Assembly (NCBI RefSeq): GCF_000384075.1
Contig: NZ_KB913025.1
Location: forward strand, 1,244,119-1,308,118
Direction of reading: 5' to 3'
Origin: Methylovulum miyakonense HT12
GTDB taxonomy: Bacteria > Pseudomonadota > Gammaproteobacteria > Methylococcales > Methylomonadaceae
DNA: 64,000 nucleotides
Below, piece by piece: positions 1-64,000 of the stretch. The notes below the pieces were generated by a model. It saw only the letters and a list, made by a program, of their open reading frames with translations. It searched no databases and had not been told where the DNA came from. How positions within the stretch are numbered: the stretch's first letter is position 1; the number at the start of each line of letters is the position of its first letter. Made by a program: the position numbers and the translations under genes.

Positions 1-757
1 CGTACAAGCGGGTTTCTTGGACGATTTTGCCGCCGTTTTCAATCAGCTCGATATGCCGTTCCACTTCATGGTTAATGGCTTTTTCGACGAATTTGAAGGA
101 ATTGATGTTCTTGATTTCCACGCGGGTGCCAAATTCTTTTTGGCCCACCGGACGTACGGAAACGTTAGCATCACAGCGGAACGAACCTTCCTGCATGTTG
201 CCGTCGCAAATCCCCAAATAACGCACCAATTCGTGCAGTTTACGCATATAGGCCACGGCTTCTTTCGCCGAACGCATGTCCGGTTCGGACACGATTTCCA
301 GCAACGGCGTACCGGCGCGGTTCAAGTCTATGCCGCTCATGCCGTGGAAACTTTCGTGCAAGGATTTGCCCGCGTCCTCTTCCAAGTGCGCACGGGTAAT
401 GCCGATACGTTTGGTTTCGCCATCGACTTCAATATCCATGTGCCCGTTACCGACGATAGGCAAATCCATCTGGCTGATTTGGTAGCCTTTAGGCAAGTCG
501 GGGTAAAAGTAATTTTTCCGAGCGAACACCGAACGTGGGGCGATGTGTGCATCTATCGCCAAACCAAACATCACGGCTTTTTCCACGGCAGCTTCGTTCA
601 ACACAGGCAACACGCCGGGCAGGCCCAAATCGACCGCACAGGCTTGGGTGTTGGGTTCGGCGCCATACGCGGTGGATGCGCCGGAAAAGATTTTAGATTG
701 GGTGGACAATTGGGTGTGGATTTCCAAACCAATGACGGTTTCCCAAGTGGTGCTCAT
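1..757 (-). CDS. gatB: Asp-tRNA(Asn)/Glu-tRNA(Gln) amidotransferase subunit B, 3' part missing (off window)
   Basis: GatB binds the misacylated tRNA and, with GatA and GatC, converts Asp-tRNA(Asn) or Glu-tRNA(Gln) to the amidated form in the cytoplasm. The visible 252 codons start with [17 protein letters not shown], the usual GatB N-terminus, and continue through conserved stretches such as [18 protein letters not shown] and LHEDAGK-like [20 protein letters not shown] and VEIKNINSF. The frame is open to the left edge, so the C-terminal part (helical and YqeY-like tail domains) is outside the window. The ATG at 757 is preceded on the minus strand by a GAAGGA-type ribosome binding site. It is the last gene of the gatC-gatA-...-gatB series and is separated from gatA by three foreign-looking genes. 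Confidence 0.95.
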
Positions 758-784
758 AAGTTTTCCTTCATGTTTAAGTGGGTG

Positions 785-1390
785 CTAATCGGCAAACACA
801 TCCGCCAAATCAATGGACAATTCGGGGAATAGGTACGGTGTCGCCATGTCATCTCCAGCATACATGGCATGTAATTGATAATGTTCGGTTTCTGTATTTA
901 AGACAAATTGGTAGACGGCTTGTTCGTAAGGGTAAACCAGCCAATATTCAAGCACGCCATTTTCTTGGTACAAATCGTATTTCAGGCGCATTTCCTTTTT
1001 GCTGTTGCCTGGCGAGAGGATTTCGATAATCCAGTCCGGTGCGCCGCTACAGCCTTGCGTGGTCAGCTTTTCCGGGTCACAAATCACGCATAAATCCGGC
1101 TGCACAACGCTGAAAATTTCGCGGTCAGCCAGTTTGGATTTGCGGTTGTCATACAGACTGACATCGAACGGGGCATCAAAAATTTGGCAAGGTTTTTTGC
1201 GAAAGTAATTGCCAAGTTCTATGAGCAGGTTTCGGGAAATTCGTTGATGCTTCACATTGGGCGCGGGCGCCATCAGCATGATTTTGCCGCGTATCAGTTC
1301 CACGGTTTCTTCCAGCCGCCACGTCAGATAATCGGCGTAGCTGTAAGTGGCGTTCAAATCCAATTGGGACAAGTCGGTGATGGTTGTCAT
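785..1390 (-). CDS. Uma2 family putative endonuclease (copy A)
   Basis: This 201-residue protein belongs to the Uma2/DUF820 family, predicted PD-(D/E)XK-fold nucleases of unknown biological role. The family hallmarks are visible: an N-terminal YADYLTW...EETVELIRGKI block, PDLCVICD in the middle, then DWIIEILSPGNSKKE and a YDLYQENGVLEYWLVYP block holding the expected acidic and lysine residues. It is close to the copy at 2649-3254: same length, about 70 percent identical by eye, both ending in DLADVFA plus an acid. It lies 27 bases upstream of gatB on the same strand and is probably co-transcribed with it. The substrate and any in vivo role are unknown. Confidence 0.88.
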   Translation of the reverse strand: MTTITDLSQLDLNATYSYADYLTWRLEETVELIRGKIMLMAPAPNVKHQRISRNLLIELGNYFRKKPCQIFDAPFDVSLYDNRKSKLADREIFSVVQPDLCVICDPEKLTTQGCSGAPDWIIEILSPGNSKKEMRLKYDLYQENGVLEYWLVYPYEQAVYQFVLNTETEHYQLHAMYAGDDMATPYLFPELSIDLADVFAD

Positions 1391-1511
1391 AACATGTCAA
1401 TCCTTAAGTATTCGGAGATTGTTTTGGCGCAGCAAGATTTTTTGCATTATAAGCCAAATCAATAGCTAATAGGCCTAATAGCGCATTTCGATTGAATTTG
1501 GGTGTGGCGCA

Positions 1512-2591
1512 TCACAATGACAACCCGACCCGCCGTCTGGCATCCAAACAATTGCCGCTGCCTAAGGTGAAATCGTGGCAGGTGCTAGGGCGGTCTGGGT
1601 AAATCAAGCAAGCATACGTTTCGTGGGCTGTGTGGCCGCCGGACAGGGCGGCGCAGCGTGAACCTGTACGCTTAAGTTTGCGGCGGTTCCCGTCGATGAC
1701 CACTAGGTCGGAGTGGGATTGATGGATGGCTTCATCATCGCCGACTTCAACGGCATCGTAAGCTTCGCGGCAACACGCGCCACAGGTGAGGCAATCGAGT
1801 TCGGCGGCGGGTTCCCAGCGTTGGCAAGCCGGGGCATGGGCAGGTAAAGGCATGTCCGGCGCGTGCTGGCAATAGTGGTGGGGGACTTCTGTAAAACGCC
1901 AAGCGCAATCATTACAACCGTGGCCTGGAAAATAACCGGCAACGGGCGCATGGCCAGCCGGATGCAACGGGGGCAGTGGTACGGTATCAGCCCATAGGGA
2001 TGGTAATAGCGCAGGGTCTAGGTCGTCGGCGATTTGGCGCGGAATAACGGCGGCAATGGCTGCGCTTGCCGCCAGGGCGTGGTGCAGCGGTTGCCAGCGT
2101 GGCAAGGAAGCCCGCCATGCGCCGATACGGGCGGCGATGCAACTGCGCTCGCGCCATCCGCCCGCTTCTTGAGGCGCGGCGAACGGGTTTTCCAGTAGGC
2201 CCTGCCAAAAGCTGACGCGAAAATCGGTGGTCGGGGCAAAAAAATCCCGTAAGCCCACGCCACCCGCCAGATAAGCTTGCAAGCGCAAACAGGCATGTTC
2301 GCGCCACGGGTTGTTGCCGATGGCATAACTTAAACCCCAGTCTTCGCGGGTTTCGCCCACGTCGCCTTCGATCAGCGCGTGGCAAAGCTCGTGGAAAACC
2401 ATTTGCGCGAGCGAGTCGTCCGGGTCGAACAGGCTATCGTCAGCTATCAACAGCGTGCCGCGCCCGTCGCTGGATGCGTACGCTTCGGTGGTGCGCCGGA
2501 CACGGAAACCCATTTGTCCGGCACACGCCAACCACACCCGTGCTAAGGGGTCTTGGTAGCGGCGTGTGGGGATGCGGAGGCTGTCGGTCAT
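1512..2591 (-). CDS. HExxH zincin-like domain fused to YkgJ-type cysteine-cluster domain
   Basis: I do not recognise a named gene. The first third carries a metalloprotease-like motif HELCH (residues 67-71 from the chosen start) followed by ALIEGD and a helical region. The C-terminal part is cysteine-rich: a CNDC pair, then CLTCGACC (267-274), a later RC, YACLIYPDRPSTCHDF and GNC. That pattern matches YkgJ family proteins (PF03692), thought to bind zinc or an iron-sulfur cluster. I chose the ATG at 2591 (359 residues); the longer frame begins at a TTG at 2639 with no clear ribosome binding site, whereas AGGA lies about 10 bases before the ATG. It sits between two Uma2 paralogues inside the gat operon. 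Possible roles are metal-dependent hydrolase or metal-sensing protein; this is inference. Confidence 0.7.
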   Translation of the reverse strand: MTDSLRIPTRRYQDPLARVWLACAGQMGFRVRRTTEAYASSDGRGTLLIADDSLFDPDDSLAQMVFHELCHALIEGDVGETREDWGLSYAIGNNPWREHACLRLQAYLAGGVGLRDFFAPTTDFRVSFWQGLLENPFAAPQEAGGWRERSCIAARIGAWRASLPRWQPLHHALAASAAIAAVIPRQIADDLDPALLPSLWADTVPLPPLHPAGHAPVAGYFPGHGCNDCAWRFTEVPHHYCQHAPDMPLPAHAPACQRWEPAAELDCLTCGACCREAYDAVEVGDDEAIHQSHSDLVVIDGNRRKLKRTGSRCAALSGGHTAHETYACLIYPDRPSTCHDFTLGSGNCLDARRRVGLSL

Positions 2592-2648
2592 GATACGGTC
2601 ATCCTGATCTTGCCGCGTACTTGGTGGGATTTGCTGCAATAACGCGGG

Positions 2649-3254
2649 TCACTCCGCAAACACGTCCGCCAAATCAATCTGCAAATCGGGAAACAAATAA
2701 GGCACAGCCAACCCGTCTTGTGCGTACATGCCATGCAATTGGTATTTTTGGCCCTGCTCATTTAAGACAAATTGGTAGACTGACTGCTCGTAGGGGTAAA
2801 CCAGCCAATATTCGGTCACGCCGTTTTCTTCGTACAAATCGAATTTGATACGGGCATCGCGTTTGGAGTTGTTGGGCGACAGGATTTCAATCACCCAGTC
2901 CGGTGCGCCGCTACAACCTTGCTCGGTGAGCTTGTCAGGATCGCAGATCACGCATAAGTCCGGTTGGATGACCGTGAAAATTTCGCGGTCGGCAAGTTTG
3001 GACTTATGGCCGTCGAAAAGGCTGACATCAAACGGGGCATAAAATAACCGGCAGGGCTTTTTGTGAAAATAATTAAACAACGCCCCACCCAAATTGGTGA
3101 TGATGCTTTGATGCTTAACATTCGGTGCTGGCGCCATCAACATGATCTTACCGCGTATCAGCTCGACGGTTTCTTCCAGTTGCCATGTCAAATAATCGGC
3201 GTAACTGTAAGTGCCATCCATGTCTAACTGCGAAAGCTCGGTGATCTGCGCCAT
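2649..3254 (-). CDS. Uma2 family putative endonuclease (copy B)
   Basis: Second 201-residue Uma2/DUF820 protein. The sequence shows YSYADYLTWQLEETVELIRG, QPDLCVICDPDKL, DWVIEILSPNNSK and GVTEYWLVYPYEQ, the conserved core expected of the PD-(D/E)XK-like fold. It starts with ATG 10 bases after the gatA stop codon, so it is almost certainly read from the gat promoter. It is a close paralogue of copy A at 785-1390. The two copies bracket the YkgJ-fusion gene as direct repeats in the same orientation, which suggests a duplication event. Function unknown. Confidence 0.88.
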   Translation of the reverse strand: MAQITELSQLDMDGTYSYADYLTWQLEETVELIRGKIMLMAPAPNVKHQSIITNLGGALFNYFHKKPCRLFYAPFDVSLFDGHKSKLADREIFTVIQPDLCVICDPDKLTEQGCSGAPDWVIEILSPNNSKRDARIKFDLYEENGVTEYWLVYPYEQSVYQFVLNEQGQKYQLHGMYAQDGLAVPYLFPDLQIDLADVFAE

Positions 3255-3264
3255 GACGGTTACC

Positions 3265-4710
3265 TCAGAGTGTGGGTGTTTGTTGATGCCAATCCGTGAC
3301 TTGTTGGTATTGGTGGGCGATGTTCAGCAAACGGTCTTCGGTGAAATGGTTGCCGATGATTTGCAAGCCCACGGGCATACCGCCACTAAATCCGGCTGGG
3401 ACGGACATGGCGGGTACACCCGCCAGATTGATGGCGATGGTGTAAATGTCCGCCAAGTACATGGCGATAGGGTCGTCCATTTTCGCACCGATGCCAAATG
3501 CCGTGGTGGGTGTGACCGGGCTCATGATGACATCCACTTGCGCCAAGGCTTGTTGGAAATCTTGGCTAATCAGGCGACGGACTTTTTGCGCTTTCAGATA
3601 ATACGCGTCGTAATACCCGGCCGATAAGGCGTAAGTGCCCATCAGGATACGGCGCTTGACTTCTTTGCCAAAGCCTTCGCCGCGCGAGCGGGTGTACAAA
3701 TCAGTCAAATCCACTGGACTTTCACAACGGTAGCCAAAACGCACGCCGTCATAGCGTGACAAATTCGCTGAGCTTTCGGCGCAGGCGATGACGTAATACG
3801 CCGGAATCGCCATATTTAAGTTGGGCATGGAAATGTCGGCAACCTCCGCGCCCAGCTTGCGGTATTCGCTGATTGCGGTTTCCAACACGGCGGCGACACC
3901 GCTATCCAAACCTTCGCCAAAAAATTCTTTAGGCAAGCCGATTTTCAGGCCAGCCAAGGGTTGATTTAAGGCGGCGGGATAATCCGGTACGGGCAAATCG
4001 GCGCTGGTGGAATCTTTTGCATCAAAACCCGCCATGGTCTGCAACAGTATCGCTGCATCTTCGGCAGTGCGTGTCATCGGGCCGCCTTGGTCTAGGCTGG
4101 AGGCGTAGGCGATCATGCCGTAACGGGAGACGCGCCCGTACGTCGGTTTCAAGCCGGTGATGCCACAGAATGCCGCGGGCTGGCGGATGGAACCGCCCGT
4201 GTCCGTGCCTGTCGCCGCCACGGCCAAACCTGCCGCGACTGCCGCCGCCGAACCGCCGGACGAGCCGCCCGGTACGGTTTGCGTGTCCCACGGATTGCGT
4301 GCAGGGCCGTAAAAACTGGTCTCGTTGGATGAACCCATCGCAAACTCGTCCATATTGAGCTTGCCAAGCATGACCGCCCCCGCGTGGTTGAATTTCTCCA
4401 CCACCGTGGCGTTGTAAGGCGCGATGAAATTATCGAGCATTTTCGACCCGCAACTGGTTTTGACGCCTAGGGTGCAGAAAATGTCTTTTTGGGCTATCGG
4501 GATGCCTGCCAATAAACTGGCGTCACCAGAAGCTATCCGTTGGTCAGCGGCTTGGGCGGCTTGTAAGGCCAGCCCTTCGGTAACGGTGATGAAGGCGTTT
4601 AAGGATTCGTGTTGCCTGATCCGTTGCAAAAAATGTTGCGTCAGCTCAACGCTGGAAAACTCGCCGGAGCGCAGGCCTTGCGCCAATTGGTTTATGGTTT
4701 TGGTGTGCAT
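3265..4710 (-). CDS. gatA: Asp-tRNA(Asn)/Glu-tRNA(Gln) amidotransferase subunit A
   Basis: GatA is the amidase-signature subunit that releases ammonia from glutamine for the transamidation done on GatB. The 481-residue protein has the catalytic Ser-cisSer-Lys features: lysine in [12 protein letters not shown], the glycine-serine-rich [17 protein letters not shown] stretch, and the nucleophile region [16 protein letters not shown]. Length is normal. The longest open frame begins earlier (4773), but the ATG at 4710 has an AAGGA site seven bases upstream and matches the family start ([11 protein letters not shown]). gatC lies just upstream with a 10-base gap. Confidence 0.97.
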
Positions 4711-4720
4711 GATCCTTCCC

Positions 4721-5008
4721 TTATTCGATAACTTTCGGCACCAGATACAGGCCATCTTCCACCTGCGGCGCAATCGCCTGGAAATGCCCGCGCTGGTCGG
4801 CCTCGGTCACCACATCCTTACGAAGGCGTTGCACTTGGTCTAAAGGGTGCGCCATCGGCTCCACACCCGCCGTGTCAAGGCCGCCCATCCGGGTCATCAA
4901 ATCCAGCATCCCGGATAAATCTTTGGCATAAGAATCAATATCCTGTTTGTCAATTCCCAACCGCGCCAAGTGCGCGATTTTGTTTACATCATCCGCCGTC
5001 AACGACAT
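4721..5008 (-). CDS. gatC: Asp-tRNA(Asn)/Glu-tRNA(Gln) amidotransferase subunit C
   Basis: GatC is the small subunit that wraps around GatA and stabilises the GatCAB complex. The 95-residue product shows the family pattern: [19 protein letters not shown] at the N-terminus, a middle helix around LSGMLDLM, then [15 protein letters not shown] and a C-terminal [16 protein letters not shown] sequence nine bases before the ATG is a good ribosome binding site. It is the first gene of the leftward gat operon and is divergent from mreB, with about 110 bases between the two starts. Confidence 0.96.
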
Positions 5009-6162
<1,154 letters not shown>

Positions 6163-6269
6163 GCGGTTCAGCACCCAGCCTGCAACTGATCGCCAGATTT
6201 CTAAACCGCAACGGTGTTGGCAATCCAAATCTGGCCTCAGGATTATTGCCTTAACCGAGGAATATCCCT

Positions 6270-7160
6270 ATAAAACTCCTATTTGCAACCGGCCCATCCA
6301 TCAATACCCGTCTGCTCGTGGCCGTCATTACGTCTGTGGCACTGCTAATCACCGAACAACGAGGCCAGCAACTGGATTTTTTGCGTGCCACTTTATCTTT
6401 TTTTATCGAACCGTTACGGCATCTGGTGGACCTGCCGACGGTGCTTATCGAACAGACCACCGAATCAATCAATTCCTATGTGGAACTCAAAAATGAAAAT
6501 GGGCGTTTGCGTGACGAACAGCTTATCCACCAAACCCGCCTGCTGAAACTTGAGGCCTTAGAAAAAGAAAACATCCGTTTGCGGGCTTTGCTGGAAAACT
6601 CCTTTAAACTCGGCGAACAGGTGCTGATTGCCGAATTGCTGGCCATTAACATGGCCCCGTATGAACACATCTTGGTGGTCAACAAAGGCACACGCTTTGG
6701 CGTGCATCCACAACAACCGGTGCTTGACGCCAATGGTGTCGTTGGCCAGGTTTTCCGGGCCTTGCCATTAAGTTCGGAAATCATGCTGATTACCGACCCG
6801 AACCATGCGATACCGGTGCAGGTCAACCGCAACGGTTTGTTGACCATTGCGGTTGGCAGCGGACAGCCTAACCGTTTGATATTACCGTTCCTGCCCAGCA
6901 ACGCCGATATTCACCCGGGCGATTTGCTGATAACCTCCGGGTTGGGCGGTACCTTCCCACAAGGCTATCCAGTCGCCATTGTCGATGAGTTCACATCCCA
7001 ACCCAACAAGGCTTTTGCCAGCATTACGGCGACCCCTACGGCAAAGCTTGACCGTAACCGCGAACTGATGATCGTCTGGAGCAATTCGGCACCCGTACCC
7101 CTCATAGCCAAACCGCAAGCCCCAGAAACTGCCGTTACAGAAGAAAATGCCCATCAATAA
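6270..7160 (+). CDS. mreC: rod shape-determining protein MreC, likely non-canonical AUA start
   Basis: MreC is a bitopic inner-membrane protein whose periplasmic beta domains link MreB/MreD to PBP2. The frame shows the N-terminal KLLFATGPSINTRLL motif, one membrane helix (LVAVITSVALLI), a coiled coil rich in Glu/Leu (ELKNENGRLRDEQ...), then the beta-sheet core with SSEIMLITDPNH and GDLLITSGLGGTFPQGYPVA. The first conventional start in frame is GTG at 6318, which would cut off the conserved KLLFATGPS head and part of the helix. An ATA at 6270 lies nine bases after GAGG and restores exactly the usual MKxLF start, so I place the start there (296 residues). The stop overlaps mreD by 14 bases. Confidence 0.9.
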   Translation: MKLLFATGPSINTRLLVAVITSVALLITEQRGQQLDFLRATLSFFIEPLRHLVDLPTVLIEQTTESINSYVELKNENGRLRDEQLIHQTRLLKLEALEKENIRLRALLENSFKLGEQVLIAELLAINMAPYEHILVVNKGTRFGVHPQQPVLDANGVVGQVFRALPLSSEIMLITDPNHAIPVQVNRNGLLTIAVGSGQPNRLILPFLPSNADIHPGDLLITSGLGGTFPQGYPVAIVDEFTSQPNKAFASITATPTAKLDRNRELMIVWSNSAPVPLIAKPQAPETAVTEENAHQ

Positions 7161-7635
7161 TTATTATGGCTTTGGCCGTATCATTTTTAGCTTGGCCTGC
7201 GCCATGTGCCTGCGTATTGCCCCATGGCCTTACGACCTGGCCAGTTTCAATCCCGACTGGGTATTGATGGTGCTGATTTACTGGTCAATCACCTTTCCTG
7301 AAAGGGTCGGCATTTTCCATGCGTGGACATTTGGCCTGCTTACCGATGTCCTGACCGGACGCCTATTGGGGCAATATGCGCTCGCTTATTCGCTGGTCAT
7401 TTACATTTGCCTGAAATTACATAAACGTTTACGCCGTTTCCCGCTCTTGCAACAGGAATTGTTTATTTTTTGCTGCCTGTTGTTATCACAGTTACTATTG
7501 TTTCTAATCAAAAACTTACAGCACCCGGCACAGTTGCACGGCACTTTCTGGTGGCCAGTCATCACGGGGACTTTGTGCTGGCCTGTGGTTTATACCCTCC
7601 TGCGCTTTGTACGTTTGTCGAAGCCCGTTAAATAA
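7147..7635 (+). CDS. mreD: rod shape-determining protein MreD
   Basis: Small polytopic membrane protein of the elongasome that works with MreC and RodA. The 162-residue sequence has about five hydrophobic segments, and the conserved MreD pattern is visible: RIAPWPYDLASFNPDWVLMV and GIFHAWTFGLLTDVLTGRLLGQYAL. It starts inside the end of mreC, which implies translational coupling. Length is typical for the family. The extreme C-terminus is basic (RLSKPVK). Confidence 0.93.
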   Translation: MPINNYYGFGRIIFSLACAMCLRIAPWPYDLASFNPDWVLMVLIYWSITFPERVGIFHAWTFGLLTDVLTGRLLGQYALAYSLVIYICLKLHKRLRRFPLLQQELFIFCCLLLSQLLLFLIKNLQHPAQLHGTFWWPVITGTLCWPVVYTLLRFVRLSKPVK

Positions 7636-7646
7636 CAGGGCTCCCC

Positions 7647-9500
7647 ATGCCAGGTACCTATCCGTTCAATGATAATGCAGTAGGGAACCGCTTGTTTCTG
7701 CAGCGCATTGTCGCTGCATTTTTCGTCATTACCCTGCTCAGCGCCGCGCTGATCGTGCGCCTGATTTATCTGCAAGTTGTCGGCCATGAACATTATGCGT
7801 CGCTGGCGAAAGAAAACAGCGTCAAAATTATGCCGTTAGTGCCGACACGGGGCATCATTTATGACCGCAACGGCAAAGTCCTTGCCGACAACACCCCTTC
7901 CTATAGCCTAGACCTGATCCCTGAGCAAATCAGCGACATGGATGACACCCTCCAGCGTTTACAAAAGCTGCTGGACATCCCGCCAGATAAAATTGACCTT
8001 TTTGAAAAGCAACGCAAACGCCAAAAACGTTTCACCAGTTCCTCATTGCTGCTGAACATGAGCGATGATGAATTGGCAAAATTTGCCGTTGTCCGGCCTT
8101 ATTTCCCGGGTGTCGACATCCGCACCCATCTGGTCAGGCATTACCCTTACGGCGACTTGGCGGCACATGTCATCGGCTATGTCGGGCGCATCAACGAAGC
8201 GGAGATGAAAGACTTGCCGCTGGCCGAGTACCGTGGCTCCACACATATCGGCAAGCTGGGCATAGAAAGCAGTTATGAACAAATACTGCATGGCAAAACC
8301 GGTTACGCGGAAATCGAAACCAATGTCCAGGCCCGGTCTTTGAACACGTTGAGCGAAAATAATCCCGAACCCGGTGCAAACCTGCACTTGACGCTGGATA
8401 TTGATTTGCAAAAAACCGCATTTGACGCATTGGAAGGCTATAACGGCGCGGTGGTGGCAATAGACATAAAAACAGGCGGGGTCTTGGTGTTCGCCAGCCG
8501 CCCGGGCTTTGACCCGAACCCCTTCGTGGTGGGCATCAGCAATGACGCGTACAAGGCCTTGAGCCAATCCGACGACCAGCCGCTATACAACCGCGCCTTA
8601 CGCGGGCTATACCCCCCGGGCTCGACCATCAAACCTTTTATCGCGCTTGCGGGGCTGGAATACGAAGCCATTAGTGCGCCGCAAAAACTGTTTTGCCCAG
8701 GTTCCTACCAAATCCCCGGCACCACCCATAAATACCGTGACTGGCGCAAAGGCGGGCATGGCTCGGTGAATATGAACCAGGCCATCACCCAATCCTGTGA
8801 CGTCTATTTTTACCGGCTTGCCGGACTTTTGGGCATAGACAGGATGCACGCTTTCCTGCAACAGTTCGGGTTCGGTGAAAAGACCGGGATTGACCTAAGC
8901 GGTGAAAAATCCGGGCTAGTGCCCTCGCGGCAATGGAAGCAAGAGCATAAAAACCGTGATTGGGCCTTAGGCGAGACCCTGATAACCGGCATAGGGCAAG
9001 GCTTCCTCCAAGTCACGCCGCTACAGCTTGCCAGGGCAACCGCAACCCTTGCCAACCGGGGCAACACGGTCATGCCTTTCCTGGTCGATAAAATTGTTTC
9101 CCCCAACGGCACCCAAGCGCCCCCGCGCCCGGCCCGGCAAACCATCCCGCTCCACTCGGCGAATATTGACAGCGTCATTGAAGGCATGGTCAATGTCGTG
9201 CATAGCGACCGCGGCACGGCGAAAAGCATAGGCTGGGGCATCCCCTATCAGATCGCCGGCAAAACCGGCACGGCGCAAGTGTTCAACATCAAACAGAACG
9301 CCAAATATAATGAAAACGCCATCGACTTTAAATTGCGCGACCACGCTTTATTTATTGCCTTCGCACCGGTGGACGACCCGCAAATTGCCGTTGCCGTGGT
9401 GGCCGAGAATGGCGGCCATGGTGGCTCCATCGCCGCCCCTATGGCCGCAAAAGTCATCAAGCAATATTTACATCATCTGAAGGCCGCGCATGAAAACTGA
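7647..9500 (+). CDS. mrdA: penicillin-binding protein 2, elongasome transpeptidase
   Basis: PBP2 cross-links peptidoglycan during cell elongation together with RodA. It has one N-terminal membrane helix (about residues 20-42), a pedestal domain containing PTRGIIYDRNG, and a transpeptidase domain with the three active-site motifs: S326-T-I-K (PGSTIKPF), S383-C-D (the SxD form usual in PBP2) and K539-T-G (AGKTGTAQVF). At 617 residues the length is normal. It starts 12 bases after mreD and overlaps rodA by 11 bases, so the whole run is one operon. Confidence 0.97.
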   Translation: MPGTYPFNDNAVGNRLFLQRIVAAFFVITLLSAALIVRLIYLQVVGHEHYASLAKENSVKIMPLVPTRGIIYDRNGKVLADNTPSYSLDLIPEQISDMDDTLQRLQKLLDIPPDKIDLFEKQRKRQKRFTSSSLLLNMSDDELAKFAVVRPYFPGVDIRTHLVRHYPYGDLAAHVIGYVGRINEAEMKDLPLAEYRGSTHIGKLGIESSYEQILHGKTGYAEIETNVQARSLNTLSENNPEPGANLHLTLDIDLQKTAFDALEGYNGAVVAIDIKTGGVLVFASRPGFDPNPFVVGISNDAYKALSQSDDQPLYNRALRGLYPPGSTIKPFIALAGLEYEAISAPQKLFCPGSYQIPGTTHKYRDWRKGGHGSVNMNQAITQSCDVYFYRLAGLLGIDRMHAFLQQFGFGEKTGIDLSGEKSGLVPSRQWKQEHKNRDWALGETLITGIGQGFLQVTPLQLARATATLANRGNTVMPFLVDKIVSPNGTQAPPRPARQTIPLHSANIDSVIEGMVNVVHSDRGTAKSIGWGIPYQIAGKTGTAQVFNIKQNAKYNENAIDFKLRDHALFIAFAPVDDPQIAVAVVAENGGHGGSIAAPMAAKVIKQYLHHLKAAHEN

Positions 9501-10623
9501 AACCCGCGCCGAACATTTTGAAGCGCCATCCATTCTCGGCACCTTGCTCAGAAGGCTGCACATCGACATCCCGCTGTTCATCGCCTTGTTTTTTACCGCC
9601 CTGTTGAGCTTCATTATCCTGTACAGCGCTGGCGGCCAGGACATGAACATCCTGTACCGCCAGGCGGCGCGCATCTGTTTGGCCTTTATCCTGATGACCG
9701 CATTGGCGCACGTCAACCCCTACCAATTCAAACGTTATTCGGCATTATTGTTTGGCATGGGGGTATTTTTGTTGCTGGCGGTCCTGATCATGGGGCAAAT
9801 CGGCAAAGGGGCGCAACGTTGGTTGGATTTGGGCTTTTTCCGCTTCCAACCCTCTGAAATGATCAAAATCACCACGCCGATGATGATTGCGTGGTATTTA
9901 TCCGAACATGCCTTGCCCCCGAAAATCAAACAGCTGGCCATCGCCACCGTTATGATTTTGATCCCTACCCTACTGATCGCCAAGCAGCCGGATTTAGGCA
10001 CGGCCTTACTGGTGGCCAGTTCCGGTGCCGGGGTGCTGTTTTTTGCGGGGTTGTCGTGGCGGTTCATTATCGGCATCATTACCGCCCTAGGCGCACTCAC
10101 GCCGATTATTTGGCATTTTATGCACGGCTACCAACGCGACCGCGTCCTGACCTTTCTAAACCCGGAAGCCGACCCCTTGGGGCGGGGTTACCATATTATC
10201 CAATCAAAAATCGCGATTGGTTCCGGCGGCATTTATGGCAAAGGCTGGCTAGGCAGCACCCAATCCGAATTGGATTTTTTACCGGAAAGCTCCACGGACT
10301 TCATCTTTGCGGTATTCGCCGAAGAATTTGGCCTATTCGGCTGCGTCAGCCTGTTGGTTTTATACCTGCTGATTATCGCCCGTTGCCTGTACATCGCATC
10401 ACAAGCCCATGACACCTACTGCCGCTTGTTGGCGAGCAGTTTGGCGTTTACGTTTTTTGTCTATGTCTTCGTCAATATTGGCATGGTCATCGGCATTTTG
10501 CCTGTGGTGGGCGTGCCGTTGCCACTAATCAGTTACGGCGGCACATCCATTGTCACGTTACTGGCGGGCTTCGGGATTTTGATGTCCATCCATACCCACA
10601 AAAAACGCTTGTCCCGCACATGA
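9490..10623 (+). CDS. rodA: peptidoglycan glycosyltransferase RodA
   Basis: RodA is the SEDS-family glycan polymerase of the elongasome, paired with PBP2. The 377-residue protein has about ten membrane helices and SEDS signatures: RWLDLGFFRFQPSEMIK, KQPDLGTALLV, GRGYHIIQSKIAIGSGG, FLPESSTDFIFAVFAEEFG and PVVGVPLPLISYGGTS. The PSE and DLGT segments are the catalytic cavity region. It overlaps mrdA upstream, and its TGA overlaps the mltB ATG (ATGA), so translation is probably coupled along the chain. Confidence 0.97.
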   Translation: MKTETRAEHFEAPSILGTLLRRLHIDIPLFIALFFTALLSFIILYSAGGQDMNILYRQAARICLAFILMTALAHVNPYQFKRYSALLFGMGVFLLLAVLIMGQIGKGAQRWLDLGFFRFQPSEMIKITTPMMIAWYLSEHALPPKIKQLAIATVMILIPTLLIAKQPDLGTALLVASSGAGVLFFAGLSWRFIIGIITALGALTPIIWHFMHGYQRDRVLTFLNPEADPLGRGYHIIQSKIAIGSGGIYGKGWLGSTQSELDFLPESSTDFIFAVFAEEFGLFGCVSLLVLYLLIIARCLYIASQAHDTYCRLLASSLAFTFFVYVFVNIGMVIGILPVVGVPLPLISYGGTSIVTLLAGFGILMSIHTHKKRLSRT

Positions 10624-11669
10624 AAAACCACCTCACCAGACTCCCCCGGCAACTTTTCGCCCCGCTGATCATTTCGGCTTGCCTGAGCTCCTGCATGAAC
10701 CCGGTCAAGCCAGCCAGCCCAATGGACCGCTTTTTCGCCAAGATGGTGGCGGCCCGCCAATTCAATGAAACGGAACTTAAGGCTTTGTTTGCCAACGTGG
10801 CAATCAAGGACGACATCCTCAAAAAAATGGCCAAACCCGCCGAAGGCTTGCCCTGGCACCGATACCGGAAAATCTTCATCACCGATAAGCGGATTGCCGA
10901 TGGCGTAAAATTTTGGGATGAAAACGCACAAACGCTGGCCGATGTGGAACGCCGCTACGGGGTTCCGGCGGGTATTATTGTCGCCATTTTGGGTGTCGAA
11001 ACTGCGTATGGCCAGCATCCGGGCAAATACCGTGTGCTTGACGCCTTATCCACGCTGGCCTTTGCTTATCCGCCGCGTAGCGAATTTTTCTTAAGCGAAT
11101 TGGAACAGTTTTTATTGCTCTGCCGCGAAGAGCGTATCAACCCTTTGGAGCCGGTAGGTTCTTATGCGGGGGCGATGGGCACACCGCAATTTATGCCCAG
11201 CAGTTTCCGTCGCTATGCCACTGATTTTAATAAAGATGGCCGCCGGGACATTTGGCATGGCAACGCCGACGTGATCGCCAGTGTCGCCAATTATTTTGCC
11301 CAGTTCCATTGGCAAACCGGCCAAGCCATTGCCGCGCCTGTCATAGCAAAAGGGGAGGAATATAAAGCAATCATGACTGGCAACCTTAAGCCGGATTTAA
11401 GACTTGCTGAGTTAGAATCACTCAACTTGAAAATATCACAGCCTTTGGCTTTAGCCGATAAAGTCAAAATTCTTGAATTAAAACAAGAACAAGGCGAAGA
11501 ACTTTGGGCGGTCACAGACAATTTCTATTGCCTGACCCGCTATAACCACAGTCCTTTATATGCCATGGCCGTGTACCAATTAAGTGAATCTATCTTAAAT
11601 AACCGGGGACATTCCCATGAACAAACTCATAACAGCAACGCTCTTTCTGATGGTATGCAGTTTTTTTAG
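10620..11669 (+). CDS. mltB: membrane-bound lytic murein transglycosylase B
   Basis: MltB cleaves the glycan strands of peptidoglycan, giving 1,6-anhydro ends, from the inner face of the outer membrane. A lipoprotein signal peptide is visible with a lipobox LSSC (Cys25). The catalytic glutamate is E127 in GVETAYG, and the family blocks YAGAMGTPQFMPSSFR, NKDGRRDIW and DVIASVANYF follow. The protein runs 349 residues and ends with a Ser/His/Asn-rich tail (NNRGHSHEQTHNSN) read through the first 53 bases of rlpA, longer than the usual end. It overlaps rodA by four bases. Confidence 0.93.
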   Translation: MKNHLTRLPRQLFAPLIISACLSSCMNPVKPASPMDRFFAKMVAARQFNETELKALFANVAIKDDILKKMAKPAEGLPWHRYRKIFITDKRIADGVKFWDENAQTLADVERRYGVPAGIIVAILGVETAYGQHPGKYRVLDALSTLAFAYPPRSEFFLSELEQFLLLCREERINPLEPVGSYAGAMGTPQFMPSSFRRYATDFNKDGRRDIWHGNADVIASVANYFAQFHWQTGQAIAAPVIAKGEEYKAIMTGNLKPDLRLAELESLNLKISQPLALADKVKILELKQEQGEELWAVTDNFYCLTRYNHSPLYAMAVYQLSESILNNRGHSHEQTHNSNALSDGMQFF

Positions 11670-12066
11670 TAACCCTATCTCCACTGCCGTGGCCGCCAAA
11701 CATGGCCATAGCAAACACCACAGCCATCACGCAAGCAAACACCGGCATCATGCCCACCATACGCGCAGGGGCGGTAACGAAGGCATAGCCTCCTGGTACG
11801 GCCACCAGTTCCAAGGCCACCGCACGGCAAATGGCGAACGCTATGATATGTACTCCATGACCGCCGCCCATAATTCGCTGCCTTTGTCATCTTATGTGGA
11901 AGTGACCAACATCAGGAACAACCGCACGGTGGTTGTCCGTATCAATGACCGGGGCCCGTATAGCGGCAACCGTGTCATGGACCTATCCTATGCCGCCGCC
12001 AAAGAATTGGGCATCCATAAATCCGGCACTGCCGCGATTAAAATCACGCCGTTAGCGATGAACTAA
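11617..12066 (+). CDS. rlpA: septal ring lytic transglycosylase RlpA-like, with histidine-rich linker
   Basis: RlpA proteins have a double-psi beta-barrel fold and can cleave naked glycan strands. This 149-residue form has an N-terminal signal peptide (about residues 1-27) without a lipobox, so it would be a soluble periplasmic protein. A linker with eleven histidines in twenty residues (29-48) follows, then the barrel: GIASWYGHQFQGHRTANGE, MTAAHNSLPL, VRINDRGPY and VMDLSYAAAKELG. The SPOR domain of longer RlpA proteins is absent. The catalytic Glu (NGE) and Asp (NDRGPY) are present. It lies inside the mrdAB-mltB-rlpA-dacA order known from many proteobacteria. Confidence 0.9.
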   Translation: MNKLITATLFLMVCSFFSNPISTAVAAKHGHSKHHSHHASKHRHHAHHTRRGGNEGIASWYGHQFQGHRTANGERYDMYSMTAAHNSLPLSSYVEVTNIRNNRTVVVRINDRGPYSGNRVMDLSYAAAKELGIHKSGTAAIKITPLAMN

Positions 12067-12292
12067 AAACCCTGCCTTCCAAAGCCCCCCCGATTTCCCT
12101 GAAACAGCACCTGGCCTTGCCGTACGGCTTAAGCTGATGGGTTCTGCTTACTAAAACAAGCTGTCCGGCCCGTTCTGGCGCCGCATGGTGGTTGCCTCCT
12201 TGTGCAAAGTTTGTTACGAAACCAAACAAACAAATTGCGCCATGATACAATAACGCCCTGTTTTACTGAGCCTACCCACCCCCAAAAGAGCA

Positions 12293-13465
12293 ATGACATC
12301 CATTAAAAAACTTACTTTGTTTCTGTTTATGGGTTTGCAAATCGCCGCCTTCGCCGCTTACGCAGCCGAGGCCGAACTTGCCATACCTCCGGCACCTTCC
12401 ATCGCCGCCACCGCTTATATTTTAAAAGACCACAACACAGGCAAAATCCTCGCCGAAAACAACGCGGACGCCAAGCTAGCGCCCGCCAGTTTGACCAAGA
12501 TCATGACCGTTTATGTGGTTTTCAACGAAATCAAAAAAGGCACTTTGCACTTGGATGATCTCGTCACCATTAGCGAAAAGGCTCGTGCCGCCTCCGGTTC
12601 CCGGATGTTTGTCGAAGTCAATGAACGTGTCAAAATCGAAGATTTGCTCAAAGGCGTGATCATCCAATCCGGCAATGACGCCAGCGTCGCCCTGGCCGAA
12701 CATGTGGCGGGCAGCGAAGAAACTTTCGCGGAAATGATGAACCAACAGGCCGCGCGTTTGGGCATGGGCAACACCCATTTCAAAAATAGCGATGGCTTGC
12801 CGATTGACGACCATTACACTTCGGCACGCGATTTGGCAACGCTAACTTCAGCGTTAATTAGGGAGTTCCCTGAGTATTACCCTTGGTTCTCGCAAAAGGA
12901 ATTCACTTACAACAAAATTACCCAGCAAAACCGCAACCAGCTTTTGTCGCGGGATGAATCGGTCGATGGCGTCAAAACCGGTTTCACCGACGATGCCGGC
13001 TATTGCCTAGTCGCTTCCGCGCTTAGGGAAAATATGCGCTTGATTTCTATAGTCATGGGCACTAAAAGCGCCAAGGCGCGGGCTAACGAAAACCAAAGCC
13101 TATTGAATTACGGGTTCCGTTTTTATGAGTCGCATCGCTTATACCAAGGCAAAACGGCCTTAAGCGAAGCGAAGGTTTGGAAAGGTGAAATACAAAAACT
13201 GCCCCTAGGCTTGCCTGAGGACCTTTATGTCACAATCCCCCGCCGCCATTACAACGACCTGAAAGCGGTCATCACCGTCAATAAAAAAATCACTGCGCCC
13301 GTCAAAGAAGGCGACAAGCTCGGCACCGTCAACGTCACCCTAAAAGGGGCTCCCCTGATTAGCAAAGACTTAATCGCACTTGAACCGGTGGAGCAAGGCA
13401 ATATTTTCCGCAGGCTTTATGACGGCGCATTAATGACCATGGAGAAATCTGACGATGGCAAGTAA
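12293..13465 (+). CDS. dacA: D-alanyl-D-alanine carboxypeptidase (PBP5/6 type)
   Basis: Removes the terminal D-alanine from peptidoglycan pentapeptides in the periplasm. It has a signal peptide ending near AAYAAEA and the three serine-peptidase motifs: S66-L-T-K, S126-G-N (QSGNDAS) and K228-T-G (GVKTGFTDDAG). A C-terminal beta domain and an amphipathic end (RRLYDGALMTMEKS) fit the membrane-anchoring helix of PBP5. At 390 residues the length is normal. A 226-base gap separates it from rlpA, so it may have its own promoter; its end overlaps the next gene by 11 bases. Confidence 0.96.
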   Translation: MTSIKKLTLFLFMGLQIAAFAAYAAEAELAIPPAPSIAATAYILKDHNTGKILAENNADAKLAPASLTKIMTVYVVFNEIKKGTLHLDDLVTISEKARAASGSRMFVEVNERVKIEDLLKGVIIQSGNDASVALAEHVAGSEETFAEMMNQQAARLGMGNTHFKNSDGLPIDDHYTSARDLATLTSALIREFPEYYPWFSQKEFTYNKITQQNRNQLLSRDESVDGVKTGFTDDAGYCLVASALRENMRLISIVMGTKSAKARANENQSLLNYGFRFYESHRLYQGKTALSEAKVWKGEIQKLPLGLPEDLYVTIPRRHYNDLKAVITVNKKITAPVKEGDKLGTVNVTLKGAPLISKDLIALEPVEQGNIFRRLYDGALMTMEKSDDGK

Positions 13466-14297
13466 AACGGTTTACTTGAATGGCCACTATTTACCGCTGG
13501 AAGAAGCCAAGGTTTCGGTATTGGACCGTGGCTTCTTGTTTGGCGATGGCATTTATGAAGTGATCCCGGCTTACCACGGCAAACTGTTCCGTCTTGACGA
13601 CCATTTGCAACGCTTGGAAAATAGTTTGGCCATCGTCCGCATCACCAACCCGCACAGCCGTAGCGAATGGCAAGCCATTTTTGCGCCGCTGTTGGATGCT
13701 GACAAAAACCAATACATTTACCTGCAAATCACCCGTGGCCCGGCGGAAAAACGCGACCATGCCTTTCCCGAAGGCGTCGCCCCCACCGTCTTCGTGATGT
13801 GTTCGGACATTGCGCCGTTTGCAGGCGCACAGACCGGCATAAAAGCCGTGACCCTGGATGATAGCCGTTGGAAACTTTGCCACGCAAAAACCATCACACT
13901 GCTGGCCAATATCCTGCACCGCCAAGAAGCCATAGACCAAGGCGGCGCCGAAGCGATCTTGATTAAGGACGGTTATGTTACGGAAGGCGCGGCAAGCAAT
14001 GTTTTTGCCGTGATTAATGGCGTACTGGTCACGCCACCCAAAAGCAACGGGATTTTACCTGGCATCACCCGCGACGTGATCCTGGAGCTTGCCGGCAAAA
14101 ACAACATCGCGTGGCGTGAAGGCCTTATCGCCCTAGATGAATTAAAATCCGCCAGTGAAATTTGGGTCACCAGCTCAACCCGTGAAATCGTCGCCGTCAT
14201 CGAATTGGACGGGGCGGTAGTGGGTAACGGCACACTAGGGCCGGTTTGGCATACCATGAACGACATTTTACAAGCTTACAAAGAATCCCTTACATGA
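13455..14297 (+). CDS. dat: D-amino acid aminotransferase (PLP fold class IV)
   Basis: This class IV pyridoxal-phosphate aminotransferase most resembles D-alanine transaminases, which interconvert D-Ala/2-oxoglutarate and D-Glu/pyruvate. The likely PLP lysine is K145 in CHAKTITLLANIL; the phosphate-binding region TEGAASNVFAV and the DRGFLFGDGIYEV start block are also present. At 280 residues the length is typical. It overlaps dacA by 11 bases and ybeD by four, so it is coupled to removal of D-Ala from the wall; salvage of the released D-Ala is a plausible role (inference). A branched-chain aminotransferase or aminodeoxychorismate lyase is less likely. Confidence 0.88.
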   Translation: MASKTVYLNGHYLPLEEAKVSVLDRGFLFGDGIYEVIPAYHGKLFRLDDHLQRLENSLAIVRITNPHSRSEWQAIFAPLLDADKNQYIYLQITRGPAEKRDHAFPEGVAPTVFVMCSDIAPFAGAQTGIKAVTLDDSRWKLCHAKTITLLANILHRQEAIDQGGAEAILIKDGYVTEGAASNVFAVINGVLVTPPKSNGILPGITRDVILELAGKNNIAWREGLIALDELKSASEIWVTSSTREIVAVIELDGAVVGNGTLGPVWHTMNDILQAYKESLT

Positions 14298-14557
14298 CTG
14301 AAGAGACCCTGTTTGAATTTCCCTGCCAATTTCCAATTAAGGCAATGGGCAAAAATGATATTGAAATAGATGTGTTGGTGATAGAGATTATCCGACGCCA
14401 TGCGCCGGAAATAAATGAAACCCATATCAAAACCCGCCCCAGCAAAGACGGCAGATTTTTAGCCGTCACCGCCACGATCACCGCCAACAGCAAGCAACAA
14501 CTGGACGCGATTTATCAGGACTTGACGGACCATCCGTTGATCTTATTTGCGTTATAG
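14294..14557 (+). CDS. ybeD: YbeD/DUF493 family protein
   Basis: Small conserved protein of the YbeD/DUF493 family with an ACT-like fold, usually found between dacA and lipB. It has been suggested to be regulatory; no reaction is established. The 87-residue product shows LFEFPCQFPIKAMGKN, THIKTRPSKDGRFLAVTATI and a closing YQDLTDHPLILFAL. The ATG at 14294 overlaps the stop of the aminotransferase gene (ATGA); a longer upstream frame is a shadow. lipB does not follow here; the next gene is convergent purC. Confidence 0.88.
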   Translation: MTEETLFEFPCQFPIKAMGKNDIEIDVLVIEIIRRHAPEINETHIKTRPSKDGRFLAVTATITANSKQQLDAIYQDLTDHPLILFAL

Positions 14558-14565
14558 TTGATGCC

Positions 14566-14588
14566 GGAACGGGTTAAGTGCCCGTTCC
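14566..14588. terminator. inverted repeat between convergent ybeD and purC
   Basis: GGAACGGG at 14566-14573 pairs with CCCGTTCC at 14581-14588 around a 7-base loop. It lies between two convergent genes and could end transcription from either side. There is no run of T on either strand, so it is a weak terminator at best. Confidence 0.45.
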
Positions 14589-14656
14589 ATAACGTTCTAA
14601 AACCTACAGACCAACCCCATCCCCCCCTTAAACTCACCGCAAGCGCAAGCTGCCCC

Positions 14657-15550
14657 TCATCCCTGGGTTAGCCTAGTTTCCGCCTCACGGTACTTTGCCG
14701 CACAAAATTCGGCGACTTCGGCCGGTAAGGCAGGGGCGGGAAAAGTTTTGTCCCACGCTAAGGTTTCCAGATAATCGCGGACATATTGCTTGTCAAAACT
14801 GGGCGGGCTGATGCCGACTTGATATTGGTCAACAGGCCAGAAGCGTGAGGAATCGGGGGTCAATGCCTCATCAATCCAATACAGCGTCCCTTGCCCATCA
14901 ACACCAAACTCAAATTTGGTATCGGCGATGATAATGCCACGTTCCTTGGCATAAGCCGCCGCGGTCTTGTACAACAACAAACTGGCGTCCCGGACTTGTC
15001 CGGCCAAATCTTGGCCTATTAACTCGACGGTGGCGGCAAACGACACATTTTCGTCGTGTTGGTCAACCCCCGCTTTGGTAGACGGCGTATAAATCGCTTC
15101 GGGCAATTGTTGGGCCTGTTGCAGGCCTTCCGGCAAAACGATGCCGCAAACCGCACCGGTTTTTTGGTAATCCTTCCATCCTGAGCCGATCAAATAACCA
15201 CGTACAATGGCTTCCACAGGCAGGGGATGCAATTTCTTTACGACAACAGCACGGCCTTCTATCTGTTCGCGTTCAGCCGCATCAGGGAGCACTTGCTCTA
15301 AAGGTATGCCAGTCAGATGGTTAGGGATAATCGTGCGCATTTTGTTAAACCAGAAATTTGACACCTGGGTCAACACACGGCCTTTTCCAGGAATGGGATC
15401 AGGAAGAATGACATCAAAAGCCGACAACCGGTCAGTGGCCACAATCAACATGGTGTTGTCGTCAATATCATAAATATCGCGGACTTTGCCTCGTGCCAGC
15501 AATTTTAAGGAAGTCAATGTCGATTGGTGCAGTGCATGTGGGGCGGTCAT
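14657..15550 (-). CDS. purC: phosphoribosylaminoimidazole-succinocarboxamide synthase
   Basis: PurC joins aspartate to CAIR in purine biosynthesis, using ATP. The 297-residue protein is the longer form of the enzyme, with [72 protein letters not shown] and DTKFEFGVD. The ATG at 15550 is well placed. It reads leftward downstream of pilU but is unrelated in function; the 55-base gap leaves co-transcription open. Confidence 0.97.
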
Positions 15551-15605
15551 AGTGTCTCTTGTTGGGTTACGGTTCTAGTTTTTGTCAATCGGCGGCGTTT
15601 AATAA

Positions 15606-16745
15606 TCAAAAAGTTTTGAATACGCCATTGTCTTCATCAGCATCGGTCAGCATCATACCGGCGTTGACAAAATTGCCGCCATTTTCTGCGCCCAGCTTGA
15701 TCATCAGGCGCACTTCGTTTCTGGAATCGGCATGGTTCAACGCATCTTCATAACTGATTTTGCCATCGGCATATAAATCATACAAAGCCTGGTCGAAGGT
15801 CTGCATGCCCTGCTCCCTAGAATCTTTCATCAATTCCTTGAGCTTATGGATTTCGCCTTTGCGGATATAATCCCTGGCCAAGGGGGTGTTGATCAGCACC
15901 TCAACGGCAGGATAACGCCCCTTATCGTCAGAGCGCCTGATTAACTGCTGCGCAACAATGCCGCGTAAATTCAACGACAAATCCATCAGCACTTGGTCGT
16001 GCATATCTTCGGGGAAAAAATGCAAGATCCGGTCCAATGCCTGGTTGGCGTTATTGGCATGTAGCGTGGTCAGGCATAAATGGCCGGTTTCGGCAAAAGT
16101 AATGGCATTTTGCATCGTTTCGCGGGTCCTGACCTCACCGATCAGAATCACATCAGGGGCTTGCCGCAGGGTGTTTTTTAACGCCACTTCATACGATTCG
16201 GTGTCGATACCAACCTCGCGCTGGGTGACGATACAGCCTATATGGTGATGCTGGTATTCTATGGGGTCTTCAATAGTGATGATATGGCCGCTACTGTTTT
16301 CATTGCGGTACTTAATCAACGAAGCCAAGGACGTTGACTTACCGGTACCGGTGGCGCCAACAAACAGCAACAGCCCCCGCTTTTCCATAATCAGATCTTT
16401 TAAAACCGCCGGCAAATGCAAGGCATCGGAATCAGGGATATTATGCTCAATACGCCGCAACACCATACCCGCCGAAGTGCGCTGGGTAAATGCGCTGACC
16501 CTGAACCGGCCAAGGCCCGATATGCTGATTGCAAACTGGCATTCCATGGTCTGCAAAAACTCGTCCTTGTGACGCTGGTCCATAATACTCAAAACAACAG
16601 CCATCGATTGCTCAGGGGTCAATTTCGTCTTTGATACCTCAACCAATTGGCCATCGATTTTTAGCGTCGGGGCAACACCTGCGGTGATGAACAAATCCGA
16701 AGCGTGCTTTTGCACCATCAATGTCAGTAGCGCGTTAAAGTCCAT
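15606..16745 (-). CDS. pilU: type IV pilus retraction ATPase paralogue PilU
   Basis: PilU is a hexameric motor ATPase that assists PilT in pilus retraction at the inner membrane. Visible are the Walker A FVGATGTGKSTSLASLI, the Asp box EDPIEYQHH, Walker B-like PDVILIGEVRT, and His box TGHLCLTTLHANNANQ. The 379-residue length, the MDFNALLTLMVQKHASDLFIT start and an extended C-terminus (NAGMMLTDADEDNGVF) distinguish it from PilT. It follows pilT by eight bases, which is the standard arrangement. Confidence 0.95.
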   Translation of the reverse strand: MDFNALLTLMVQKHASDLFITAGVAPTLKIDGQLVEVSKTKLTPEQSMAVVLSIMDQRHKDEFLQTMECQFAISISGLGRFRVSAFTQRTSAGMVLRRIEHNIPDSDALHLPAVLKDLIMEKRGLLLFVGATGTGKSTSLASLIKYRNENSSGHIITIEDPIEYQHHHIGCIVTQREVGIDTESYEVALKNTLRQAPDVILIGEVRTRETMQNAITFAETGHLCLTTLHANNANQALDRILHFFPEDMHDQVLMDLSLNLRGIVAQQLIRRSDDKGRYPAVEVLINTPLARDYIRKGEIHKLKELMKDSREQGMQTFDQALYDLYADGKISYEDALNHADSRNEVRLMIKLGAENGGNFVNAGMMLTDADEDNGVFKTF

Positions 16746-16753
16746 AATTTACC

Positions 16754-17791
16754 TCACAGGAACATATCTTTGTTCACAGCTTTTACCATCGCCGTTTTGG
16801 CGTTCACCAAACCTTTGTCAACCAGCTCGCGCAAATTTTGATCCAGTGTTTGCATACCGTCTTTGCGCCCTGTCTGTATCGCCGAATACATCTGGGCAAC
16901 TTTAGCTTCCCGGATCAAGTTCCTGATCGCCGACGTCCCCACCATGATTTCATGGGCGGCAATCCGGCCACCGCCAATTTTCTTCATCAAGGTCTGGGAG
17001 ATGACCGCTTGCAAAGACTCTGACAACATCGCGCGGATCATATCTTTTTCTGCGGCGGGAAACACGTCAATAATACGGTCTATGGTTTTTGCGGCGGATG
17101 TCGTATGCAAAGTCCCGAACACCAGATGGCCTGTTTCGGCGGCGGTCAGGGCTAAGCGGATAGTTTCCAAGTCCCGCATCTCACCGACCAGGATGATGTC
17201 CGGGTCTTCCCGTAACGCTGACCGGAGCGCCTCATTAAAACCATGGGTATCACGGTGGACTTCACGTTGGTTAACCAAGCATTTCTGGCTTTCGTGGACA
17301 AACTCGATAGGGTCTTCAACGGTCAGGATATGCGCATAATCGTTTTGGTTAATATAATTGACCATCGCCGCCAATGTCGTCGATTTGCCCGAACCGGTAG
17401 GGCCGGTGACCAGGATTAGCCCGCGTGGCTTTTTACACAGTTCTTCAAAAAATTTCGGGGCGTTCAAATCTTCTAGGCTCAAGACCTTAGACGGGATAGT
17501 CCGGAACACGCCGCCAGCACCCCGGTTTTGGTTGAATGCGTTCACCCGGAACCGGGCCACGCCAGGCAATTCGAACGAAAAATCAGTTTCCAAAAACTCC
17601 TCGTAATCGCGCCGTTGCTTGTCATTCATGATGTCATAAATCAAGGCATGGACTTCTTTATGGTCTAACGCCGGAATATTGATACGGCGAATATCGCCAT
17701 CCACCCGAATCATTGGCGGCAAGCCCGCCGACAAATGCAAGTCCGACGCTTTATTTTTAACCGAGAACGCAAGTAATTCGCTAATATCCAT
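16754..17791 (-). CDS. pilT: type IV pilus twitching motility ATPase PilT
   Basis: PilT powers pilus retraction. The 345-residue protein has MDISELLAFSVKNKASDLHLS at its start, Walker A GPTGSGKSTTLAAM, Asp box TVEDPIEFVH, Walker B DPDIILVGEMRD, His box GHLVFGTLHTTSA and the AIRNLIREAK motif typical of PilT. It is the first gene of the leftward pilT-pilU pair and is divergent from yggS, a common proteobacterial arrangement. Confidence 0.97.
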   Translation of the reverse strand: MDISELLAFSVKNKASDLHLSAGLPPMIRVDGDIRRINIPALDHKEVHALIYDIMNDKQRRDYEEFLETDFSFELPGVARFRVNAFNQNRGAGGVFRTIPSKVLSLEDLNAPKFFEELCKKPRGLILVTGPTGSGKSTTLAAMVNYINQNDYAHILTVEDPIEFVHESQKCLVNQREVHRDTHGFNEALRSALREDPDIILVGEMRDLETIRLALTAAETGHLVFGTLHTTSAAKTIDRIIDVFPAAEKDMIRAMLSESLQAVISQTLMKKIGGGRIAAHEIMVGTSAIRNLIREAKVAQMYSAIQTGRKDGMQTLDQNLRELVDKGLVNAKTAMVKAVNKDMFL

Positions 17792-17833
17792 AAGTTCCTC
17801 TTACCAAGTGAAGTAAAAATACCGATACTTTAT

Positions 17834-17862
17834 ACCATAGTTTAGGGCTTTGCTTTTTTCAA
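17834..17862 (-). promoter_or_regulatory. putative sigma-70 promoter for pilTU
   Basis: On the minus strand TTGAAA (17857-17862) and TATGGT (17834-17839) are separated by 17 bases, about 40 bases upstream of the pilT start. The -10 is imperfect. On the plus strand TTGCTT-17-TTAATA (17850-17878) could serve yggS. Confidence 0.4.
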
Positions 17863-17906
17863 GCTGCATAGTTTAATACCATAACCTTCTATACCTACTG
17901 AAAACG

Positions 17907-18590
17907 ATGATAGAGAAAAGACTTAATGATCTCCGCGCCCAAATCCACCGCGCAGAACGGCTATATGGCCGGCATGAAAACGCTGTATCCCTGTTAGCTG
18001 TCAGCAAAACCAAGCCAGCCGAAGCAATAGCGGCGGCTTATCAGGCCGGGCAACGGCATTTTGGCGAAAATTATGTGCAGGAAGCCATCAGCAAGCAGCA
18101 ATTGCTGGGGGCTTTTGATATGACCTGGCATTTTATCGGCCCTATCCAATCCAACAAAACCAAACTTATCGCCCGCCATTTTGCTTGGGTGCACAGCGTC
18201 GACAGTGTCAAAATTGCCCATCGCCTAAGCGGCCAACGGCCGCAGAACCTGCCGCCGCTAAATATTTGCCTACAAGTCAATATCAGCGATGAAAGCAGCA
18301 AATCAGGGATTGCCTTGGATGAATTGCCGGATATTTACCGGCAGATAACTGCCTTGCCTAATATAAGGGTACGCGGAGTGATGGCGATTCCGGCACCTGC
18401 CGATGATTTTGCCGAACAGCGTTTGCCTTATAAGGCTTTGATGCAAGCCGTCGCCGCATTGGGGCAACCCCGTTTGGACACGTTTTCGTTTGGCATGAGC
18501 GGGGATTTGGAGGCGGCGATTGCCGAAGGGGCGACGATTGTCAGGATTGGTACGGCGTTGTTTGGTACACGGGGGCAATCAATTGCCTGA
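17907..18590 (+). CDS. yggS: PLP homeostasis protein YggS/PLPBP
   Basis: A fold-type III pyridoxal-phosphate-binding protein with no known enzyme activity that balances cellular PLP and affects amino acid metabolism. The PLP lysine is K34 in LAVSKTKP; GENYVQEA, WHFIGPIQSNKTK, SFGMSGDLEAAI and VRIGTALFG are the other conserved blocks. The 227-residue length is normal. The usual neighbours proC and yggT are missing downstream; the next genes are accessory and read leftward. Confidence 0.95.
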   Translation: MIEKRLNDLRAQIHRAERLYGRHENAVSLLAVSKTKPAEAIAAAYQAGQRHFGENYVQEAISKQQLLGAFDMTWHFIGPIQSNKTKLIARHFAWVHSVDSVKIAHRLSGQRPQNLPPLNICLQVNISDESSKSGIALDELPDIYRQITALPNIRVRGVMAIPAPADDFAEQRLPYKALMQAVAALGQPRLDTFSFGMSGDLEAAIAEGATIVRIGTALFGTRGQSIA

Positions 18591-18676
18591 TTGGCGGGAA
18601 CTTCGGCCCGACCCAAAACCTACCGTTTGAATACCCACAGGCAAAGCGGATTACCAAACGGCCCGCTAAAGAGGCT

Positions 18677-18895
18677 TTACTGGTTATGGGCCCTTAAGGG
18701 ATATGATGTCATGTACCGGGCCAAGGTTTCTCCATACAATTTATGATAACGCCCCTGACTGGATTTTCCCTGCGTATCCAGCCGCATAAGTGGATAAGCA
18801 AGCTGCCGTTTGCTAACAAGATGGCTTTTTAAACGGTTAAGAGCTGATTCAATCCCTAAAGCTGTTGACTGCACCTTATCAATCATGACAGTCAA
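18677..18895 (-). CDS. small hypothetical protein coupled to the M41-like gene
   Basis: A 72-residue product that I do not recognise. It starts at TTG 18895, overlapping the stop codon of the upstream gene (TTGA), with AAGGA seven bases before the TTG, so start choice and coupling are well supported. An ATG three codons later (18886) is the alternative. The protein is basic, with no membrane segment or metal motif visible. As it is translationally coupled to the FtsH-like peptidase gene, it may be a partner or substrate adaptor (inference). Confidence 0.5.
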   Translation of the reverse strand: MTVMIDKVQSTALGIESALNRLKSHLVSKRQLAYPLMRLDTQGKSSQGRYHKLYGETLARYMTSYPLRAHNQ

Positions 18896-19569
18896 GCCGC
18901 TTTCCTTCTCACATCCCTACGCGCATCAAGTACAGAAATTATTTCTTCACAAGCAATAACCTGCTGGCCATTCGCCAGTATGTAATTTGCCAAACCGAGG
19001 ATCGCACGCCAATTGTCCCGGTCATTGATAAACTCAAACGCCGCGGCAAAAATTTCCGCCATTTTCTGCCCGCATGTTTCTTGGTCTACGGACAGGCAAC
19101 CGAGGTATTCTTCGACTAACTTAAGGTCAGCGCTGCCGCCGTAGTGATGCAGGGCATTCATATTGACCAGACGCGAATTAAATATTTCGTCGTCACGTAA
19201 GGCGATATAGTTAGCTTCAGCCAATGGCCCGACCAACAAGTTCATCATGTCGGCTTCAAATGCCTTGATATACGCGTGTTTTTGCACACTTGAAAAACCA
19301 CGGGTCGCTTCAGCGACCGAAGAAGGCAGCGTATGGATCAATCGCCCGCCCTCTATCTTGGCAAACCATAATCCTGACTGGATAGGGGTTTGGAGGCGCT
19401 GGCCAAAATTGCTGACAATTATTTGAAAACAAACGGGGGGCAACGCTTTTTGTTTATTGGCAAAATAGATCGCCGCGGCATGGCCCGCTTCATGAATGGC
19501 GGTTTTTCTGCTGAGTTCTTTCATATCCGTTGATTGGACAGCCAGTTTGGCCAGATAGCTACGATTCAT
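18892..19569 (-). CDS. stand-alone M41 (FtsH-like) peptidase-domain protein
   Basis: The 225-residue protein carries HEAGHAAAIYFA with the zinc-binding HEAGH at residues 26-30, as in the FtsH (M41) protease, and a later EADMMNLLVGPLAEANYI segment resembling the FtsH peptidase-domain region LLGGRAAEE. There is no AAA ATPase domain and no membrane helix, so it is not a working FtsH. It may be a degenerate or specialised peptidase acting with another unfoldase, or a non-enzymatic derivative. ATG 19569 has GAGG eight bases upstream. A strong intrinsic terminator on the same strand ends about 19 bases upstream of the start codon. It is followed by a coupled 72-residue gene. Confidence 0.65.
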   Translation of the reverse strand: MNRSYLAKLAVQSTDMKELSRKTAIHEAGHAAAIYFANKQKALPPVCFQIIVSNFGQRLQTPIQSGLWFAKIEGGRLIHTLPSSVAEATRGFSSVQKHAYIKAFEADMMNLLVGPLAEANYIALRDDEIFNSRLVNMNALHHYGGSADLKLVEEYLGCLSVDQETCGQKMAEIFAAAFEFINDRDNWRAILGLANYILANGQQVIACEEIISVLDARRDVRRKAA

Positions 19570-19587
19570 AGAAATACCTCGGTTTAG

Positions 19588-19620
19588 AAAAAAAATGCGG
19601 GCTAGACCTCTGCCCGCATT
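19588..19620 (-). terminator. strong intrinsic terminator directly upstream of the M41-like gene
   Basis: On the minus strand AATGCGGGC and GCCCGCATT form a perfect 9-bp stem with a 9-base loop, followed by a run of T ending at 19588. It points toward the start codon at 19569 and ends about 19 bases before it. It must therefore either end a transcript that begins between here and about 20190 or act as a leader attenuator for the gene. Confidence 0.8.
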
Positions 19621-19991
19621 ATCGAGAGGAAGGATACTAACTGCCGAGAGTCATCAACAGTCACGGCGAAGTTTAAAGTGTCTATAAGCGATTGAAAATG
19701 CGACACGTTGTCACGCGGCAAAATGCCGCTGTTTTTGGCATTTAATTTGCTTAATTGATTTATTTGTTTGCAGGAAAGCCATATAAACCGGGCTTTTTAG
19801 AGGATTTTGGAATGGTCAGTGTGTGATTTTCCGCAGTGGCTGCGGCATATCACACAGTGTGCTGCTGGAGATACAGGAAGATGGGGTACCTTCCGGAGCC
19901 TCACGCCATCGGCCCGGCAATCCATAACCTTCAGCCATGCCCCCGCCGATGGACATCCGTACCATTTTATCGGGCCGTGGCCAAACGGCAA
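19621..19991. other. gene-free stretch with multiple hairpins; possible small RNA or leader
   Basis: No convincing coding region. Stable inverted repeats are dense: GCGGCA/TGCCGC at 19715-19729 followed by TGTTTTT (terminator-like on the plus strand); AAAGCC/GGCTTT at 19775-19796 followed by TTAG; a large hairpin at 19817-19859; and CCATCGGC/GCCGATGG at about 19907-19954. Read on the minus strand, the part next to the U-tract terminator at 19588-19620 could be a small RNA of roughly 100-200 nt. Short open frames here have no recognisable product. Confidence 0.45.
19817..19859. repeat. REP-like palindromic hairpin
   Basis: CAGTGTGTGAT (19817-19827) pairs with ATCACACAGTG (19849-19859) with one mismatch. 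After a 3-base internal loop, CCGCA (19831-19835) pairs with TGCGG (19841-19845), closing on GTGGC. The compact stem with an internal bulge resembles repetitive extragenic palindromes. Confidence 0.6.
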
Positions 19992-20145
19992 GGAGACTGT
20001 GAAAGAATTATTTTATGTCCACGAAAATCACGAAAGTGTAAAACCAGATTAAATATAACTTATTGAAATCTATATTTAATTGTTTCTTATTTTTTGTGGA
20101 CAATCATTAATTCTTAGAGCCTTTTGCAATACTTTCACAGTCTCC
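19992..20145. repeat. large nested inverted repeat (MITE-like or relic of an inverted dispersed repeat)
   Basis: Three nested inverted repeats share one centre: GGAGACTGTGAAAG (19992-20005) with CTTTCACAGTCTCC (20132-20145), perfect over 14 bp; TGTCCACGAAAA (from 20016) with TTTTTGTGGACA (to 20102), one mismatch; and ATTAAATATA (20048-20057) with TATATTTAAT (20071-20080), perfect over 10 bp. The GTCCACGAAAATCACGAAAG phrase resembles dispersed sequences seen in many bacterial genomes. It lies 46 bases beyond the end of hldD. No transposase is present. Confidence 0.6.
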
Positions 20146-20191
20146 AAGGCGTATGGCCTTTTTGGCAGCCGGAACGGCCCCCTCTGATACC

Positions 20192-21136
20192 TTAGCGGTT
20201 CAGCCAATCCAAATAACAGCTGACCCCTTCCCCGACCGTCAAAAACGCTTTGCTGTAACCCGCCGCCCTCAAGCCGGAAATGTCCGCTTGGGTATAGCTT
20301 TGGTACACGCCTTTGAGATGCTCGGGAAACGGGATATAGTCGATATGGCCTTGCCCATGCCAAGCGATCACGGCCTCGGCAACGGTGTTAAACGGTTCGG
20401 CCTTACCAGTCCCGACATTGAAAATGCCCGATTGCCCAGGGTGGTCCAGGAACCATAAATTGACATCGACAACATCGCCGACATAAACAAAATCACGTTG
20501 CTGCTGCCCGTCGGCATAACCGTCACAACCGGCAAATAGGCGGGCGGTCTGGTCTTTGATGATTTGTTGGTTGAAATGGAAGGCGGTGCTGCTCATGGCG
20601 CCTTTGTGCTGTTCGCGTGGCCCGTAGACGTTAAAATACCGGAAACCGGCAATTTGGCTGGTGGCGGCCGGCAAGACCCGGCGCACATATTGGTCGAATT
20701 GGAATTTTGAGTAGGCATACATGTTGATCGGCTGCTCGCAGGCGCGGTCAACACTAAAACCATGCTGCCCATTGCCGTAAACCGATGCGGACGACGCGTA
20801 GATAAACGGGATTTTGGCGGCTTGGCAAGCATGCAGGAGCTGTTTGGAATACTCGTAATTGTTCTTCATGACATATTGCCCGTCCCATTCGGTGGTCGCC
20901 GAGCACGCGCCCTGATGAAAAACGGCGCGGACTTTTTGCATGAATTCCGGCACGGACAGTTTGGCCAATAAGTCCTGTTTGTCGCAGTAATCGGCAATGT
21001 CCAAATCGGCGATATTGAGCATCTTGCGCCCGTTGGCCAGGTTATCAACCAACAAGATGTCTCGTTCGCCGCGCCCGTTTAAGGCGTGGATCAAATTGCT
21101 GCCAATAAACCCAGCCCCACCTGTGACAATTATCAT
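20192..21136 (-). CDS. hldD: ADP-L-glycero-D-manno-heptose 6-epimerase
   Basis: Last enzyme of the ADP-heptose pathway for the LPS inner core; it epimerises ADP-D,D-heptose to the L,D form with bound NADP. The 314-residue protein is an extended short-chain dehydrogenase with the Rossmann motif [38 protein letters not shown], the YxxxK catalytic pair in [13 protein letters not shown], and [14 protein letters not shown]. Its ATG overlaps the hldE stop codon by four bases, so the two are translationally coupled. Confidence 0.96.
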
Positions 21137-22560
21137 TCCCCACCCCGTGCTTTGTTAATCATTGATGTTGTGGAATGCCCCTCAACAAATTGTAAAATTT
21201 TCACTACACCACCCGCTTTAATGACGCAATCGCCACCCGCCACTTGATCGGGCGAATAATCGCCACCTTTGACGATGACATCCGGCAAGAGCTTACAATA
21301 CAGGCGTTCCGGCGTTTCTTCCTCAAACGCCACCACCCAATCGACACAGGCCAAGGCCGCCAATACGGTCATCCGTTGCGGCAGGCCGTTGATCGGACGG
21401 GTTTCGCCTTTGAGCATTTTCACTGACGCATCGGAATTGACCGCGACGATGAGACGGTCACCCAAAGCCCGCGCCTGTTGCAGATACGTGACATGGCCTG
21501 CATGCAGCAGGTCAAAACAGCCATTGGTCATGATAATGCGCTCGCCACTGGCCTTGGCGCCGTTGATCAGGCAAGCCAGCTCGTCTTCGGACACAATGCC
21601 AAACTGTGCCGCATCACGGTCGCCATGCATGGCACGGGCCAATTCTTCATTGGAGACGCTGGACGTGCCGAGCTTGCCCACGACAATGCCGCCTGCAAGA
21701 TTTGCCAGATACATGGCCTCTACCAACGGCATACCGACCGCCATGCATAAGGACATCACGGCGATGACGGTATCGCCTGCGCCTGTGACGTCAAACACGT
21801 CTTTGGCTTGGGCAGGTAAGGAGTGGCTGGAGTCCCGCTGGACCAGCGTCATGCCCGCTTCGCCACGGGTCAGCAACAAAGTGGCAATGTGGTGGTCGGC
21901 GATCAGCTTGCGGCCCCGCGCCTGCAAGGCTTGCTCATCGGCGCAGACACCCACCACCGCCTGCAATTCCCCCAGGTTCGGCGTAATGACGTCGGCGTTG
22001 GCGTAACGGCTGAAGTCCGTGCCTTTAGGGTCAACCAACACTTTCAATCCGGCCGTTTTAGCAATGTCGATCAGGACGCTGATTTCCGCCAATGTGCCTT
22101 TGCCGTAATCAGAAAACACCAGGACATCATGTTCTGGCAATTGTTGTTTTAGTTTGGCTTGTAAGCCAGCACGGTCGAATTGCAGCGGCAAATCTTCAAA
22201 GTCAACACGGATAAGCTGTTGATGCTGCGCCATGATACGCAATTTACAAATCGTGCGGGCGGATGGCGCAACCACAAACTCACAATTCACGCCTTCGGTT
22301 TCCAGCAATTGTTTCAACTCCAGCCCTTCCGGATCATCGCCGACCACGCCTAGCAACGTGACTTGCCCGCCCAAACGGGCGATATTCAGCGCGACATTCG
22401 CCGCCCCGCCAACGCGGTCTTCGCTGTCATTGACGCGCACCACTGGAACGGGGGCTTCCGGGGAGATACGCGCCGCTTGCCCGGACCAGTAACGGTCTAA
22501 CATGACATCGCCGATAACGATAATTTTGCCCCGAGTGAAATCAGGTAGGGTGGCTAACAT
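21133..22560 (-). CDS. hldE: bifunctional heptose-7-phosphate kinase/heptose-1-phosphate adenylyltransferase
   Basis: HldE carries out two steps of ADP-heptose synthesis. The N-terminal ribokinase-like half has [30 protein letters not shown] and the catalytic [15 protein letters not shown]. The C-terminal nucleotidyltransferase half begins [20 protein letters not shown] with the HxGH motif (HAGH). At 475 residues it is the usual fused form. It lies between gmhA and hldD in a leftward LPS operon. Confidence 0.97.
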
Positions 22561-22605
22561 GGGAGGTTCCTTTATATTTGGATAAACCCTGCGGGTTTTC
22601 AGTCG

Positions 22606-23172
22606 CTAGGGTTTCGAACAATGGCCTTCAATCCAACCGCACCACCAATGCCCGATCAGGATATGCGCTTCTTGGATTCTTGCGGTCACGCTTGAGGGCA
22701 CAATGATGGCGATGCTGGCGTGTTGCAGCAACTGCCCGCCATCACCACCCGTCATGGCGATGACGGACAAGCCTTTTTGCCGGGCCACCTGCGCGGCTTT
22801 GACAATATTCGGGCTTTTGCCGGACGTGGAAATGGCGACCAAGCAATCGCCCGCTTGGCCAAAGGCGTCGACCTGACGGGAAAACACACTTTCGAAGCCG
22901 ACATCGTTGCTGTGCGCGGTCAAAATGGACGAATCGGTGGTCAAGGCCAGCGCGGGCATGGCGGCACGGTCTTTTTCATAGCGCACCACCAGCTCGGCGG
23001 CGATATGCTGGCAATCGGCGGCGCTGCCGCCGTTGCCGCACAAAAGGATTTTACCGCCATGGTTTAAGGTATCGGCCAACAAATTGCCCGCCGCTTCGAT
23101 CACCCCATTGCAGCTTGCCAAGTTGGCAATCATTTCCCTATGGTCTTCCAGCACTGATATGAATGTTTTCAA
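22606..23172 (-). CDS. gmhA: phosphoheptose isomerase (TTG start)
   Basis: GmhA isomerises sedoheptulose 7-phosphate to D-glycero-D-manno-heptose 7-phosphate, the first committed LPS heptose step. SIS-domain motifs are clear: ILLCGNGGSAADCQHIAAEL, LTTDSSILTAHSND, DCLVAISTSGKSPNI and RIQEAHILIGHWWCG. The start is TTG at 23172; AGGAG lies five bases upstream and the sequence from there (KTFISVLEDHREMI) fits the family N-terminus, so the rare start is well supported. The gene is followed by hldE after 45 bases. Confidence 0.95.
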   Translation of the reverse strand: MKTFISVLEDHREMIANLASCNGVIEAAGNLLADTLNHGGKILLCGNGGSAADCQHIAAELVVRYEKDRAAMPALALTTDSSILTAHSNDVGFESVFSRQVDAFGQAGDCLVAISTSGKSPNIVKAAQVARQKGLSVIAMTGGDGGQLLQHASIAIIVPSSVTARIQEAHILIGHWWCGWIEGHCSKP

Positions 23173-23184
23173 AAAAACTCCTGA

Positions 23185-23781
23185 TTACGGGATGATAGTT
23201 TCTACGTGGGCTAAAAACGTCTGCATGTCTTCATTTTCGACACGCTCGTAAATGTCCGTCACGGCCATCGCCAAGCCAATGGCTTCAAAGTGAACGGTAT
23301 CGCCCAAAAAATAATGGCTGGACACCCAGCCCTGGTTGCGCCGACACACTTCGACATCGACAAAATCTTGCTCGATGAGGACATATTCTTGCAAGGCCGG
23401 GATATTTTGGTAAGCCAATTTTTTAACGGTTTCATCCATGCGCCTAGTCGATTTGGACAGCACTTCCACGATGATAACGGGCGTTTCGGTGTAGTAATCT
23501 TGCTTATTGTCTTCGCAAACCACCATGATATCGGGATAAAAGAACTTGCTGCCGACTTTGACCTTAACCTCACTGGTAAAGGACTCGCAAGGTTTTCCAC
23601 TTAAATGCGACCCGAACACCCTATCAATATTCACCGTAATACGCTGATGGTTTTTGCTCGCCCCAGACATCGCATAAATATATCCATCAATATATTCATG
23701 CTTTGTCTCGCGCTCCAATTCCGTCCGCAAGTAGTCTTCTTCGCTCATCCATGCCAATTCTTCTATCAGGTTCGCCACCAT
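23185..23781 (-). CDS. Uma2 family putative endonuclease (copy C)
   Basis: Third Uma2/DUF820 protein, 198 residues, from a different subgroup than copies A and B: MSEEDYLRTELERETKHEYIDGYIYAMSG at residues 12-40 is the standard start of this branch, followed by FYPDIMVVCE, PVIIVEVLSKSTRRMDETVKK and LQEYVLIEQDFVDVEV. The acidic and lysine positions of the PD-(D/E)XK-like core are present. It lies between msbA and gmhA, 12 bases before the gmhA start, and is probably transcribed with the LPS genes. Role unknown. Confidence 0.88.
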   Translation of the reverse strand: MVANLIEELAWMSEEDYLRTELERETKHEYIDGYIYAMSGASKNHQRITVNIDRVFGSHLSGKPCESFTSEVKVKVGSKFFYPDIMVVCEDNKQDYYTETPVIIVEVLSKSTRRMDETVKKLAYQNIPALQEYVLIEQDFVDVEVCRRNQGWVSSHYFLGDTVHFEAIGLAMAVTDIYERVENEDMQTFLAHVETIIP

Positions 23782-23851
23782 ATCGGATAATCCCCATTAT
23801 TTTCGGCAAAATGTGCGGATGCTTGCCATTGTTACAACGACCTTAATGCAT

Positions 23852-25603
23852 TCACTCCCCATCCTTGTGTTCCTTAAACTGCATCGCATGTAACCTCGCA
23901 TACGCGCCATTTTTCGCCAGCAATTCGTTATGCGTGCCCCGTTCGACAATGCGCCCCTGCTCCATGACCAAGATGACATCGGCATTTTCTATGGTCGATA
24001 AGCGGTGCGCGATGACCAGCGTGGTGCGGTTGCCCATGACTTTTTGTAAAGCCGCTTGGATATACCGCTCGGATTCGGTGTCCAGCGCGGAGGTGGCTTC
24101 ATCCAGTATCAAGATCGGCGCATCTTTTAATAAGGCGCGCGCCAAGGCCAAGCGTTGCCGCTGCCCACCGGACAATTTTACGCCGTTTTCGCCGATTTCC
24201 GTATCTAATCCGTGCTCCAGTTTACCGATAAATTCCATCGCGTAGGCGTCGGTCGCCGCCTGTTCGATGGCTTCGCGGCTTGCGCCCGCCAATGCCCCGT
24301 AAGCGATGTTATTGGCGATGGTGTCATTGAACAAAATCACTTGCTGGTTCACCAAGGCGATGTGCTGGCGCAAATTGCCCAATTTATAGTCATTAACTTC
24401 CACCCCGTCCAACAAAATCTGCCCGTGTTCATGTGGATAAAACCGCGACACCAGATTGGCCAAGGTACTCTTGCCGCCGCCCGAGGCCCCCACCAAAGCA
24501 ATGGTCTGGCCGGATTCGGCCTTAAAGTTAATGTCAACCAATGCTGGCTCGTGGGCCCTAGCATACTGGAAGGTCAGATCCTTGAATTCTAACGTGCCTT
24601 GGCAGCGAGCAATTTCATATGTTCCAATGTCCGGCTCGCCTTCGGTATCGAGCACCTCAAACAAGGATTCGGCCGCGACGATGCCTCGCTGAATATCACT
24701 GTTGGCGTCACTCAATTGCCGGAACGGCCTAGGCAATAAAAACGCCGCCGTCAAATACCCGACAAATGAACCTACGCTGGATTGCTCCATGAAAAACAAG
24801 GCCATATACATTAAAAACGCCAGCGCGATGGCGATCACCAATTGCATGGCCTGGTTATGTATCGCCCCGGTCGTGGTGGCTTTTAAGGATTGGCGGCGAT
24901 TATAAAGGCTGCTCTCCAAAAAGCGGCGTTTCTCGTAGTCTTCGCCGCCATAACTGCGGACAATGCGGTGCCCGTTGACCAATTCCGAGGTGATGTGGGT
25001 CATATCACCGATGGATTCTTGGATGCGCTTGCTTAACATCCGCAAGCGTTTGCTGACGTAATTTACCAACAAGGCAATCACCGGGGCGACGACCAAAAAG
25101 ACCAGGGATAACAGCCAGTTGATATAAAACAAATAAATCAGCAAACCTAAGGCGGTCAAACCCTCTTGCACCACTTTGCGCACCGCATCGGTGGTCGCCT
25201 GCGCCACCTGCCCGACATTATGCGTGATCCGCGCAATCATGTAGCCACTGTTATTGTCATCAAAATGCGCGGTGGGCAGCTGCGTATATTTATCAAAAAT
25301 CTCGCAGCGCAGGGTATGGATGACATTTAACGAGACCTTGGCCAAAAAATAGTTGCCCAGATAATTGCCGACACCGCGCAGCACGACCAAACCGCTAAAA
25401 AATAACGGCAGGTAATACATCTTGTCACGTGACCTGGCCTGCAAGGTGTCAATAATTTGCTGGATCAGGCTGGCAAACAAAGGCTGGGTGCTGGAATAAA
25501 TGAGGAAGCCAAAAATGCTGATAATAAAAAGCCGCCGATGCGGTTTGACATAAGTGAGCAGGCGTTTATAAATCTCGCTATTGGTTTTGGTTGTTTTATG
25601 CAT
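23852..25603 (-). CDS. msbA: lipid A/LPS-flipping ABC transporter MsbA
   Basis: MsbA is the homodimeric ABC exporter that flips lipid A-core across the inner membrane. The 583-residue protein has six hydrophobic helices in the first 330 residues, then the nucleotide-binding domain with Walker A LVGASGGGKSTLANLVSRFY, signature LSGGQRQRLALARALL, Walker B PILILDEATSALD and the switch histidine in LVIAHRLSTI. The longest frame starts at 25747, but the first 48 codons look non-coding; ATG 25603 (MHKTTKTNSEIYKRLL) fits the family. It heads the LPS operon. Confidence 0.93.
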   Translation of the reverse strand: MHKTTKTNSEIYKRLLTYVKPHRRLFIISIFGFLIYSSTQPLFASLIQQIIDTLQARSRDKMYYLPLFFSGLVVLRGVGNYLGNYFLAKVSLNVIHTLRCEIFDKYTQLPTAHFDDNNSGYMIARITHNVGQVAQATTDAVRKVVQEGLTALGLLIYLFYINWLLSLVFLVVAPVIALLVNYVSKRLRMLSKRIQESIGDMTHITSELVNGHRIVRSYGGEDYEKRRFLESSLYNRRQSLKATTTGAIHNQAMQLVIAIALAFLMYMALFFMEQSSVGSFVGYLTAAFLLPRPFRQLSDANSDIQRGIVAAESLFEVLDTEGEPDIGTYEIARCQGTLEFKDLTFQYARAHEPALVDINFKAESGQTIALVGASGGGKSTLANLVSRFYPHEHGQILLDGVEVNDYKLGNLRQHIALVNQQVILFNDTIANNIAYGALAGASREAIEQAATDAYAMEFIGKLEHGLDTEIGENGVKLSGGQRQRLALARALLKDAPILILDEATSALDTESERYIQAALQKVMGNRTTLVIAHRLSTIENADVILVMEQGRIVERGTHNELLAKNGAYARLHAMQFKEHKDGE

Positions 25604-25970
25604 ATTTATTAATGTCAAGGACTGACCCGTCCAGCATCGAAACGGGGGTTTACCGAAACCAAAGCGGAATATAGGTGCGAGGGAAGTTCGGTGTAGGGGT
25701 ATTGCGGATGGTGTTGGCCACTGCTTTAATATTCTTGGGTGGCGCATTTTAAAGTAACGGCAAGGTTAATCCACACCTTATTGAGATTGGGCATCGGGTT
25801 TTTCAAGCAGTTGTGGGATTTTTAGCGGGCTAACAATATCAGTAAAACATTAATCGCAAGTTAATAAAGGCACTGATTTTAGCCCCCCTCCCCTATTATC
25901 AGCACCATCTATGACGACGGGTATGACAATGGGCGGGATTAAATCCCTTTCCCGCCCACTAAAAATACGC
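25604..25970. other. gene-free intergenic region between msbA and degQ
   Basis: About 370 bases with no supportable gene. It must contain the msbA promoter, but no strong -35/-10 pair stands out on the minus strand. The only clear element is the hairpin at 25930-25958 beyond the end of the Deg protease gene. Confidence 0.5.
25930..25958 (-). terminator. hairpin downstream of degQ
   Basis: TGGGCGGGA (25930-25938) pairs with TCCCGCCCA (25950-25958), an uninterrupted GC-rich stem just after the degQ stop codon. No T tract follows on the minus strand, so it is a likely but imperfect terminator. Confidence 0.5.
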
Positions 25971-27326
25971 CTACTGTAACACAACGAAAAAGCCTTCTTG
26001 CCCACGTTGGATATTAATCAACAACGCGCCGCCCGGATTAACCACTTGTTTTAGCTCATCCAGATTGCGGATCCGGTAACGGTTTGCCGAGACAATCACA
26101 TCACCCGGGCGCAGGCCAATACGCCAAACTTCCGCAGACTGGTCGATCTTTTCAATCAACACGCCTTCAATCTGGTTCCTATCGGTGGAGCTTAACACGG
26201 TACCGCGCAATTTCCGGTGCAGTTTTTCACCGGCCAACTGCGGGCGCTCCGGTTTGCCTATCGTCGCTGAGGTACGTTTTTTATCGTTACCGTGGTAATA
26301 ATCTATCTCGACATTATCGCCAATTTGCATCAAACCGATAATATTACGGATATCATGGCTATCTTTAACGGCACGGCCATTGGCGGCGACAATGATATCA
26401 CCGGGTTCCAAGCCTGCTTTTTCGGCGGGGGAGCCGCTTTCGATACGGCTAATGACTGCGCCATGCTTGTTTTCCAGATTAAACGCATTGATCAGTTCCG
26501 GTGTTAAGTCCTGTGTCGTCACTCCCAATAAACCGCGCCGCACTTCCCCGTTCTTGACCAGTGATTCTTTGATCGACATGACCATATTGGCAGGAATGGC
26601 GAAACCGATACCGACATTGCCACCCGTAGGGGCAAGTATGGCCGTGTTCATACCGACGAACTCGCCACGCAAGTTAACCAACGCCCCCCCGGAATTCCCC
26701 GGGTTAATAGACGCATCGGTCTGGATAAAATCTTCATAACCTTCGATGCCCAAGCCAGAACGGCCTAAGGCGCTGATGATGCCGGATGTGACGGTTTGCC
26801 CCAGGCCAAACGGATTGCCGATGGCGACGACAAAATCACCGACTTTGAGCTGGCTGGAATCGGCGAATGCTAGCTGCGTCAGATGGTCGGCAGGAATGCG
26901 GATAATCGCCACATCCGCTTCAGGGTCAGTGCCGACCAGTTCCGCATTAAGCTGGCGGCCATCGTTTAAAGTCACCGTAATTTTATCGGCTTTATCAATA
27001 ACGTGGTTATTGGTCAACACCAAACCTTGGCTGCTGTCGATAATCACCCCGGAACCCAAACTGTTTTTTTGCTGTTGTTGGCGGTGCGGCTGGTTCGGCA
27101 AATTATAAAAATGCCGGAAGAACGGGTCTTGCAATAGGGGGTTTTGGCTAATTTCAATGTTGGTGGCCGTGGAGATGTTCACCACGGCTGGCATACTGCG
27201 TTCAAGCATGGGGGCGAGCGAAGGCAAAGCCTGGCCTTCGGCATACAGCGGTAAAGCAGAATAACTTGCTGAGGACAAGCCCAAGTACAGCGGCAGCATG
27301 GCTAATAATAACAATCGTGATTTCAT
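25971..27326 (-). CDS. degQ: periplasmic Do-type serine protease (DegQ/MucD-like)
   Basis: HtrA-family protease/chaperone of periplasmic protein quality control. A signal peptide (MKSRLLLLAMLPLYLGLSS) is followed by a trypsin-like domain with the catalytic triad His in VLTNNHVIDKAD, Asp in EADVAIIRI and Ser in NPGNSGGALVNL, then two PDZ domains (GLLGVTTQDL... and the C-terminal VLIEKIDQSAEVWRIGLRPGD). The frame extends to a TTG at 27350; I prefer ATG 27326 because it gives a clean signal peptide (451 residues). degP and mucD are close paralogues, so the symbol is approximate. Confidence 0.93.
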   Translation of the reverse strand: MKSRLLLLAMLPLYLGLSSASYSALPLYAEGQALPSLAPMLERSMPAVVNISTATNIEISQNPLLQDPFFRHFYNLPNQPHRQQQQKNSLGSGVIIDSSQGLVLTNNHVIDKADKITVTLNDGRQLNAELVGTDPEADVAIIRIPADHLTQLAFADSSQLKVGDFVVAIGNPFGLGQTVTSGIISALGRSGLGIEGYEDFIQTDASINPGNSGGALVNLRGEFVGMNTAILAPTGGNVGIGFAIPANMVMSIKESLVKNGEVRRGLLGVTTQDLTPELINAFNLENKHGAVISRIESGSPAEKAGLEPGDIIVAANGRAVKDSHDIRNIIGLMQIGDNVEIDYYHGNDKKRTSATIGKPERPQLAGEKLHRKLRGTVLSSTDRNQIEGVLIEKIDQSAEVWRIGLRPGDVIVSANRYRIRNLDELKQVVNPGGALLINIQRGQEGFFVVLQ

Positions 27327-27590
27327 GGAGTTAAATTCCCAGTGTGTCAATGGATTAAACAGGCCCGATAGACAATATAGGTTTAAAAATGTTTAATACA
27401 AGGCCTTTACAAGCTAAATGGCCGATAAATACGGCTCCTATTGCTGATATTTTTGGTATAAAACCGTTTGGCAGGAACACCGCCGATTTCGAAAATGTTT
27501 TGGCAATTTCTTTAGCCATACCCATAATATTGCTATTGCGGTTTCCTATCGGGGACAGCAGCAACATAAATTTACTTTGAGGCAACACAC

Positions 27591-27890
27591 ATGACCACCG
27601 TAGCAGATCCCATTATTGGCAGTTGGTACAAAGACCTGGAAAACAACCTTAAATTTAAGGTCGTCAATATCGAAGATACTGACGACTCCATTGAAGTGCA
27701 ATACCTTAACGGCGATATAGGCGAATATGACCATGATAGCTGGTATAACTCCACCTTTGATTACATTGAAGACCCGGAAGATTGGAGCGCACCGTTTGAT
27801 GACATTGAAACCGACGACCTGGGCTATTCGGACACCGATGAACACAAACCCAACCCCGAAGACATGGACATTGACGACTATCTGGATTAA
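27591..27890 (+). CDS. small acidic conserved protein (DUF6763-like)
   Basis: A 99-residue, very acidic protein with no signal or membrane segment. The pattern DPIIGSWYKDLENNLKFKVV, EVQYLNGDIGEYD, EDPEDWSAPFDDIETDDLGY matches what I know as the DUF6763 family of small gammaproteobacterial proteins; function unknown. The tail is nearly all Asp/Glu/Pro (NPEDMDIDDYLD). It lies 15 bases upstream of the P-loop protein gene and is probably co-transcribed with it and with the acyltransferase. Confidence 0.75.
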   Translation: MTTVADPIIGSWYKDLENNLKFKVVNIEDTDDSIEVQYLNGDIGEYDHDSWYNSTFDYIEDPEDWSAPFDDIETDDLGYSDTDEHKPNPEDMDIDDYLD

Positions 27891-27905
27891 TGGGGAAACA
27901 CTCAG

Positions 27906-28751
27906 ATGAAAATGCTTCCACAGGAATTCCTGGACTGGCAATCGAAAAGCATCACCTTGTTGGCGATGTCCGGTGCAGGTAAAACCACATTAGCCAACAA
28001 GTTGCCCAAAACCAAATGGTTCCATTACTCCGGTGATTACCGGATCGGCACAAAATATTTGGAAGAGCCTATCCTTGACAACATCAAACGGCATGCCATG
28101 AGCGTGCCGTTTTTGCGGGATTTGCTGCGTTCGGATTCGATTTATATGAACAGCAAAATCACCGTGGACAATCTGGCCGCGGTGTCCAGTTTTTTAGGCA
28201 AACTAGGCAGCCCTGAATTGGGCGGTTTGTCGTTGGCGGAATTCAAACGCCGCCAAAAATTGCACCATCAGGCGGAAATCGCCGCCATGAACGATGTGCC
28301 GGAGTTTATCCATAAAGCCGAAGACATCTACGGCTACAAGCATTTCATCAATGATGCGGGCGGTAGCGTCTGTGAATTGGACAGCCCGGAAGTGTTGGAA
28401 ACCTTGGCGAAACATACCTTGATCATCTACATCAAAATTCCGCCTAGCCTTGAACAAACAATCATAGAGCGTGCCAAATTTGACCCGAAACCCTTGTACT
28501 ATCGCGAAGCGTTTTTGGACGAGAAATTGGCGGAATTTTTGGCTCTGCGCAATTACCCCAGCACCAATGTCATGCCGCCGGACGAATTTGTTTCTTGGGT
28601 GTTCCCTGAACTGTTCAAATCCCGCTTGCCGCGCTACGAAGCCATTGCGGCACAGTACGGTTACACCGTGGATGCCAACGATGTCGCCACGGTCAAAACT
28701 GAAGACGACTTCATCCGGTTGATCGCCGATGCTATTGCCAGACAACAATAA
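27906..28751 (+). CDS. P-loop ATPase/kinase-like protein upstream of metA
   Basis: 281-residue cytoplasmic protein with a Walker A LLAMSGAGKTTLANKL (about residues 18-32) and a DYRIGTKYLEEPI segment after strand two, resembling small-molecule kinases of the shikimate-kinase type. No established product is known to me. The rest is soluble, with HFINDAGGSVCELDSPEVL and IIYIKIPPS consistent with a P-loop core. It sits in tandem between the DUF6763-like gene and the MetA-type transferase gene (21-base gap), which hints at a role tied to sulfur amino acid metabolism (inference). Confidence 0.65.
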   Translation: MKMLPQEFLDWQSKSITLLAMSGAGKTTLANKLPKTKWFHYSGDYRIGTKYLEEPILDNIKRHAMSVPFLRDLLRSDSIYMNSKITVDNLAAVSSFLGKLGSPELGGLSLAEFKRRQKLHHQAEIAAMNDVPEFIHKAEDIYGYKHFINDAGGSVCELDSPEVLETLAKHTLIIYIKIPPSLEQTIIERAKFDPKPLYYREAFLDEKLAEFLALRNYPSTNVMPPDEFVSWVFPELFKSRLPRYEAIAAQYGYTVDANDVATVKTEDDFIRLIADAIARQQ

Positions 28752-28772
28752 GAAAAAACGAGTACCGCTTAC

Positions 28773-29837
28773 ATGCCCCTAGTTGCACACACTGATTTAC
28801 CCACTTTCCAACGGCTGCGCGAAGAAGGCGAAGAAATCGTTGATGCCGAACGCGCCAAACATCAGGACATCCGCGAAATGCACATCGGTTTGCTGAATAT
28901 GATGCCGGATTCCGCACTGGAAGCGACGGAGCGGCAATTTTTCCGTTTGGTGGGTGCATGCAACCAGATTGTGCAATTCCATATCCATCCGTTCACTATC
29001 GAAGGCCTAAAGCGTAGCCCGGAAACCCAGGCGCATATTGATAAGTACTATGAATCGTTTGACAAAATCCGCAACGATGGCCTGGACGCACTGATTATCA
29101 GCGGCGCGAACGTCACCCGCCCGAGTTTGCCGGAAGAGGAATTTTGGCAACCGCTGACGGAAGTGTTCTCGTGGGCGCGGGAAAATGTCGCTTCCGTGTT
29201 ATGTTCCTGCTTGGCCACCCATGCCGTCATCCAATACCGCTATGGCATCGCACGGACACGCCTGCCCGCCAAACGCTGGGGGGTGTTCCCGCATAAAGTC
29301 CTTGACCGCACCCATCCTTTGGTTGCTGAAATCAATACCCGCTTCGACGTGCCGCATTCGCGGTTTAATGAGATTTTTCAATCGGATATGGAAGCTAAAG
29401 GCCTTAAAGTCTTGGCCGCGAGTGAGACGGCGGGCGTGCACTTGGCAGTCAGTGAAGACGGTTTCCGCACAGTGTTTTTTCAAGGCCACCCTGAATATGA
29501 CGACATTAGTTTGCTGAAAGAGTACAAACGCGAAGTCATGCGCTTTTACCGGGCTGAAATTGACGAGTACCCGCCGTTTCCGGAGAATTATTTTAACGCG
29601 GAGGCACAAGCCATTTTTAGGGATTACGAACTGCATGTCCGTGCGGTCCGGAACACTGCGGAGACGCTAGAAAAATTTCCTGAACATTTGGTGCTGGGAC
29701 ATCTGGACAATACTTGGCGCGACACCGCAAAAGCGGTATTTAATAACTGGTTAGGGAAAATTTACCAGCTGACCGACCAAGATAGGCGTTTGCCGTTTAT
29801 GAAGGGGATAGACCCTGATAATCCCCTGGGTCTATAA
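28773..29837 (+). CDS. metA: homoserine O-acyltransferase of the MetA (HTS) family
   Basis: MetA-type enzymes acylate homoserine as the first committed step of methionine synthesis. The 354-residue protein has MHIGLLNMMPDSALEATERQ at the N-terminus, a likely catalytic cysteine in VLCSCLATHAVIQY (C146), a VPHSRFNEI block and the catalytic histidine-glutamate region FFQGHPEYDDISL. It belongs to a divergent branch (CLATHA instead of the CWAAQA of enteric MetA), so whether succinyl- or acetyl-CoA is used cannot be told from sequence alone. Start ATG is clear. A strong hairpin follows the stop codon. Confidence 0.85.
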   Translation: MPLVAHTDLPTFQRLREEGEEIVDAERAKHQDIREMHIGLLNMMPDSALEATERQFFRLVGACNQIVQFHIHPFTIEGLKRSPETQAHIDKYYESFDKIRNDGLDALIISGANVTRPSLPEEEFWQPLTEVFSWARENVASVLCSCLATHAVIQYRYGIARTRLPAKRWGVFPHKVLDRTHPLVAEINTRFDVPHSRFNEIFQSDMEAKGLKVLAASETAGVHLAVSEDGFRTVFFQGHPEYDDISLLKEYKREVMRFYRAEIDEYPPFPENYFNAEAQAIFRDYELHVRAVRNTAETLEKFPEHLVLGHLDNTWRDTAKAVFNNWLGKIYQLTDQDRRLPFMKGIDPDNPLGL

Positions 29838-29838
29838 A

Positions 29839-29869
29839 GGGTAGGGGCGCTTAGTTTGCGTCCCTACCC
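29839..29869. terminator. terminator hairpin between convergent metA and slyD-like genes
   Basis: GGGTAGGG (29839-29846) pairs with CCCTACCC (29862-29869), and the stem continues through CGC/GCG to a 7-base loop. It lies in the 43-base gap of two convergent genes. On the minus strand it is followed by TTTATAG. It probably ends both transcripts. Confidence 0.6.
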
Positions 29870-29880
29870 CCAAAGCTAAA

Positions 29881-30360
29881 TTAATGCTCGCAACCTGCAC
29901 CATGGATATGCCCATGGGCCAATTCTTCGCGGGTTCCTGGGCGCAATTCCAAAACCTCGACATCAAATGTCAACGCCATTCCCGCCAGCGGATGGTTGCC
30001 GTCTATAGTCACTTCATCCCCATCAACGTTCACGACAGTCACAATGCCCGGGCCGTCGCTGACATCGGCATGAAACTGCATGCCGACTTCAATTTCATCA
30101 ATGCCCTCAAACATCGCCCGTGAAATGACCTGGACGCGGTCATCCATAAACTCGCCGTAAGCATTTTCAGCATCAATCCGGACATTGAACTTGTCGCCCA
30201 CCGCTTTGCCATGCAAAGCTTGCTCAAGGCCGGAAATGATATTGCCACCGCCGTGTAAATAAACTAACGGCTCCCCACCCGCCGAACTGTCAATGACTTC
30301 GCCTTCGTCATTGGTCAGCGTGTAGTGGATAGAAACAGCCATATTGTCAGCAACTTGCAT
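29881..30360 (-). CDS. slyD: SlyD-like FKBP-type peptidyl-prolyl isomerase
   Basis: SlyD-type proteins combine proline isomerase and chaperone activity and can bind nickel through their C-terminus. The 159-residue protein shows VSIHYTLTNDEGEVIDSS, LVYLHGGGNIISGLEQALHG, an inserted-flap region around DAENAYGEFMDDRVQVISR, and NHPLAGMALTFDVEVLELR. The tail is short, with a few histidines and one cysteine (GHIHGAGCEH), so metal binding may be modest. The ATG at 30360 has AGG seven bases upstream; two earlier in-frame ATGs lack such a site. Confidence 0.92.
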   Translation of the reverse strand: MQVADNMAVSIHYTLTNDEGEVIDSSAGGEPLVYLHGGGNIISGLEQALHGKAVGDKFNVRIDAENAYGEFMDDRVQVISRAMFEGIDEIEVGMQFHADVSDGPGIVTVVNVDGDEVTIDGNHPLAGMALTFDVEVLELRPGTREELAHGHIHGAGCEH

Positions 30361-30435
30361 GATAAAACCTATTTGGGTCATTAAAAAGCGGCATATCATA
30401 TAGATTTATAACGCTTTTGTCTGGAAAAACTGCGC

Positions 30436-31251
30436 TCAACGCTGACAATTCCGGCAAAACACCGTAGTACGGTTCGCCAACCGCACTTCCGTGAGCGCCT
30501 GCCCGCACGCCACGCAGGGTAAACCGGCACGTCCATACACCCTAAGTTGTTGTTTAAAATAGCCGGGCTTGCCTGTTTCATTGACAAAGTTGCGCAACGT
30601 CGTACCCCCCTGCCCTATCGCGTCTTGCAATACCTCGCGGATACATTCCGCCAATTTTTCATAGCGTGCCCAAGCAATATTGCCCGCCCGTCGCGTCGGC
30701 AAAATGCCCGCCATATACAAGGATTCATTGGCATAAATGTTACCGACCCCGACAACGATATGGCTGTCCATGATAAAAGATTTAACCGGGATTTTGCGCT
30801 GCCTGGAAAGTGTATAAAGCAAATCCCCGTTAAAATCCGCCAGCAGGGGTTCCGGCCCCAAATCTTTCAATAACACATGCCCATTGATAGGCTGATCTGT
30901 CCATACCATCGCCCCGAAGCGGCGCGGGTCGTTAAACCGTAAGACAGTATCTTCACCAAACACCAGATCAACATGATCATGCTTACCGGGCTGCTGCACC
31001 CTAGTCACAATGCGCAAACTGCCCGACATGCCCAAATGCACCAGCAGTGTCCCTGATGGGGTATTCAACAATATATATTTGCCGCGCCGCGTCACCGAGC
31101 TGACCGCCAAGCCAGTTAGTATGGCGGCCAGATTATCCGCCACAGGCCAACGCAACCTTGCATCACGCACTTGCACTTGGGTGATGGTTTGGCCTTGGAT
31201 ATAGGGCGCAATGCCACGGCAGGTGGTTTCAACTTCGGGTAATTCAGGCAT
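30436..31251 (-). CDS. mutM: formamidopyrimidine-DNA glycosylase
   Basis: MutM (Fpg) removes 8-oxoguanine and ring-opened purines from DNA. The mature N-terminal proline nucleophile and the Glu are in MPELPEVET; the beta-loop lysine is in VTRRGKYILLN; VVGVGNIYANESLYMAGILP is the helix-two-turn-helix; and the C-terminal zinc finger has two CxxC pairs (CVACG... and FCRNC). 271 residues, normal length. It is part of the repair set in this window with mutY at 43.4 kb. Confidence 0.96.
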   Translation of the reverse strand: MPELPEVETTCRGIAPYIQGQTITQVQVRDARLRWPVADNLAAILTGLAVSSVTRRGKYILLNTPSGTLLVHLGMSGSLRIVTRVQQPGKHDHVDLVFGEDTVLRFNDPRRFGAMVWTDQPINGHVLLKDLGPEPLLADFNGDLLYTLSRQRKIPVKSFIMDSHIVVGVGNIYANESLYMAGILPTRRAGNIAWARYEKLAECIREVLQDAIGQGGTTLRNFVNETGKPGYFKQQLRVYGRAGLPCVACGQALTEVRLANRTTVFCRNCQR

Positions 31252-31298
31252 GTTAAGAAATTTGAAGCTTTAATTTAGCTTATCTAAAATTTTGACTG

Positions 31299-31660
31299 AA
31301 AAATGGCCAACCGTGTCTCGAAGGTGATATCGATCTTAACCAACCGGATAACCTTGATTTCCAACCCGGCACTGGAAACATGATGTCATCGAAGACCATC
31401 CTTTCGGTGATGTGTGGGCTTGTTTACGTGACGGAAAAGACCGCAACACCAAAGTTGACGGTTGTGCAATCCTGTCTGTCCGTGACAGCAGCGCCGAACC
31501 CAGTGGCTTTGCCTTCACTGGTAATGGCAGGACTGCTTACGTCCATATCCAACATAGCGCTGATAGCGCGTGTGTTGATGGCAGTGACTGCGGTAAAAAC
31601 GATGATTATTTCACTGACGATCTAATCAAAATCACTGGTTTTAAAATCAACGGCAGATAA
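31299..31660 (+). pseudogene. remnant of a PhoX/DUF839 family alkaline phosphatase-like gene
   Basis: Only the C-terminal part of a DUF839 (PhoX-like) protein can be read, and it needs two frames. The first frame gives DIDLNQPDNLDFQPGTGN up to about 31380. A frame change near 31380-31390 then leads to IEDHPFGDVWACLRDGKD, AEPSGFAFTGNGRTAYVHIQ and a TAA at 31660. No start codon or N-terminal two thirds are present, and an in-frame stop lies just upstream. It is therefore a truncated and frameshifted relic left between mutM and mnmE. Confidence 0.75.
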
Positions 31661-31690
31661 TACCATTTGCTTTTGAAGCTAAGTATCAAG

Positions 31691-31716
31691 AAAGGCCGCG
31701 CAATGCGGCCTTTTTT
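31691..31716. terminator. intrinsic terminator between the DUF839 relic and mnmE
   Basis: AAAGGCCGC (31691-31699) pairs with GCGGCC (31705-31710), followed by six T on the plus strand; on the minus strand the flanking A and T runs also suit termination. It can stop transcription from both the relic and mnmE. Confidence 0.75.
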
Positions 31717-31746
31717 ATGTGTATCGGCCAGTAAAATTCAAAGCGG

Positions 31747-33081
31747 CTATTTGCCAATACAAAAACTGGAAAAAATCCTCCCCAACAAATCATCGGATGT
31801 GAATTGTCCGGTTATCTCGGCAAGGCTTTGTTGCGCCATCCTTAAATCTTCAGCAACCAGTTCGCCAGCTTGGTTGATTTGCAATTGACCCAAGGCCGTT
31901 CCGACAGATTGGTAAGCACGCTCTAGGGCTTCCAAGTGCCTGCGGCGGGCGATGAAGACATTATCGGTCGCTTCATTAAAACCAACGCTTTGTTTCAGGT
32001 GGCGGGCCAATAAATCCATGCCCATGCCTGATTTTACCGATAAGTAAATTTCCGTATCCTTTCCGGCCTGCTTTACAGCGGGGGATTGATTAAGCAAATC
32101 TATTTTGTTGTAGATACGGGTAATGTCCACATTTTGAGGTAGGGTTTCCAACAAAGTTTCGCAATCTGGATCGCACACATCTATCAACAGCAAGATTTTG
32201 TCGGCCTTTTGCATTTCTTCACGCGCCCTGCGTATGCCTTCTTGCTCGACGATATTATCGCTGTCGCGTAAACCAGCAGTGTCGATAATATGCAAGGGCA
32301 TCCCGTCAAGCTGGATGCGCTCCCTCAATACATCGCGGGTGGTTCCGGCTATGGGGGTGACTATCGCGGCTTCATGTCCGGCCAAGGCATTGAGCAGGCT
32401 AGATTTTCCGGCATTGGGTTTGCCAGCAAGGACAATGGTCATCCCTTCGCGGAGCAAACGGCCTTGTTGGGCGGTTTTTTGGATCTGGGCAATACGTCCC
32501 AACAAGTTGATTAAGCGCTTTTCGACGACACCATCACTTAAAAAGTCGATTTCTTCATCAACAAAGTCGATGGCGGCCTCGACATATATCCGCAATTCTG
32601 TAAGTTCCTCCACCAATTGGTTGATTTGCTGGGAAAACACGCCTTGCATGGATTTTTGAGCCGAACGTACGGATTGTTCAGTGCTACTGGCGATCAAATC
32701 GGCAACCGCTTCGGCTTGCGCCAAATCTAGCTTATTGTTTAGGAAGGCGCGTTCGGTGAATTCGCCAGGCTTCGCCAAACGTGCACCTAGCGATAACACA
32801 CGCCGCAACAACATATCCAAGACAACGGCACCACCATGCCCTTGTAGTTCAAGGACATCTTCGCCTGTATAGGAAGCGGGAGCCGGAAAGTAAAGGCTAA
32901 TGCCGGAGTCGATTATGGAATTGTCTGCATCCCTAAATACGCAATAACTGGCGTAGCGGGGAATAAGGGGCTTGCTGGTAAGGTGTCGGGCTATCTCAAG
33001 AACAGCGGTTCCTGAAATGCGGATGATACCGACACCGCCATTACCTGGCGGTGTCGCAATGGCGGCGATGGTGCCGGGCAC
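31747..33081 (-). CDS. mnmE: tRNA uridine-5-carboxymethylaminomethyl modification GTPase
   Basis: MnmE, with MnmG, modifies the wobble uridine of certain tRNAs. The 444-residue protein has the N-terminal formyl-THF-binding domain ([21 protein letters not shown]), a helical domain, and an inserted G domain with G1 [13 protein letters not shown]2/G3 GTTRD and DTAGLRDSD, and NKIDLLN. It ends in the invariant FCIGK, whose cysteine is essential in the family. It starts with GTG at 33081, one base after the yidC stop, within the rpmH-rnpA-yidD-yidC-mnmE operon. Confidence 0.97.
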
Positions 33082-33083
33082 TA

Positions 33084-34805
33084 TTAATGCCCAGTAGAAC
33101 CGTTGCCTTCGGCATCAATTTGTTTGGTGATATACCATTGTTGGATGATCGACAAGGTGTTGTTGACAACCCAATAAAGCACCAAACCGGCAGGGAAAAA
33201 TAAGAAAAAGACGGTGAAGACCAGTGGGAACATCTTCATGACCTTAGCTTGGATAGGATCAATTGGCGCAGGATTCAGGCTTTGCTGGATTTTCATAGTG
33301 ATGCCCATGATGATCGGCAAGACATAAAATGGATCCTGTACGGACAAATCTTGTATCCACAGTGCGAAAGGGGTCTGCCGGAATTCAACAGTTTCGCTCA
33401 ACACCCAATACAAACACATAAAAACAGGGATTTGTATCAGCATTGGGAAACAGCCACCCAACGGGTTGGCTTTTTCTTTTTTGTACAAAGCCATCATTTC
33501 GGTGTTGAAACGTTGGCGGTCATCTTTGAAACGTTCTTGCAGCTCCTTCAAACGTGGCTGGATTTTGCGCATCTTCGCCATGGATTTAAAGCTATATTGG
33601 GACAAAGGGAAAAACAGCAATTTGATACACAGCGTTACGCCAATGATTGCCAATCCCCAGTTGCCAGTCCAATTATGGACTTGGTTCAATAGCCAATAAA
33701 TGGGTTTGCCAATAAATGTCAATACGCTGTAATCAACGGTCAGCTCAAGGCCTGTGGCTATTTTTTCCATGACAGGCTGGACTTTAGGCCCGGCAAAAAG
33801 CCGCGACGTAAATTCAGCTGAGGTGTTGTTATCAACGGTGATTAAAGGCGAGTAAGAGCCAATCACATAACGTTCATCATGAAGGTTCTTAGTATAAAAA
33901 TGGTTTTCCTGATTAACAGGTGGTATCCAAGCAGAGGCAAAATAATGCTGGATCATTGCTGTCCAACCGCCTTTGGTGGCGACATCCAGATTACTGTCAA
34001 CCATGTCATCAAAACTAATTTTTTGGTACTTGTCTTTTTCTGTATAAATCACACCGCCGTCGTAAGCCCTCATACCCCCAGTAAGCATATTGCCCTGATT
34101 GCTATGGTCAGGCACCCGCAACAATTGGCTGTATTGGCGGATAGGCAGCGCTTTGCCTGAAGCATTGTCGATATGTTGGTTTAAGGTGATTTCATAACTG
34201 CCACGCTTGAACGTGTAAGATTTGGTGACGGTCAGGCCTGCGTTATCTGTCCAAGTCATCGGTACGGTCAAGCTCTCTTGTCCGGAAGATAAGGTATAGC
34301 TGTCTTGGCTGCTGCTAAAAAAAGTGTAATGGTTAGCGATAGCGCCAGCACCATTATCAGCAATTAACCCGCTTTGGGCGACAAACAGTTTTTCAGGAAG
34401 AGGATTGAATAACCTGACAGGGGAGTGGTTTTTTTCCGCGACAGCCATCCCTACCAAACTGCGTGCCTTGTTAACAACAGTATTGTCCTGTTCGACCGGA
34501 TATTGGAGCAAATCCAAACTACGGATAGTACCGCCTTGCAAGTCAATTTCAAGATCAATGACATCCGTTTTTACTTTAATTATTTTGCCGGATGTTTGGG
34601 TATTGATGGCAATTGGGCTTGCGGTTGCGCTAGTTGCCTGTACGCCTGAAGTTGAGGGTAAATCTTCTTTGCTATTTTCCAGGTTAGGTGTCGTGACTGT
34701 GGCAGAAACTTCCGGCTTAGGGCCATAATCAATCTGCCAAGCTTGCATCATCAATATCACTAGCATCGCAAAAGTGACCACTAGTATAAATCTTAAATTA
34801 TCCAT
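33084..34805 (-). CDS. yidC: membrane protein insertase YidC
   Basis: YidC inserts and folds inner-membrane proteins, alone or with SecYEG. The 573-residue protein has an N-terminal signal-anchor helix ([18 protein letters not shown]), a long periplasmic beta domain (about residues 60-340), and five C-terminal membrane helices with [21 protein letters not shown], the conserved arginine-containing hairpin region [16 protein letters not shown] and [20 protein letters not shown]. It lies two bases after yidD and directly before mnmE. Confidence 0.97.
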
Positions 34806-34807
34806 TC

Positions 34808-35032
34808 TTATTTTCTCAATTTATCTGGAACAGGATCAATGCCCCCTTCATGGAAGGGGTGGCATTTTAATAATCTTTTCAGGGTGAGATAGCAGCCAAT
34901 GACAGCACCATAGCGCTGTAGTGCCTCTAAGGAATATTGGGAGCAGCTTGGATAAAAGCGACAATGCGACCCGAGTAAGGGGCTAATGAAATATCGGTAA
35001 AACTTTATCAATGCTATGAGTATGAAGCGCAT
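34808..35032 (-). CDS. yidD: membrane protein insertion efficiency factor YidD
   Basis: Small 74-residue protein that assists YidC-dependent insertion. The cysteine-rich family core is clear: [34 protein letters not shown] and [14 protein letters not shown]. An N-terminal amphipathic helix likely binds the membrane. Its start lies inside rnpA (19-base overlap), a conserved arrangement. Confidence 0.95.
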
Positions 35033-35379
35033 CGGGTTACCAACTTAATCCAGTGTCTTTCCAATGACTTTCTTAATAGTTCCAGCGGGGCATCGACGGC
35101 TTCCCTGCGGGCCAAAACAACAATGTCAATGTTTCCTAACTGTTGTTGTAACCTAAAATTTTCCCGAACAGTGCGTTTAATGATATTTCTGTGTACGGCT
35201 TTTTTGACATTTTTTTTAGCTATCGCCAAACCCAACCGCGGATGATCCAAATCATTTCTTATCGCTAATAGGGTAAAATACTGATCACTGGATTTTACGG
35301 GTTTAGCAAAAACTTTTTTATACTCAGCGGGTTTTTTTAACCGGCACTGTGGGGGGAAACCGAATTCGTTGTTAGTCAC
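35014..35379 (-). CDS. rnpA: ribonuclease P protein component
   Basis: Protein subunit of RNase P, which matures the 5' ends of tRNAs. The 121-residue basic protein has the start pattern [15 protein letters not shown] and the RNR-like core [29 protein letters not shown], with [10 protein letters not shown] near the end. It begins with GTG at 35379, 11 bases after the rpmH stop, and overlaps yidD. Confidence 0.95.
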
Positions 35380-35390
35380 ACAACCAAAAT

Positions 35391-35525
35391 CTAAACGCTT
35401 AACTTGTGACGTCCTTTCGCTCTGCGTGCGTTTAACACGTTACGCCCACCGACAGTCGCCATTCTGGAACGGAAACCGTGGGTTCTAGCGCGTTTAATTT
35501 TGCTGGGTTGGTATGTTCTTTTCAT
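35391..35525 (-). CDS. rpmH: 50S ribosomal protein L34
   Basis: 44-residue ribosomal protein, too short for most gene finders but unmistakable: [20 protein letters not shown] at the start, then [20 protein letters not shown], ending KLSV and TAG at 35391. It is the first gene of the leftward rpmH-rnpA-yidD-yidC-mnmE operon and is divergent from dnaA, the standard origin-proximal arrangement. Confidence 0.98.
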
Positions 35526-35580
35526 TGTTGCTCAAGCCTACTAGGATGGTGTTATCAAAAACGGATAAAAAAGACGTTGG

Positions 35581-35609
35581 ATGATAGAATAAACAGCTTG
35601 ACCTGTCAA
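35581..35609 (-). promoter_or_regulatory. sigma-70 promoter of the rpmH operon
   Basis: On the minus strand a perfect TTGACA (35604-35609) and a TATCAT (35581-35586) are separated by exactly 17 bases, 56 bases upstream of the rpmH start. This is the best promoter in the window. The overlapping plus strand also carries TTGACC (35599-35604), which may serve dnaA, but its -10 is weak. Confidence 0.75.
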
Positions 35610-35692
35610 TTCTGTAGTGACATGTTTTATTAATGTATAGTGGCAAAAGCCCTGTTTTTCTTACTTCACAAATCAATACCTTATCTACTTCA

Positions 35693-37009
35693 ATGAGTTC
35701 AATTTGGGACAACTGCCTTGCTAAACTTGAAAATGAAATCGCTAATGCTGATTTCAGTACTTGGATTCGGCCACTACAAGCTGTCGAAAGCGATGGGCAC
35801 ATCACTTTGCTTGCCCCTAACCGTTTCGTATTAGATTGGGTCAAACAACATCATTTTGCCAAAATTGAAGAATCCATTCATGAATTCTCTAATGGAAATT
35901 TAGTGCTAACCTTAGAAATTGGTTCAAAAAAATCCTCAGCACCTCCTATCACAAAAGTCGCCAAACCTGTCGAAACTAAAAAGGCCAACCTTACTTTCCT
36001 AAACAAAGCATTTACTTTTGAAAATTTTGTTGAAGGTAAATCTAACCAATTAGCACGGGCGGCATCCATCCAAGTTTCAGAAAATAGCGGTAAGGCTTAT
36101 AACCCTTTGCTAATTTACGGTAGTTCTGGCTTAGGTAAAACACATTTGATGCACGCTATCGGCAACGCGGTATTACAAAAGAACCCTTCTGCCAATATTG
36201 TATACCTGCATTCAGAAAAATTTGTCCAGGATATGGTCAAGGCATTACAACAAAATTCAATTGATGCATTTAAACAATTTTATCGCGCCATTGATGTACT
36301 GTTGATTGATGATATCCAATTTTTTGCCGGAAAAGAACGCTCACAAGAAGAATTTTTCCATACATTCAATACCTTATTAGAAAAAAAGCATCAAGTGGTT
36401 TTAACTTGTGACAAATACCCAAAGGAAATTGTTGGACTTGAAGACCGTTTAAAATCACGTTTTGGATGGGGCTTACCTGTTTCAATAGAGCCACCCGATA
36501 TGGAAACGCGGGCGGCTATCTTAATGAAAAAAGCACAATTAGTAGGTGTTGACCTAGCCCAAGAAGTGGCGTTTTTTATTGCTAAACGGATTCCATCTAA
36601 CGTCCGGGATTTGGAAGGCGCTTTACGGAGAGTCATTGCCAACGCCCAATTTACAGGTAAAGAAATTACTACCGAATTTACTAAAGAAGCTTTGCACGAC
36701 TTGATTTCTTTACAAGACAAATTAGTCAATATTGATAACATCCAAAAAACCGTCGCTGAATATTACAAAATTAGAATTTCTGATTTAGTGTCTAAAAACC
36801 GTAAGCAAACAATCACAAGACCACGGCAACTTGCCATGACATTGGCGCGAGAATTGACCTCCCATAGCTTCCCGGAAATTGGCAATGCTTTTGGTGGACG
36901 TGATCATACAACGGTTATCAATGCATGTAAGCGGATCAGTGAGCTAAGAGAATCAGACCATAAGATGGCTGAAGATTATTCTAATTTGTTACGGTCATTG
37001 TCCCATTAG
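35693..37009 (+). CDS. dnaA: chromosomal replication initiator protein DnaA
   Basis: DnaA binds DnaA boxes and opens the origin. The 438-residue protein has domain I ([16 protein letters not shown]...), a short linker, the AAA+ domain with Walker [20 protein letters not shown] and Walker [16 protein letters not shown], and domain IV with the DNA-binding signature [16 protein letters not shown]. The frame is open back to 35633, but ATG 35693 matches the conserved N-terminus. It is divergent from rpmH and followed by the origin and dnaN. Confidence 0.98.
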
Positions 37010-37488
37010 CCTGTGGATAACTTTGTGCATAAACCATGCTCTTTTTGTTCATATTCTTGGGGACAATTTTAATGAAAAAGTTATATTTTAGTTATCCACA
37101 ATTCCCACACAATTAAATAACAGCTTTAATTTAATAATAACATACTGTTTTTAAAATACTTATTAAACTTATACATGATTTTTACTAGACTAATAATAAG
37201 AGGCTTTAAATACCTTTTTTAGTTGTTATTACTGAATTAACTAAGAATGCCCCATTGAATATAGATGTTTTTAGAGTTTACGAATTGTGGATAACGTTGT
37301 GGCTAACCACCTTTATATTAGGGATAACCTTGTGCATAAAATTTCAATCTTTATTAAGCTCCAAGTTATCCACAATAAACAAACATCCATATCAGCTAGT
37401 TTATAAATAAATAACTTATTGAAAATAAATTAAAATAACTAGTTATCCACAGTTTTTTGTCCCCTTAATACTAATAAGATAAAGAAAT
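37010..37488. other. replication origin (oriC) between dnaA and dnaN
   Basis: 479-base AT-rich gap with seven DnaA boxes matching TTATNCACA on either strand: 37012-37020, 37024-37032, 37092-37100, 37286-37294, 37331-37339, 37366-37374 and 37443-37451. One further near-match (TGTGGCTAA) lies at 37298-37306. The boxes fall in a left group (three) and a right group (four), flanking a very AT-rich stretch (about 37110-37260) that is a good candidate for the unwinding element. The dnaA-oriC-dnaN setting is the standard one outside enteric bacteria. Confidence 0.9.
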
Positions 37489-38589
37489 ATGAAATTTGTT
37501 ATTAATAGAGAAATTTTACTCATACCTTTACAACAAATTGTAAGCGTTATAGAAAAACGTCAAACACTACCCATCTTAGCTAACGTCCTGATAGTAGTTA
37601 ATGACAATCAGTTAATTTTGACCGGTACAGATCTTGAGATTCAAATTATTGCTAAAATTGCGATCGAACCAATAGAATCCGGATCGATTACAGTTCCAGC
37701 AAGAAAGCTTTTGGATATTTGCCGGTTATTGCCAAAAGGTGCGGAAATCAAATGCGAACAGCAAGGTGATAAAGTCAAAATATCTTCACATCGTAGCCGT
37801 TTTTCTTTAAGTGCCTTACCAGCAGACAATTATCCTGAATTTGCCGAATCTGCTTTAGAAAACCACTTCCTAATCAATGCGGGACAATTTAAAAAAGCTT
37901 TAGACAAGACTTTGTTTTGTATGGCTAACCAGGATGTGCGTTATTACTTAAATGGGCTATTGCTAAATATTTCTAATAGTAAATTAAAATTAGTGGCCTC
38001 TGATGGTCACCGTTTAGCAGTTTATGAAGACCATCTTGAACAGGCAACTGGATTTGAGGCACGGATTATTTTACCGAGAAAAGGAGTTTTGGAATTGAAT
38101 CGCCTGTTAGATGATTCTGAAACTGAGCTTAAGGTAGAGTTTTCTAGCAATAACATTAGGATTTATATTAAGGATCTTATTTTTTCAGCGAAACTTGTTG
38201 ATGCAAAATATCCAGATTTCAGCAAAGTATTTCAGCAAGATTTTTTCAATCCATTGTGTATAGATAAGCAATTGTTTCGTGAAGCTTTGACCCGGGTTGC
38301 AATTTTATCGAATGAAAAATTTAAAGGCATTACGCTTGATATTAGTGCTGAACGGTTAACTATCAGCACTCATAATCCGGAACAGGATGAAGCGGAGGAA
38401 GAATTGGCAATTGATTATGATGGGGATTCCTTATCAATTTCATTCAATGCCCAATATTTATTGGAAGCAGTTGCCAATTTAGATTCTGAAAGTGCGGCAT
38501 TAATTATTGCCAGCAACGCTAGCAGTTGTTTCATCAATGAACAGAACGACCGTACTTACCAATTCATCGTAATGCCGATGCGCTTATAA
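37489..38589 (+). CDS. dnaN: DNA polymerase III beta subunit (sliding clamp)
   Basis: Forms the ring clamp that tethers polymerase III to DNA. The 366-residue protein begins MKFVINREILLIPLQQIVSV and carries LPILANVLI, GTDLEIQI, ASDGHRLAVYEDHL and the closing YQFIVMPMRL, the usual C-terminal end that forms the client-binding pocket. Length is normal. recF starts four bases after its stop codon, so the dnaA-dnaN-recF-gyrB order is intact. Codon use is more AT-rich than in the flanking 30 kb regions. Confidence 0.98.
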   Translation: MKFVINREILLIPLQQIVSVIEKRQTLPILANVLIVVNDNQLILTGTDLEIQIIAKIAIEPIESGSITVPARKLLDICRLLPKGAEIKCEQQGDKVKISSHRSRFSLSALPADNYPEFAESALENHFLINAGQFKKALDKTLFCMANQDVRYYLNGLLLNISNSKLKLVASDGHRLAVYEDHLEQATGFEARIILPRKGVLELNRLLDDSETELKVEFSSNNIRIYIKDLIFSAKLVDAKYPDFSKVFQQDFFNPLCIDKQLFREALTRVAILSNEKFKGITLDISAERLTISTHNPEQDEAEEELAIDYDGDSLSISFNAQYLLEAVANLDSESAALIIASNASSCFINEQNDRTYQFIVMPMRL

Positions 38590-38593
38590 ATTT

Positions 38594-39670
38594 ATGAGCT
38601 TAATTAAATTGGATATTTACCATGTCAGAAATATCCAAAGCGCATCTATGCAGCCTTGTCCTGCCATTAATCTGATAGTGGGTGACAATGCTAGTGGTAA
38701 AAGTTCTCTTCTTGAAGCTATTTATATTTTAGGCAGGGCAAGATCGTTCCGTTCTGGCAATATAAGGTCTGTGATCAATTTTAATCACGAACATATCATT
38801 GTGTCTGCTCAAACCCAACGGGTTGATACTGGCATTAACCAGTTAGGTATCCAGCTTGATGGCAAATCAATAGCGATACGCATCAATCAAGAATCTAAAC
38901 AACTACGTTCCGAATTGGCTTACGCTTTACCATTACAGCTGATCCACCCTAAAAGTTATGAATTGCTAGATGCGGGGGCGCAGTTTCGACGCGAATTTTT
39001 AGATTGGGGAATTTTTAACGATGAAAAAAATTTTCTCCCGGCATGGAGGTGTTTTAAAAAGGCTCTGGCTCAACGTAATGCTTTATTAAAAACTAAACAG
39101 CTTGAACAACTTCCGGTTTGGAACCAAGAATTAGCGTATTACGGTACAATAGTCCATAGTTATCGGATCCGTTATTTGGAAAAATTACAATCTGTGTTTA
39201 TTGCAATTAGCCAAAATTTTTTGGTTATTGAAGATATAACAATCAATTTATTATCAGGTTGGGATTTCTCCAAAACGCTAATAGATGCTTTGGATCATGA
39301 CATTGAAAAGGACTTGCGCTATGGTTTTACTCATAGCGGCCCACATAGGGGAGACTTTCAAGTGTTGGTTAACCAATATCTTGCAAAAGACTATGTCTCC
39401 CGCGGACAGTTAAAATTACTGGTGTTGAGCCTAAAACTTGCACAAGTACAACTGTTAACTGATGAGCAATATTATTTAGGTTGCTTGTTAATTGATGATT
39501 TCGCTGCAGAATTAGATATTAATAACCGAGGTAAATTACTAAATTTCTTAGCTACCCTAAACTGTCAAGTTTTTATCACCGCTAATACATCCACTGATTT
39601 TGGGGATTTGAGTCATATACCAACTTATAAAATGTTCCACGTGGAACATGGCACTATAAAATCAATGTAA
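38594..39670 (+). CDS. recF: DNA replication and repair protein RecF
   Basis: SMC-like ATPase that helps load RecA at gaps. The 358-residue protein has Walker A LIVGDNASGKSSLLEAIYIL, the signature-like YVSRGQLKLLVLSLKLAQ and Walker B LGCLLIDDFAAELD. Its last codons (KMFHVEHG) are themselves a parS site (39633-39648), so part of the C-terminus is shaped by a DNA-binding site. It follows dnaN by four bases. Confidence 0.96.
   Translation: MSLIKLDIYHVRNIQSASMQPCPAINLIVGDNASGKSSLLEAIYILGRARSFRSGNIRSVINFNHEHIIVSAQTQRVDTGINQLGIQLDGKSIAIRINQESKQLRSELAYALPLQLIHPKSYELLDAGAQFRREFLDWGIFNDEKNFLPAWRCFKKALAQRNALLKTKQLEQLPVWNQELAYYGTIVHSYRIRYLEKLQSVFIAISQNFLVIEDITINLLSGWDFSKTLIDALDHDIEKDLRYGFTHSGPHRGDFQVLVNQYLAKDYVSRGQLKLLVLSLKLAQVQLLTDEQYYLGCLLIDDFAAELDINNRGKLLNFLATLNCQVFITANTSTDFGDLSHIPTYKMFHVEHGTIKSM
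39633..39648. promoter_or_regulatory. parS chromosome-partition site 1 (within recF)
   Basis: Perfect 16-bp palindrome TGTTCCACGTGGAACA, a match to the ParB-binding parS consensus. It is embedded in the coding 3' end of recF, about 2.2 kb from the origin. Confidence 0.88.
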
Positions 39671-39686
39671 TGTTCCACGTGGAACA
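39671..39686. promoter_or_regulatory. parS chromosome-partition site 2 (recF-gyrB gap)
   Basis: Second perfect copy of TGTTCCACGTGGAACA, beginning immediately after the recF stop codon and 38 bases from the first site. It lies 33 bases upstream of the gyrB start. Confidence 0.9.
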
Positions 39687-39691
39687 TCTAG

Positions 39692-42133
<2,442 letters not shown>

Positions 42134-42135
42134 TT

Positions 42136-42918
42136 ATGCTTATCTACCCGGAAATTAACCCAATCGCGATTGAGCTTGGCCCATTGAAAGTCCATTGGTA
42201 TGGACTGATGTACTTGGTTGGCTTTGTTGCCGTATATTTTTTAGGCCAAAGAAGTGCAAAACTCCCATGGTCGCCAATTAAACCGGAAGCTATTGAAGAC
42301 TTGGTCACTTACGGTGCACTAGGGGTTATCTTGGGTGGCAGGATAGGCTATGTGCTGTTCTACAAGTTCGGCGACTTTATCCAAAATCCAATTATGCTAT
42401 TTAAAATTTGGGAAGGCGGCATGGCCTTCCATGGTGGTATGTTGGGTGTGTTTGTGGCAATGTGGTTTTATGCTAAAAAACAAAATTGCACGATGATGCA
42501 GCTTATCGATCTAATCGCACCTTTGGCTCCTATCGGTTTAGGGGCAGGGCGCCTAGGTAATTTTATTAATTCAGAACTTTGGGGAAGGACGACTGATGTG
42601 CCATGGGGGATGGTTTTCCCTAATGGCGGCCCTTTGGCAAGGCATCCATCGCAATTATATGAAGCATTCTTGGAGGGTTTTTTGTTGTTTGTGATTTTAC
42701 AAGTCTATACTAGCAAACCGCGCCCAATTATGGCGCCAACGGGTGTCGCGGTATTTTTTTATGGCTGTTTCCGCTTTTTTGTTGAGTTTTACCGGATGCC
42801 AGATGCACATCTTGGCTATTTGGCATTTGATTGGCTAACAATGGGACAGATTCTGTCTACACCGATGATAGTGGTTGGTGCGCTGTTATTTTATTTTGCG
42901 CATAGAAGGCTAGCGTAA
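42136..42918 (+). CDS. lgt: phosphatidylglycerol--prolipoprotein diacylglyceryl transferase
   Basis: Lgt attaches diacylglycerol to the lipobox cysteine of prolipoproteins in the inner membrane. The 260-residue protein has about seven membrane helices and the signature GLGAGRLGNFINSELWGR, preceded by ILGGRIGYVLFY and MAFHGGMLG, and followed by RHPSQLYEAFLEG. It starts two bases after gyrB, and a strong terminator follows. The lipoprotein MltB encoded at 10.6 kb is a likely substrate. Confidence 0.96.
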   Translation: MLIYPEINPIAIELGPLKVHWYGLMYLVGFVAVYFLGQRSAKLPWSPIKPEAIEDLVTYGALGVILGGRIGYVLFYKFGDFIQNPIMLFKIWEGGMAFHGGMLGVFVAMWFYAKKQNCTMMQLIDLIAPLAPIGLGAGRLGNFINSELWGRTTDVPWGMVFPNGGPLARHPSQLYEAFLEGFLLFVILQVYTSKPRPIMAPTGVAVFFYGCFRFFVEFYRMPDAHLGYLAFDWLTMGQILSTPMIVVGALLFYFAHRRLA

Positions 42919-42935
42919 ACGAAACGGTTCCAGAT

Positions 42936-42979
42936 AAAAAAACGGCTGGCATACTTAAAGTATGCCAGCCGTTTTTTTT
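42936..42979. terminator. strong bidirectional intrinsic terminator after lgt
   Basis: A long perfect stem ACGGCTGGCATACTT paired with AAGTATGCCAGCCGT, flanked by six A on one side and eight T on the other. It sits between convergent lgt and the small membrane-protein gene and would stop transcription both ways. Confidence 0.92.
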
Positions 42980-43006
42980 GATATTGCTAAGGGGTGATAC
43001 CTGAAA

Positions 43007-43306
43007 TCACTTCAAATTTTGTTCTGAGTTGGGTGGCAAGTCGGCCAATAATTTCTTTCTGACCAAATATGCTGCAGCCATAGCGCAAAGGGCTGGAATT
43101 TGGGTGACAATAAAAACCATGGTAAAGTTTTTGCCAAATAGCCCTACGATAGGAGCGAGTATGGTCAATTTGATTGCCCACCAGGCAATCCAATAACCCA
43201 TCAGGCCGATGATCACCCATTTGATGGGGGATTGACCATGTTTTTTGGCGGTCATATAAAACCAGACGATAACGGCAATTCCCGCCGCTTTAGCTAAAAA
43301 CAACAT
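43007..43306 (-). CDS. small membrane protein of unknown function
   Basis: 99-residue protein with three likely membrane helices (FLAKAAGIAVIVWFYMTA; WVIIGLMGYWIAWWAIKLTI; MVFIVTQIPALCAMAAAYLV) and a polar C-terminal tail (PNSEQNLK). I recognise no family. It is convergent with lgt and divergent from mutY, and its ATG at 43306 has GAGG-type sequence upstream. It seems a real gene because of its regular amphipathic pattern and terminator placement. Confidence 0.65.
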   Translation of the reverse strand: MLFLAKAAGIAVIVWFYMTAKKHGQSPIKWVIIGLMGYWIAWWAIKLTILAPIVGLFGKNFTMVFIVTQIPALCAMAAAYLVRKKLLADLPPNSEQNLK

Positions 43307-43406
43307 TTTTCACCTCGTTTATAATAAGTTATGTACCCGCCCATGATATTCCATAACCAATGATAAATGTACTCTATTTTAGCAACCATCTTCCTCTAAT
43401 TTTTCA

Positions 43407-44471
43407 ATGACTCCCGCTAAATTTCAACATTGTTTGCTGACTTGGTTTGACCAATATGGGCGTAAAAATTTGCCATGGCAGCAAGACATCAGCCCTTACC
43501 GCGTCTGGTTATCGGAGACGATGTTGCAACAAACTCAGGTCACCACTGTGATACCGTATTTTTTAGCGTTCACCACAAAATTCCCGACGTTAGAGCATTT
43601 GGCAATAGCCGATATTGATGAGGTGCTCAAACATTGGGCTGGGTTAGGCTATTACGCCCGTGCCCGCAACTTGCATAAAGCCGCACAACGGATAGTTGAA
43701 TTGGGATACTTTCCCAATACGTTAGAAGGTTTGATGGCATTACCAGGCATAGGGCAATCTACTGCCGGGGCAGTCTTGAGCATTGCGTTCCACAATAGCC
43801 ACCCTATCCTCGATGGCAATGTAAAACGGGTTTTAGCACGCTTCTACGCCGTTTCTGGATGGCCGGGCGACTCACGGGTTAACAAGGCCTTATGGGCTGC
43901 TAGTGCGGAATTAACGCCCATTTATCGCGTTGCTGATTATACCCAAGCTATCATGGATCTGGGGGCTACCTTATGTACCCGTAGCAAGCCATTATGTCAG
44001 TCATGTCCGGTGGCAGATGCTTGCCAAGCAAATAAAAATGGCACAGTCTCCGTTTATCCAATGCCTAAACCATCGAAAACCTTACCGAGCAGACAAAGCA
44101 TTTGGTTGGTGCTATACGATGCAAACCAGCAAATTTGGCTGGAAAAAAGACCGCCGACTGGGATATGGGGTGGGTTATGGAGTTTTCCGGAATTTGCTAC
44201 CCTTGCGGAAGCTGAAGACTGGTGCATTAGCCGAAACCTGCATATCAAACGCCAATACACTTTGGCTAGCAAGCGCCATACTTTTTCGCATTACCATTTG
44301 GATTACACGCCGTTGATTGTCCATGTCGAAAACCTTACAAATAATGTGATGGAAGCCAATCAATCGCTCTGGTATAACAACGCACAAATTTCAGGACTAG
44401 GGTTGGCGGCACCTGTAAAAACCCTCCTGCAACAACTTAATATAAAAAATCATCAAGGATTCTTATCATGA
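43407..44471 (+). CDS. mutY: A/G-specific adenine DNA glycosylase
   Basis: MutY removes adenine mispaired with 8-oxoguanine. The 354-residue protein has NLPWQQDISPYRVWLSETML, the helix-hairpin-helix LPGIGQSTAGAVLSIAF, the catalytic Asp in PILDGNVKRVLARF, and the iron-sulfur cluster cysteines C-x6-C-x2-C-x5-C in CTRSKPLCQSCPVADAC. A NUDIX-like C-terminal domain follows, with GIWGGLWSFPEF and a HTFSHYHLDYTP block. Its stop overlaps the yggX ATG (ATGA), the usual mutY-yggX pair. Confidence 0.97.
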   Translation: MTPAKFQHCLLTWFDQYGRKNLPWQQDISPYRVWLSETMLQQTQVTTVIPYFLAFTTKFPTLEHLAIADIDEVLKHWAGLGYYARARNLHKAAQRIVELGYFPNTLEGLMALPGIGQSTAGAVLSIAFHNSHPILDGNVKRVLARFYAVSGWPGDSRVNKALWAASAELTPIYRVADYTQAIMDLGATLCTRSKPLCQSCPVADACQANKNGTVSVYPMPKPSKTLPSRQSIWLVLYDANQQIWLEKRPPTGIWGGLWSFPEFATLAEAEDWCISRNLHIKRQYTLASKRHTFSHYHLDYTPLIVHVENLTNNVMEANQSLWYNNAQISGLGLAAPVKTLLQQLNIKNHQGFLS

Positions 44472-44740
44472 CAAGATTAGTGAAGTGCGTAAAACTCGGA
44501 ATAGAAACCGAAGGCTTGGATTCACCACCTTTCCCAGGTGAAAAAGGCCAGGAGATTTATGAAAAAATCTCCAAAGCGGCTTGGCAAGCTTGGTTAAGCA
44601 AACAGACTATGATCATCAACGAAAACAAACTGGCGAGTTTTGATCCTAAAGCCCGTGCTTATTTGGCTGAAGAACGCAATAAGTTTTTGTTTGAAGGCAA
44701 TGATGAGATGCCAGCAGGCTACGTGCCTCCGAAAGCCTAA
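44468..44740 (+). CDS. yggX: oxidative damage protection/Fe(II)-trafficking protein YggX
   Basis: Small 90-residue protein linked to iron handling and protection of iron-sulfur enzymes. The family pattern is plain: LVKCVKLGIETEGLDSPPFP, EKISKAAWQAWLSKQTMIIN, and EGNDEMPAGYVPP at the end. It overlaps the mutY stop codon by four bases, so MutY (an iron-sulfur protein) and YggX are made together. Confidence 0.95.
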   Translation: MTRLVKCVKLGIETEGLDSPPFPGEKGQEIYEKISKAAWQAWLSKQTMIINENKLASFDPKARAYLAEERNKFLFEGNDEMPAGYVPPKA

Positions 44741-44753
44741 AAATAAATAGCAC

Positions 44754-45239
44754 ATGATAAAAATCATTTTGGCTGATTTGTCCCTGCCAAAACACGCCCA
44801 AGCCATTATCTCCCTGTTGGATGAGTACGCCCAAGACCCAATGGGGGGTGGTGCGCAATTGCCTGCTTTTGTGCGGGCCAATTTGATTGCGGAACTGAAA
44901 AAACGCCAAGGGGTATATGTCATTATGGCTATGCTTGGCGATAATGCGGCAGGCATGGCAATTTGTTTTGAAGGGTTCTCGACGTTTGCCTGTAAACCGC
45001 TGTTAAATATCCACGATGTGATCGTTTCGGCAAATCACCGGGGACGCGGCATAGCCAAACAATTGCTGGCAAAAGCGGAAGAAATCGCCATCAATTCAGG
45101 TTGTTGCAAACTGACGTTAGAAGTGTTGGAGGGCAATATTACCGCACAAGCGGCTTATAAGGCTTGTGGGTTCGCAGGTTATGAGCTTGACCCGATAATG
45201 GGTAAAGCGATGTTTTGGCAAAAGAACTTGATCCAATAA
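44754..45239 (+). CDS. GNAT family N-acetyltransferase
   Basis: 161-residue acetyltransferase of the GNAT superfamily; the substrate is unknown. The acetyl-CoA binding motif A is visible as VSANHRGRGIAKQLLAKAEE, followed by KLTLEVLEGNITAQAAYKACG with the usual alpha4 Tyr, and GYELDPIMGKAMFWQK at the end. The N-terminal LDEYAQDPMGGG is typical of a group of GNATs of unknown specificity. It starts 13 bases after yggX and may share its transcript. Confidence 0.88.
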   Translation: MIKIILADLSLPKHAQAIISLLDEYAQDPMGGGAQLPAFVRANLIAELKKRQGVYVIMAMLGDNAAGMAICFEGFSTFACKPLLNIHDVIVSANHRGRGIAKQLLAKAEEIAINSGCCKLTLEVLEGNITAQAAYKACGFAGYELDPIMGKAMFWQKNLIQ

Positions 45240-45253
45240 GGTAAACATCCAGG

Positions 45254-45812
45254 CTAGCGCGTCAAGCTTATTGACCATAATAGGCTGAGTATCCCTAAAA
45301 GCAATAATAACCAAGCTTTTAATGGCAGGGTCTGTAAAGAATCGCCCCGAGCTATCATGACCAATACACTGAACAGCGGAATCAACATGCCGCATTCAAT
45401 AAAAAGATTGCGCCAAAAATAATAATTGCTAAAGCTCAGGCGGCCGGCGCTGGGCAATATGCCAATCGGTGAGATAATTTCGTGATGGCTGAAAGGCCAT
45501 AATATAGGTAAAGGATGTACCCCAACCAGTAAGTCTAAAATAAGATGCGAACATGAGGCTAATGCAAAAAATATAAATGGAATTCGAAAACGCCAAGTTG
45601 CTAACCATGCAATGATGCTGGTGCTTAGGCAAAACCATAAGGAATGGCTAAAGCGCGGCTGGAAGTTAATGTGGAAAAACCAAATAATCTAGGTCAGGAA
45701 AGATGGCAAGCAAAACCAGCACGGGCAACAACCAGCGTGTTGTAGGATTGTAGTGTTTTTGCGCGAGATAAATGGCTGTACCGCTGATAGCGTGACCAAT
45801 GAGTGATGACAT
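45254..45812 (-). pseudogene. YdjM/DUF457-type metal-dependent hydrolase-like membrane protein, frameshifted
   Basis: Read from ATG 45812, the first frame gives MSSLIGHAISGTAIYLAQKH and ...AIFPDLDYLVF, then meets TAA just after a run of five T (plus-strand A run 45675-45679). Dropping one base of that run restores HINFQPRFSHSLWFCLSTSI and an uninterrupted frame to TAG at 45254, giving about 185 residues with four membrane helices. PDLDY and FSHSL are the metal-ligand motifs of the YdjM (DUF457) family. It is either a recent single-base pseudogene, a slippage-regulated gene or a sequencing error. Confidence 0.78.
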
Positions 45813-45818
45813 AACGGC

Positions 45819-46697
45819 CTAAACTATGGCAAGTGATTGTTGGTTTCTTAATGCCGCAGGGTTCCAATGGCTAATCCCCCAAGCCAATAATTCACCAACC
45901 GAAGCGGCTTTTAATTCCAAGGGTGGCTGTTGTTTTAACAGAACCAACAAACCAAATATAACCGCAGACGGAATGCTGGTGTCCACCGCGGTCGCCAATG
46001 TCTGTTTGCTAAGCTTATAGCCATCGTGGTCGATAATCACCGGAACATGCAGATAGCGTGGTGTGGGATAACCTAGCAATTGTTGCAGGTAAATTTGCTT
46101 GGGTGTTGATGTGAGCAAATCACAACCGCGCACGATTTCGTTGACCTGCTGCAGGTAATCGTCAATAACCACGGCGAATTGGTAAGCAATAATGCCGTCT
46201 TTGCGTTTGACAATAAAATCGCTATGCGGGCCATTCAGCTGTTCGTTGATTGGCCCTTGCAGATAATCGTCGAAAGCTATTTCCCGTATGCCAGTTTTAA
46301 TGCGCAAGGCATGCGGGGTGTCTGGAGATATGTCCCGATTTCGGCAACGCCCCGAATAACTGTCAGAAGCGAGCAGCTTTCGGCTACAGTCGCAACGGTA
46401 TAGGTATTGGTTTTGTATGAGCTGATTGAGGATGTCTCGATAAACAGACAATTGTTGGCTTTGGTAGGCAACTTCACCATCCCAATGCAAACTTAGGCTG
46501 TCCAAAGTATTGAGGATGGAAGTGACCGAACCAGGTCGGTTGCGCGGGGTGTCGAGATCGTCTAAACGCAACAGCCAGCGGCCTTGTTGGGAACGGGCTT
46601 GCAAGAAACTGGCAAGCGCGGTGTAGAGGGAACCTAAGTGTAAAGGGCCGGTTGGCGAAGGTGCAAACCGACCAATGATAGTTTGCTTATCTGGCAC
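45819..46697 (-). CDS. gluQ: glutamyl-queuosine tRNA(Asp) synthetase
   Basis: GluQ-RS is a truncated GluRS paralogue that attaches glutamate to queuosine in tRNA(Asp). The 292-residue protein has the HIGH-type motif FAPSPTGPLHLGSLYTALAS, the zinc ligands CDCSR...YSGRC, GPHSDFIVKRKDGIIAYQFA and the KMSKS-like YKLSKQ. There is no anticodon-binding domain, as expected. It starts with GTG at 46697 and follows dksA by 23 bases, the conserved dksA-gluQ pair. Confidence 0.95.
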   Translation of the reverse strand: MPDKQTIIGRFAPSPTGPLHLGSLYTALASFLQARSQQGRWLLRLDDLDTPRNRPGSVTSILNTLDSLSLHWDGEVAYQSQQLSVYRDILNQLIQNQYLYRCDCSRKLLASDSYSGRCRNRDISPDTPHALRIKTGIREIAFDDYLQGPINEQLNGPHSDFIVKRKDGIIAYQFAVVIDDYLQQVNEIVRGCDLLTSTPKQIYLQQLLGYPTPRYLHVPVIIDHDGYKLSKQTLATAVDTSIPSAVIFGLLVLLKQQPPLELKAASVGELLAWGISHWNPAALRNQQSLAIV

Positions 46698-46720
46698 GGC
46701 AAGCGATTTTGCAAACGGGC

Positions 46721-47155
46721 TTAGCCCATTTGTTTTTCGCGGATTTCGTCCAGAGTTTTACAATCAATACACAGTGTTGCAGTCGGGCGTGCTTCGAGGC
46801 GGCGGATGCCGATTTCGATACCGCAAGACTCGCAATAACCATAATCGCCGGATTCAATTTCTTTCAGGGCATCATCAATTTTCTTGCTTAAGCGGCGTTC
46901 ACGGTCACGGGTCCGTAATTCAAGGCTGAATTCAGACTCCTGCGTGGCACGGTCGTTAGGGTCAGGAAAATTGGCGGCATCATCCTGCATGTGGTTTACA
47001 GTACGGTCCACACCCTGCATCAGTTCGGCTTTCCAGTTTTTTAAGATACTCTCAAAATGTTTCAATTGAGCTTCGTTCATGTACTCTTCGCCTTCTGCTG
47101 GTACATAAGGCTTAAAGGTAAAAGGCGACGCAACCACGTTAGAACCAGTAGCCAT
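46721..47155 (-). CDS. dksA: RNA polymerase-binding transcription factor DksA
   Basis: DksA binds the RNA polymerase secondary channel and works with ppGpp in the stringent response. The 144-residue protein has the coiled-coil region with the acidic tip ([19 protein letters not shown]) and a C-terminal four-cysteine zinc finger (CESCGIEIG ... CIDCK). Length is close to the enteric protein. The ATG at 47155 has AGGAG seven bases upstream. It is divergent from the aminotransferase gene at 47.3 kb. Confidence 0.96.
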
Positions 47156-47274
47156 CCATTAACTCCTACAAGATTAAATAAAACCGCGCATTTTTAGCAG
47201 AATAGCAGGCTGTTAGCAAGAATTATTGGTATCATCGGCATTTTTTCACAACCTTATCCAAATAAGCCCAAGCG

Positions 47275-48441
47275 ATGGACAAAAAAACCGCAGACCGGAT
47301 GCTGGCCATTTCTCCATTTTATGTGATGGCTTTGCTGCAACGCGCGAAACAACTGGAGTCTGAGGGCAGGGATGTGATCCACATGGAAATCGGCGAACCG
47401 GATTTCCCTACGCCGAAAGCCATAGTCGAAGCGGGTGTCAGATTGCTGCAAACAGGGGAAGTAAAATACACCCCTGCAGCTGGTTTGTTGGAATTGCGGC
47501 GGAAAATCGCCCGGTTTTATCAAAGCCAATACGGTGTGTCCGTTGCGCCCGAACGGATCTTTATCACCCCCGGCGCATCCGGGGCGTTTTTGCTGGCTTT
47601 AGGCATCAGTTTGAACCCCGGTGAAGAATTGCTGATGGCCGACCCGTGTTACCCGTGTAACAGCAATTTTGCCAGCTTGTTCGGTGCCACGCCACGCGCC
47701 TTACCTGTTGATGCCGGTACCTCGTATCAATTGACGGCTGACCAGGTCAAACAACATTGGCATTCCCATAGCAAAGGCGTGTTGGTGGCCTCGCCGTCCA
47801 ACCCGACCGGAACCTTGATTTCCCCAGAGGCCTTGCAAGCCGTAGTCCAAACAACCAACGCTTTAGGTGGCTGTTTTTATTCCGATGAGATTTACCATGG
47901 CTTGGTTTATGGGCAAAATGCCACAACCGCATTGCAATACAGCGACGAGGTGTTTGTCATCAACAGTTTTTCCAAATATTTCGGTATGACGGGTTGGCGT
48001 ATCGGATGGCTGGTCGTGCCCGACGGCTTTATCAGCGCGGCGGAAAAGCTTGCACAAAACATTTTTATCGCCACGTCCACCCATTCGCAATACGCGGCTT
48101 TGGCTGCGTTTGATCGGGAAACCCTAGTAGAACTGGAACGCCGCCGTGCCGAACTGGCGGCAAGACGCGATTTTCTTTATGCGCATTTGTTGGATTTGGG
48201 CTTTGGCATCCCGGCCAAACCTGAAGGGGCGTTTTACATTTATGCGGATTGCTCACGCTTTACTGATGATAGCTTCCAATTCGCGCTGGATTTTCTGGAG
48301 CAAGAAGCTGTTGCGATAACGCCTGGCAAAGATTTCGGGACATACAATGCCCAACACAATTTACGTTTTGCCTATACCACTACAGCCGATAAAATGGCGG
48401 CTGCCATGCAACGCTTGGAACGATTCATAAACAAAGGATAA
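47275..48441 (+). CDS. class I/II aminotransferase (aspartate/alanine type)
   Basis: 388-residue PLP-dependent aminotransferase of fold type I. Conserved elements are HMEIGEPDFPTP, TPGASGAFLLALG, SPSNPTGTLIS, YSDEIYHGLVYG, the PLP lysine in NSFSKYFGMTGWRIGW, and the substrate-binding arginine region NLRFAYTTTA. It could be an aspartate, alanine or related transaminase; the substrate is not determined by these motifs. The rhodanese gene follows after five bases. Confidence 0.88.
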   Translation: MDKKTADRMLAISPFYVMALLQRAKQLESEGRDVIHMEIGEPDFPTPKAIVEAGVRLLQTGEVKYTPAAGLLELRRKIARFYQSQYGVSVAPERIFITPGASGAFLLALGISLNPGEELLMADPCYPCNSNFASLFGATPRALPVDAGTSYQLTADQVKQHWHSHSKGVLVASPSNPTGTLISPEALQAVVQTTNALGGCFYSDEIYHGLVYGQNATTALQYSDEVFVINSFSKYFGMTGWRIGWLVVPDGFISAAEKLAQNIFIATSTHSQYAALAAFDRETLVELERRRAELAARRDFLYAHLLDLGFGIPAKPEGAFYIYADCSRFTDDSFQFALDFLEQEAVAITPGKDFGTYNAQHNLRFAYTTTADKMAAAMQRLERFINKG

Positions 48442-48446
48442 AGACC

Positions 48447-48773
48447 ATGACCGTTAAGACCCTCACCGCGATTGAATTAAAAACTAAACTTGAACAAGGC
48501 GAGCCGTTGTTGCTGCTCGATGTCCGGGAAGATTACGAATACAAGTACGCCCATATCCCTAACAGCGTTTTGATCCCATTGAACAAAATTCCTGCGCGGA
48601 TCAATGAACTGGATGCCAACCAAGCGATTGTCGTGCTTTGCCATCATGGGATGCGCAGCAAACGGGCCGCCAATTTTTTAGTGGAAGCCGGTTTTACCGA
48701 CATCACTAATCTGGAAGGTGGCATTGACGCATGGTCTTTGTATTGCGACAGTTCCGTGCCGCGCTATTCGTAA
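48447..48773 (+). CDS. single-domain rhodanese-like protein
   Basis: 108-residue cytoplasmic rhodanese domain, a sulfur-carrier or thiosulfate:acceptor sulfurtransferase type. The active-site cysteine loop is CHHGMRS; LLLDVREDYEYKYAHIPN and NLEGGIDAWS are the other conserved blocks. It is in an operon with the aminotransferase gene. The CHHGMRS loop is the form common in GlpE-like single-domain proteins of proteobacteria. The in vivo acceptor is unknown. Confidence 0.9.
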   Translation: MTVKTLTAIELKTKLEQGEPLLLLDVREDYEYKYAHIPNSVLIPLNKIPARINELDANQAIVVLCHHGMRSKRAANFLVEAGFTDITNLEGGIDAWSLYCDSSVPRYS

Positions 48774-48863
48774 AGGGAGCCAGTTTGCAAAGCGGTGATG
48801 AAATTACGAAGTTGATCAAGGGATAAACCCCGTCCTGCCATAATAACCAGTTAGGAATAAATC

Positions 48864-50804
48864 ATGCTAGACCCACATCTTTATCACGTCAAACCTGAGA
48901 TTGCGGCACGGGCGCACATCACTGCCGAAACTTACCAAACCCTTTACCAGCAATCCATAGACCAGCCGGAAGCCTTTTGGGACGGGCAAGCGGAGCGTTT
49001 TTTGACTTGGGATAAGCGCTGGGACAAGGTCATGGATTATGATTATCCGACGGCTTATATCCGCTGGTTTGAAGGCGGTAGGCTCAATGTCAGCGCCAAT
49101 TGCCTGGATCGGCATCTGGCAGCACGCGGCGACCAGACCGCCATTATTTGGGAGGGTGACAATCCGTCCCAGGACAAAAAAATCAGCTATAAGGAATTGC
49201 ACCGGCTAGTTTGTAAATTCGCCAATGTCCTCAAAGCCCAAGGCGTACAAAAAGGCGACCATGTTTGCATTTACCTGCCAATGATCGTTGAGGCGGCAGT
49301 TGTCATGCTCGCTTGTACGCGCATCGGTGCGGTGCATTCGGTGGTGTTTGGCGGTTTTTCCGCTGAAGCGTTGAAAGACCGCATCCTTGACGGGCAATGC
49401 CACTATTTGGTTTGTGCCGATGAAGGTTATCGCGGCGGCAAGGTCATCCCGATTAAGGCCACTGTCGATAAAGCCGCCGCCCATTGCCCAAGCCTGGAAA
49501 AAATCATCGTCATCCAAAATACCGGGCAAACCGTGGCTTGGCAGGCAGGGCGCGATGTTTGGTATCACGAAGCGATGGCGCAAGCGTCTGAAAATTGTGA
49601 GCCAGAAAGCATGGATGCCGAAGACCCGCTGTTCATCCTCTACACATCCGGATCGACGGGCAAACCCAAAGGTGTGCAGCACAGCACAGGAGGCTATTTG
49701 CTGTATGCGGCGATGACGCACAAATATATTTTTGATTACCACGATGGCGATGTGTACTGGTGCACCGCCGATGTCGGTTGGATCACCGGGCATTCGTATG
49801 TGCTTTACGGGCCGTTGTGTAATGGCGCGACCACACTGATGTTTGAAGGGGTGCCGACTTATCCTGAAGCCGACCGTTTTTGGCAAGTCATCGACAAACA
49901 TCGGGTCAATATTTTCTACACCGCACCGACCGCGATACGCGCCCTGATGGCGCAAGGCAATGCTTATGTCGAGCGCACTGACCGCAGCAGCCTAAGGATT
50001 TTGGGCAGTGTCGGTGAGCCGATCAACTCGGAAGCATGGGAGTGGTACTACCATACGGTAGGTGAAAGGCGTTGCCCTATCGTTGACACATGGTGGCAAA
50101 CTGAAACAGGCGGGATCCTGATCACCCCGCTGCCGGGCGTCACCGCCTTAAAACCGGGCTCAGCAACTTTACCGTTTTTCGGAGTGCAGCCCGCCATCAT
50201 CGACAGTAGAGGGAAATTGCTGGAGGGGGTTGCCGAAGGCGTGTTGGTGTTAAGCCGGTCATGGCCCGGACAGGCCCGAACCATTTATGGCGACCATCAA
50301 CGCTTTATCGACACCTATTTTAAGGCCTATCCGGGTTATTACTTCACAGGGGACGGGGCACGGCGTGATGCCGACGGATATTATTGGATCACCGGACGGG
50401 TGGATGATGTCCTGAATGTTTCCGGCCATAGGTTGGGTACGGCGGAGATTGAAAGCGCGTTGGATTTGCATGAATTCGTCGCCGAATCCGCCGTGGTCGG
50501 TTTTCCGCATGACATCAAAGGCCAAGGCATTTATGCCTTTGTGACGCTGGATGTGGGCGTCAACCCAACCGAGCAAATTAAAAAGGAGTTAGTTAATCTG
50601 GTCAGGAATGAAATCGGTGCAATTGCCACGCCAGATGCAGTCCAATGGGCACCTAGTTTGCCAAAGACACGCTCCGGCAAAATTATGCGCCGCATTTTGC
50701 GCAAAATCGCTAGCAACGAGCTGGATAATCTTGGCGATATATCAACCCTTGCAGATTCTTCAGTGGTTGAGGAAATTATTGCCAATAGGGTTAATAAAGG
50801 CTAG
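48864..50804 (+). CDS. acs: acetyl-coenzyme A synthetase
   Basis: Acs activates acetate to acetyl-CoA through an acetyl-AMP intermediate. The 646-residue protein has the P-loop-like [72 protein letters not shown] and the C-terminal [18 protein letters not shown], with the lysine that is acetylated in regulated homologues. A ribosome binding site AGGA lies eight bases before the ATG. It allows acetate use or salvage. Confidence 0.97.
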
Positions 50805-50864
50805 TTTGCAATTGCCGGGGAATTTTTAAAAAGGTAACTGATATTTAGCCATCCTGCACAAACT

Positions 50865-50892
50865 TTGCTTAAGCCCACGCCGGTGGTATAAC
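50865..50892 (+). promoter_or_regulatory. putative promoter of the STAS/RsbW-like/GDH operon
   Basis: TTGCTT (50865-50870) and TATAAC (50887-50892) are 16 bases apart, 26 bases upstream of the STAS gene start. It fits a sigma-70 promoter. No operator repeat was recognised. Confidence 0.5.
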
Positions 50893-50917
50893 AACCAAAA
50901 CCCTTAGGAAAACCACT

Positions 50918-51256
50918 ATGAATTTTAAGCTGGAACAAATTAACGGTTGCCAAGTGTTATCCATACTAGATGAACGCATTGATGCACACAATTCGGCGGA
51001 CTTGAAGGCCGAGTTGTTGCAACTGATCGAACAACACGGGGGGGCTATCGTCGTGCAATTGGAACAAGTGCGTTTCATCGACAGTTCCGGCTTGGGGGCG
51101 TTGTTGTCGGGACATAAGCAGGCGGTTGCCAAATCCGGCAAATTGGTTTTGGTCAAGATCCAGCAGCCTGTATTGGCGATGTTTGAAATCACACGTTTGA
51201 ATCGGGTGTTTGAGATTTATGCCGATTTGGATGAAGCTTCCGCAGCACAAACCTAA
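50918..51256 (+). CDS. STAS-domain anti-sigma factor antagonist
   Basis: 112-residue STAS-domain protein of the SpoIIAA/RsbV type. The phosphorylation-site serine lies in VRFIDSSGLGALLSGHKQA, and the flanking pattern (DERIDAHNSADLKAEL) is standard. In partner-switching systems such a protein is phosphorylated by an RsbW-type kinase and, when dephosphorylated, binds that kinase and frees its target. Its likely kinase is the next gene, 23 bases downstream. No sigma factor or PP2C phosphatase gene is visible next to it. Confidence 0.92.
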   Translation: MNFKLEQINGCQVLSILDERIDAHNSADLKAELLQLIEQHGGAIVVQLEQVRFIDSSGLGALLSGHKQAVAKSGKLVLVKIQQPVLAMFEITRLNRVFEIYADLDEASAAQT

Positions 51257-51279
51257 ACCCTATAAAGTGGAGCCGTGCC

Positions 51280-51702
51280 ATGAGCCCAGCCATCCTGCAA
51301 GTCGATGTCATCATCCCCACGCAAACCCGCTATTTGGATCTCATCGGCAGCATCGGTGAACGTATCGCCAAGGAACTGGACAGCTATTCCGGTGACCGGG
51401 AAGCCTTGGCCTATCACCTTAACCTGGTGCTGACGGAAGCGACCGCCAACGCCATCAAACATGCCCAAGACAATGAAGCCAAGAACACGGTCAGGATTTG
51501 CATACATATTGAAGACCGGCAACTGACCATTAAAGTCTATGACCACGGCCAGGGTTTTAATTTGGAAGCCGTGGCAAAACCCGATTTTGACCACCCCAAA
51601 GAAAATGGCATGGGCTTGTTTTTTATCAGGACGTTAATGGATTCGGTCACCTACACGCAGCAGGCGGACGGTAATGTGCTGGAGATCATCAAATACTTAT
51701 GA
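51280..51702 (+). CDS. RsbW/SpoIIAB-like ATP-binding anti-sigma (serine kinase) protein
   Basis: 140-residue HATPase domain protein of the RsbW class, which phosphorylates a STAS antagonist and sequesters a partner. The N box is LTEATANAIKHAQ, the G1 box DHGQGF and the G2 box ENGMGLFFIRTLMDSV. It overlaps the glutamate dehydrogenase gene by four bases (ATGA), so both are translated together. Its target is unknown: no sigma factor gene is adjacent, which makes the dehydrogenase or a distant factor the candidate (inference). Confidence 0.9.
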   Translation: MSPAILQVDVIIPTQTRYLDLIGSIGERIAKELDSYSGDREALAYHLNLVLTEATANAIKHAQDNEAKNTVRICIHIEDRQLTIKVYDHGQGFNLEAVAKPDFDHPKENGMGLFFIRTLMDSVTYTQQADGNVLEIIKYL

Positions 51703-54700
51703 ACACTTCATGGAATGGACAATTGCTGCAATTGGCGGCCCGGACGTTGGGCAAAGCAAGCGCCGAATCGCTCATCCTACATTACCAGACGCTGTTTAGC
51801 GGTGAATACCAGGCTTTGGTGTCCCCGCGTTATGCGCTGCAAGACATGTTGTATTTGGAAAAGCTAAGTACGGAAGAAGCGCAAAGCGTCAGTTTATTAA
51901 GGCCATGCCAACAGATTGGCCATTTCCGCCTGCATTTTTACAGCCGACAAAAACGGTTTCTGGATGAATACATCCCGCTCTTGGAAAACCTCAGTTTGCG
52001 GGTGCTGGATCAAGTGCAGTTCCGTGTGTTGACGGCAGATGGCGGCTTATTTTTTATTAAAAGCTTCACCATCAGCGCCGCCAAAGACTTGCACGAAAGC
52101 TTCCCGAAATTACGCGGCCGGATGTTGGCGGTTTTGCAAGCGGTGATGGACGGCAAAATTGAAAATGACACGCTCAACAAACTGTGTGTGCTGGCAGGCT
52201 TGCCTTGGCAAGAAATTGATTTGCTCCGCACTTACCGTAACTATTTTTTGCAGCTGGACCACCATACTAGCCGGATCAGCTTCCATCACGCCTTAATCAA
52301 CTATCCTGAGGTGGCAAAAGGGCTGTGCCAGTATTTCGAGGCGCGGTTCCGGCCCAATCCTGAGTGGCAAGACGCCATGATACGGGAAGAACAGGCTTTG
52401 TTCCCTTTGCGCCTACGTTTGTTGGACAGCTTAAAAATGGTTGCCGACATGAACGCCGACCGTATTTTACGGACGCTGTTCAACCTGATTGATGCGACCA
52501 TGCGCAGCAATTTTTATGTCCGGCATGACTTGGACGAGTATTTCATTGCCATAAAAATTAATAGCTTGGGTGTCATTGATATGCCCCTGCCCAAGCCGCA
52601 GGTCGAGATTTATGTGCACGCTGTCGATATGGAAGGCATCCATTTGCGCGGTGGGAAAATTTCGCGCGGCGGTATCCGCTGGTCTGACCGTCCTGATGAT
52701 TTCCGGACGGAGATTTTGGGCCTGATGCAAACCCAGATCAGCAAAAATGCCTTGATTATCCCGACGGGTGCAAAAGGTGGATTTGTCGTGAAAAAGAATG
52801 GCGGCAAATTGGATTTTCGGGCCGCCGGTAAACAGGCGTACCTGAAACTGATGCACGGTTTGTTGGATTTGACTGACAATCTTGTCGATGGCCACATCGT
52901 CGCGCCGCCAAATTTGGTCACGTATGACGACCCCGACCCGTACCTGGTGGTGGCGGCGGACAAAGGCACGGCGGCGTTTTCCGATATTGCCAATGGGGTT
53001 GCCGCCGAGTACCAGTTCTGGCTGGGCGATGCCTTTGCCAGCGGCGGCTCGCACGGTTATGACCACAAGGCCTTGGGGATAACGGCGCGGGGCGCATGGG
53101 AATGCGTCAAACGGCATTTCCGGGAAATGGGCAAAGACATCCAACACGAAGCCTTTAGCGTCGTCGGTATCGGCAGCATGGACGGCGATGTGTTTGGTAA
53201 CGGCATGCTATTGTCGCCGTGCACCCGTTTGCTGGCGGCATTCAGTGGCCAGCATATCTTTATCGACCCGACCCCCCCTAGCGACGGCCGTGCTTATGAC
53301 GAGCGCAAACGCCTGTTCAACTTGCCTGGCTCCAGTTGGGACGATTACGGGCGTGGCCTCATTTCCGAAGGCGGCGGCGTCTATCTTCGGGCTGATAAGG
53401 ACATCCCTATCTCGCCTGAAGTAAAAGAATGGTTAGGCCTACGTTATAAAGCCCTGGATGGTGAAACCTTGATCCGTGCGTTACTGACGGCACGGGTCGA
53501 TTTGTTATGGCTAGGCGGTATCGGCACTTATGTTAAGGCCAGTGGCGAAAAGCACGAAGAAGCTGGTGACCGTAGCAATGATAATGTCCGTGTCAACGCC
53601 GTAGAGTTACAGGCAACCATCGTCGGTGAAGGTGCAAACCTGGGGTTTACGCAAAAAGCACGGATTGAATTTGCCTTGTGTGGCGGGCGCATCAACACCG
53701 ACGCCGTGGACAATTCGGCAGGGGTGGACACCTCCGACCATGAAGTCAATTTAAAAATCTTGCTTACCGGCTTACAGAAAAAAGCCGTCATAGCCGATTA
53801 CCAAACGTTGTTCGCTGACATGACCGACGCTGTTTGCCATTTGGTGCTGGCGAACAATATTGCCCAAAGTTTGTGCTTGTCGTTGGAGCAACGGCGCGGG
53901 GTGGGGAATATCGGGCCGTACCTCCATCTTGCCGAACGCTTGGAAGCGGCGGGGTTTCTTGATAAACGCGTTGAGTCGTTCCCGCCTAACAAGGAGCTGT
54001 TGCAGCGCCCGGCGCAAACCATCACCCGGCCCGAATGGGCGGTGCTGCTGGCGGCAAGCAAACGCTATCTGACCACGCAAATCCAACACCAAGCCGAATT
54101 GCTGCACGATGATTGTTGCGGCTGTTATTTGCAGGCATATTTCCCTGGGCAACTGGCCCAACAATATCCTACGCATTTGGGTGGGCATCCTTTGGCCAAG
54201 GAAATTAAAGCGACGATGATCAGCAACAAAGTCATCAACCAAGCGGGCTGTGGCTTTTTAAACCTTGCCGCCGAAGCCGATAATGTGTTGGATGCCGTCA
54301 GTTGCTATCTGACATTTGACCGGGTTTTTGAAGGTGACGCCTTACGCGCCGCCATTGCCGCGCTGGACAATCGCATCCCTGCCGACACGCAATACCAGTG
54401 TTTTCTGCAACTGGAAAAAAGCCTGTTGATGGCCTGTTTATGGGTGTTGGGCGAAGCCCGGACGCTACGCCCGGACACCGCGACTTTGTTGGCTTACCGG
54501 CACAACTTGGTGGATTACCATGACTATTTCAAACAACACCAAAGTCCGCTGTTCGTCCAGCAACGCCAAGATTATCAACAAAAAGGGGTACCTGCCGGAT
54601 TGGCGGAAGAACTGGCGATGTTGGCTTGTTTGGATGATTTCGCGTTTATGGTTGGATTGGCCGGCAACACCCAGAAAATGGCTACAATTTTGGAATTGTA

Positions 54701-55019
54701 CGATGAGGTTTGCGGGTTTTTAGGCTTGGGCCATTTGCTTGATAAGCTAGCGCAAGTGCCTTTGCACGATGTTTGGGAGCGCATCGTCGCGGCGGACACT
54801 AAAGCCGGCCTTAAGCAAACCGTAGGCAAAATCATCAGACAAATGCTGGCCAGTCGGATTTACCAATGCGGGGACTATTTTGAGATGACTTCCGGCAAAC
54901 AGGAATTGGCAAATTATCGGCGGGTTTACCAAGACGTAAGCAACGCAACGTCTGCGGATTTGTTGCCGTTTGTGGTCTTGGGCAAGGCGTTGCTCAAGTT
55001 GGTTGGTGGTTGTGGGTAA
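51699..55019 (+). CDS. gdhB: large NAD-dependent glutamate dehydrogenase
   Basis: Oxidatively deaminates glutamate to 2-oxoglutarate with NAD. The 1106-residue protein belongs to the NAD-GDH group (PF05088): RGGKISRGGIRWSDRPDDF, ILGLMQTQISKNALIIPTGA, KGGFVVKKNGG, then GSHGYDHKALGITARGAWE and the nucleotide-binding VVGIGSMDGDVFGNGMLLS. Typical 180-kDa members are about 1600 residues, so this one lacks the long N-terminal ACT-like regulatory part. It is translationally coupled to the RsbW-like gene upstream. The symbol is taken from Pseudomonas-type NAD-GDH and is approximate. Confidence 0.9.
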   Translation: MNTSWNGQLLQLAARTLGKASAESLILHYQTLFSGEYQALVSPRYALQDMLYLEKLSTEEAQSVSLLRPCQQIGHFRLHFYSRQKRFLDEYIPLLENLSLRVLDQVQFRVLTADGGLFFIKSFTISAAKDLHESFPKLRGRMLAVLQAVMDGKIENDTLNKLCVLAGLPWQEIDLLRTYRNYFLQLDHHTSRISFHHALINYPEVAKGLCQYFEARFRPNPEWQDAMIREEQALFPLRLRLLDSLKMVADMNADRILRTLFNLIDATMRSNFYVRHDLDEYFIAIKINSLGVIDMPLPKPQVEIYVHAVDMEGIHLRGGKISRGGIRWSDRPDDFRTEILGLMQTQISKNALIIPTGAKGGFVVKKNGGKLDFRAAGKQAYLKLMHGLLDLTDNLVDGHIVAPPNLVTYDDPDPYLVVAADKGTAAFSDIANGVAAEYQFWLGDAFASGGSHGYDHKALGITARGAWECVKRHFREMGKDIQHEAFSVVGIGSMDGDVFGNGMLLSPCTRLLAAFSGQHIFIDPTPPSDGRAYDERKRLFNLPGSSWDDYGRGLISEGGGVYLRADKDIPISPEVKEWLGLRYKALDGETLIRALLTARVDLLWLGGIGTYVKASGEKHEEAGDRSNDNVRVNAVELQATIVGEGANLGFTQKARIEFALCGGRINTDAVDNSAGVDTSDHEVNLKILLTGLQKKAVIADYQTLFADMTDAVCHLVLANNIAQSLCLSLEQRRGVGNIGPYLHLAERLEAAGFLDKRVESFPPNKELLQRPAQTITRPEWAVLLAASKRYLTTQIQHQAELLHDDCCGCYLQAYFPGQLAQQYPTHLGGHPLAKEIKATMISNKVINQAGCGFLNLAAEADNVLDAVSCYLTFDRVFEGDALRAAIAALDNRIPADTQYQCFLQLEKSLLMACLWVLGEARTLRPDTATLLAYRHNLVDYHDYFKQHQSPLFVQQRQDYQQKGVPAGLAEELAMLACLDDFAFMVGLAGNTQKMATILELYDEVCGFLGLGHLLDKLAQVPLHDVWERIVAADTKAGLKQTVGKIIRQMLASRIYQCGDYFEMTSGKQELANYRRVYQDVSNATSADLLPFVVLGKALLKLVGGCG

Positions 55020-55046
55020 ACGGCTTGGGCTTTTTTGCCTGCCACA

Positions 55047-55523
55047 TCATTTCATGCAACAACGCTTAAACTTCTTGCCGCTACCACAAGGGCATAACCC
55101 GTTTCTGCCCGGGGCCAGGGCGTTTTCAGCGCTATCCTTAACCGTCCCGTCCAGATAAAACCAACGCCCTGCGAGCTTACGGAAACGGCTGGTTTCGCCC
55201 ATCACACCTTTTTCACCCTCCTGCTCAAAATAAGCGTTAAAACTTACGGTGCCTTTACTGTCTGTCGCCCTGCCTTTTTGGATGCCGACAATTTCCAGCC
55301 GCGTCCATCGGGTCGGGTCGTTGGCAAAGCTGATACTGGCGGGCCGCGTCGTGGCATCCCAAGTCGCCAGCAAATACGCGTTATCCTGTAAATAAAATGC
55401 GGTAAAACGCGAGCGCATCAACGCTTCGGCTGTGGGCGGGAGTTTTTCGCCGGTATGGCAGGGCGCACAACACTGTCCGTAAGTTAGGCTTGAACCGCAG
55501 GGGCACTTTGAATGTTGGTCCAT
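55047..55523 (-). CDS. ychJ: YchJ family protein with two SEC-C zinc motifs
   Basis: 158-residue conserved protein. It carries a SEC-C-type metal-binding motif at each end: CPCGSSLTYGQCC near the N-terminus and GLCPCGSGKKFKRCC at the C-terminus. The middle is the NTF2-like domain ALMRSRFTAFYLQDNAYLLATW and SFNAYFEQEG. Length and layout are those of YchJ; function is unknown. It is convergent with the dehydrogenase gene, 27 bases away. Confidence 0.93.
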   Translation of the reverse strand: MDQHSKCPCGSSLTYGQCCAPCHTGEKLPPTAEALMRSRFTAFYLQDNAYLLATWDATTRPASISFANDPTRWTRLEIVGIQKGRATDSKGTVSFNAYFEQEGEKGVMGETSRFRKLAGRWFYLDGTVKDSAENALAPGRNGLCPCGSGKKFKRCCMK

Positions 55524-55543
55524 GGCTTGTCCGCAAGGCTAAA

Positions 55544-56473
55544 TCAGACAAACTCTTGGGGCGAGTTGTTTAAGCTTTGCTGATGGCCTTCAAACCGGAC
55601 ATCAATCTGGTCGCCTGTTTCCAACAGCACGCCATCGGGAAGCCGGAACTCAAAACCACATAGTTCATGGAAGCGTTTATTGCGCTTAGGCACATCGGGG
55701 CGTGACAAATAGGTCGTGATGGTTTGCACCAAAACGCCATTGACCAGCAATTCCAACGACACCGGGTCACGGTGCAAAGTTGACAATGCCCAGCCGGAAA
55801 CACGGTTGCTTGCAAGCGCATCGATATAGCCGACATAGTCTTTGTTTTTTTTGATGGCTTTGAAATTGACCAGCGTGTTGGTGTAAGTCGGCGGGGACGG
55901 CTTGATGAACTCCACGGCTTCGGCGATCTGCGTAGGGTCATCAAGGCCTAAGAATTCTGCAAGCCCCGCCACAAAATCTTCGGGGAACAGCAACGCTTTT
56001 TCATACGAGGCGATGAAAACCGGGCGTTTGGTGAAGCGTAAGAACAACAGCAATTTAAAGTTTAGGCCCAGCACCTTAAACATTTCCGATAACAGCGAAA
56101 TGTTGAAAATGCTCATGCGGCGGTTTGCGGTGGCGAAGATGTCGCGGAGTATGACGACATAAACGGGTTGTCGGAACAAACGGTTCCACCGCCATAAGCG
56201 CAGTTTTTTTATACCCCAAACCGGATACTTGCCATCCCGCTCTTTGATGATTTTTTTGGCTTGCTTTTTGTCATTGCGTTTCAGGCAATCAAGCAAGGCA
56301 GTGTCCTGATAGCGGGAAGATAAGCCATCGCCCATGTAAATGCCAAGTTTTGACAATACGCCAGCGACCATCGACGTGCCGCCGCGGCCTATGCCCAAGA
56401 CCAAAACAGTTTTTTGGGCCAAGCCAGAGGCATCACCGTTTAGTGTCGAATATCCGGTATTGTTTTTTTTCAT
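55544..56473 (-). CDS. sulfotransferase-like protein with C-terminal beta-sandwich domain
   Basis: The N-terminal part has a 5'-phosphosulfate-loop-like VLVLGIGRGGTSMVAGVLSK (residues about 22-41) and a later VYVVILRDIFATANRRM resembling the 3'-phosphate-binding site of PAPS sulfotransferases. The C-terminal 100 residues (YVGYIDALASNRVSGWALST, PVSLELLVNGVLVQT, FHELCGFEFRLPDG) match a beta-sandwich module seen at the ends of glycosyltransferases and related enzymes. The acceptor is unknown; a polysaccharide or lipid is a guess. 309 residues; it follows the multicopper oxidase gene on the same strand. Confidence 0.68.
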   Translation of the reverse strand: MKKNNTGYSTLNGDASGLAQKTVLVLGIGRGGTSMVAGVLSKLGIYMGDGLSSRYQDTALLDCLKRNDKKQAKKIIKERDGKYPVWGIKKLRLWRWNRLFRQPVYVVILRDIFATANRRMSIFNISLLSEMFKVLGLNFKLLLFLRFTKRPVFIASYEKALLFPEDFVAGLAEFLGLDDPTQIAEAVEFIKPSPPTYTNTLVNFKAIKKNKDYVGYIDALASNRVSGWALSTLHRDPVSLELLVNGVLVQTITTYLSRPDVPKRNKRFHELCGFEFRLPDGVLLETGDQIDVRFEGHQQSLNNSPQEFV

Positions 56474-56570
56474 AAAGACAGGCGTGATGCTGTGTTTGAT
56501 AAGCGGCTTTGGGGCTTGGCGCCTTAGGCACGCGGCGATGATGGGTTTTGGCTATTTTGTGTCAGGATGG

Positions 56571-56598
56571 GCATCCAAAGGTTTAAGCCTTTGGATGC
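56571..56598 (-). terminator. hairpin downstream of the multicopper oxidase gene
   Basis: GCATCCAAAGG (56571-56581) pairs perfectly with CCTTTGGATGC (56588-56598) around a 6-base loop, 25 bases beyond the oxidase stop codon. No T tract follows, so it may be a terminator or an mRNA-stabilising hairpin. Confidence 0.5.
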
Positions 56599-56622
56599 TT
56601 TGCCGCCAATTGCAAAACCTAA

Positions 56623-58365
56623 TTATTTTCCGCTGACTTTTTGCACTAAACCTTGGGCAAAATCAATAATCAACTGGCGTTTGACAATTGCCGCATAGCT
56701 TAACAAACCTAATAACAGGCCTTGCAATAATTTGCTAAAAGCCGAGCTTTGTCCGACAGTTGTCCCGTCAGCACTGGTTTTGACAGGCGCAGCTTGCACG
56801 GCGATTTTGCCAGGTTTGTAATCGGCTTTCAGATCCGGCAAACCTAAGCTGCGCCATGCGTCATAATCTTGCCAGATCGGGTAATTGCCTTGCCAAAACG
56901 CTTTGGTAAAATACGGGGCCAAGCTCATGCCGTGGGCTTTAGGAATGCCCCGGTCATCCAGAAAATCTTTGTAAACCACCAAGCTGATGTCGCCGCCTTC
57001 GCCAGTGCCGTTAGTCGTAAAGGATTTTTCGACATGGTCATGGAACATCCAAATGCCTTGCCCAAAACTGTGCAAGCCATCGTCAACGCCGCTCAATTCC
57101 AAGTCTATCCGTTGGGCGGGCTCCATGCCATGCACGTCGCGCTGGATGTACGAGCTAGGGCCGTTGTCGACACCATCATAATGGGTGATGGTGGGTTTGT
57201 GTCCGTGGATGTGCAGGGCAAAGGATTCGGTGTGGCCGTTCAGCACGCGCAACTTGACCTTTTTGTCCTGCTCCATTTCAATCAGGGATTCGCGCAAGGT
57301 GTAGGGGAAGGAGCGGCCATTGAGCATGAAATAATCGTCAGTCGCATCCGTGGTGTCGTATTCCATATTCATGTGCTTGGCGATCAGGCGCGGGTCGTTG
57401 GCAGACCGGGCCACGACTTCATGCAGTTCCTTGTCCGCCGATTGGTAATGCAAATCATATTCGCGGCTGTATTTTTCCATGACCGCAACCGAAGGATGGC
57501 GCACTTGTCCGGCCCCGACGTTCAAGGTTTGCACCCAGTTGTTGGGACGGTTTTCTTCCACGATAAAAATGCCCTGCAAGCCCATCGGGATATGCGTGTG
57601 TGGCTGGACATGGCAATGGTAGTACATCGTGCCAGGTTGGCGCGGCTTGATCACATAAGTTTTAATATCGCCCGGCATCGTGTCCATATTACTGGTTTGT
57701 CCGACTCCGTCATTACCGCCACCGGAATGGTCCATAAACGGATGGTCGATACCGTGCAAATGGATGGAGTGCGGCAGGTAATGGGTGTTTTCCAAGACAA
57801 TCCAAACCGTGTCATCTTGCTCTACTCGGATCACTGGCGAAGGGACGCGCAACAATGGGTTGGCTTCCGGTTCGTACAGGCTTAGCGTCGACATATCGCG
57901 GGTTTTTGGCGCGTACACCCAAAAAGTGGGCTGGATGCCAGGCGCTATGTCAAAAGTTGTAATAGGGTTTTTGACATCGGGCGAATGCCCGTTCAGCTCG
58001 ACCACTTCCAGTTTGATAATGATTTTGTCAGGGTCGCCGTCGCCGTCCATATCATCCGACAGCGTGATGGCATCCGCCGCCAGTTGGGTCTGCATCAGCG
58101 TGTCCATGGAAATGCCATTCGTGCCTTTGACAAACGCGGCAATGTCGGCGGGATTGTCAGGGTTGCATAAATTGGACGCTTGGATCGTCACGCCGTCAAT
58201 CACTTGTTCTTTGCGCCACTCGGGTGCCGTAAAGTTAGAACAGACTTCTTCCGGTTGCCCCATCTCAACTTTAGCCGTCGGCGGCAAGTCAGTGATCGCC
58301 TGGCTCAAGGAAGCGTTAAGGAGCAACGCCGCGCCCCCGGTAAAGGTAAGAAGTTTTTTACGCAT
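56623..58365 (-). CDS. periplasmic multicopper oxidase
   Basis: 580-residue exported protein (signal peptide MRKKLLTFTGGAALLLNASL, cleaved near SQA). Copper ligand motifs in order: SIHLHGIDHP, then YYHCHVQPHTHIPMG, which holds the Cys-His-Met set of a type 1 site, later LHIHGHKPT, and MFHDHVEKSF. The type-1-like Cys motif is in the first half, and the last HxH motif has no cysteine, unlike CueO or laccases. A calcium-loop-like DDMDGDGDPDKI lies near residue 105, and the C-terminus carries a hydrophobic helix (LLQGLLLGLLSYAAIV). Role in copper tolerance or small-molecule oxidation is possible; substrate unknown. Confidence 0.85.
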   Translation of the reverse strand: MRKKLLTFTGGAALLLNASLSQAITDLPPTAKVEMGQPEEVCSNFTAPEWRKEQVIDGVTIQASNLCNPDNPADIAAFVKGTNGISMDTLMQTQLAADAITLSDDMDGDGDPDKIIIKLEVVELNGHSPDVKNPITTFDIAPGIQPTFWVYAPKTRDMSTLSLYEPEANPLLRVPSPVIRVEQDDTVWIVLENTHYLPHSIHLHGIDHPFMDHSGGGNDGVGQTSNMDTMPGDIKTYVIKPRQPGTMYYHCHVQPHTHIPMGLQGIFIVEENRPNNWVQTLNVGAGQVRHPSVAVMEKYSREYDLHYQSADKELHEVVARSANDPRLIAKHMNMEYDTTDATDDYFMLNGRSFPYTLRESLIEMEQDKKVKLRVLNGHTESFALHIHGHKPTITHYDGVDNGPSSYIQRDVHGMEPAQRIDLELSGVDDGLHSFGQGIWMFHDHVEKSFTTNGTGEGGDISLVVYKDFLDDRGIPKAHGMSLAPYFTKAFWQGNYPIWQDYDAWRSLGLPDLKADYKPGKIAVQAAPVKTSADGTTVGQSSAFSKLLQGLLLGLLSYAAIVKRQLIIDFAQGLVQKVSGK

Positions 58366-58798
58366 AAGATGTCCTCAAAAAACACACGATTGACGAAAAT
58401 AAACGCCGCTAAGGTAAACGGAAAGATTGACTAACTTGCTATTTTAACGCAATAAAGCCCCTAAGTCTTTCCCATATCATTAGAGCGGTAATTCCCGTTT
58501 TGCTACATTAAGTTAGTCATGGCGGCTTGGGGCTAAAAGCCACGCAATATCAGGCAATGAGAATGATCTATGATGGTTTGTGCGGAAAAGTCCAATATCA
58601 GCGCTGTCTGCGTTGGCATAGCAAAATAGTTATCCGCCTAACGTAACGGTATTATGCCAAGAGTCAATTCACAGTGCTTTGTGAATGACGTAGTATAAGC
58701 AGCCTGTTGACGTTGGGGATAATGCTGATAACCTTTGGTGAGGCAATTTTATGCACCTGCCCAACAACTCGTCCGACTCATCAAATGAGGCACTTAAT
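58366..58798. other. divergent intergenic region between multicopper oxidase and NlpE-like genes
   Basis: 433 bases without a supportable gene between two divergent starts. It holds two inverted repeats: GACTAACTT (58429-58437) with AAGTTAGTC (58510-58518), and ATTCACA (58667-58673) with TGTGAAT (58680-58686). Both could be operators. A TTGACG at about 58707 may be a -35 for the rightward gene, but its -10 is unclear. Confidence 0.45.
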
Positions 58799-59329
58799 AT
58801 GCAAGCACAAAAAAAACAATTAAAACAAAACCTGGCATTGATATTTTTTAGCACCCTGCTGACGGCTTCTGGCTTTGCAATGGCGGAAACAGATTTCGCA
58901 TCCCAAGAACGGCTGCTTAAGGCGCGGGTAAAGAACTACGAGCAAAAAATGGATCACTCGGCGCATTTAAAGCCTGTGGATAAGGCTTTGGAGTTTCATG
59001 GTGTTTTTTACGGTTATCTTCCTTGCAAAGATTGCGATGGGATTAAAGCCACCTTGTCGTTAAAACAAAACAACAATTATCTGTTAGTGACCCAGCCCGC
59101 AAAAGAATCGGCACGGGAGTTTTATGAAAAAGGCAAATATATTTGGGATGAAGCAAAGCGCACCGTTGTTTTAACGGCCAAAAAAGACTTAAGCATCCGG
59201 CAATACCATATTGAAGATGAAGGCACACTCGTCCAGCTTAACAGTGACGGGACGAAAATGCCGGATGCCGATGACTATACTCTGCGCAGAAGCGATACGG
59301 TGAAGTCGCGTGAGGTGCATATTCATTAA
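58799..59329 (+). CDS. NlpE-like periplasmic protein (copper/envelope stress domain)
   Basis: 176-residue protein with a signal peptide (LALIFFSTLLTASGFAMA) and the NlpE N-terminal domain pattern GVFYGYLPCKDCDGIKATLS, with the CxxC pair, and later KYIWDEAKRTVVLTA. In enteric bacteria NlpE is an outer-membrane lipoprotein that senses copper and adhesion stress through Cpx. Here no lipobox cysteine is present, so the protein should be soluble in the periplasm or otherwise anchored. The ATG at 58799 has GAGG nine bases upstream; an earlier ATG at 58751 is less likely. It is divergent from a multicopper oxidase gene, which favours a copper link. Confidence 0.75.
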   Translation: MQAQKKQLKQNLALIFFSTLLTASGFAMAETDFASQERLLKARVKNYEQKMDHSAHLKPVDKALEFHGVFYGYLPCKDCDGIKATLSLKQNNNYLLVTQPAKESAREFYEKGKYIWDEAKRTVVLTAKKDLSIRQYHIEDEGTLVQLNSDGTKMPDADDYTLRRSDTVKSREVHIH

Positions 59330-59341
59330 GACGACATTTCC

Positions 59342-59363
59342 AAGCCTAAATGCTTATAGGCTT
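59342..59363 (+). terminator. short hairpin after the NlpE-like gene
   Basis: AAGCCTA (59342-59348) pairs with TAGGCTT (59357-59363), followed by AAAAC. It lies 13 bases after the stop codon. With no T tract it is a weak candidate. Confidence 0.3.
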
Positions 59364-59451
59364 AAAACACAAACCATCGTTGATGTGGCTAACAATAAGG
59401 GCTATCAAGCCTTTATAATATCTGCCCACTTCTTTAGGGACAGGTATTTTC

Positions 59452-60882
59452 ATGAATTTTATACTTTTGGGTCTAGCCGCACTCTGTTTGCCGGTTATGG
59501 CAATTGCCGACAGTGGCACGTCCGCCGCCGCCACTATGGACTTGACCCATCATGTTATCGGATATCTATCTGTTTTCGTTACGGTAGCGGCTTATATCGC
59601 CGCCATGTCAGAAGAAGTGACAGAGCTGCGCAAATCCAAACCTATGGTGTTAGGTTCGGCTTTAGTCTGGTTTGTCATTTGTATTTACTATGCCTTGCAT
59701 GGCGAAGCAAAAACAGCGGCCTTGGCTTTTGAAAGTAATTTGCTTGCATATATCGAGCTGCTGTTGTTTATTTTAGTGTCGATGACCTACCTCAATACTA
59801 TGGAAGAGCGCGGCATTTTCAAGGCCTTGCAAGTGTATTTGTTAAGCAGGCGGTTTAGTTACCGAAAGTTGTTTTGGATAACTGGCGGTTTGGCTTTTGT
59901 TTTATCCACGGTGGTTAATGGCCTGACGATTGGCTTATTAATGGGGTCAATTGCGCTGGCGGTGGGTAAGAAAAGACCTGAGTTTGTTGCTTTAGCGTGC
60001 GTCCATATTGTTTCCGCCACCAACGCAGGTGGTACTTTCAGCCCTTTGGGCGGTATTTCGACCTTATTTGTTTGGCAACACAAAATCCTGCATTTCACTG
60101 AATTTTTCTCGTTGGCCATTCCCTGTCTGGTCAACTTCCTGGTTCCAGCTTGCATCATGCACTTTTGGGTGCCCAAAGAAATCCCCGAAGCCCTTCAAGA
60201 AAAAGTGCTGCTACGACGCGGCAGTAAGCGCATTATTTTCCTGTTCATACTGACTTTAACGATCACCGTCAGTGCAAACGTGTTGCTCGAATTGCCTCCT
60301 GCGGCGGGCATGATGGCGGGCTTGGGGCTGCTGCAATTTTTTAATTTTTATCTGAATAAAACAGCGAATGAGAAAGAAAGTGACTTTGCCCATGTGTACC
60401 GCTTTTACAATTTGGAAGTGCCAAAAGCCAATAGCAACCGGACATTTGATGTGTTTAAAAATGTCGGCAATGTCGATTGGGATACGCTGTTGTTTTTTTA
60501 CGGCGCGATGATGATTATCGGGGCCATTGGTTTTATTGGCTATCTGGATGCGATTGCCCAGTTTTTATTCGGGCAAATCAACCCGACCTTAGCCAACATC
60601 ATGATCGGCCTATCCTCGGCGTTTGTTGATAACGGCACCTTGATGTTCGCCGTGCTGAACATGCACCCGGATCTTCCCGCAGGCCAATGGTTGTTGCTGA
60701 CCTTAACTTTAGGTGTCGGCGGCAGTTTGTTGGCAATCGGTTCCGCGCCCGGTGTCGGGATGCTCGGCCATATTAAAGGTTATTACACGTTTACCGCCCA
60801 CATGCGCTGGATGCCTGTGATTTTATTAGGCTATTTCGCTAGTGTCGCCGCTCATTTCTGGATTAATGCCCGCTATTTTTAG
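59452..60882 (+). CDS. nhaD: NhaD-type sodium/proton antiporter
   Basis: 476-residue inner-membrane protein with about twelve helices that exchanges Na+ or Li+ for protons and helps keep pH and sodium balance. NhaD-type motifs include AAMSEEVTELRKSKPMVLGS, TVVNGLTIGLLMGS, IVSATNAGGTFSPLGGISTL, AFVDNGTLMFAVLNM and SLLAIGSAPGVGMLGH. An N-terminal signal-like helix (LGLAALCLPVMAIADS) precedes the first core helix. A good ribosome binding site (AGG) lies eight bases before the ATG. The -10 TATAAT at 59414-59419 may belong to its promoter. Confidence 0.93.
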   Translation: MNFILLGLAALCLPVMAIADSGTSAAATMDLTHHVIGYLSVFVTVAAYIAAMSEEVTELRKSKPMVLGSALVWFVICIYYALHGEAKTAALAFESNLLAYIELLLFILVSMTYLNTMEERGIFKALQVYLLSRRFSYRKLFWITGGLAFVLSTVVNGLTIGLLMGSIALAVGKKRPEFVALACVHIVSATNAGGTFSPLGGISTLFVWQHKILHFTEFFSLAIPCLVNFLVPACIMHFWVPKEIPEALQEKVLLRRGSKRIIFLFILTLTITVSANVLLELPPAAGMMAGLGLLQFFNFYLNKTANEKESDFAHVYRFYNLEVPKANSNRTFDVFKNVGNVDWDTLLFFYGAMMIIGAIGFIGYLDAIAQFLFGQINPTLANIMIGLSSAFVDNGTLMFAVLNMHPDLPAGQWLLLTLTLGVGGSLLAIGSAPGVGMLGHIKGYYTFTAHMRWMPVILLGYFASVAAHFWINARYF

Positions 60883-60940
60883 CAAGGCCCATACACAAGC
60901 AAGACGGTAAAGCCGTATGTATGGGGCGTTAGAAAAATAC

Positions 60941-60959
60941 AGGCCGCGTTGCGGCTTTG
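60941..60959 (+). terminator. weak terminator after nhaD
   Basis: GCCGC (60943-60947) pairs with GCGGC (60951-60955) around a 3-base loop and is followed by TTTGT. It lies about 60 bases after the nhaD stop codon. Weak, but in the right place. Confidence 0.4.
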
Positions 60960-61040
60960 TCGTCGATCCCAATTTGCAAAATTGCGGTAGCTGTGTAATA
61001 AACCTAAAAGCATCTTTCACTATTAGAATAATTACAAACC

Positions 61041-63800
61041 GTGCAAAATCCAGCTTCAAAATTTTTAGTCGGTATCGACTTAGGGACCACCCATACCGTT
61101 GTTGCTTATGCACCAATCCACGGCGACCATAAAACCGCCGACATCCAAATTTTCCCTATCGAACAATTGGTTGCCCCAGGACAGGTGGCGGCAAGGCCGT
61201 TGTTGCCATCAGTGCGCTACCATCCCGCTGAGGGCGAACTGTCCGCCGCTGATGTGAGTTTTTCTCCCGCTGGCGAAGCCGCCGTGATTGGCGAAGCGGC
61301 ACGGGTGTTAGGGGCGAAAACCAAGGGCCGCTTTGTCACCAGCGCGAAAAGCTGGTTGTCGCATCCTTCCGTTGACCATAGCGCGGAAATTTTGCCCTGG
61401 GGCAGCGGTGAGGAGATCAACAAAGTCTCGCCGATTGATGCCAGCGCCAGTTATTTGCAGCATATCCGCACCGTGTGGCGGCATCAATTCCCTGATGCGC
61501 CCTTGGAGCAGCAAGATATTGTCATTACCGTGCCTGCGTCATTTGATGAAGCGGCGCGTTCCTTGACTTTGGAAGCGGCGAAAATCGCAGGGTTACATCA
61601 AGTGCGCTTGCTGGAAGAGCCGCAAGCCGTGTGTTACGACTGGTTACGCCGCCATACGGGCAAGCTCCAACAAGCGTTGGCAGATGTGCATTTATTGCTG
61701 GTCTGCGATGTCGGCGGCGGCACGACCGATTTGACCTTGATTAAAGTCGAGCAAGGCGACCATGAACCTAAATTGACCCGTATCGGCGTGGGCGACCATT
61801 TGATGTTAGGCGGCGACAATATCGACTTGGCTTTGGCGCATCTGGCGGAAAGCCGTTTGGGTGCGGCGGACAAACGCCTGTCTGCGGCGGACTTTTCGCA
61901 ATTGATCGAACAATGCCGGATCGCCAAAGAACGCTTGCTGGCGGAAGATGCGCCGGAGCAAGTCAATGTGACCTTACTCGGTGGCGGTTCCAAGTTGATT
62001 GGTAGTTCGCGTTCGGCAATTTTGGCCCGCGAGGAAGTCAGGACGATCGCCTTGGATGGCTTTTTCCCGCTCTCCGGTTTGGCAGATTTGCCCGAACGCA
62101 AACGCAGCGGCGTGGTGGAATTTGGTTTGCCTTATGCCGCCGAACCTGCCGTCAGCAAACACATTGCAGCGTTTTTAAAGCAACACAAACTTGCCGCCCA
62201 AGAAGCCTTGGGTGGCGAGGCGTGTGTGCCGGACGCATTGCTGTTAAACGGTGGCGTGTTCCGTAGCCAACCGATTACCCAACGTTTATTGGCTTTGCTG
62301 GCTTCGTGGCGCGAACAAGCTCCTGTATTGCTGGAAAACCAGCATCCTGAATTGGCGGTGGCGTTTGGCGCGGTCAGTTATGCCGTGGCCCGACGCGAGA
62401 AAAAACTCAAGATCGGCGGTGGCGCGGCGCGGAGCTATTTCTTGTTGGTCGATACCGATGACCAGCAACAAGGCGTGTGCATCTTGCCGAAAGGCAGTGA
62501 AGAAGGCGACGAGGTCATTTTAAAAGACCGCCAGTTTGCCTTGCGCTTGGGGCTTCCGGTGCGTTTCCATTTGGCTTCGACTACAGGCGACAACGGGTTC
62601 AAGCCGGGCGATGTCACTGCCATCAGCGATGATTTCCATTCCCTGCCGCCGCTTGCCGTGGCCTTGCAAAGCGATGGTGGTTCGGCGGCCAGCGAAGTGG
62701 TGGTGCAATTGGCGGTCACGCAAACCGAGGTTGGCACGTTGAAAATCCAATGTGTCGCCGTGGATAACCCGCAGCAACGTTGGGACGTGGAATTCCAAAT
62801 CCGCAAAAAAAGCCGTGCTTCCACGCCAGCGGATGTGGCTTTACCAGCGGAAAAAATGCAGCGTTTGGAAGATAAAATCCAGACCATTTACGGCACAAAA
62901 TCCAAGCAAGTTGATCCAAAATCGGTAAAAAACCTGCGGGCCGATTTGGAAAAAATCGTCGGTAGCCCGCGTCCAGAATGGGCGACCCCTTTGCTCAGAA
63001 GTTTGTTTACGATGTTGCTGGAAGGCAGTAAATATCACCGCCGTTCTGATAACCACGAACGGATATGGTTGAGCTTGATCGGTTTTTGTTTGCGGCCCGG
63101 ATTTGGTTATCCGCTGGATGATTGGCGGGTTGAGCAATTATGGAAACACTATCCGAACGGTATCCAGTTTGTGAATGAAATCCAAAATTGGACCGAATGG
63201 TGGACGCTGTGGCGGCGGATTGCCGGGGGCCTAAATGCCGCCGCGCAAGAGCAATTGTTCAACGACATCAGCAAATACCTCAATCCCGCTTCGGCTCGCC
63301 AGCCAGGCGTTGCCAAGCAATTGAAAACCCGTGGTTATGAAGAGATTGTCCGCTTAGCCGCAGTACTCGAACGATTGCCGGTGGCGCAAAAAATCCAATT
63401 GGGCGAATGGCTATTGCAACGTCTGGAAAAAGTCAGCGAACCCGATCAAACGTGGTGGGCGGTCGGGCGTATCGGGGCACGGATTCCTTTTCATGGTAGC
63501 AGCCACAATGTCATCCCCGCCGAAACCGTTGCTAATTGGTTACAAAGCATGTTGCAAGAAGATTGGAAAAAATCCCCCCATATCGGTTTTGCGGCGACTT
63601 TGATTGCGCGGATGAGCGGTGACCGTAGCCGAGATATTGATGATGCGTTGCGGATGCAAATCATCGAAAAACTTAAACTCAGCAAAGCTCCTGTGTCTTG
63701 GGTATCGTTGGTTGAGGAAGTGAAAGAACTGGATGAGAAGGACGAAAAGCAAATTTTTGGCGAAGCTTTGCCGCCTGGGTTGAAGCTCATTAGCCAGTAG
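61041..63800 (+). CDS. large Hsp70 family chaperone-like protein (DUF3731-type C-terminus)
   Basis: 919-residue Hsp70-family protein. The ATPase domain has FLVGIDLGTTHTVVAYAP, LVCDVGGGTTDLTLI and LLNGGVFRSQPITQR. After about residue 450 a substrate-binding-like beta domain (ARSYFLLVDTDDQQQGVCI, LGLPVRFHLAST) is followed by a long helical C-terminal region (about 600-919) of the kind labelled DUF3731. It is not DnaK or HscA; this longer class often pairs with a second Hsp70 or DUF2760 gene, not seen here. Translation begins with GTG at 61041. A strong terminator follows. Clients unknown. Confidence 0.85.
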   Translation: MQNPASKFLVGIDLGTTHTVVAYAPIHGDHKTADIQIFPIEQLVAPGQVAARPLLPSVRYHPAEGELSAADVSFSPAGEAAVIGEAARVLGAKTKGRFVTSAKSWLSHPSVDHSAEILPWGSGEEINKVSPIDASASYLQHIRTVWRHQFPDAPLEQQDIVITVPASFDEAARSLTLEAAKIAGLHQVRLLEEPQAVCYDWLRRHTGKLQQALADVHLLLVCDVGGGTTDLTLIKVEQGDHEPKLTRIGVGDHLMLGGDNIDLALAHLAESRLGAADKRLSAADFSQLIEQCRIAKERLLAEDAPEQVNVTLLGGGSKLIGSSRSAILAREEVRTIALDGFFPLSGLADLPERKRSGVVEFGLPYAAEPAVSKHIAAFLKQHKLAAQEALGGEACVPDALLLNGGVFRSQPITQRLLALLASWREQAPVLLENQHPELAVAFGAVSYAVARREKKLKIGGGAARSYFLLVDTDDQQQGVCILPKGSEEGDEVILKDRQFALRLGLPVRFHLASTTGDNGFKPGDVTAISDDFHSLPPLAVALQSDGGSAASEVVVQLAVTQTEVGTLKIQCVAVDNPQQRWDVEFQIRKKSRASTPADVALPAEKMQRLEDKIQTIYGTKSKQVDPKSVKNLRADLEKIVGSPRPEWATPLLRSLFTMLLEGSKYHRRSDNHERIWLSLIGFCLRPGFGYPLDDWRVEQLWKHYPNGIQFVNEIQNWTEWWTLWRRIAGGLNAAAQEQLFNDISKYLNPASARQPGVAKQLKTRGYEEIVRLAAVLERLPVAQKIQLGEWLLQRLEKVSEPDQTWWAVGRIGARIPFHGSSHNVIPAETVANWLQSMLQEDWKKSPHIGFAATLIARMSGDRSRDIDDALRMQIIEKLKLSKAPVSWVSLVEEVKELDEKDEKQIFGEALPPGLKLISQ

Positions 63801-63830
63801 CAAAACGTCTTATTTTCAAGCCAATAAAAA

Positions 63831-63861
63831 AGGCGCGTTGCCAAAAGCAACGCGCCTTTTT
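63831..63861. terminator. strong bidirectional intrinsic terminator
   Basis: AGGCGCGTTGC (63831-63841) pairs with GCAACGCGCCT (63847-63857), flanked by a run of A and a run of T. It separates the convergent Hsp70 and peroxiredoxin genes. Confidence 0.92.
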
Positions 63862-63889
63862 CGTTTCAGCTAGATTTAGCTAAAAACGC

Positions 63890-64000
63890 TTACAGTTTGT
63901 CAGCGTTTTTGTCCAAATATTCAGCAACACCAGCAGGGCTGGCGTTCATGCCTGCATCGCCTTTGTTCCAACCCGCTGGGCAAACTTCGCCATGTTCTTC
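63890..64000 (-). CDS. peroxiredoxin (AhpC/Prx type), C-terminal end only
   Basis: Only the last 36 codons lie in the window. They read EEHGEVCPAGWNKGD, then GMNASPAGVAEYLDKNADKL and TAA at 63890. The cysteine in EVCPAGW is the resolving cysteine of typical 2-Cys peroxiredoxins, which reduce hydrogen and alkyl peroxides. The N-terminal peroxidatic part is beyond the right edge. Confidence 0.88.
   Translation of the reverse strand, partial: EEHGEVCPAGWNKGDAGMNASPAGVAEYLDKNADKL

What the first reader, a model, noticed from the sequence alone, without database searches (positions are those of the whole stretch)
50918..55019. Partner-switching pair (STAS + RsbW-like) coupled to NAD-glutamate dehydrogenase
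An antagonist with the phospho-serine loop, an RsbW-like kinase and a catabolic dehydrogenase form one operon, and the kinase and dehydrogenase overlap by ATGA. Partner switches normally control sigma factors or phosphatases; no such gene is here. The dehydrogenase is also short, lacking the N-terminal regulatory region of 180-kDa members. Direct control of glutamate catabolism by a partner switch would be a new regulatory system.
Basis: partly seen in the sequence, partly recalled or inferred. Interest (0 to 1): 0.75.

Follow-up and report, generated by a model that had tools for sequence, protein, structure and literature searches.

The report
Partner switch wired to glutamate dehydrogenase
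In methane-eating bacteria and their relatives, a protein on/off switch of the kind that normally controls gene-reading factors stays together with, and probably controls, an enzyme that breaks down glutamate, which would be a new way of steering central metabolism.

Summary
In detail: STAS (50918-51256), RsbW-like kinase (51280-51702) and a short L-GDH (51699-55019) lie on one strand with an ATGA overlap; phospho-site and kinase motifs are intact. Comparative evidence goes further. In 201 genomes of the order, RsbW occurs in 109 and this GDH clade in 90; 89 share both, and in 85 of those 89 they lie within 4.1 kb, although flanking genes are scrambled. A PAS-PP2C phosphatase, the missing part of a partner switch, occurs in all 109 RsbW genomes (plus one other); in this genome it lies about 1 Mb away. 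One genome of another class, with methane/ammonia monooxygenase genes, carries STAS-RsbW-GDH-PP2C as a four-gene row. Against exclusivity: 20 genomes keep the switch without this GDH; in two of the 14 of these that I read it lies beside sucA. GDH shortness is unrelated: long clade members carry the pair, and seven short GDHs elsewhere lack it. No sigma gene was found beside the switch in the stretches read. Best reading: a complete partner switch with a catabolic dehydrogenase in the sigma-factor position, perhaps serving the 2-oxoglutarate node. Direct binding is inferred, not shown. Enzyme-directed partner switches found in print act on diguanylate cyclases: new variant of a known kind.

The parts
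50864..50893 (+). Probable housekeeping (sigma-70, extended -10) promoter of the three-gene unit: TTGCTT, 16 nt, TATAAC with TG upstream
   Evidence: By eye in the upstream sequences printed: kept in 4 of 5 relatives read (L002, L003, L004, L006; not L005; L003 and L006 are close to each other). Position. The consensus scan did not list it, so this rests on conservation only.
50918..51256 (+). STAS-domain antagonist (RsbV/SpoIIAA-like), phosphorylatable serine in DSSG (Ser56 by homology; Ser57 next to it)
   Evidence: best solved relatives are anti-sigma factor antagonists
51280..51702 (+). RsbW/SpoIIAB-like GHKL serine kinase and presumed target-binding protein; N-box E53, N57
   Evidence: best solved relative 6m36 RsbW, E 7.3e-07
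51699..55019 (+). Large NAD-type glutamate dehydrogenase, short (115-kDa) form, 1106 aa: ACT3, HM3, catalytic and C-terminal domains
   Evidence: ATGA overlap with RsbW

Best explanation
This is the linked part of a complete partner switch whose output is an enzyme. Shown by sequence: a STAS antagonist with a conserved phospho-serine loop, an RsbW-like kinase with a conserved catalytic N-box, a GDH of one defined clade, and a PAS-PP2C phosphatase (G000:C1:275992-277872) found in every sampled genome that has the kinase. Inferred, by analogy with sigma-B control as I recall it: (1) the RsbW-like protein either binds GDH and holds it inactive, or binds the STAS protein; (2) when ATP is ample the STAS protein is phosphorylated and cannot bind RsbW, so GDH is held; (3) a signal on the PAS domains, or falling ATP, yields unphosphorylated STAS, which draws RsbW off GDH and lets glutamate be oxidised to 2-oxoglutarate and ammonium. 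The switch probably has a further output in some lineages, perhaps 2-oxoglutarate dehydrogenase.
For: Linkage: 72 of 78 clade GDH loci read hold STAS-RsbW-GDH on one strand (one more, L062, is cut at a contig end); 85 of 89 genomes by coordinates. Flanks are not conserved: in 68 loci of 26 genera, apart from one mixed cluster of signalling genes, no flanking family recurs in more than 2 genera; 16 of the 28 members of that cluster are the PP2C. Co-occurrence in 201 genomes: RsbW with GDH clade 89, GDH alone 1 (G005, which also lacks the PP2C), RsbW alone 20; RsbW with PP2C 109 of 109, PP2C alone 1. In family f1 the PP2C is within 12 kb of RsbW in 14 of 63 genomes, further off on the same contig in 15, on other contigs in 34. 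Another class: G735, with two PF02461 matches, carries STAS-RsbW-GDH-PP2C in a row; it alone of 199 genomes of its order has this RsbW, and its GDH falls inside the clade. Duplication: G100 has two whole modules, each with a PP2C within 1.7 kb. None of 10 loci of other GDH clades of the order read with wide flanks has the pair.
Against: No binding, phosphorylation or enzyme data. 20 of 109 genomes, including every sampled RsbW genome of 7 genera, keep the switch without this GDH, so GDH cannot be the only output. Genomes are related, so Fisher p-values (6e-36, 1e-57) overstate the evidence; loss of adjacent genes can be one deletion. In 12 of the 110 PP2C genomes the best match covers only the C-terminal phosphatase part (query from residue 336 or later; weakest 5e-63), so orthology there is less sure. 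G735 cassette GC (0.581) does not differ from its flanks (0.566, 0.601). Trees were drawn without support values shown.
Confidence: 0.5

Rival explanations
1. The STAS protein, not RsbW, is the output: unphosphorylated STAS binds GDH and activates or inhibits it, with RsbW and PP2C only setting its phosphorylation, as in the diguanylate-cyclase partner switches.
For: Known enzyme-directed switches work this way: HsbA-HsbD, BgrV-BgrR, SiaC-SiaD, with siaD co-transcribed with siaABC (passages of PMC8457831; abstract of PMC5085249). All genetic evidence for coupling fits equally.
Against: In G004 an RsbW with no STAS found in the fetched 15 kb overlaps sucA, and RsbW without STAS occurs in L118 and L121, which fits RsbW as the target-facing part. 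Weak.
Confidence: 0.17
2. The switch acts on a remote target (sigma factor, regulator or other protein); GDH is co-transcribed because both belong to the same nutrient response, without contact.
For: Twenty genomes keep the switch without this GDH; in G061 and G075 the module is PP2C-STAS-RsbW with no GDH, so something else must be controlled there. One search counts 2 to 27 sigma-region-2 matches a genome, any of which could be a remote target.
Against: No sigma gene found in the fetched neighbourhoods. The four-gene row occurs in another class, where a remote target of the donor would have to be replaced. The GDH clade is almost never without the switch (89 of 90).
Confidence: 0.25
3. Conserved gene order without functional link.
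For: Neighbouring genes can stay together by chance in close relatives.
Against: Flanks scrambled over 26 genera, PP2C co-occurs although often not adjacent, four-gene row in another class and whole-module duplication, pair retained elsewhere in the genome in 4 of 5 loci where it left the GDH.
Confidence: 0.05

Closest known systems
RsbU/RsbP-RsbV-RsbW (sigma-B) and SpoIIE-SpoIIAA-SpoIIAB partner switches
   Same: Same three protein kinds: PAS- or sensor-linked PP2C, STAS antagonist with phospho-serine loop, GHKL kinase with N-box
   Different: The gene in the sigma-factor place is a dehydrogenase; no sigma gene found near
Partner switches on diguanylate cyclases: SiaABCD, HptB-HsbA-HsbD, BgrSTUWV-BgrR
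   Same: Enzyme as output; kinase, phosphatase and antagonist; enzyme gene co-transcribed for SiaABCD (PMC8457831 passages)
   Different: Target makes a second messenger; here it is a central catabolic enzyme of another family; SiaC is DUF1987, not STAS
GarA/OdhI with PknG in Actinobacteria
   Same: A small phospho-switched protein controls large GDH and 2-oxoglutarate dehydrogenase by direct binding (PMC5448819 passages; PMC8175468 passages); G004 and G016 hint at the same pair of targets
   Different: GarA is an FHA protein (recalled; FHA also in a reference title) phosphorylated by a Ser/Thr kinase; here STAS, GHKL kinase and PP2C
Chlamydia trachomatis RsbU-RsbV1-RsbW
   Same: Partner switch reported to sense 2-oxoglutarate and proposed to act on the TCA cycle (PMC8256260 and PMC11619594 passages)
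   Different: Reported target is sigma-66; no GDH link mentioned in the passages seen
L-GDH115 class of large glutamate dehydrogenases
   Same: About 1100 aa, lacks the ACT1/PAS/ACT2 part (class named in PMC8175468)
   Different: Own clade; long members occur in it too, and all but one of 90 genomes carry the switch

Membership tests
Rsb/Spo-type partner switch | STAS antagonist with phosphorylatable Ser | tested here: met
   Both serines of the DSSG loop in 89 of 89 orthologues; phosphorylation itself not tested
Rsb/Spo-type partner switch | GHKL kinase with N-box Glu and Asn | tested here: met
   93 of 93 orthologues; aligned with RsbW and SpoIIAB
Rsb/Spo-type partner switch | PP2C (SpoIIE-type) phosphatase | tested here: met
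   PAS-PP2C in 109 of 109 RsbW genomes; domains
Rsb/Spo-type partner switch | Sigma factor as bound target, usually encoded alongside | tested here: not met
   No motif hit (group 1-3 sigma region 2) in fetched loci and no BLAST hit (E<=1e-4) to this genome's RpoD-, RpoS- and RpoE-like proteins among their ORFs; the motif found the RpoD- and RpoS-like controls but not the RpoE-like one. Divergent ECF sigmas could be missed and a remote sigma target cannot be excluded; the sigma listing over 38 genomes was truncated
Rsb/Spo-type partner switch | Kinase phosphorylates STAS; binding to target alternates | not testable with these tools
   Needs biochemistry
L-GDH115 | Bac_GDH_CD catalytic domain with truncated N-terminus | tested here: met
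L-GDH115 | NAD-dependent glutamate oxidation | not testable with these tools
   Clade-specific residue changes noted
Diguanylate-cyclase partner switch (SiaABCD, HsbD) | GGDEF enzyme as target | tested here: not met
   Target-position gene is GDH
GarA/OdhI | FHA-domain regulator | tested here: not met
   Regulators are STAS and HATPase_c_2

The most novel reading that the evidence does not exclude
A self-contained, transferable four-protein partner switch whose output is post-translational control of the 2-oxoglutarate node: GDH in most lineages and 2-oxoglutarate dehydrogenase in some, a proteobacterial counterpart of GarA/OdhI built from sigma-factor regulators.
Probability: 0.4. Interest if true: 0.85.

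Novelty: new variant of a known kind. Interest (0 to 1): 0.72.

Why it matters
Partner switches are usually read as regulators of transcription or of second-messenger enzymes. A switch that sets the activity of a central catabolic enzyme would be a new output class, would explain how these bacteria keep or burn glutamate when methane or nitrogen changes, and gives a directly testable four-protein system. Methanotrophs are grown for single-cell protein (recalled), so control of glutamate loss has practical interest. The same kind of survey could find targets for other orphan STAS/RsbW pairs.

Tried and rejected
Shortness of GDH as part of the system: rejected. Seven short GDHs from genomes of the class outside the order (L168-L174) have no STAS or RsbW match in the fetched stretch, and long clade members (1564-1595 aa) have the pair.

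Wider spread: RsbW at E<=1e-15 in 3 of 369 class genomes, all of the order; at E<=1e-12 in 2 of 398 phylum genomes, own and G735. In the class sample no GDH outside the order exceeded 44% identity over 900 or more residues. Distant pairs could be missed.

Other neighbours as rival partners: aminotransferase, rhodanese and acetate-CoA ligase upstream and a YchJ-like gene downstream. The two of these that were searched for, acetate-CoA ligase and the YchJ-like gene, were not found in the other loci.

First look took the one recurrent flanking cluster (28 members, 24 loci, 9 genera) for noise. Searches show that 16 members (16 loci, 6 genera) are the PP2C; the other 12 are assorted PAS, response-regulator or similar signalling proteins (by eye), spread over up to 5 genera at varied positions.

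Gap figures between RsbW and GDH are unreliable because the script trimmed GDH starts; none is used.

Surface mapping of clade-specific residues therefore not done.

Species-tree-corrected coevolution: not done, no marker set at hand.

Literature: no paper in the held library was found that joins the two subjects. Searches: 'glutamate dehydrogenase' + 'partner switching' + 'anti-sigma factor antagonist' (0 papers); 'partner-switching' + 'glutamate dehydrogenase' (1, on the B. subtilis SigB regulon, seen as listing only); 'methanotroph' + 'RsbW' (3, unrelated by title); 'NAD-dependent glutamate dehydrogenase' + 'methanotroph' (0); 'glutamate dehydrogenase' + 'Methylomonas' + 'Methylococcus capsulatus' (12, listing; of these PMC10623323 passages only, which name the gene in M. 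capsulatus and have no 'anti-sigma'). Most subscription papers are not held.
Full report
What is there. The window comes from a 4.69-Mb single-contig genome. Closest named relatives by GDH, of 5 loci found, are Methylovulum (80, 76, 75 and, partial, 73% identity) and Methylobacter (62%). The three genes are as described: STAS 50918-51256, RsbW-like 51280-51702, GDH 51699-55019, same strand, 23 bp between the first two and an ATGA overlap between the last two. Family assignments are strong. Best solved relatives: RsbW 6m36 and SpoIIAB for the kinase, anti-sigma antagonists for STAS, mycobacterial L-GDH180 7a1d residues 479-1525 for the GDH. An upstream TTGCTT-16-TATAAC element with an extended -10 TG is kept in 4 of 5 relatives read, suggesting a transcription unit of its own; the consensus scanner did not list it.

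Chemistry of the switch. Across the orthologues read, both serines of the STAS DSSG loop are present in 89 of 89 (by homology Ser56 is the phospho-site; Ser56 is the site named for PA3347, SypA and chlamydial RsbV1), and the kinase N-box Glu and Asn in 93 of 93. The phosphorylation machinery looks intact in all that I read, including where the pair has left the GDH.

Linkage survey. PF05088 occurs in 119 of 201 genomes of the order; 90 of them carry the window's GDH clade (split by score, in line with the tree; handles copied into). RsbW orthologues (E<=1e-12) occur in 109 of 201. Both: 89. GDH clade alone: 1 (G005). RsbW alone: 20. In family f1, 63 of 63 RsbW genomes have the GDH clade. In 85 of 89 genomes the two matches start within 4.1 kb of each other; the four others are G051 (18.6 kb), G058 (882 kb), G033 and G110 (other contigs), and STAS and RsbW are still together in all four. 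Of 78 clade GDH loci whose sequence I read (of about 92 known: 90 genomes of the order, one with two copies, plus G735), 72 have the complete same-strand cassette; L062 is cut at a contig end with RsbW still upstream behind a 187-aa gene; L034, L048, L078, L086, L093 lack it. Ten loci of other GDH clades of the order, read with wider flanks (L029, L036, L042, L050, L064, L070, L074, L076, L079, L175), have no pair; the short stretches L007-L016 are too short to tell. Flanking genes were clustered for 68 loci in 26 genera: apart from one mixed cluster of signalling genes, nothing recurs in more than two genera.

The phosphatase. 16 of the 28 members of that mixed cluster are a PAS-PP2C (SpoIIE) protein (domains of relatives). 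It lies in the same stretch as the cassette or the orphan pair, within about 3 kb, in 26 of 96 loci checked, for example directly downstream on the same strand in g30 and in G156. The orthologue in this genome is at G000:C1:275992-277872 (PAS, PAS, SpoIIE), about 1.02 Mb from the cassette. At E<=1e-60 it is in 110 of 201 genomes: all 109 RsbW genomes plus G101, which is 78% complete. In f1 it is within 12 kb of RsbW in 14 of 63 genomes, further off on the same contig in 15 and on other contigs in 34, so the match is not explained by one linked deletion. Within genera g1, g5 and g10 some genomes have RsbW, GDH clade and PP2C and others have none (listed rows). Weak points: in 12 of 110 genomes the best match covers only the phosphatase part, weakest E 5e-63. 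Fisher tests (6e-36 for RsbW with GDH; 1e-57 for RsbW with PP2C) ignore relatedness.

Another class, and duplication. In 398 phylum genomes, RsbW (E<=1e-12) was found only in the own genome and in G735, which is of the same phylum but not the same class (unnamed, alphaproteobacterial by inference only). G735 has two matches to PF02461, the methane/ammonia monooxygenase family, so it is probably a methanotroph; 7 of 12 genomes tested matched, and five members of the order, four of them with RsbW but no clade GDH, did not. G735 carries STAS, RsbW, GDH (46% identity) and an 886-aa PAS-PP2C in a row, gaps of 1 and 2 bp or overlapping, with a gene fragment resembling a transposase upstream, by eye. 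It is the only one of 199 genomes of its order with this RsbW (E<=1e-20). Its GDH falls inside the f4 part of the clade, next to g30, which has the same four-gene order; its RsbW also falls inside f4, though beside G097. This fits horizontal transfer; GC content gives no sign of it. G100 has two whole modules, 66% identical in GDH and 85% in RsbW, each with a PP2C nearby.

Counter-evidence. Twenty RsbW genomes have no clade GDH; I read the neighbourhood in 14 of them. On the RsbW tree (93 sequences) those included are scattered in f4, with g28 and g31 branching near f1. The module stands alone (G061, G075: PP2C-STAS-RsbW) or next to unrelated genes. In G004 an RsbW without a STAS nearby overlaps sucA by 4 bp, and in G016 STAS-RsbW is followed by the PP2C on the other strand and then sucA. 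SucA was seen in no other fetched locus. So the switch has, or had, another output, and 2-oxoglutarate dehydrogenase is a candidate resting on two genomes only.

No sigma factor nearby. A region-2 motif that finds this genome's RpoD- and RpoS-like proteins (control; it misses the RpoE-like one) finds nothing in the loci fetched by then, and BLAST with those three proteins finds nothing among the ORFs of the other fetched loci. A sigma search over 38 genomes gave a truncated list and cannot rule out occasional proximity; one listed sigma gene lies about 10 kb from RsbW in G037, outside the stretch read.

Mechanism. Shown: parts list, motif integrity, linkage, co-occurrence, four-gene row in another class. 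Inferred: that RsbW holds GDH, that STAS releases it, that PAS-PP2C triggers release. The four-gene row in another class argues that the target travels with the switch; the near absence of the GDH clade without the switch (1 of 90) argues that the enzyme depends on it. The asymmetry (switch without GDH in 20 of 109, GDH without switch in 1 of 90) fits GDH as one client of the switch. Whether RsbW or STAS touches the enzyme is open.

Known ground. Partner switches on enzymes exist; the cases found are diguanylate cyclases: HsbD, BgrR, SiaD (PMC8457831, passages; PMC5085249, abstract and outline). Direct protein control of large GDH exists: unphosphorylated GarA inhibits it and 2-oxoglutarate dehydrogenase (PMC5448819, passages; PMC8175468, passages). 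Chlamydial RsbU is reported to sense 2-oxoglutarate (PMC11619594 and PMC8256260, passages). A review of STAS-only proteins has no word beginning with enzyme or dehydrogenase in its text (PMC8256260, find). No held paper was found that joins partner switching with GDH. I therefore call it a new variant of a known kind.

Noticed in passing
L124 (G004) 7020-7454 and 7451-10285; L127 (G016) 2010-7507: RsbW orthologue overlapping sucA (2-oxoglutarate dehydrogenase E1) by 4 bp; in G016 STAS-RsbW, PP2C, then sucA. Suggests the 2-oxoglutarate node as a shared theme.
   Followed up: partly
window 51699-55019 (GDH residues 493, 495, 605, 646): Clade-specific residues in conserved glycine-rich motifs: Ser493 and Asp495 in GSMDGDVFGNG, Leu605 where 19 of 19 other GDHs have Asn, Ala646 where 19 of 19 have Gly; may mean altered cofactor or catalytic behaviour.
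   Followed up: no
GDH clade: Long (1564-1595 aa) and short (about 1075-1204 aa as called) forms are interleaved on the tree, so the N-terminal region was lost or gained repeatedly; ACT1/ACT2 were not detected in the one long clade member scanned (L027).
   Followed up: partly
G000:C1 about 52-61 kb (L220) and about 1.882-1.888 Mb (L221): Two other HATPase/STAS/PP2C gene groups in the same genome (matches; ORFs), distinct from this one.
   Followed up: no
L062 6073-6636: A 187-aa protein without Pfam match sits between RsbW and GDH in G135.
   Followed up: no
window 55544-56473: 309-aa protein opening like a sulfotransferase P-loop (by eye) with no Pfam match.
   Followed up: no
L118 and L121: RsbW orthologue without STAS, with a PAS-PP2C 1.2 kb upstream, in two g43 genomes (G091, G070); G070 also has a normal cassette.
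   Followed up: partly
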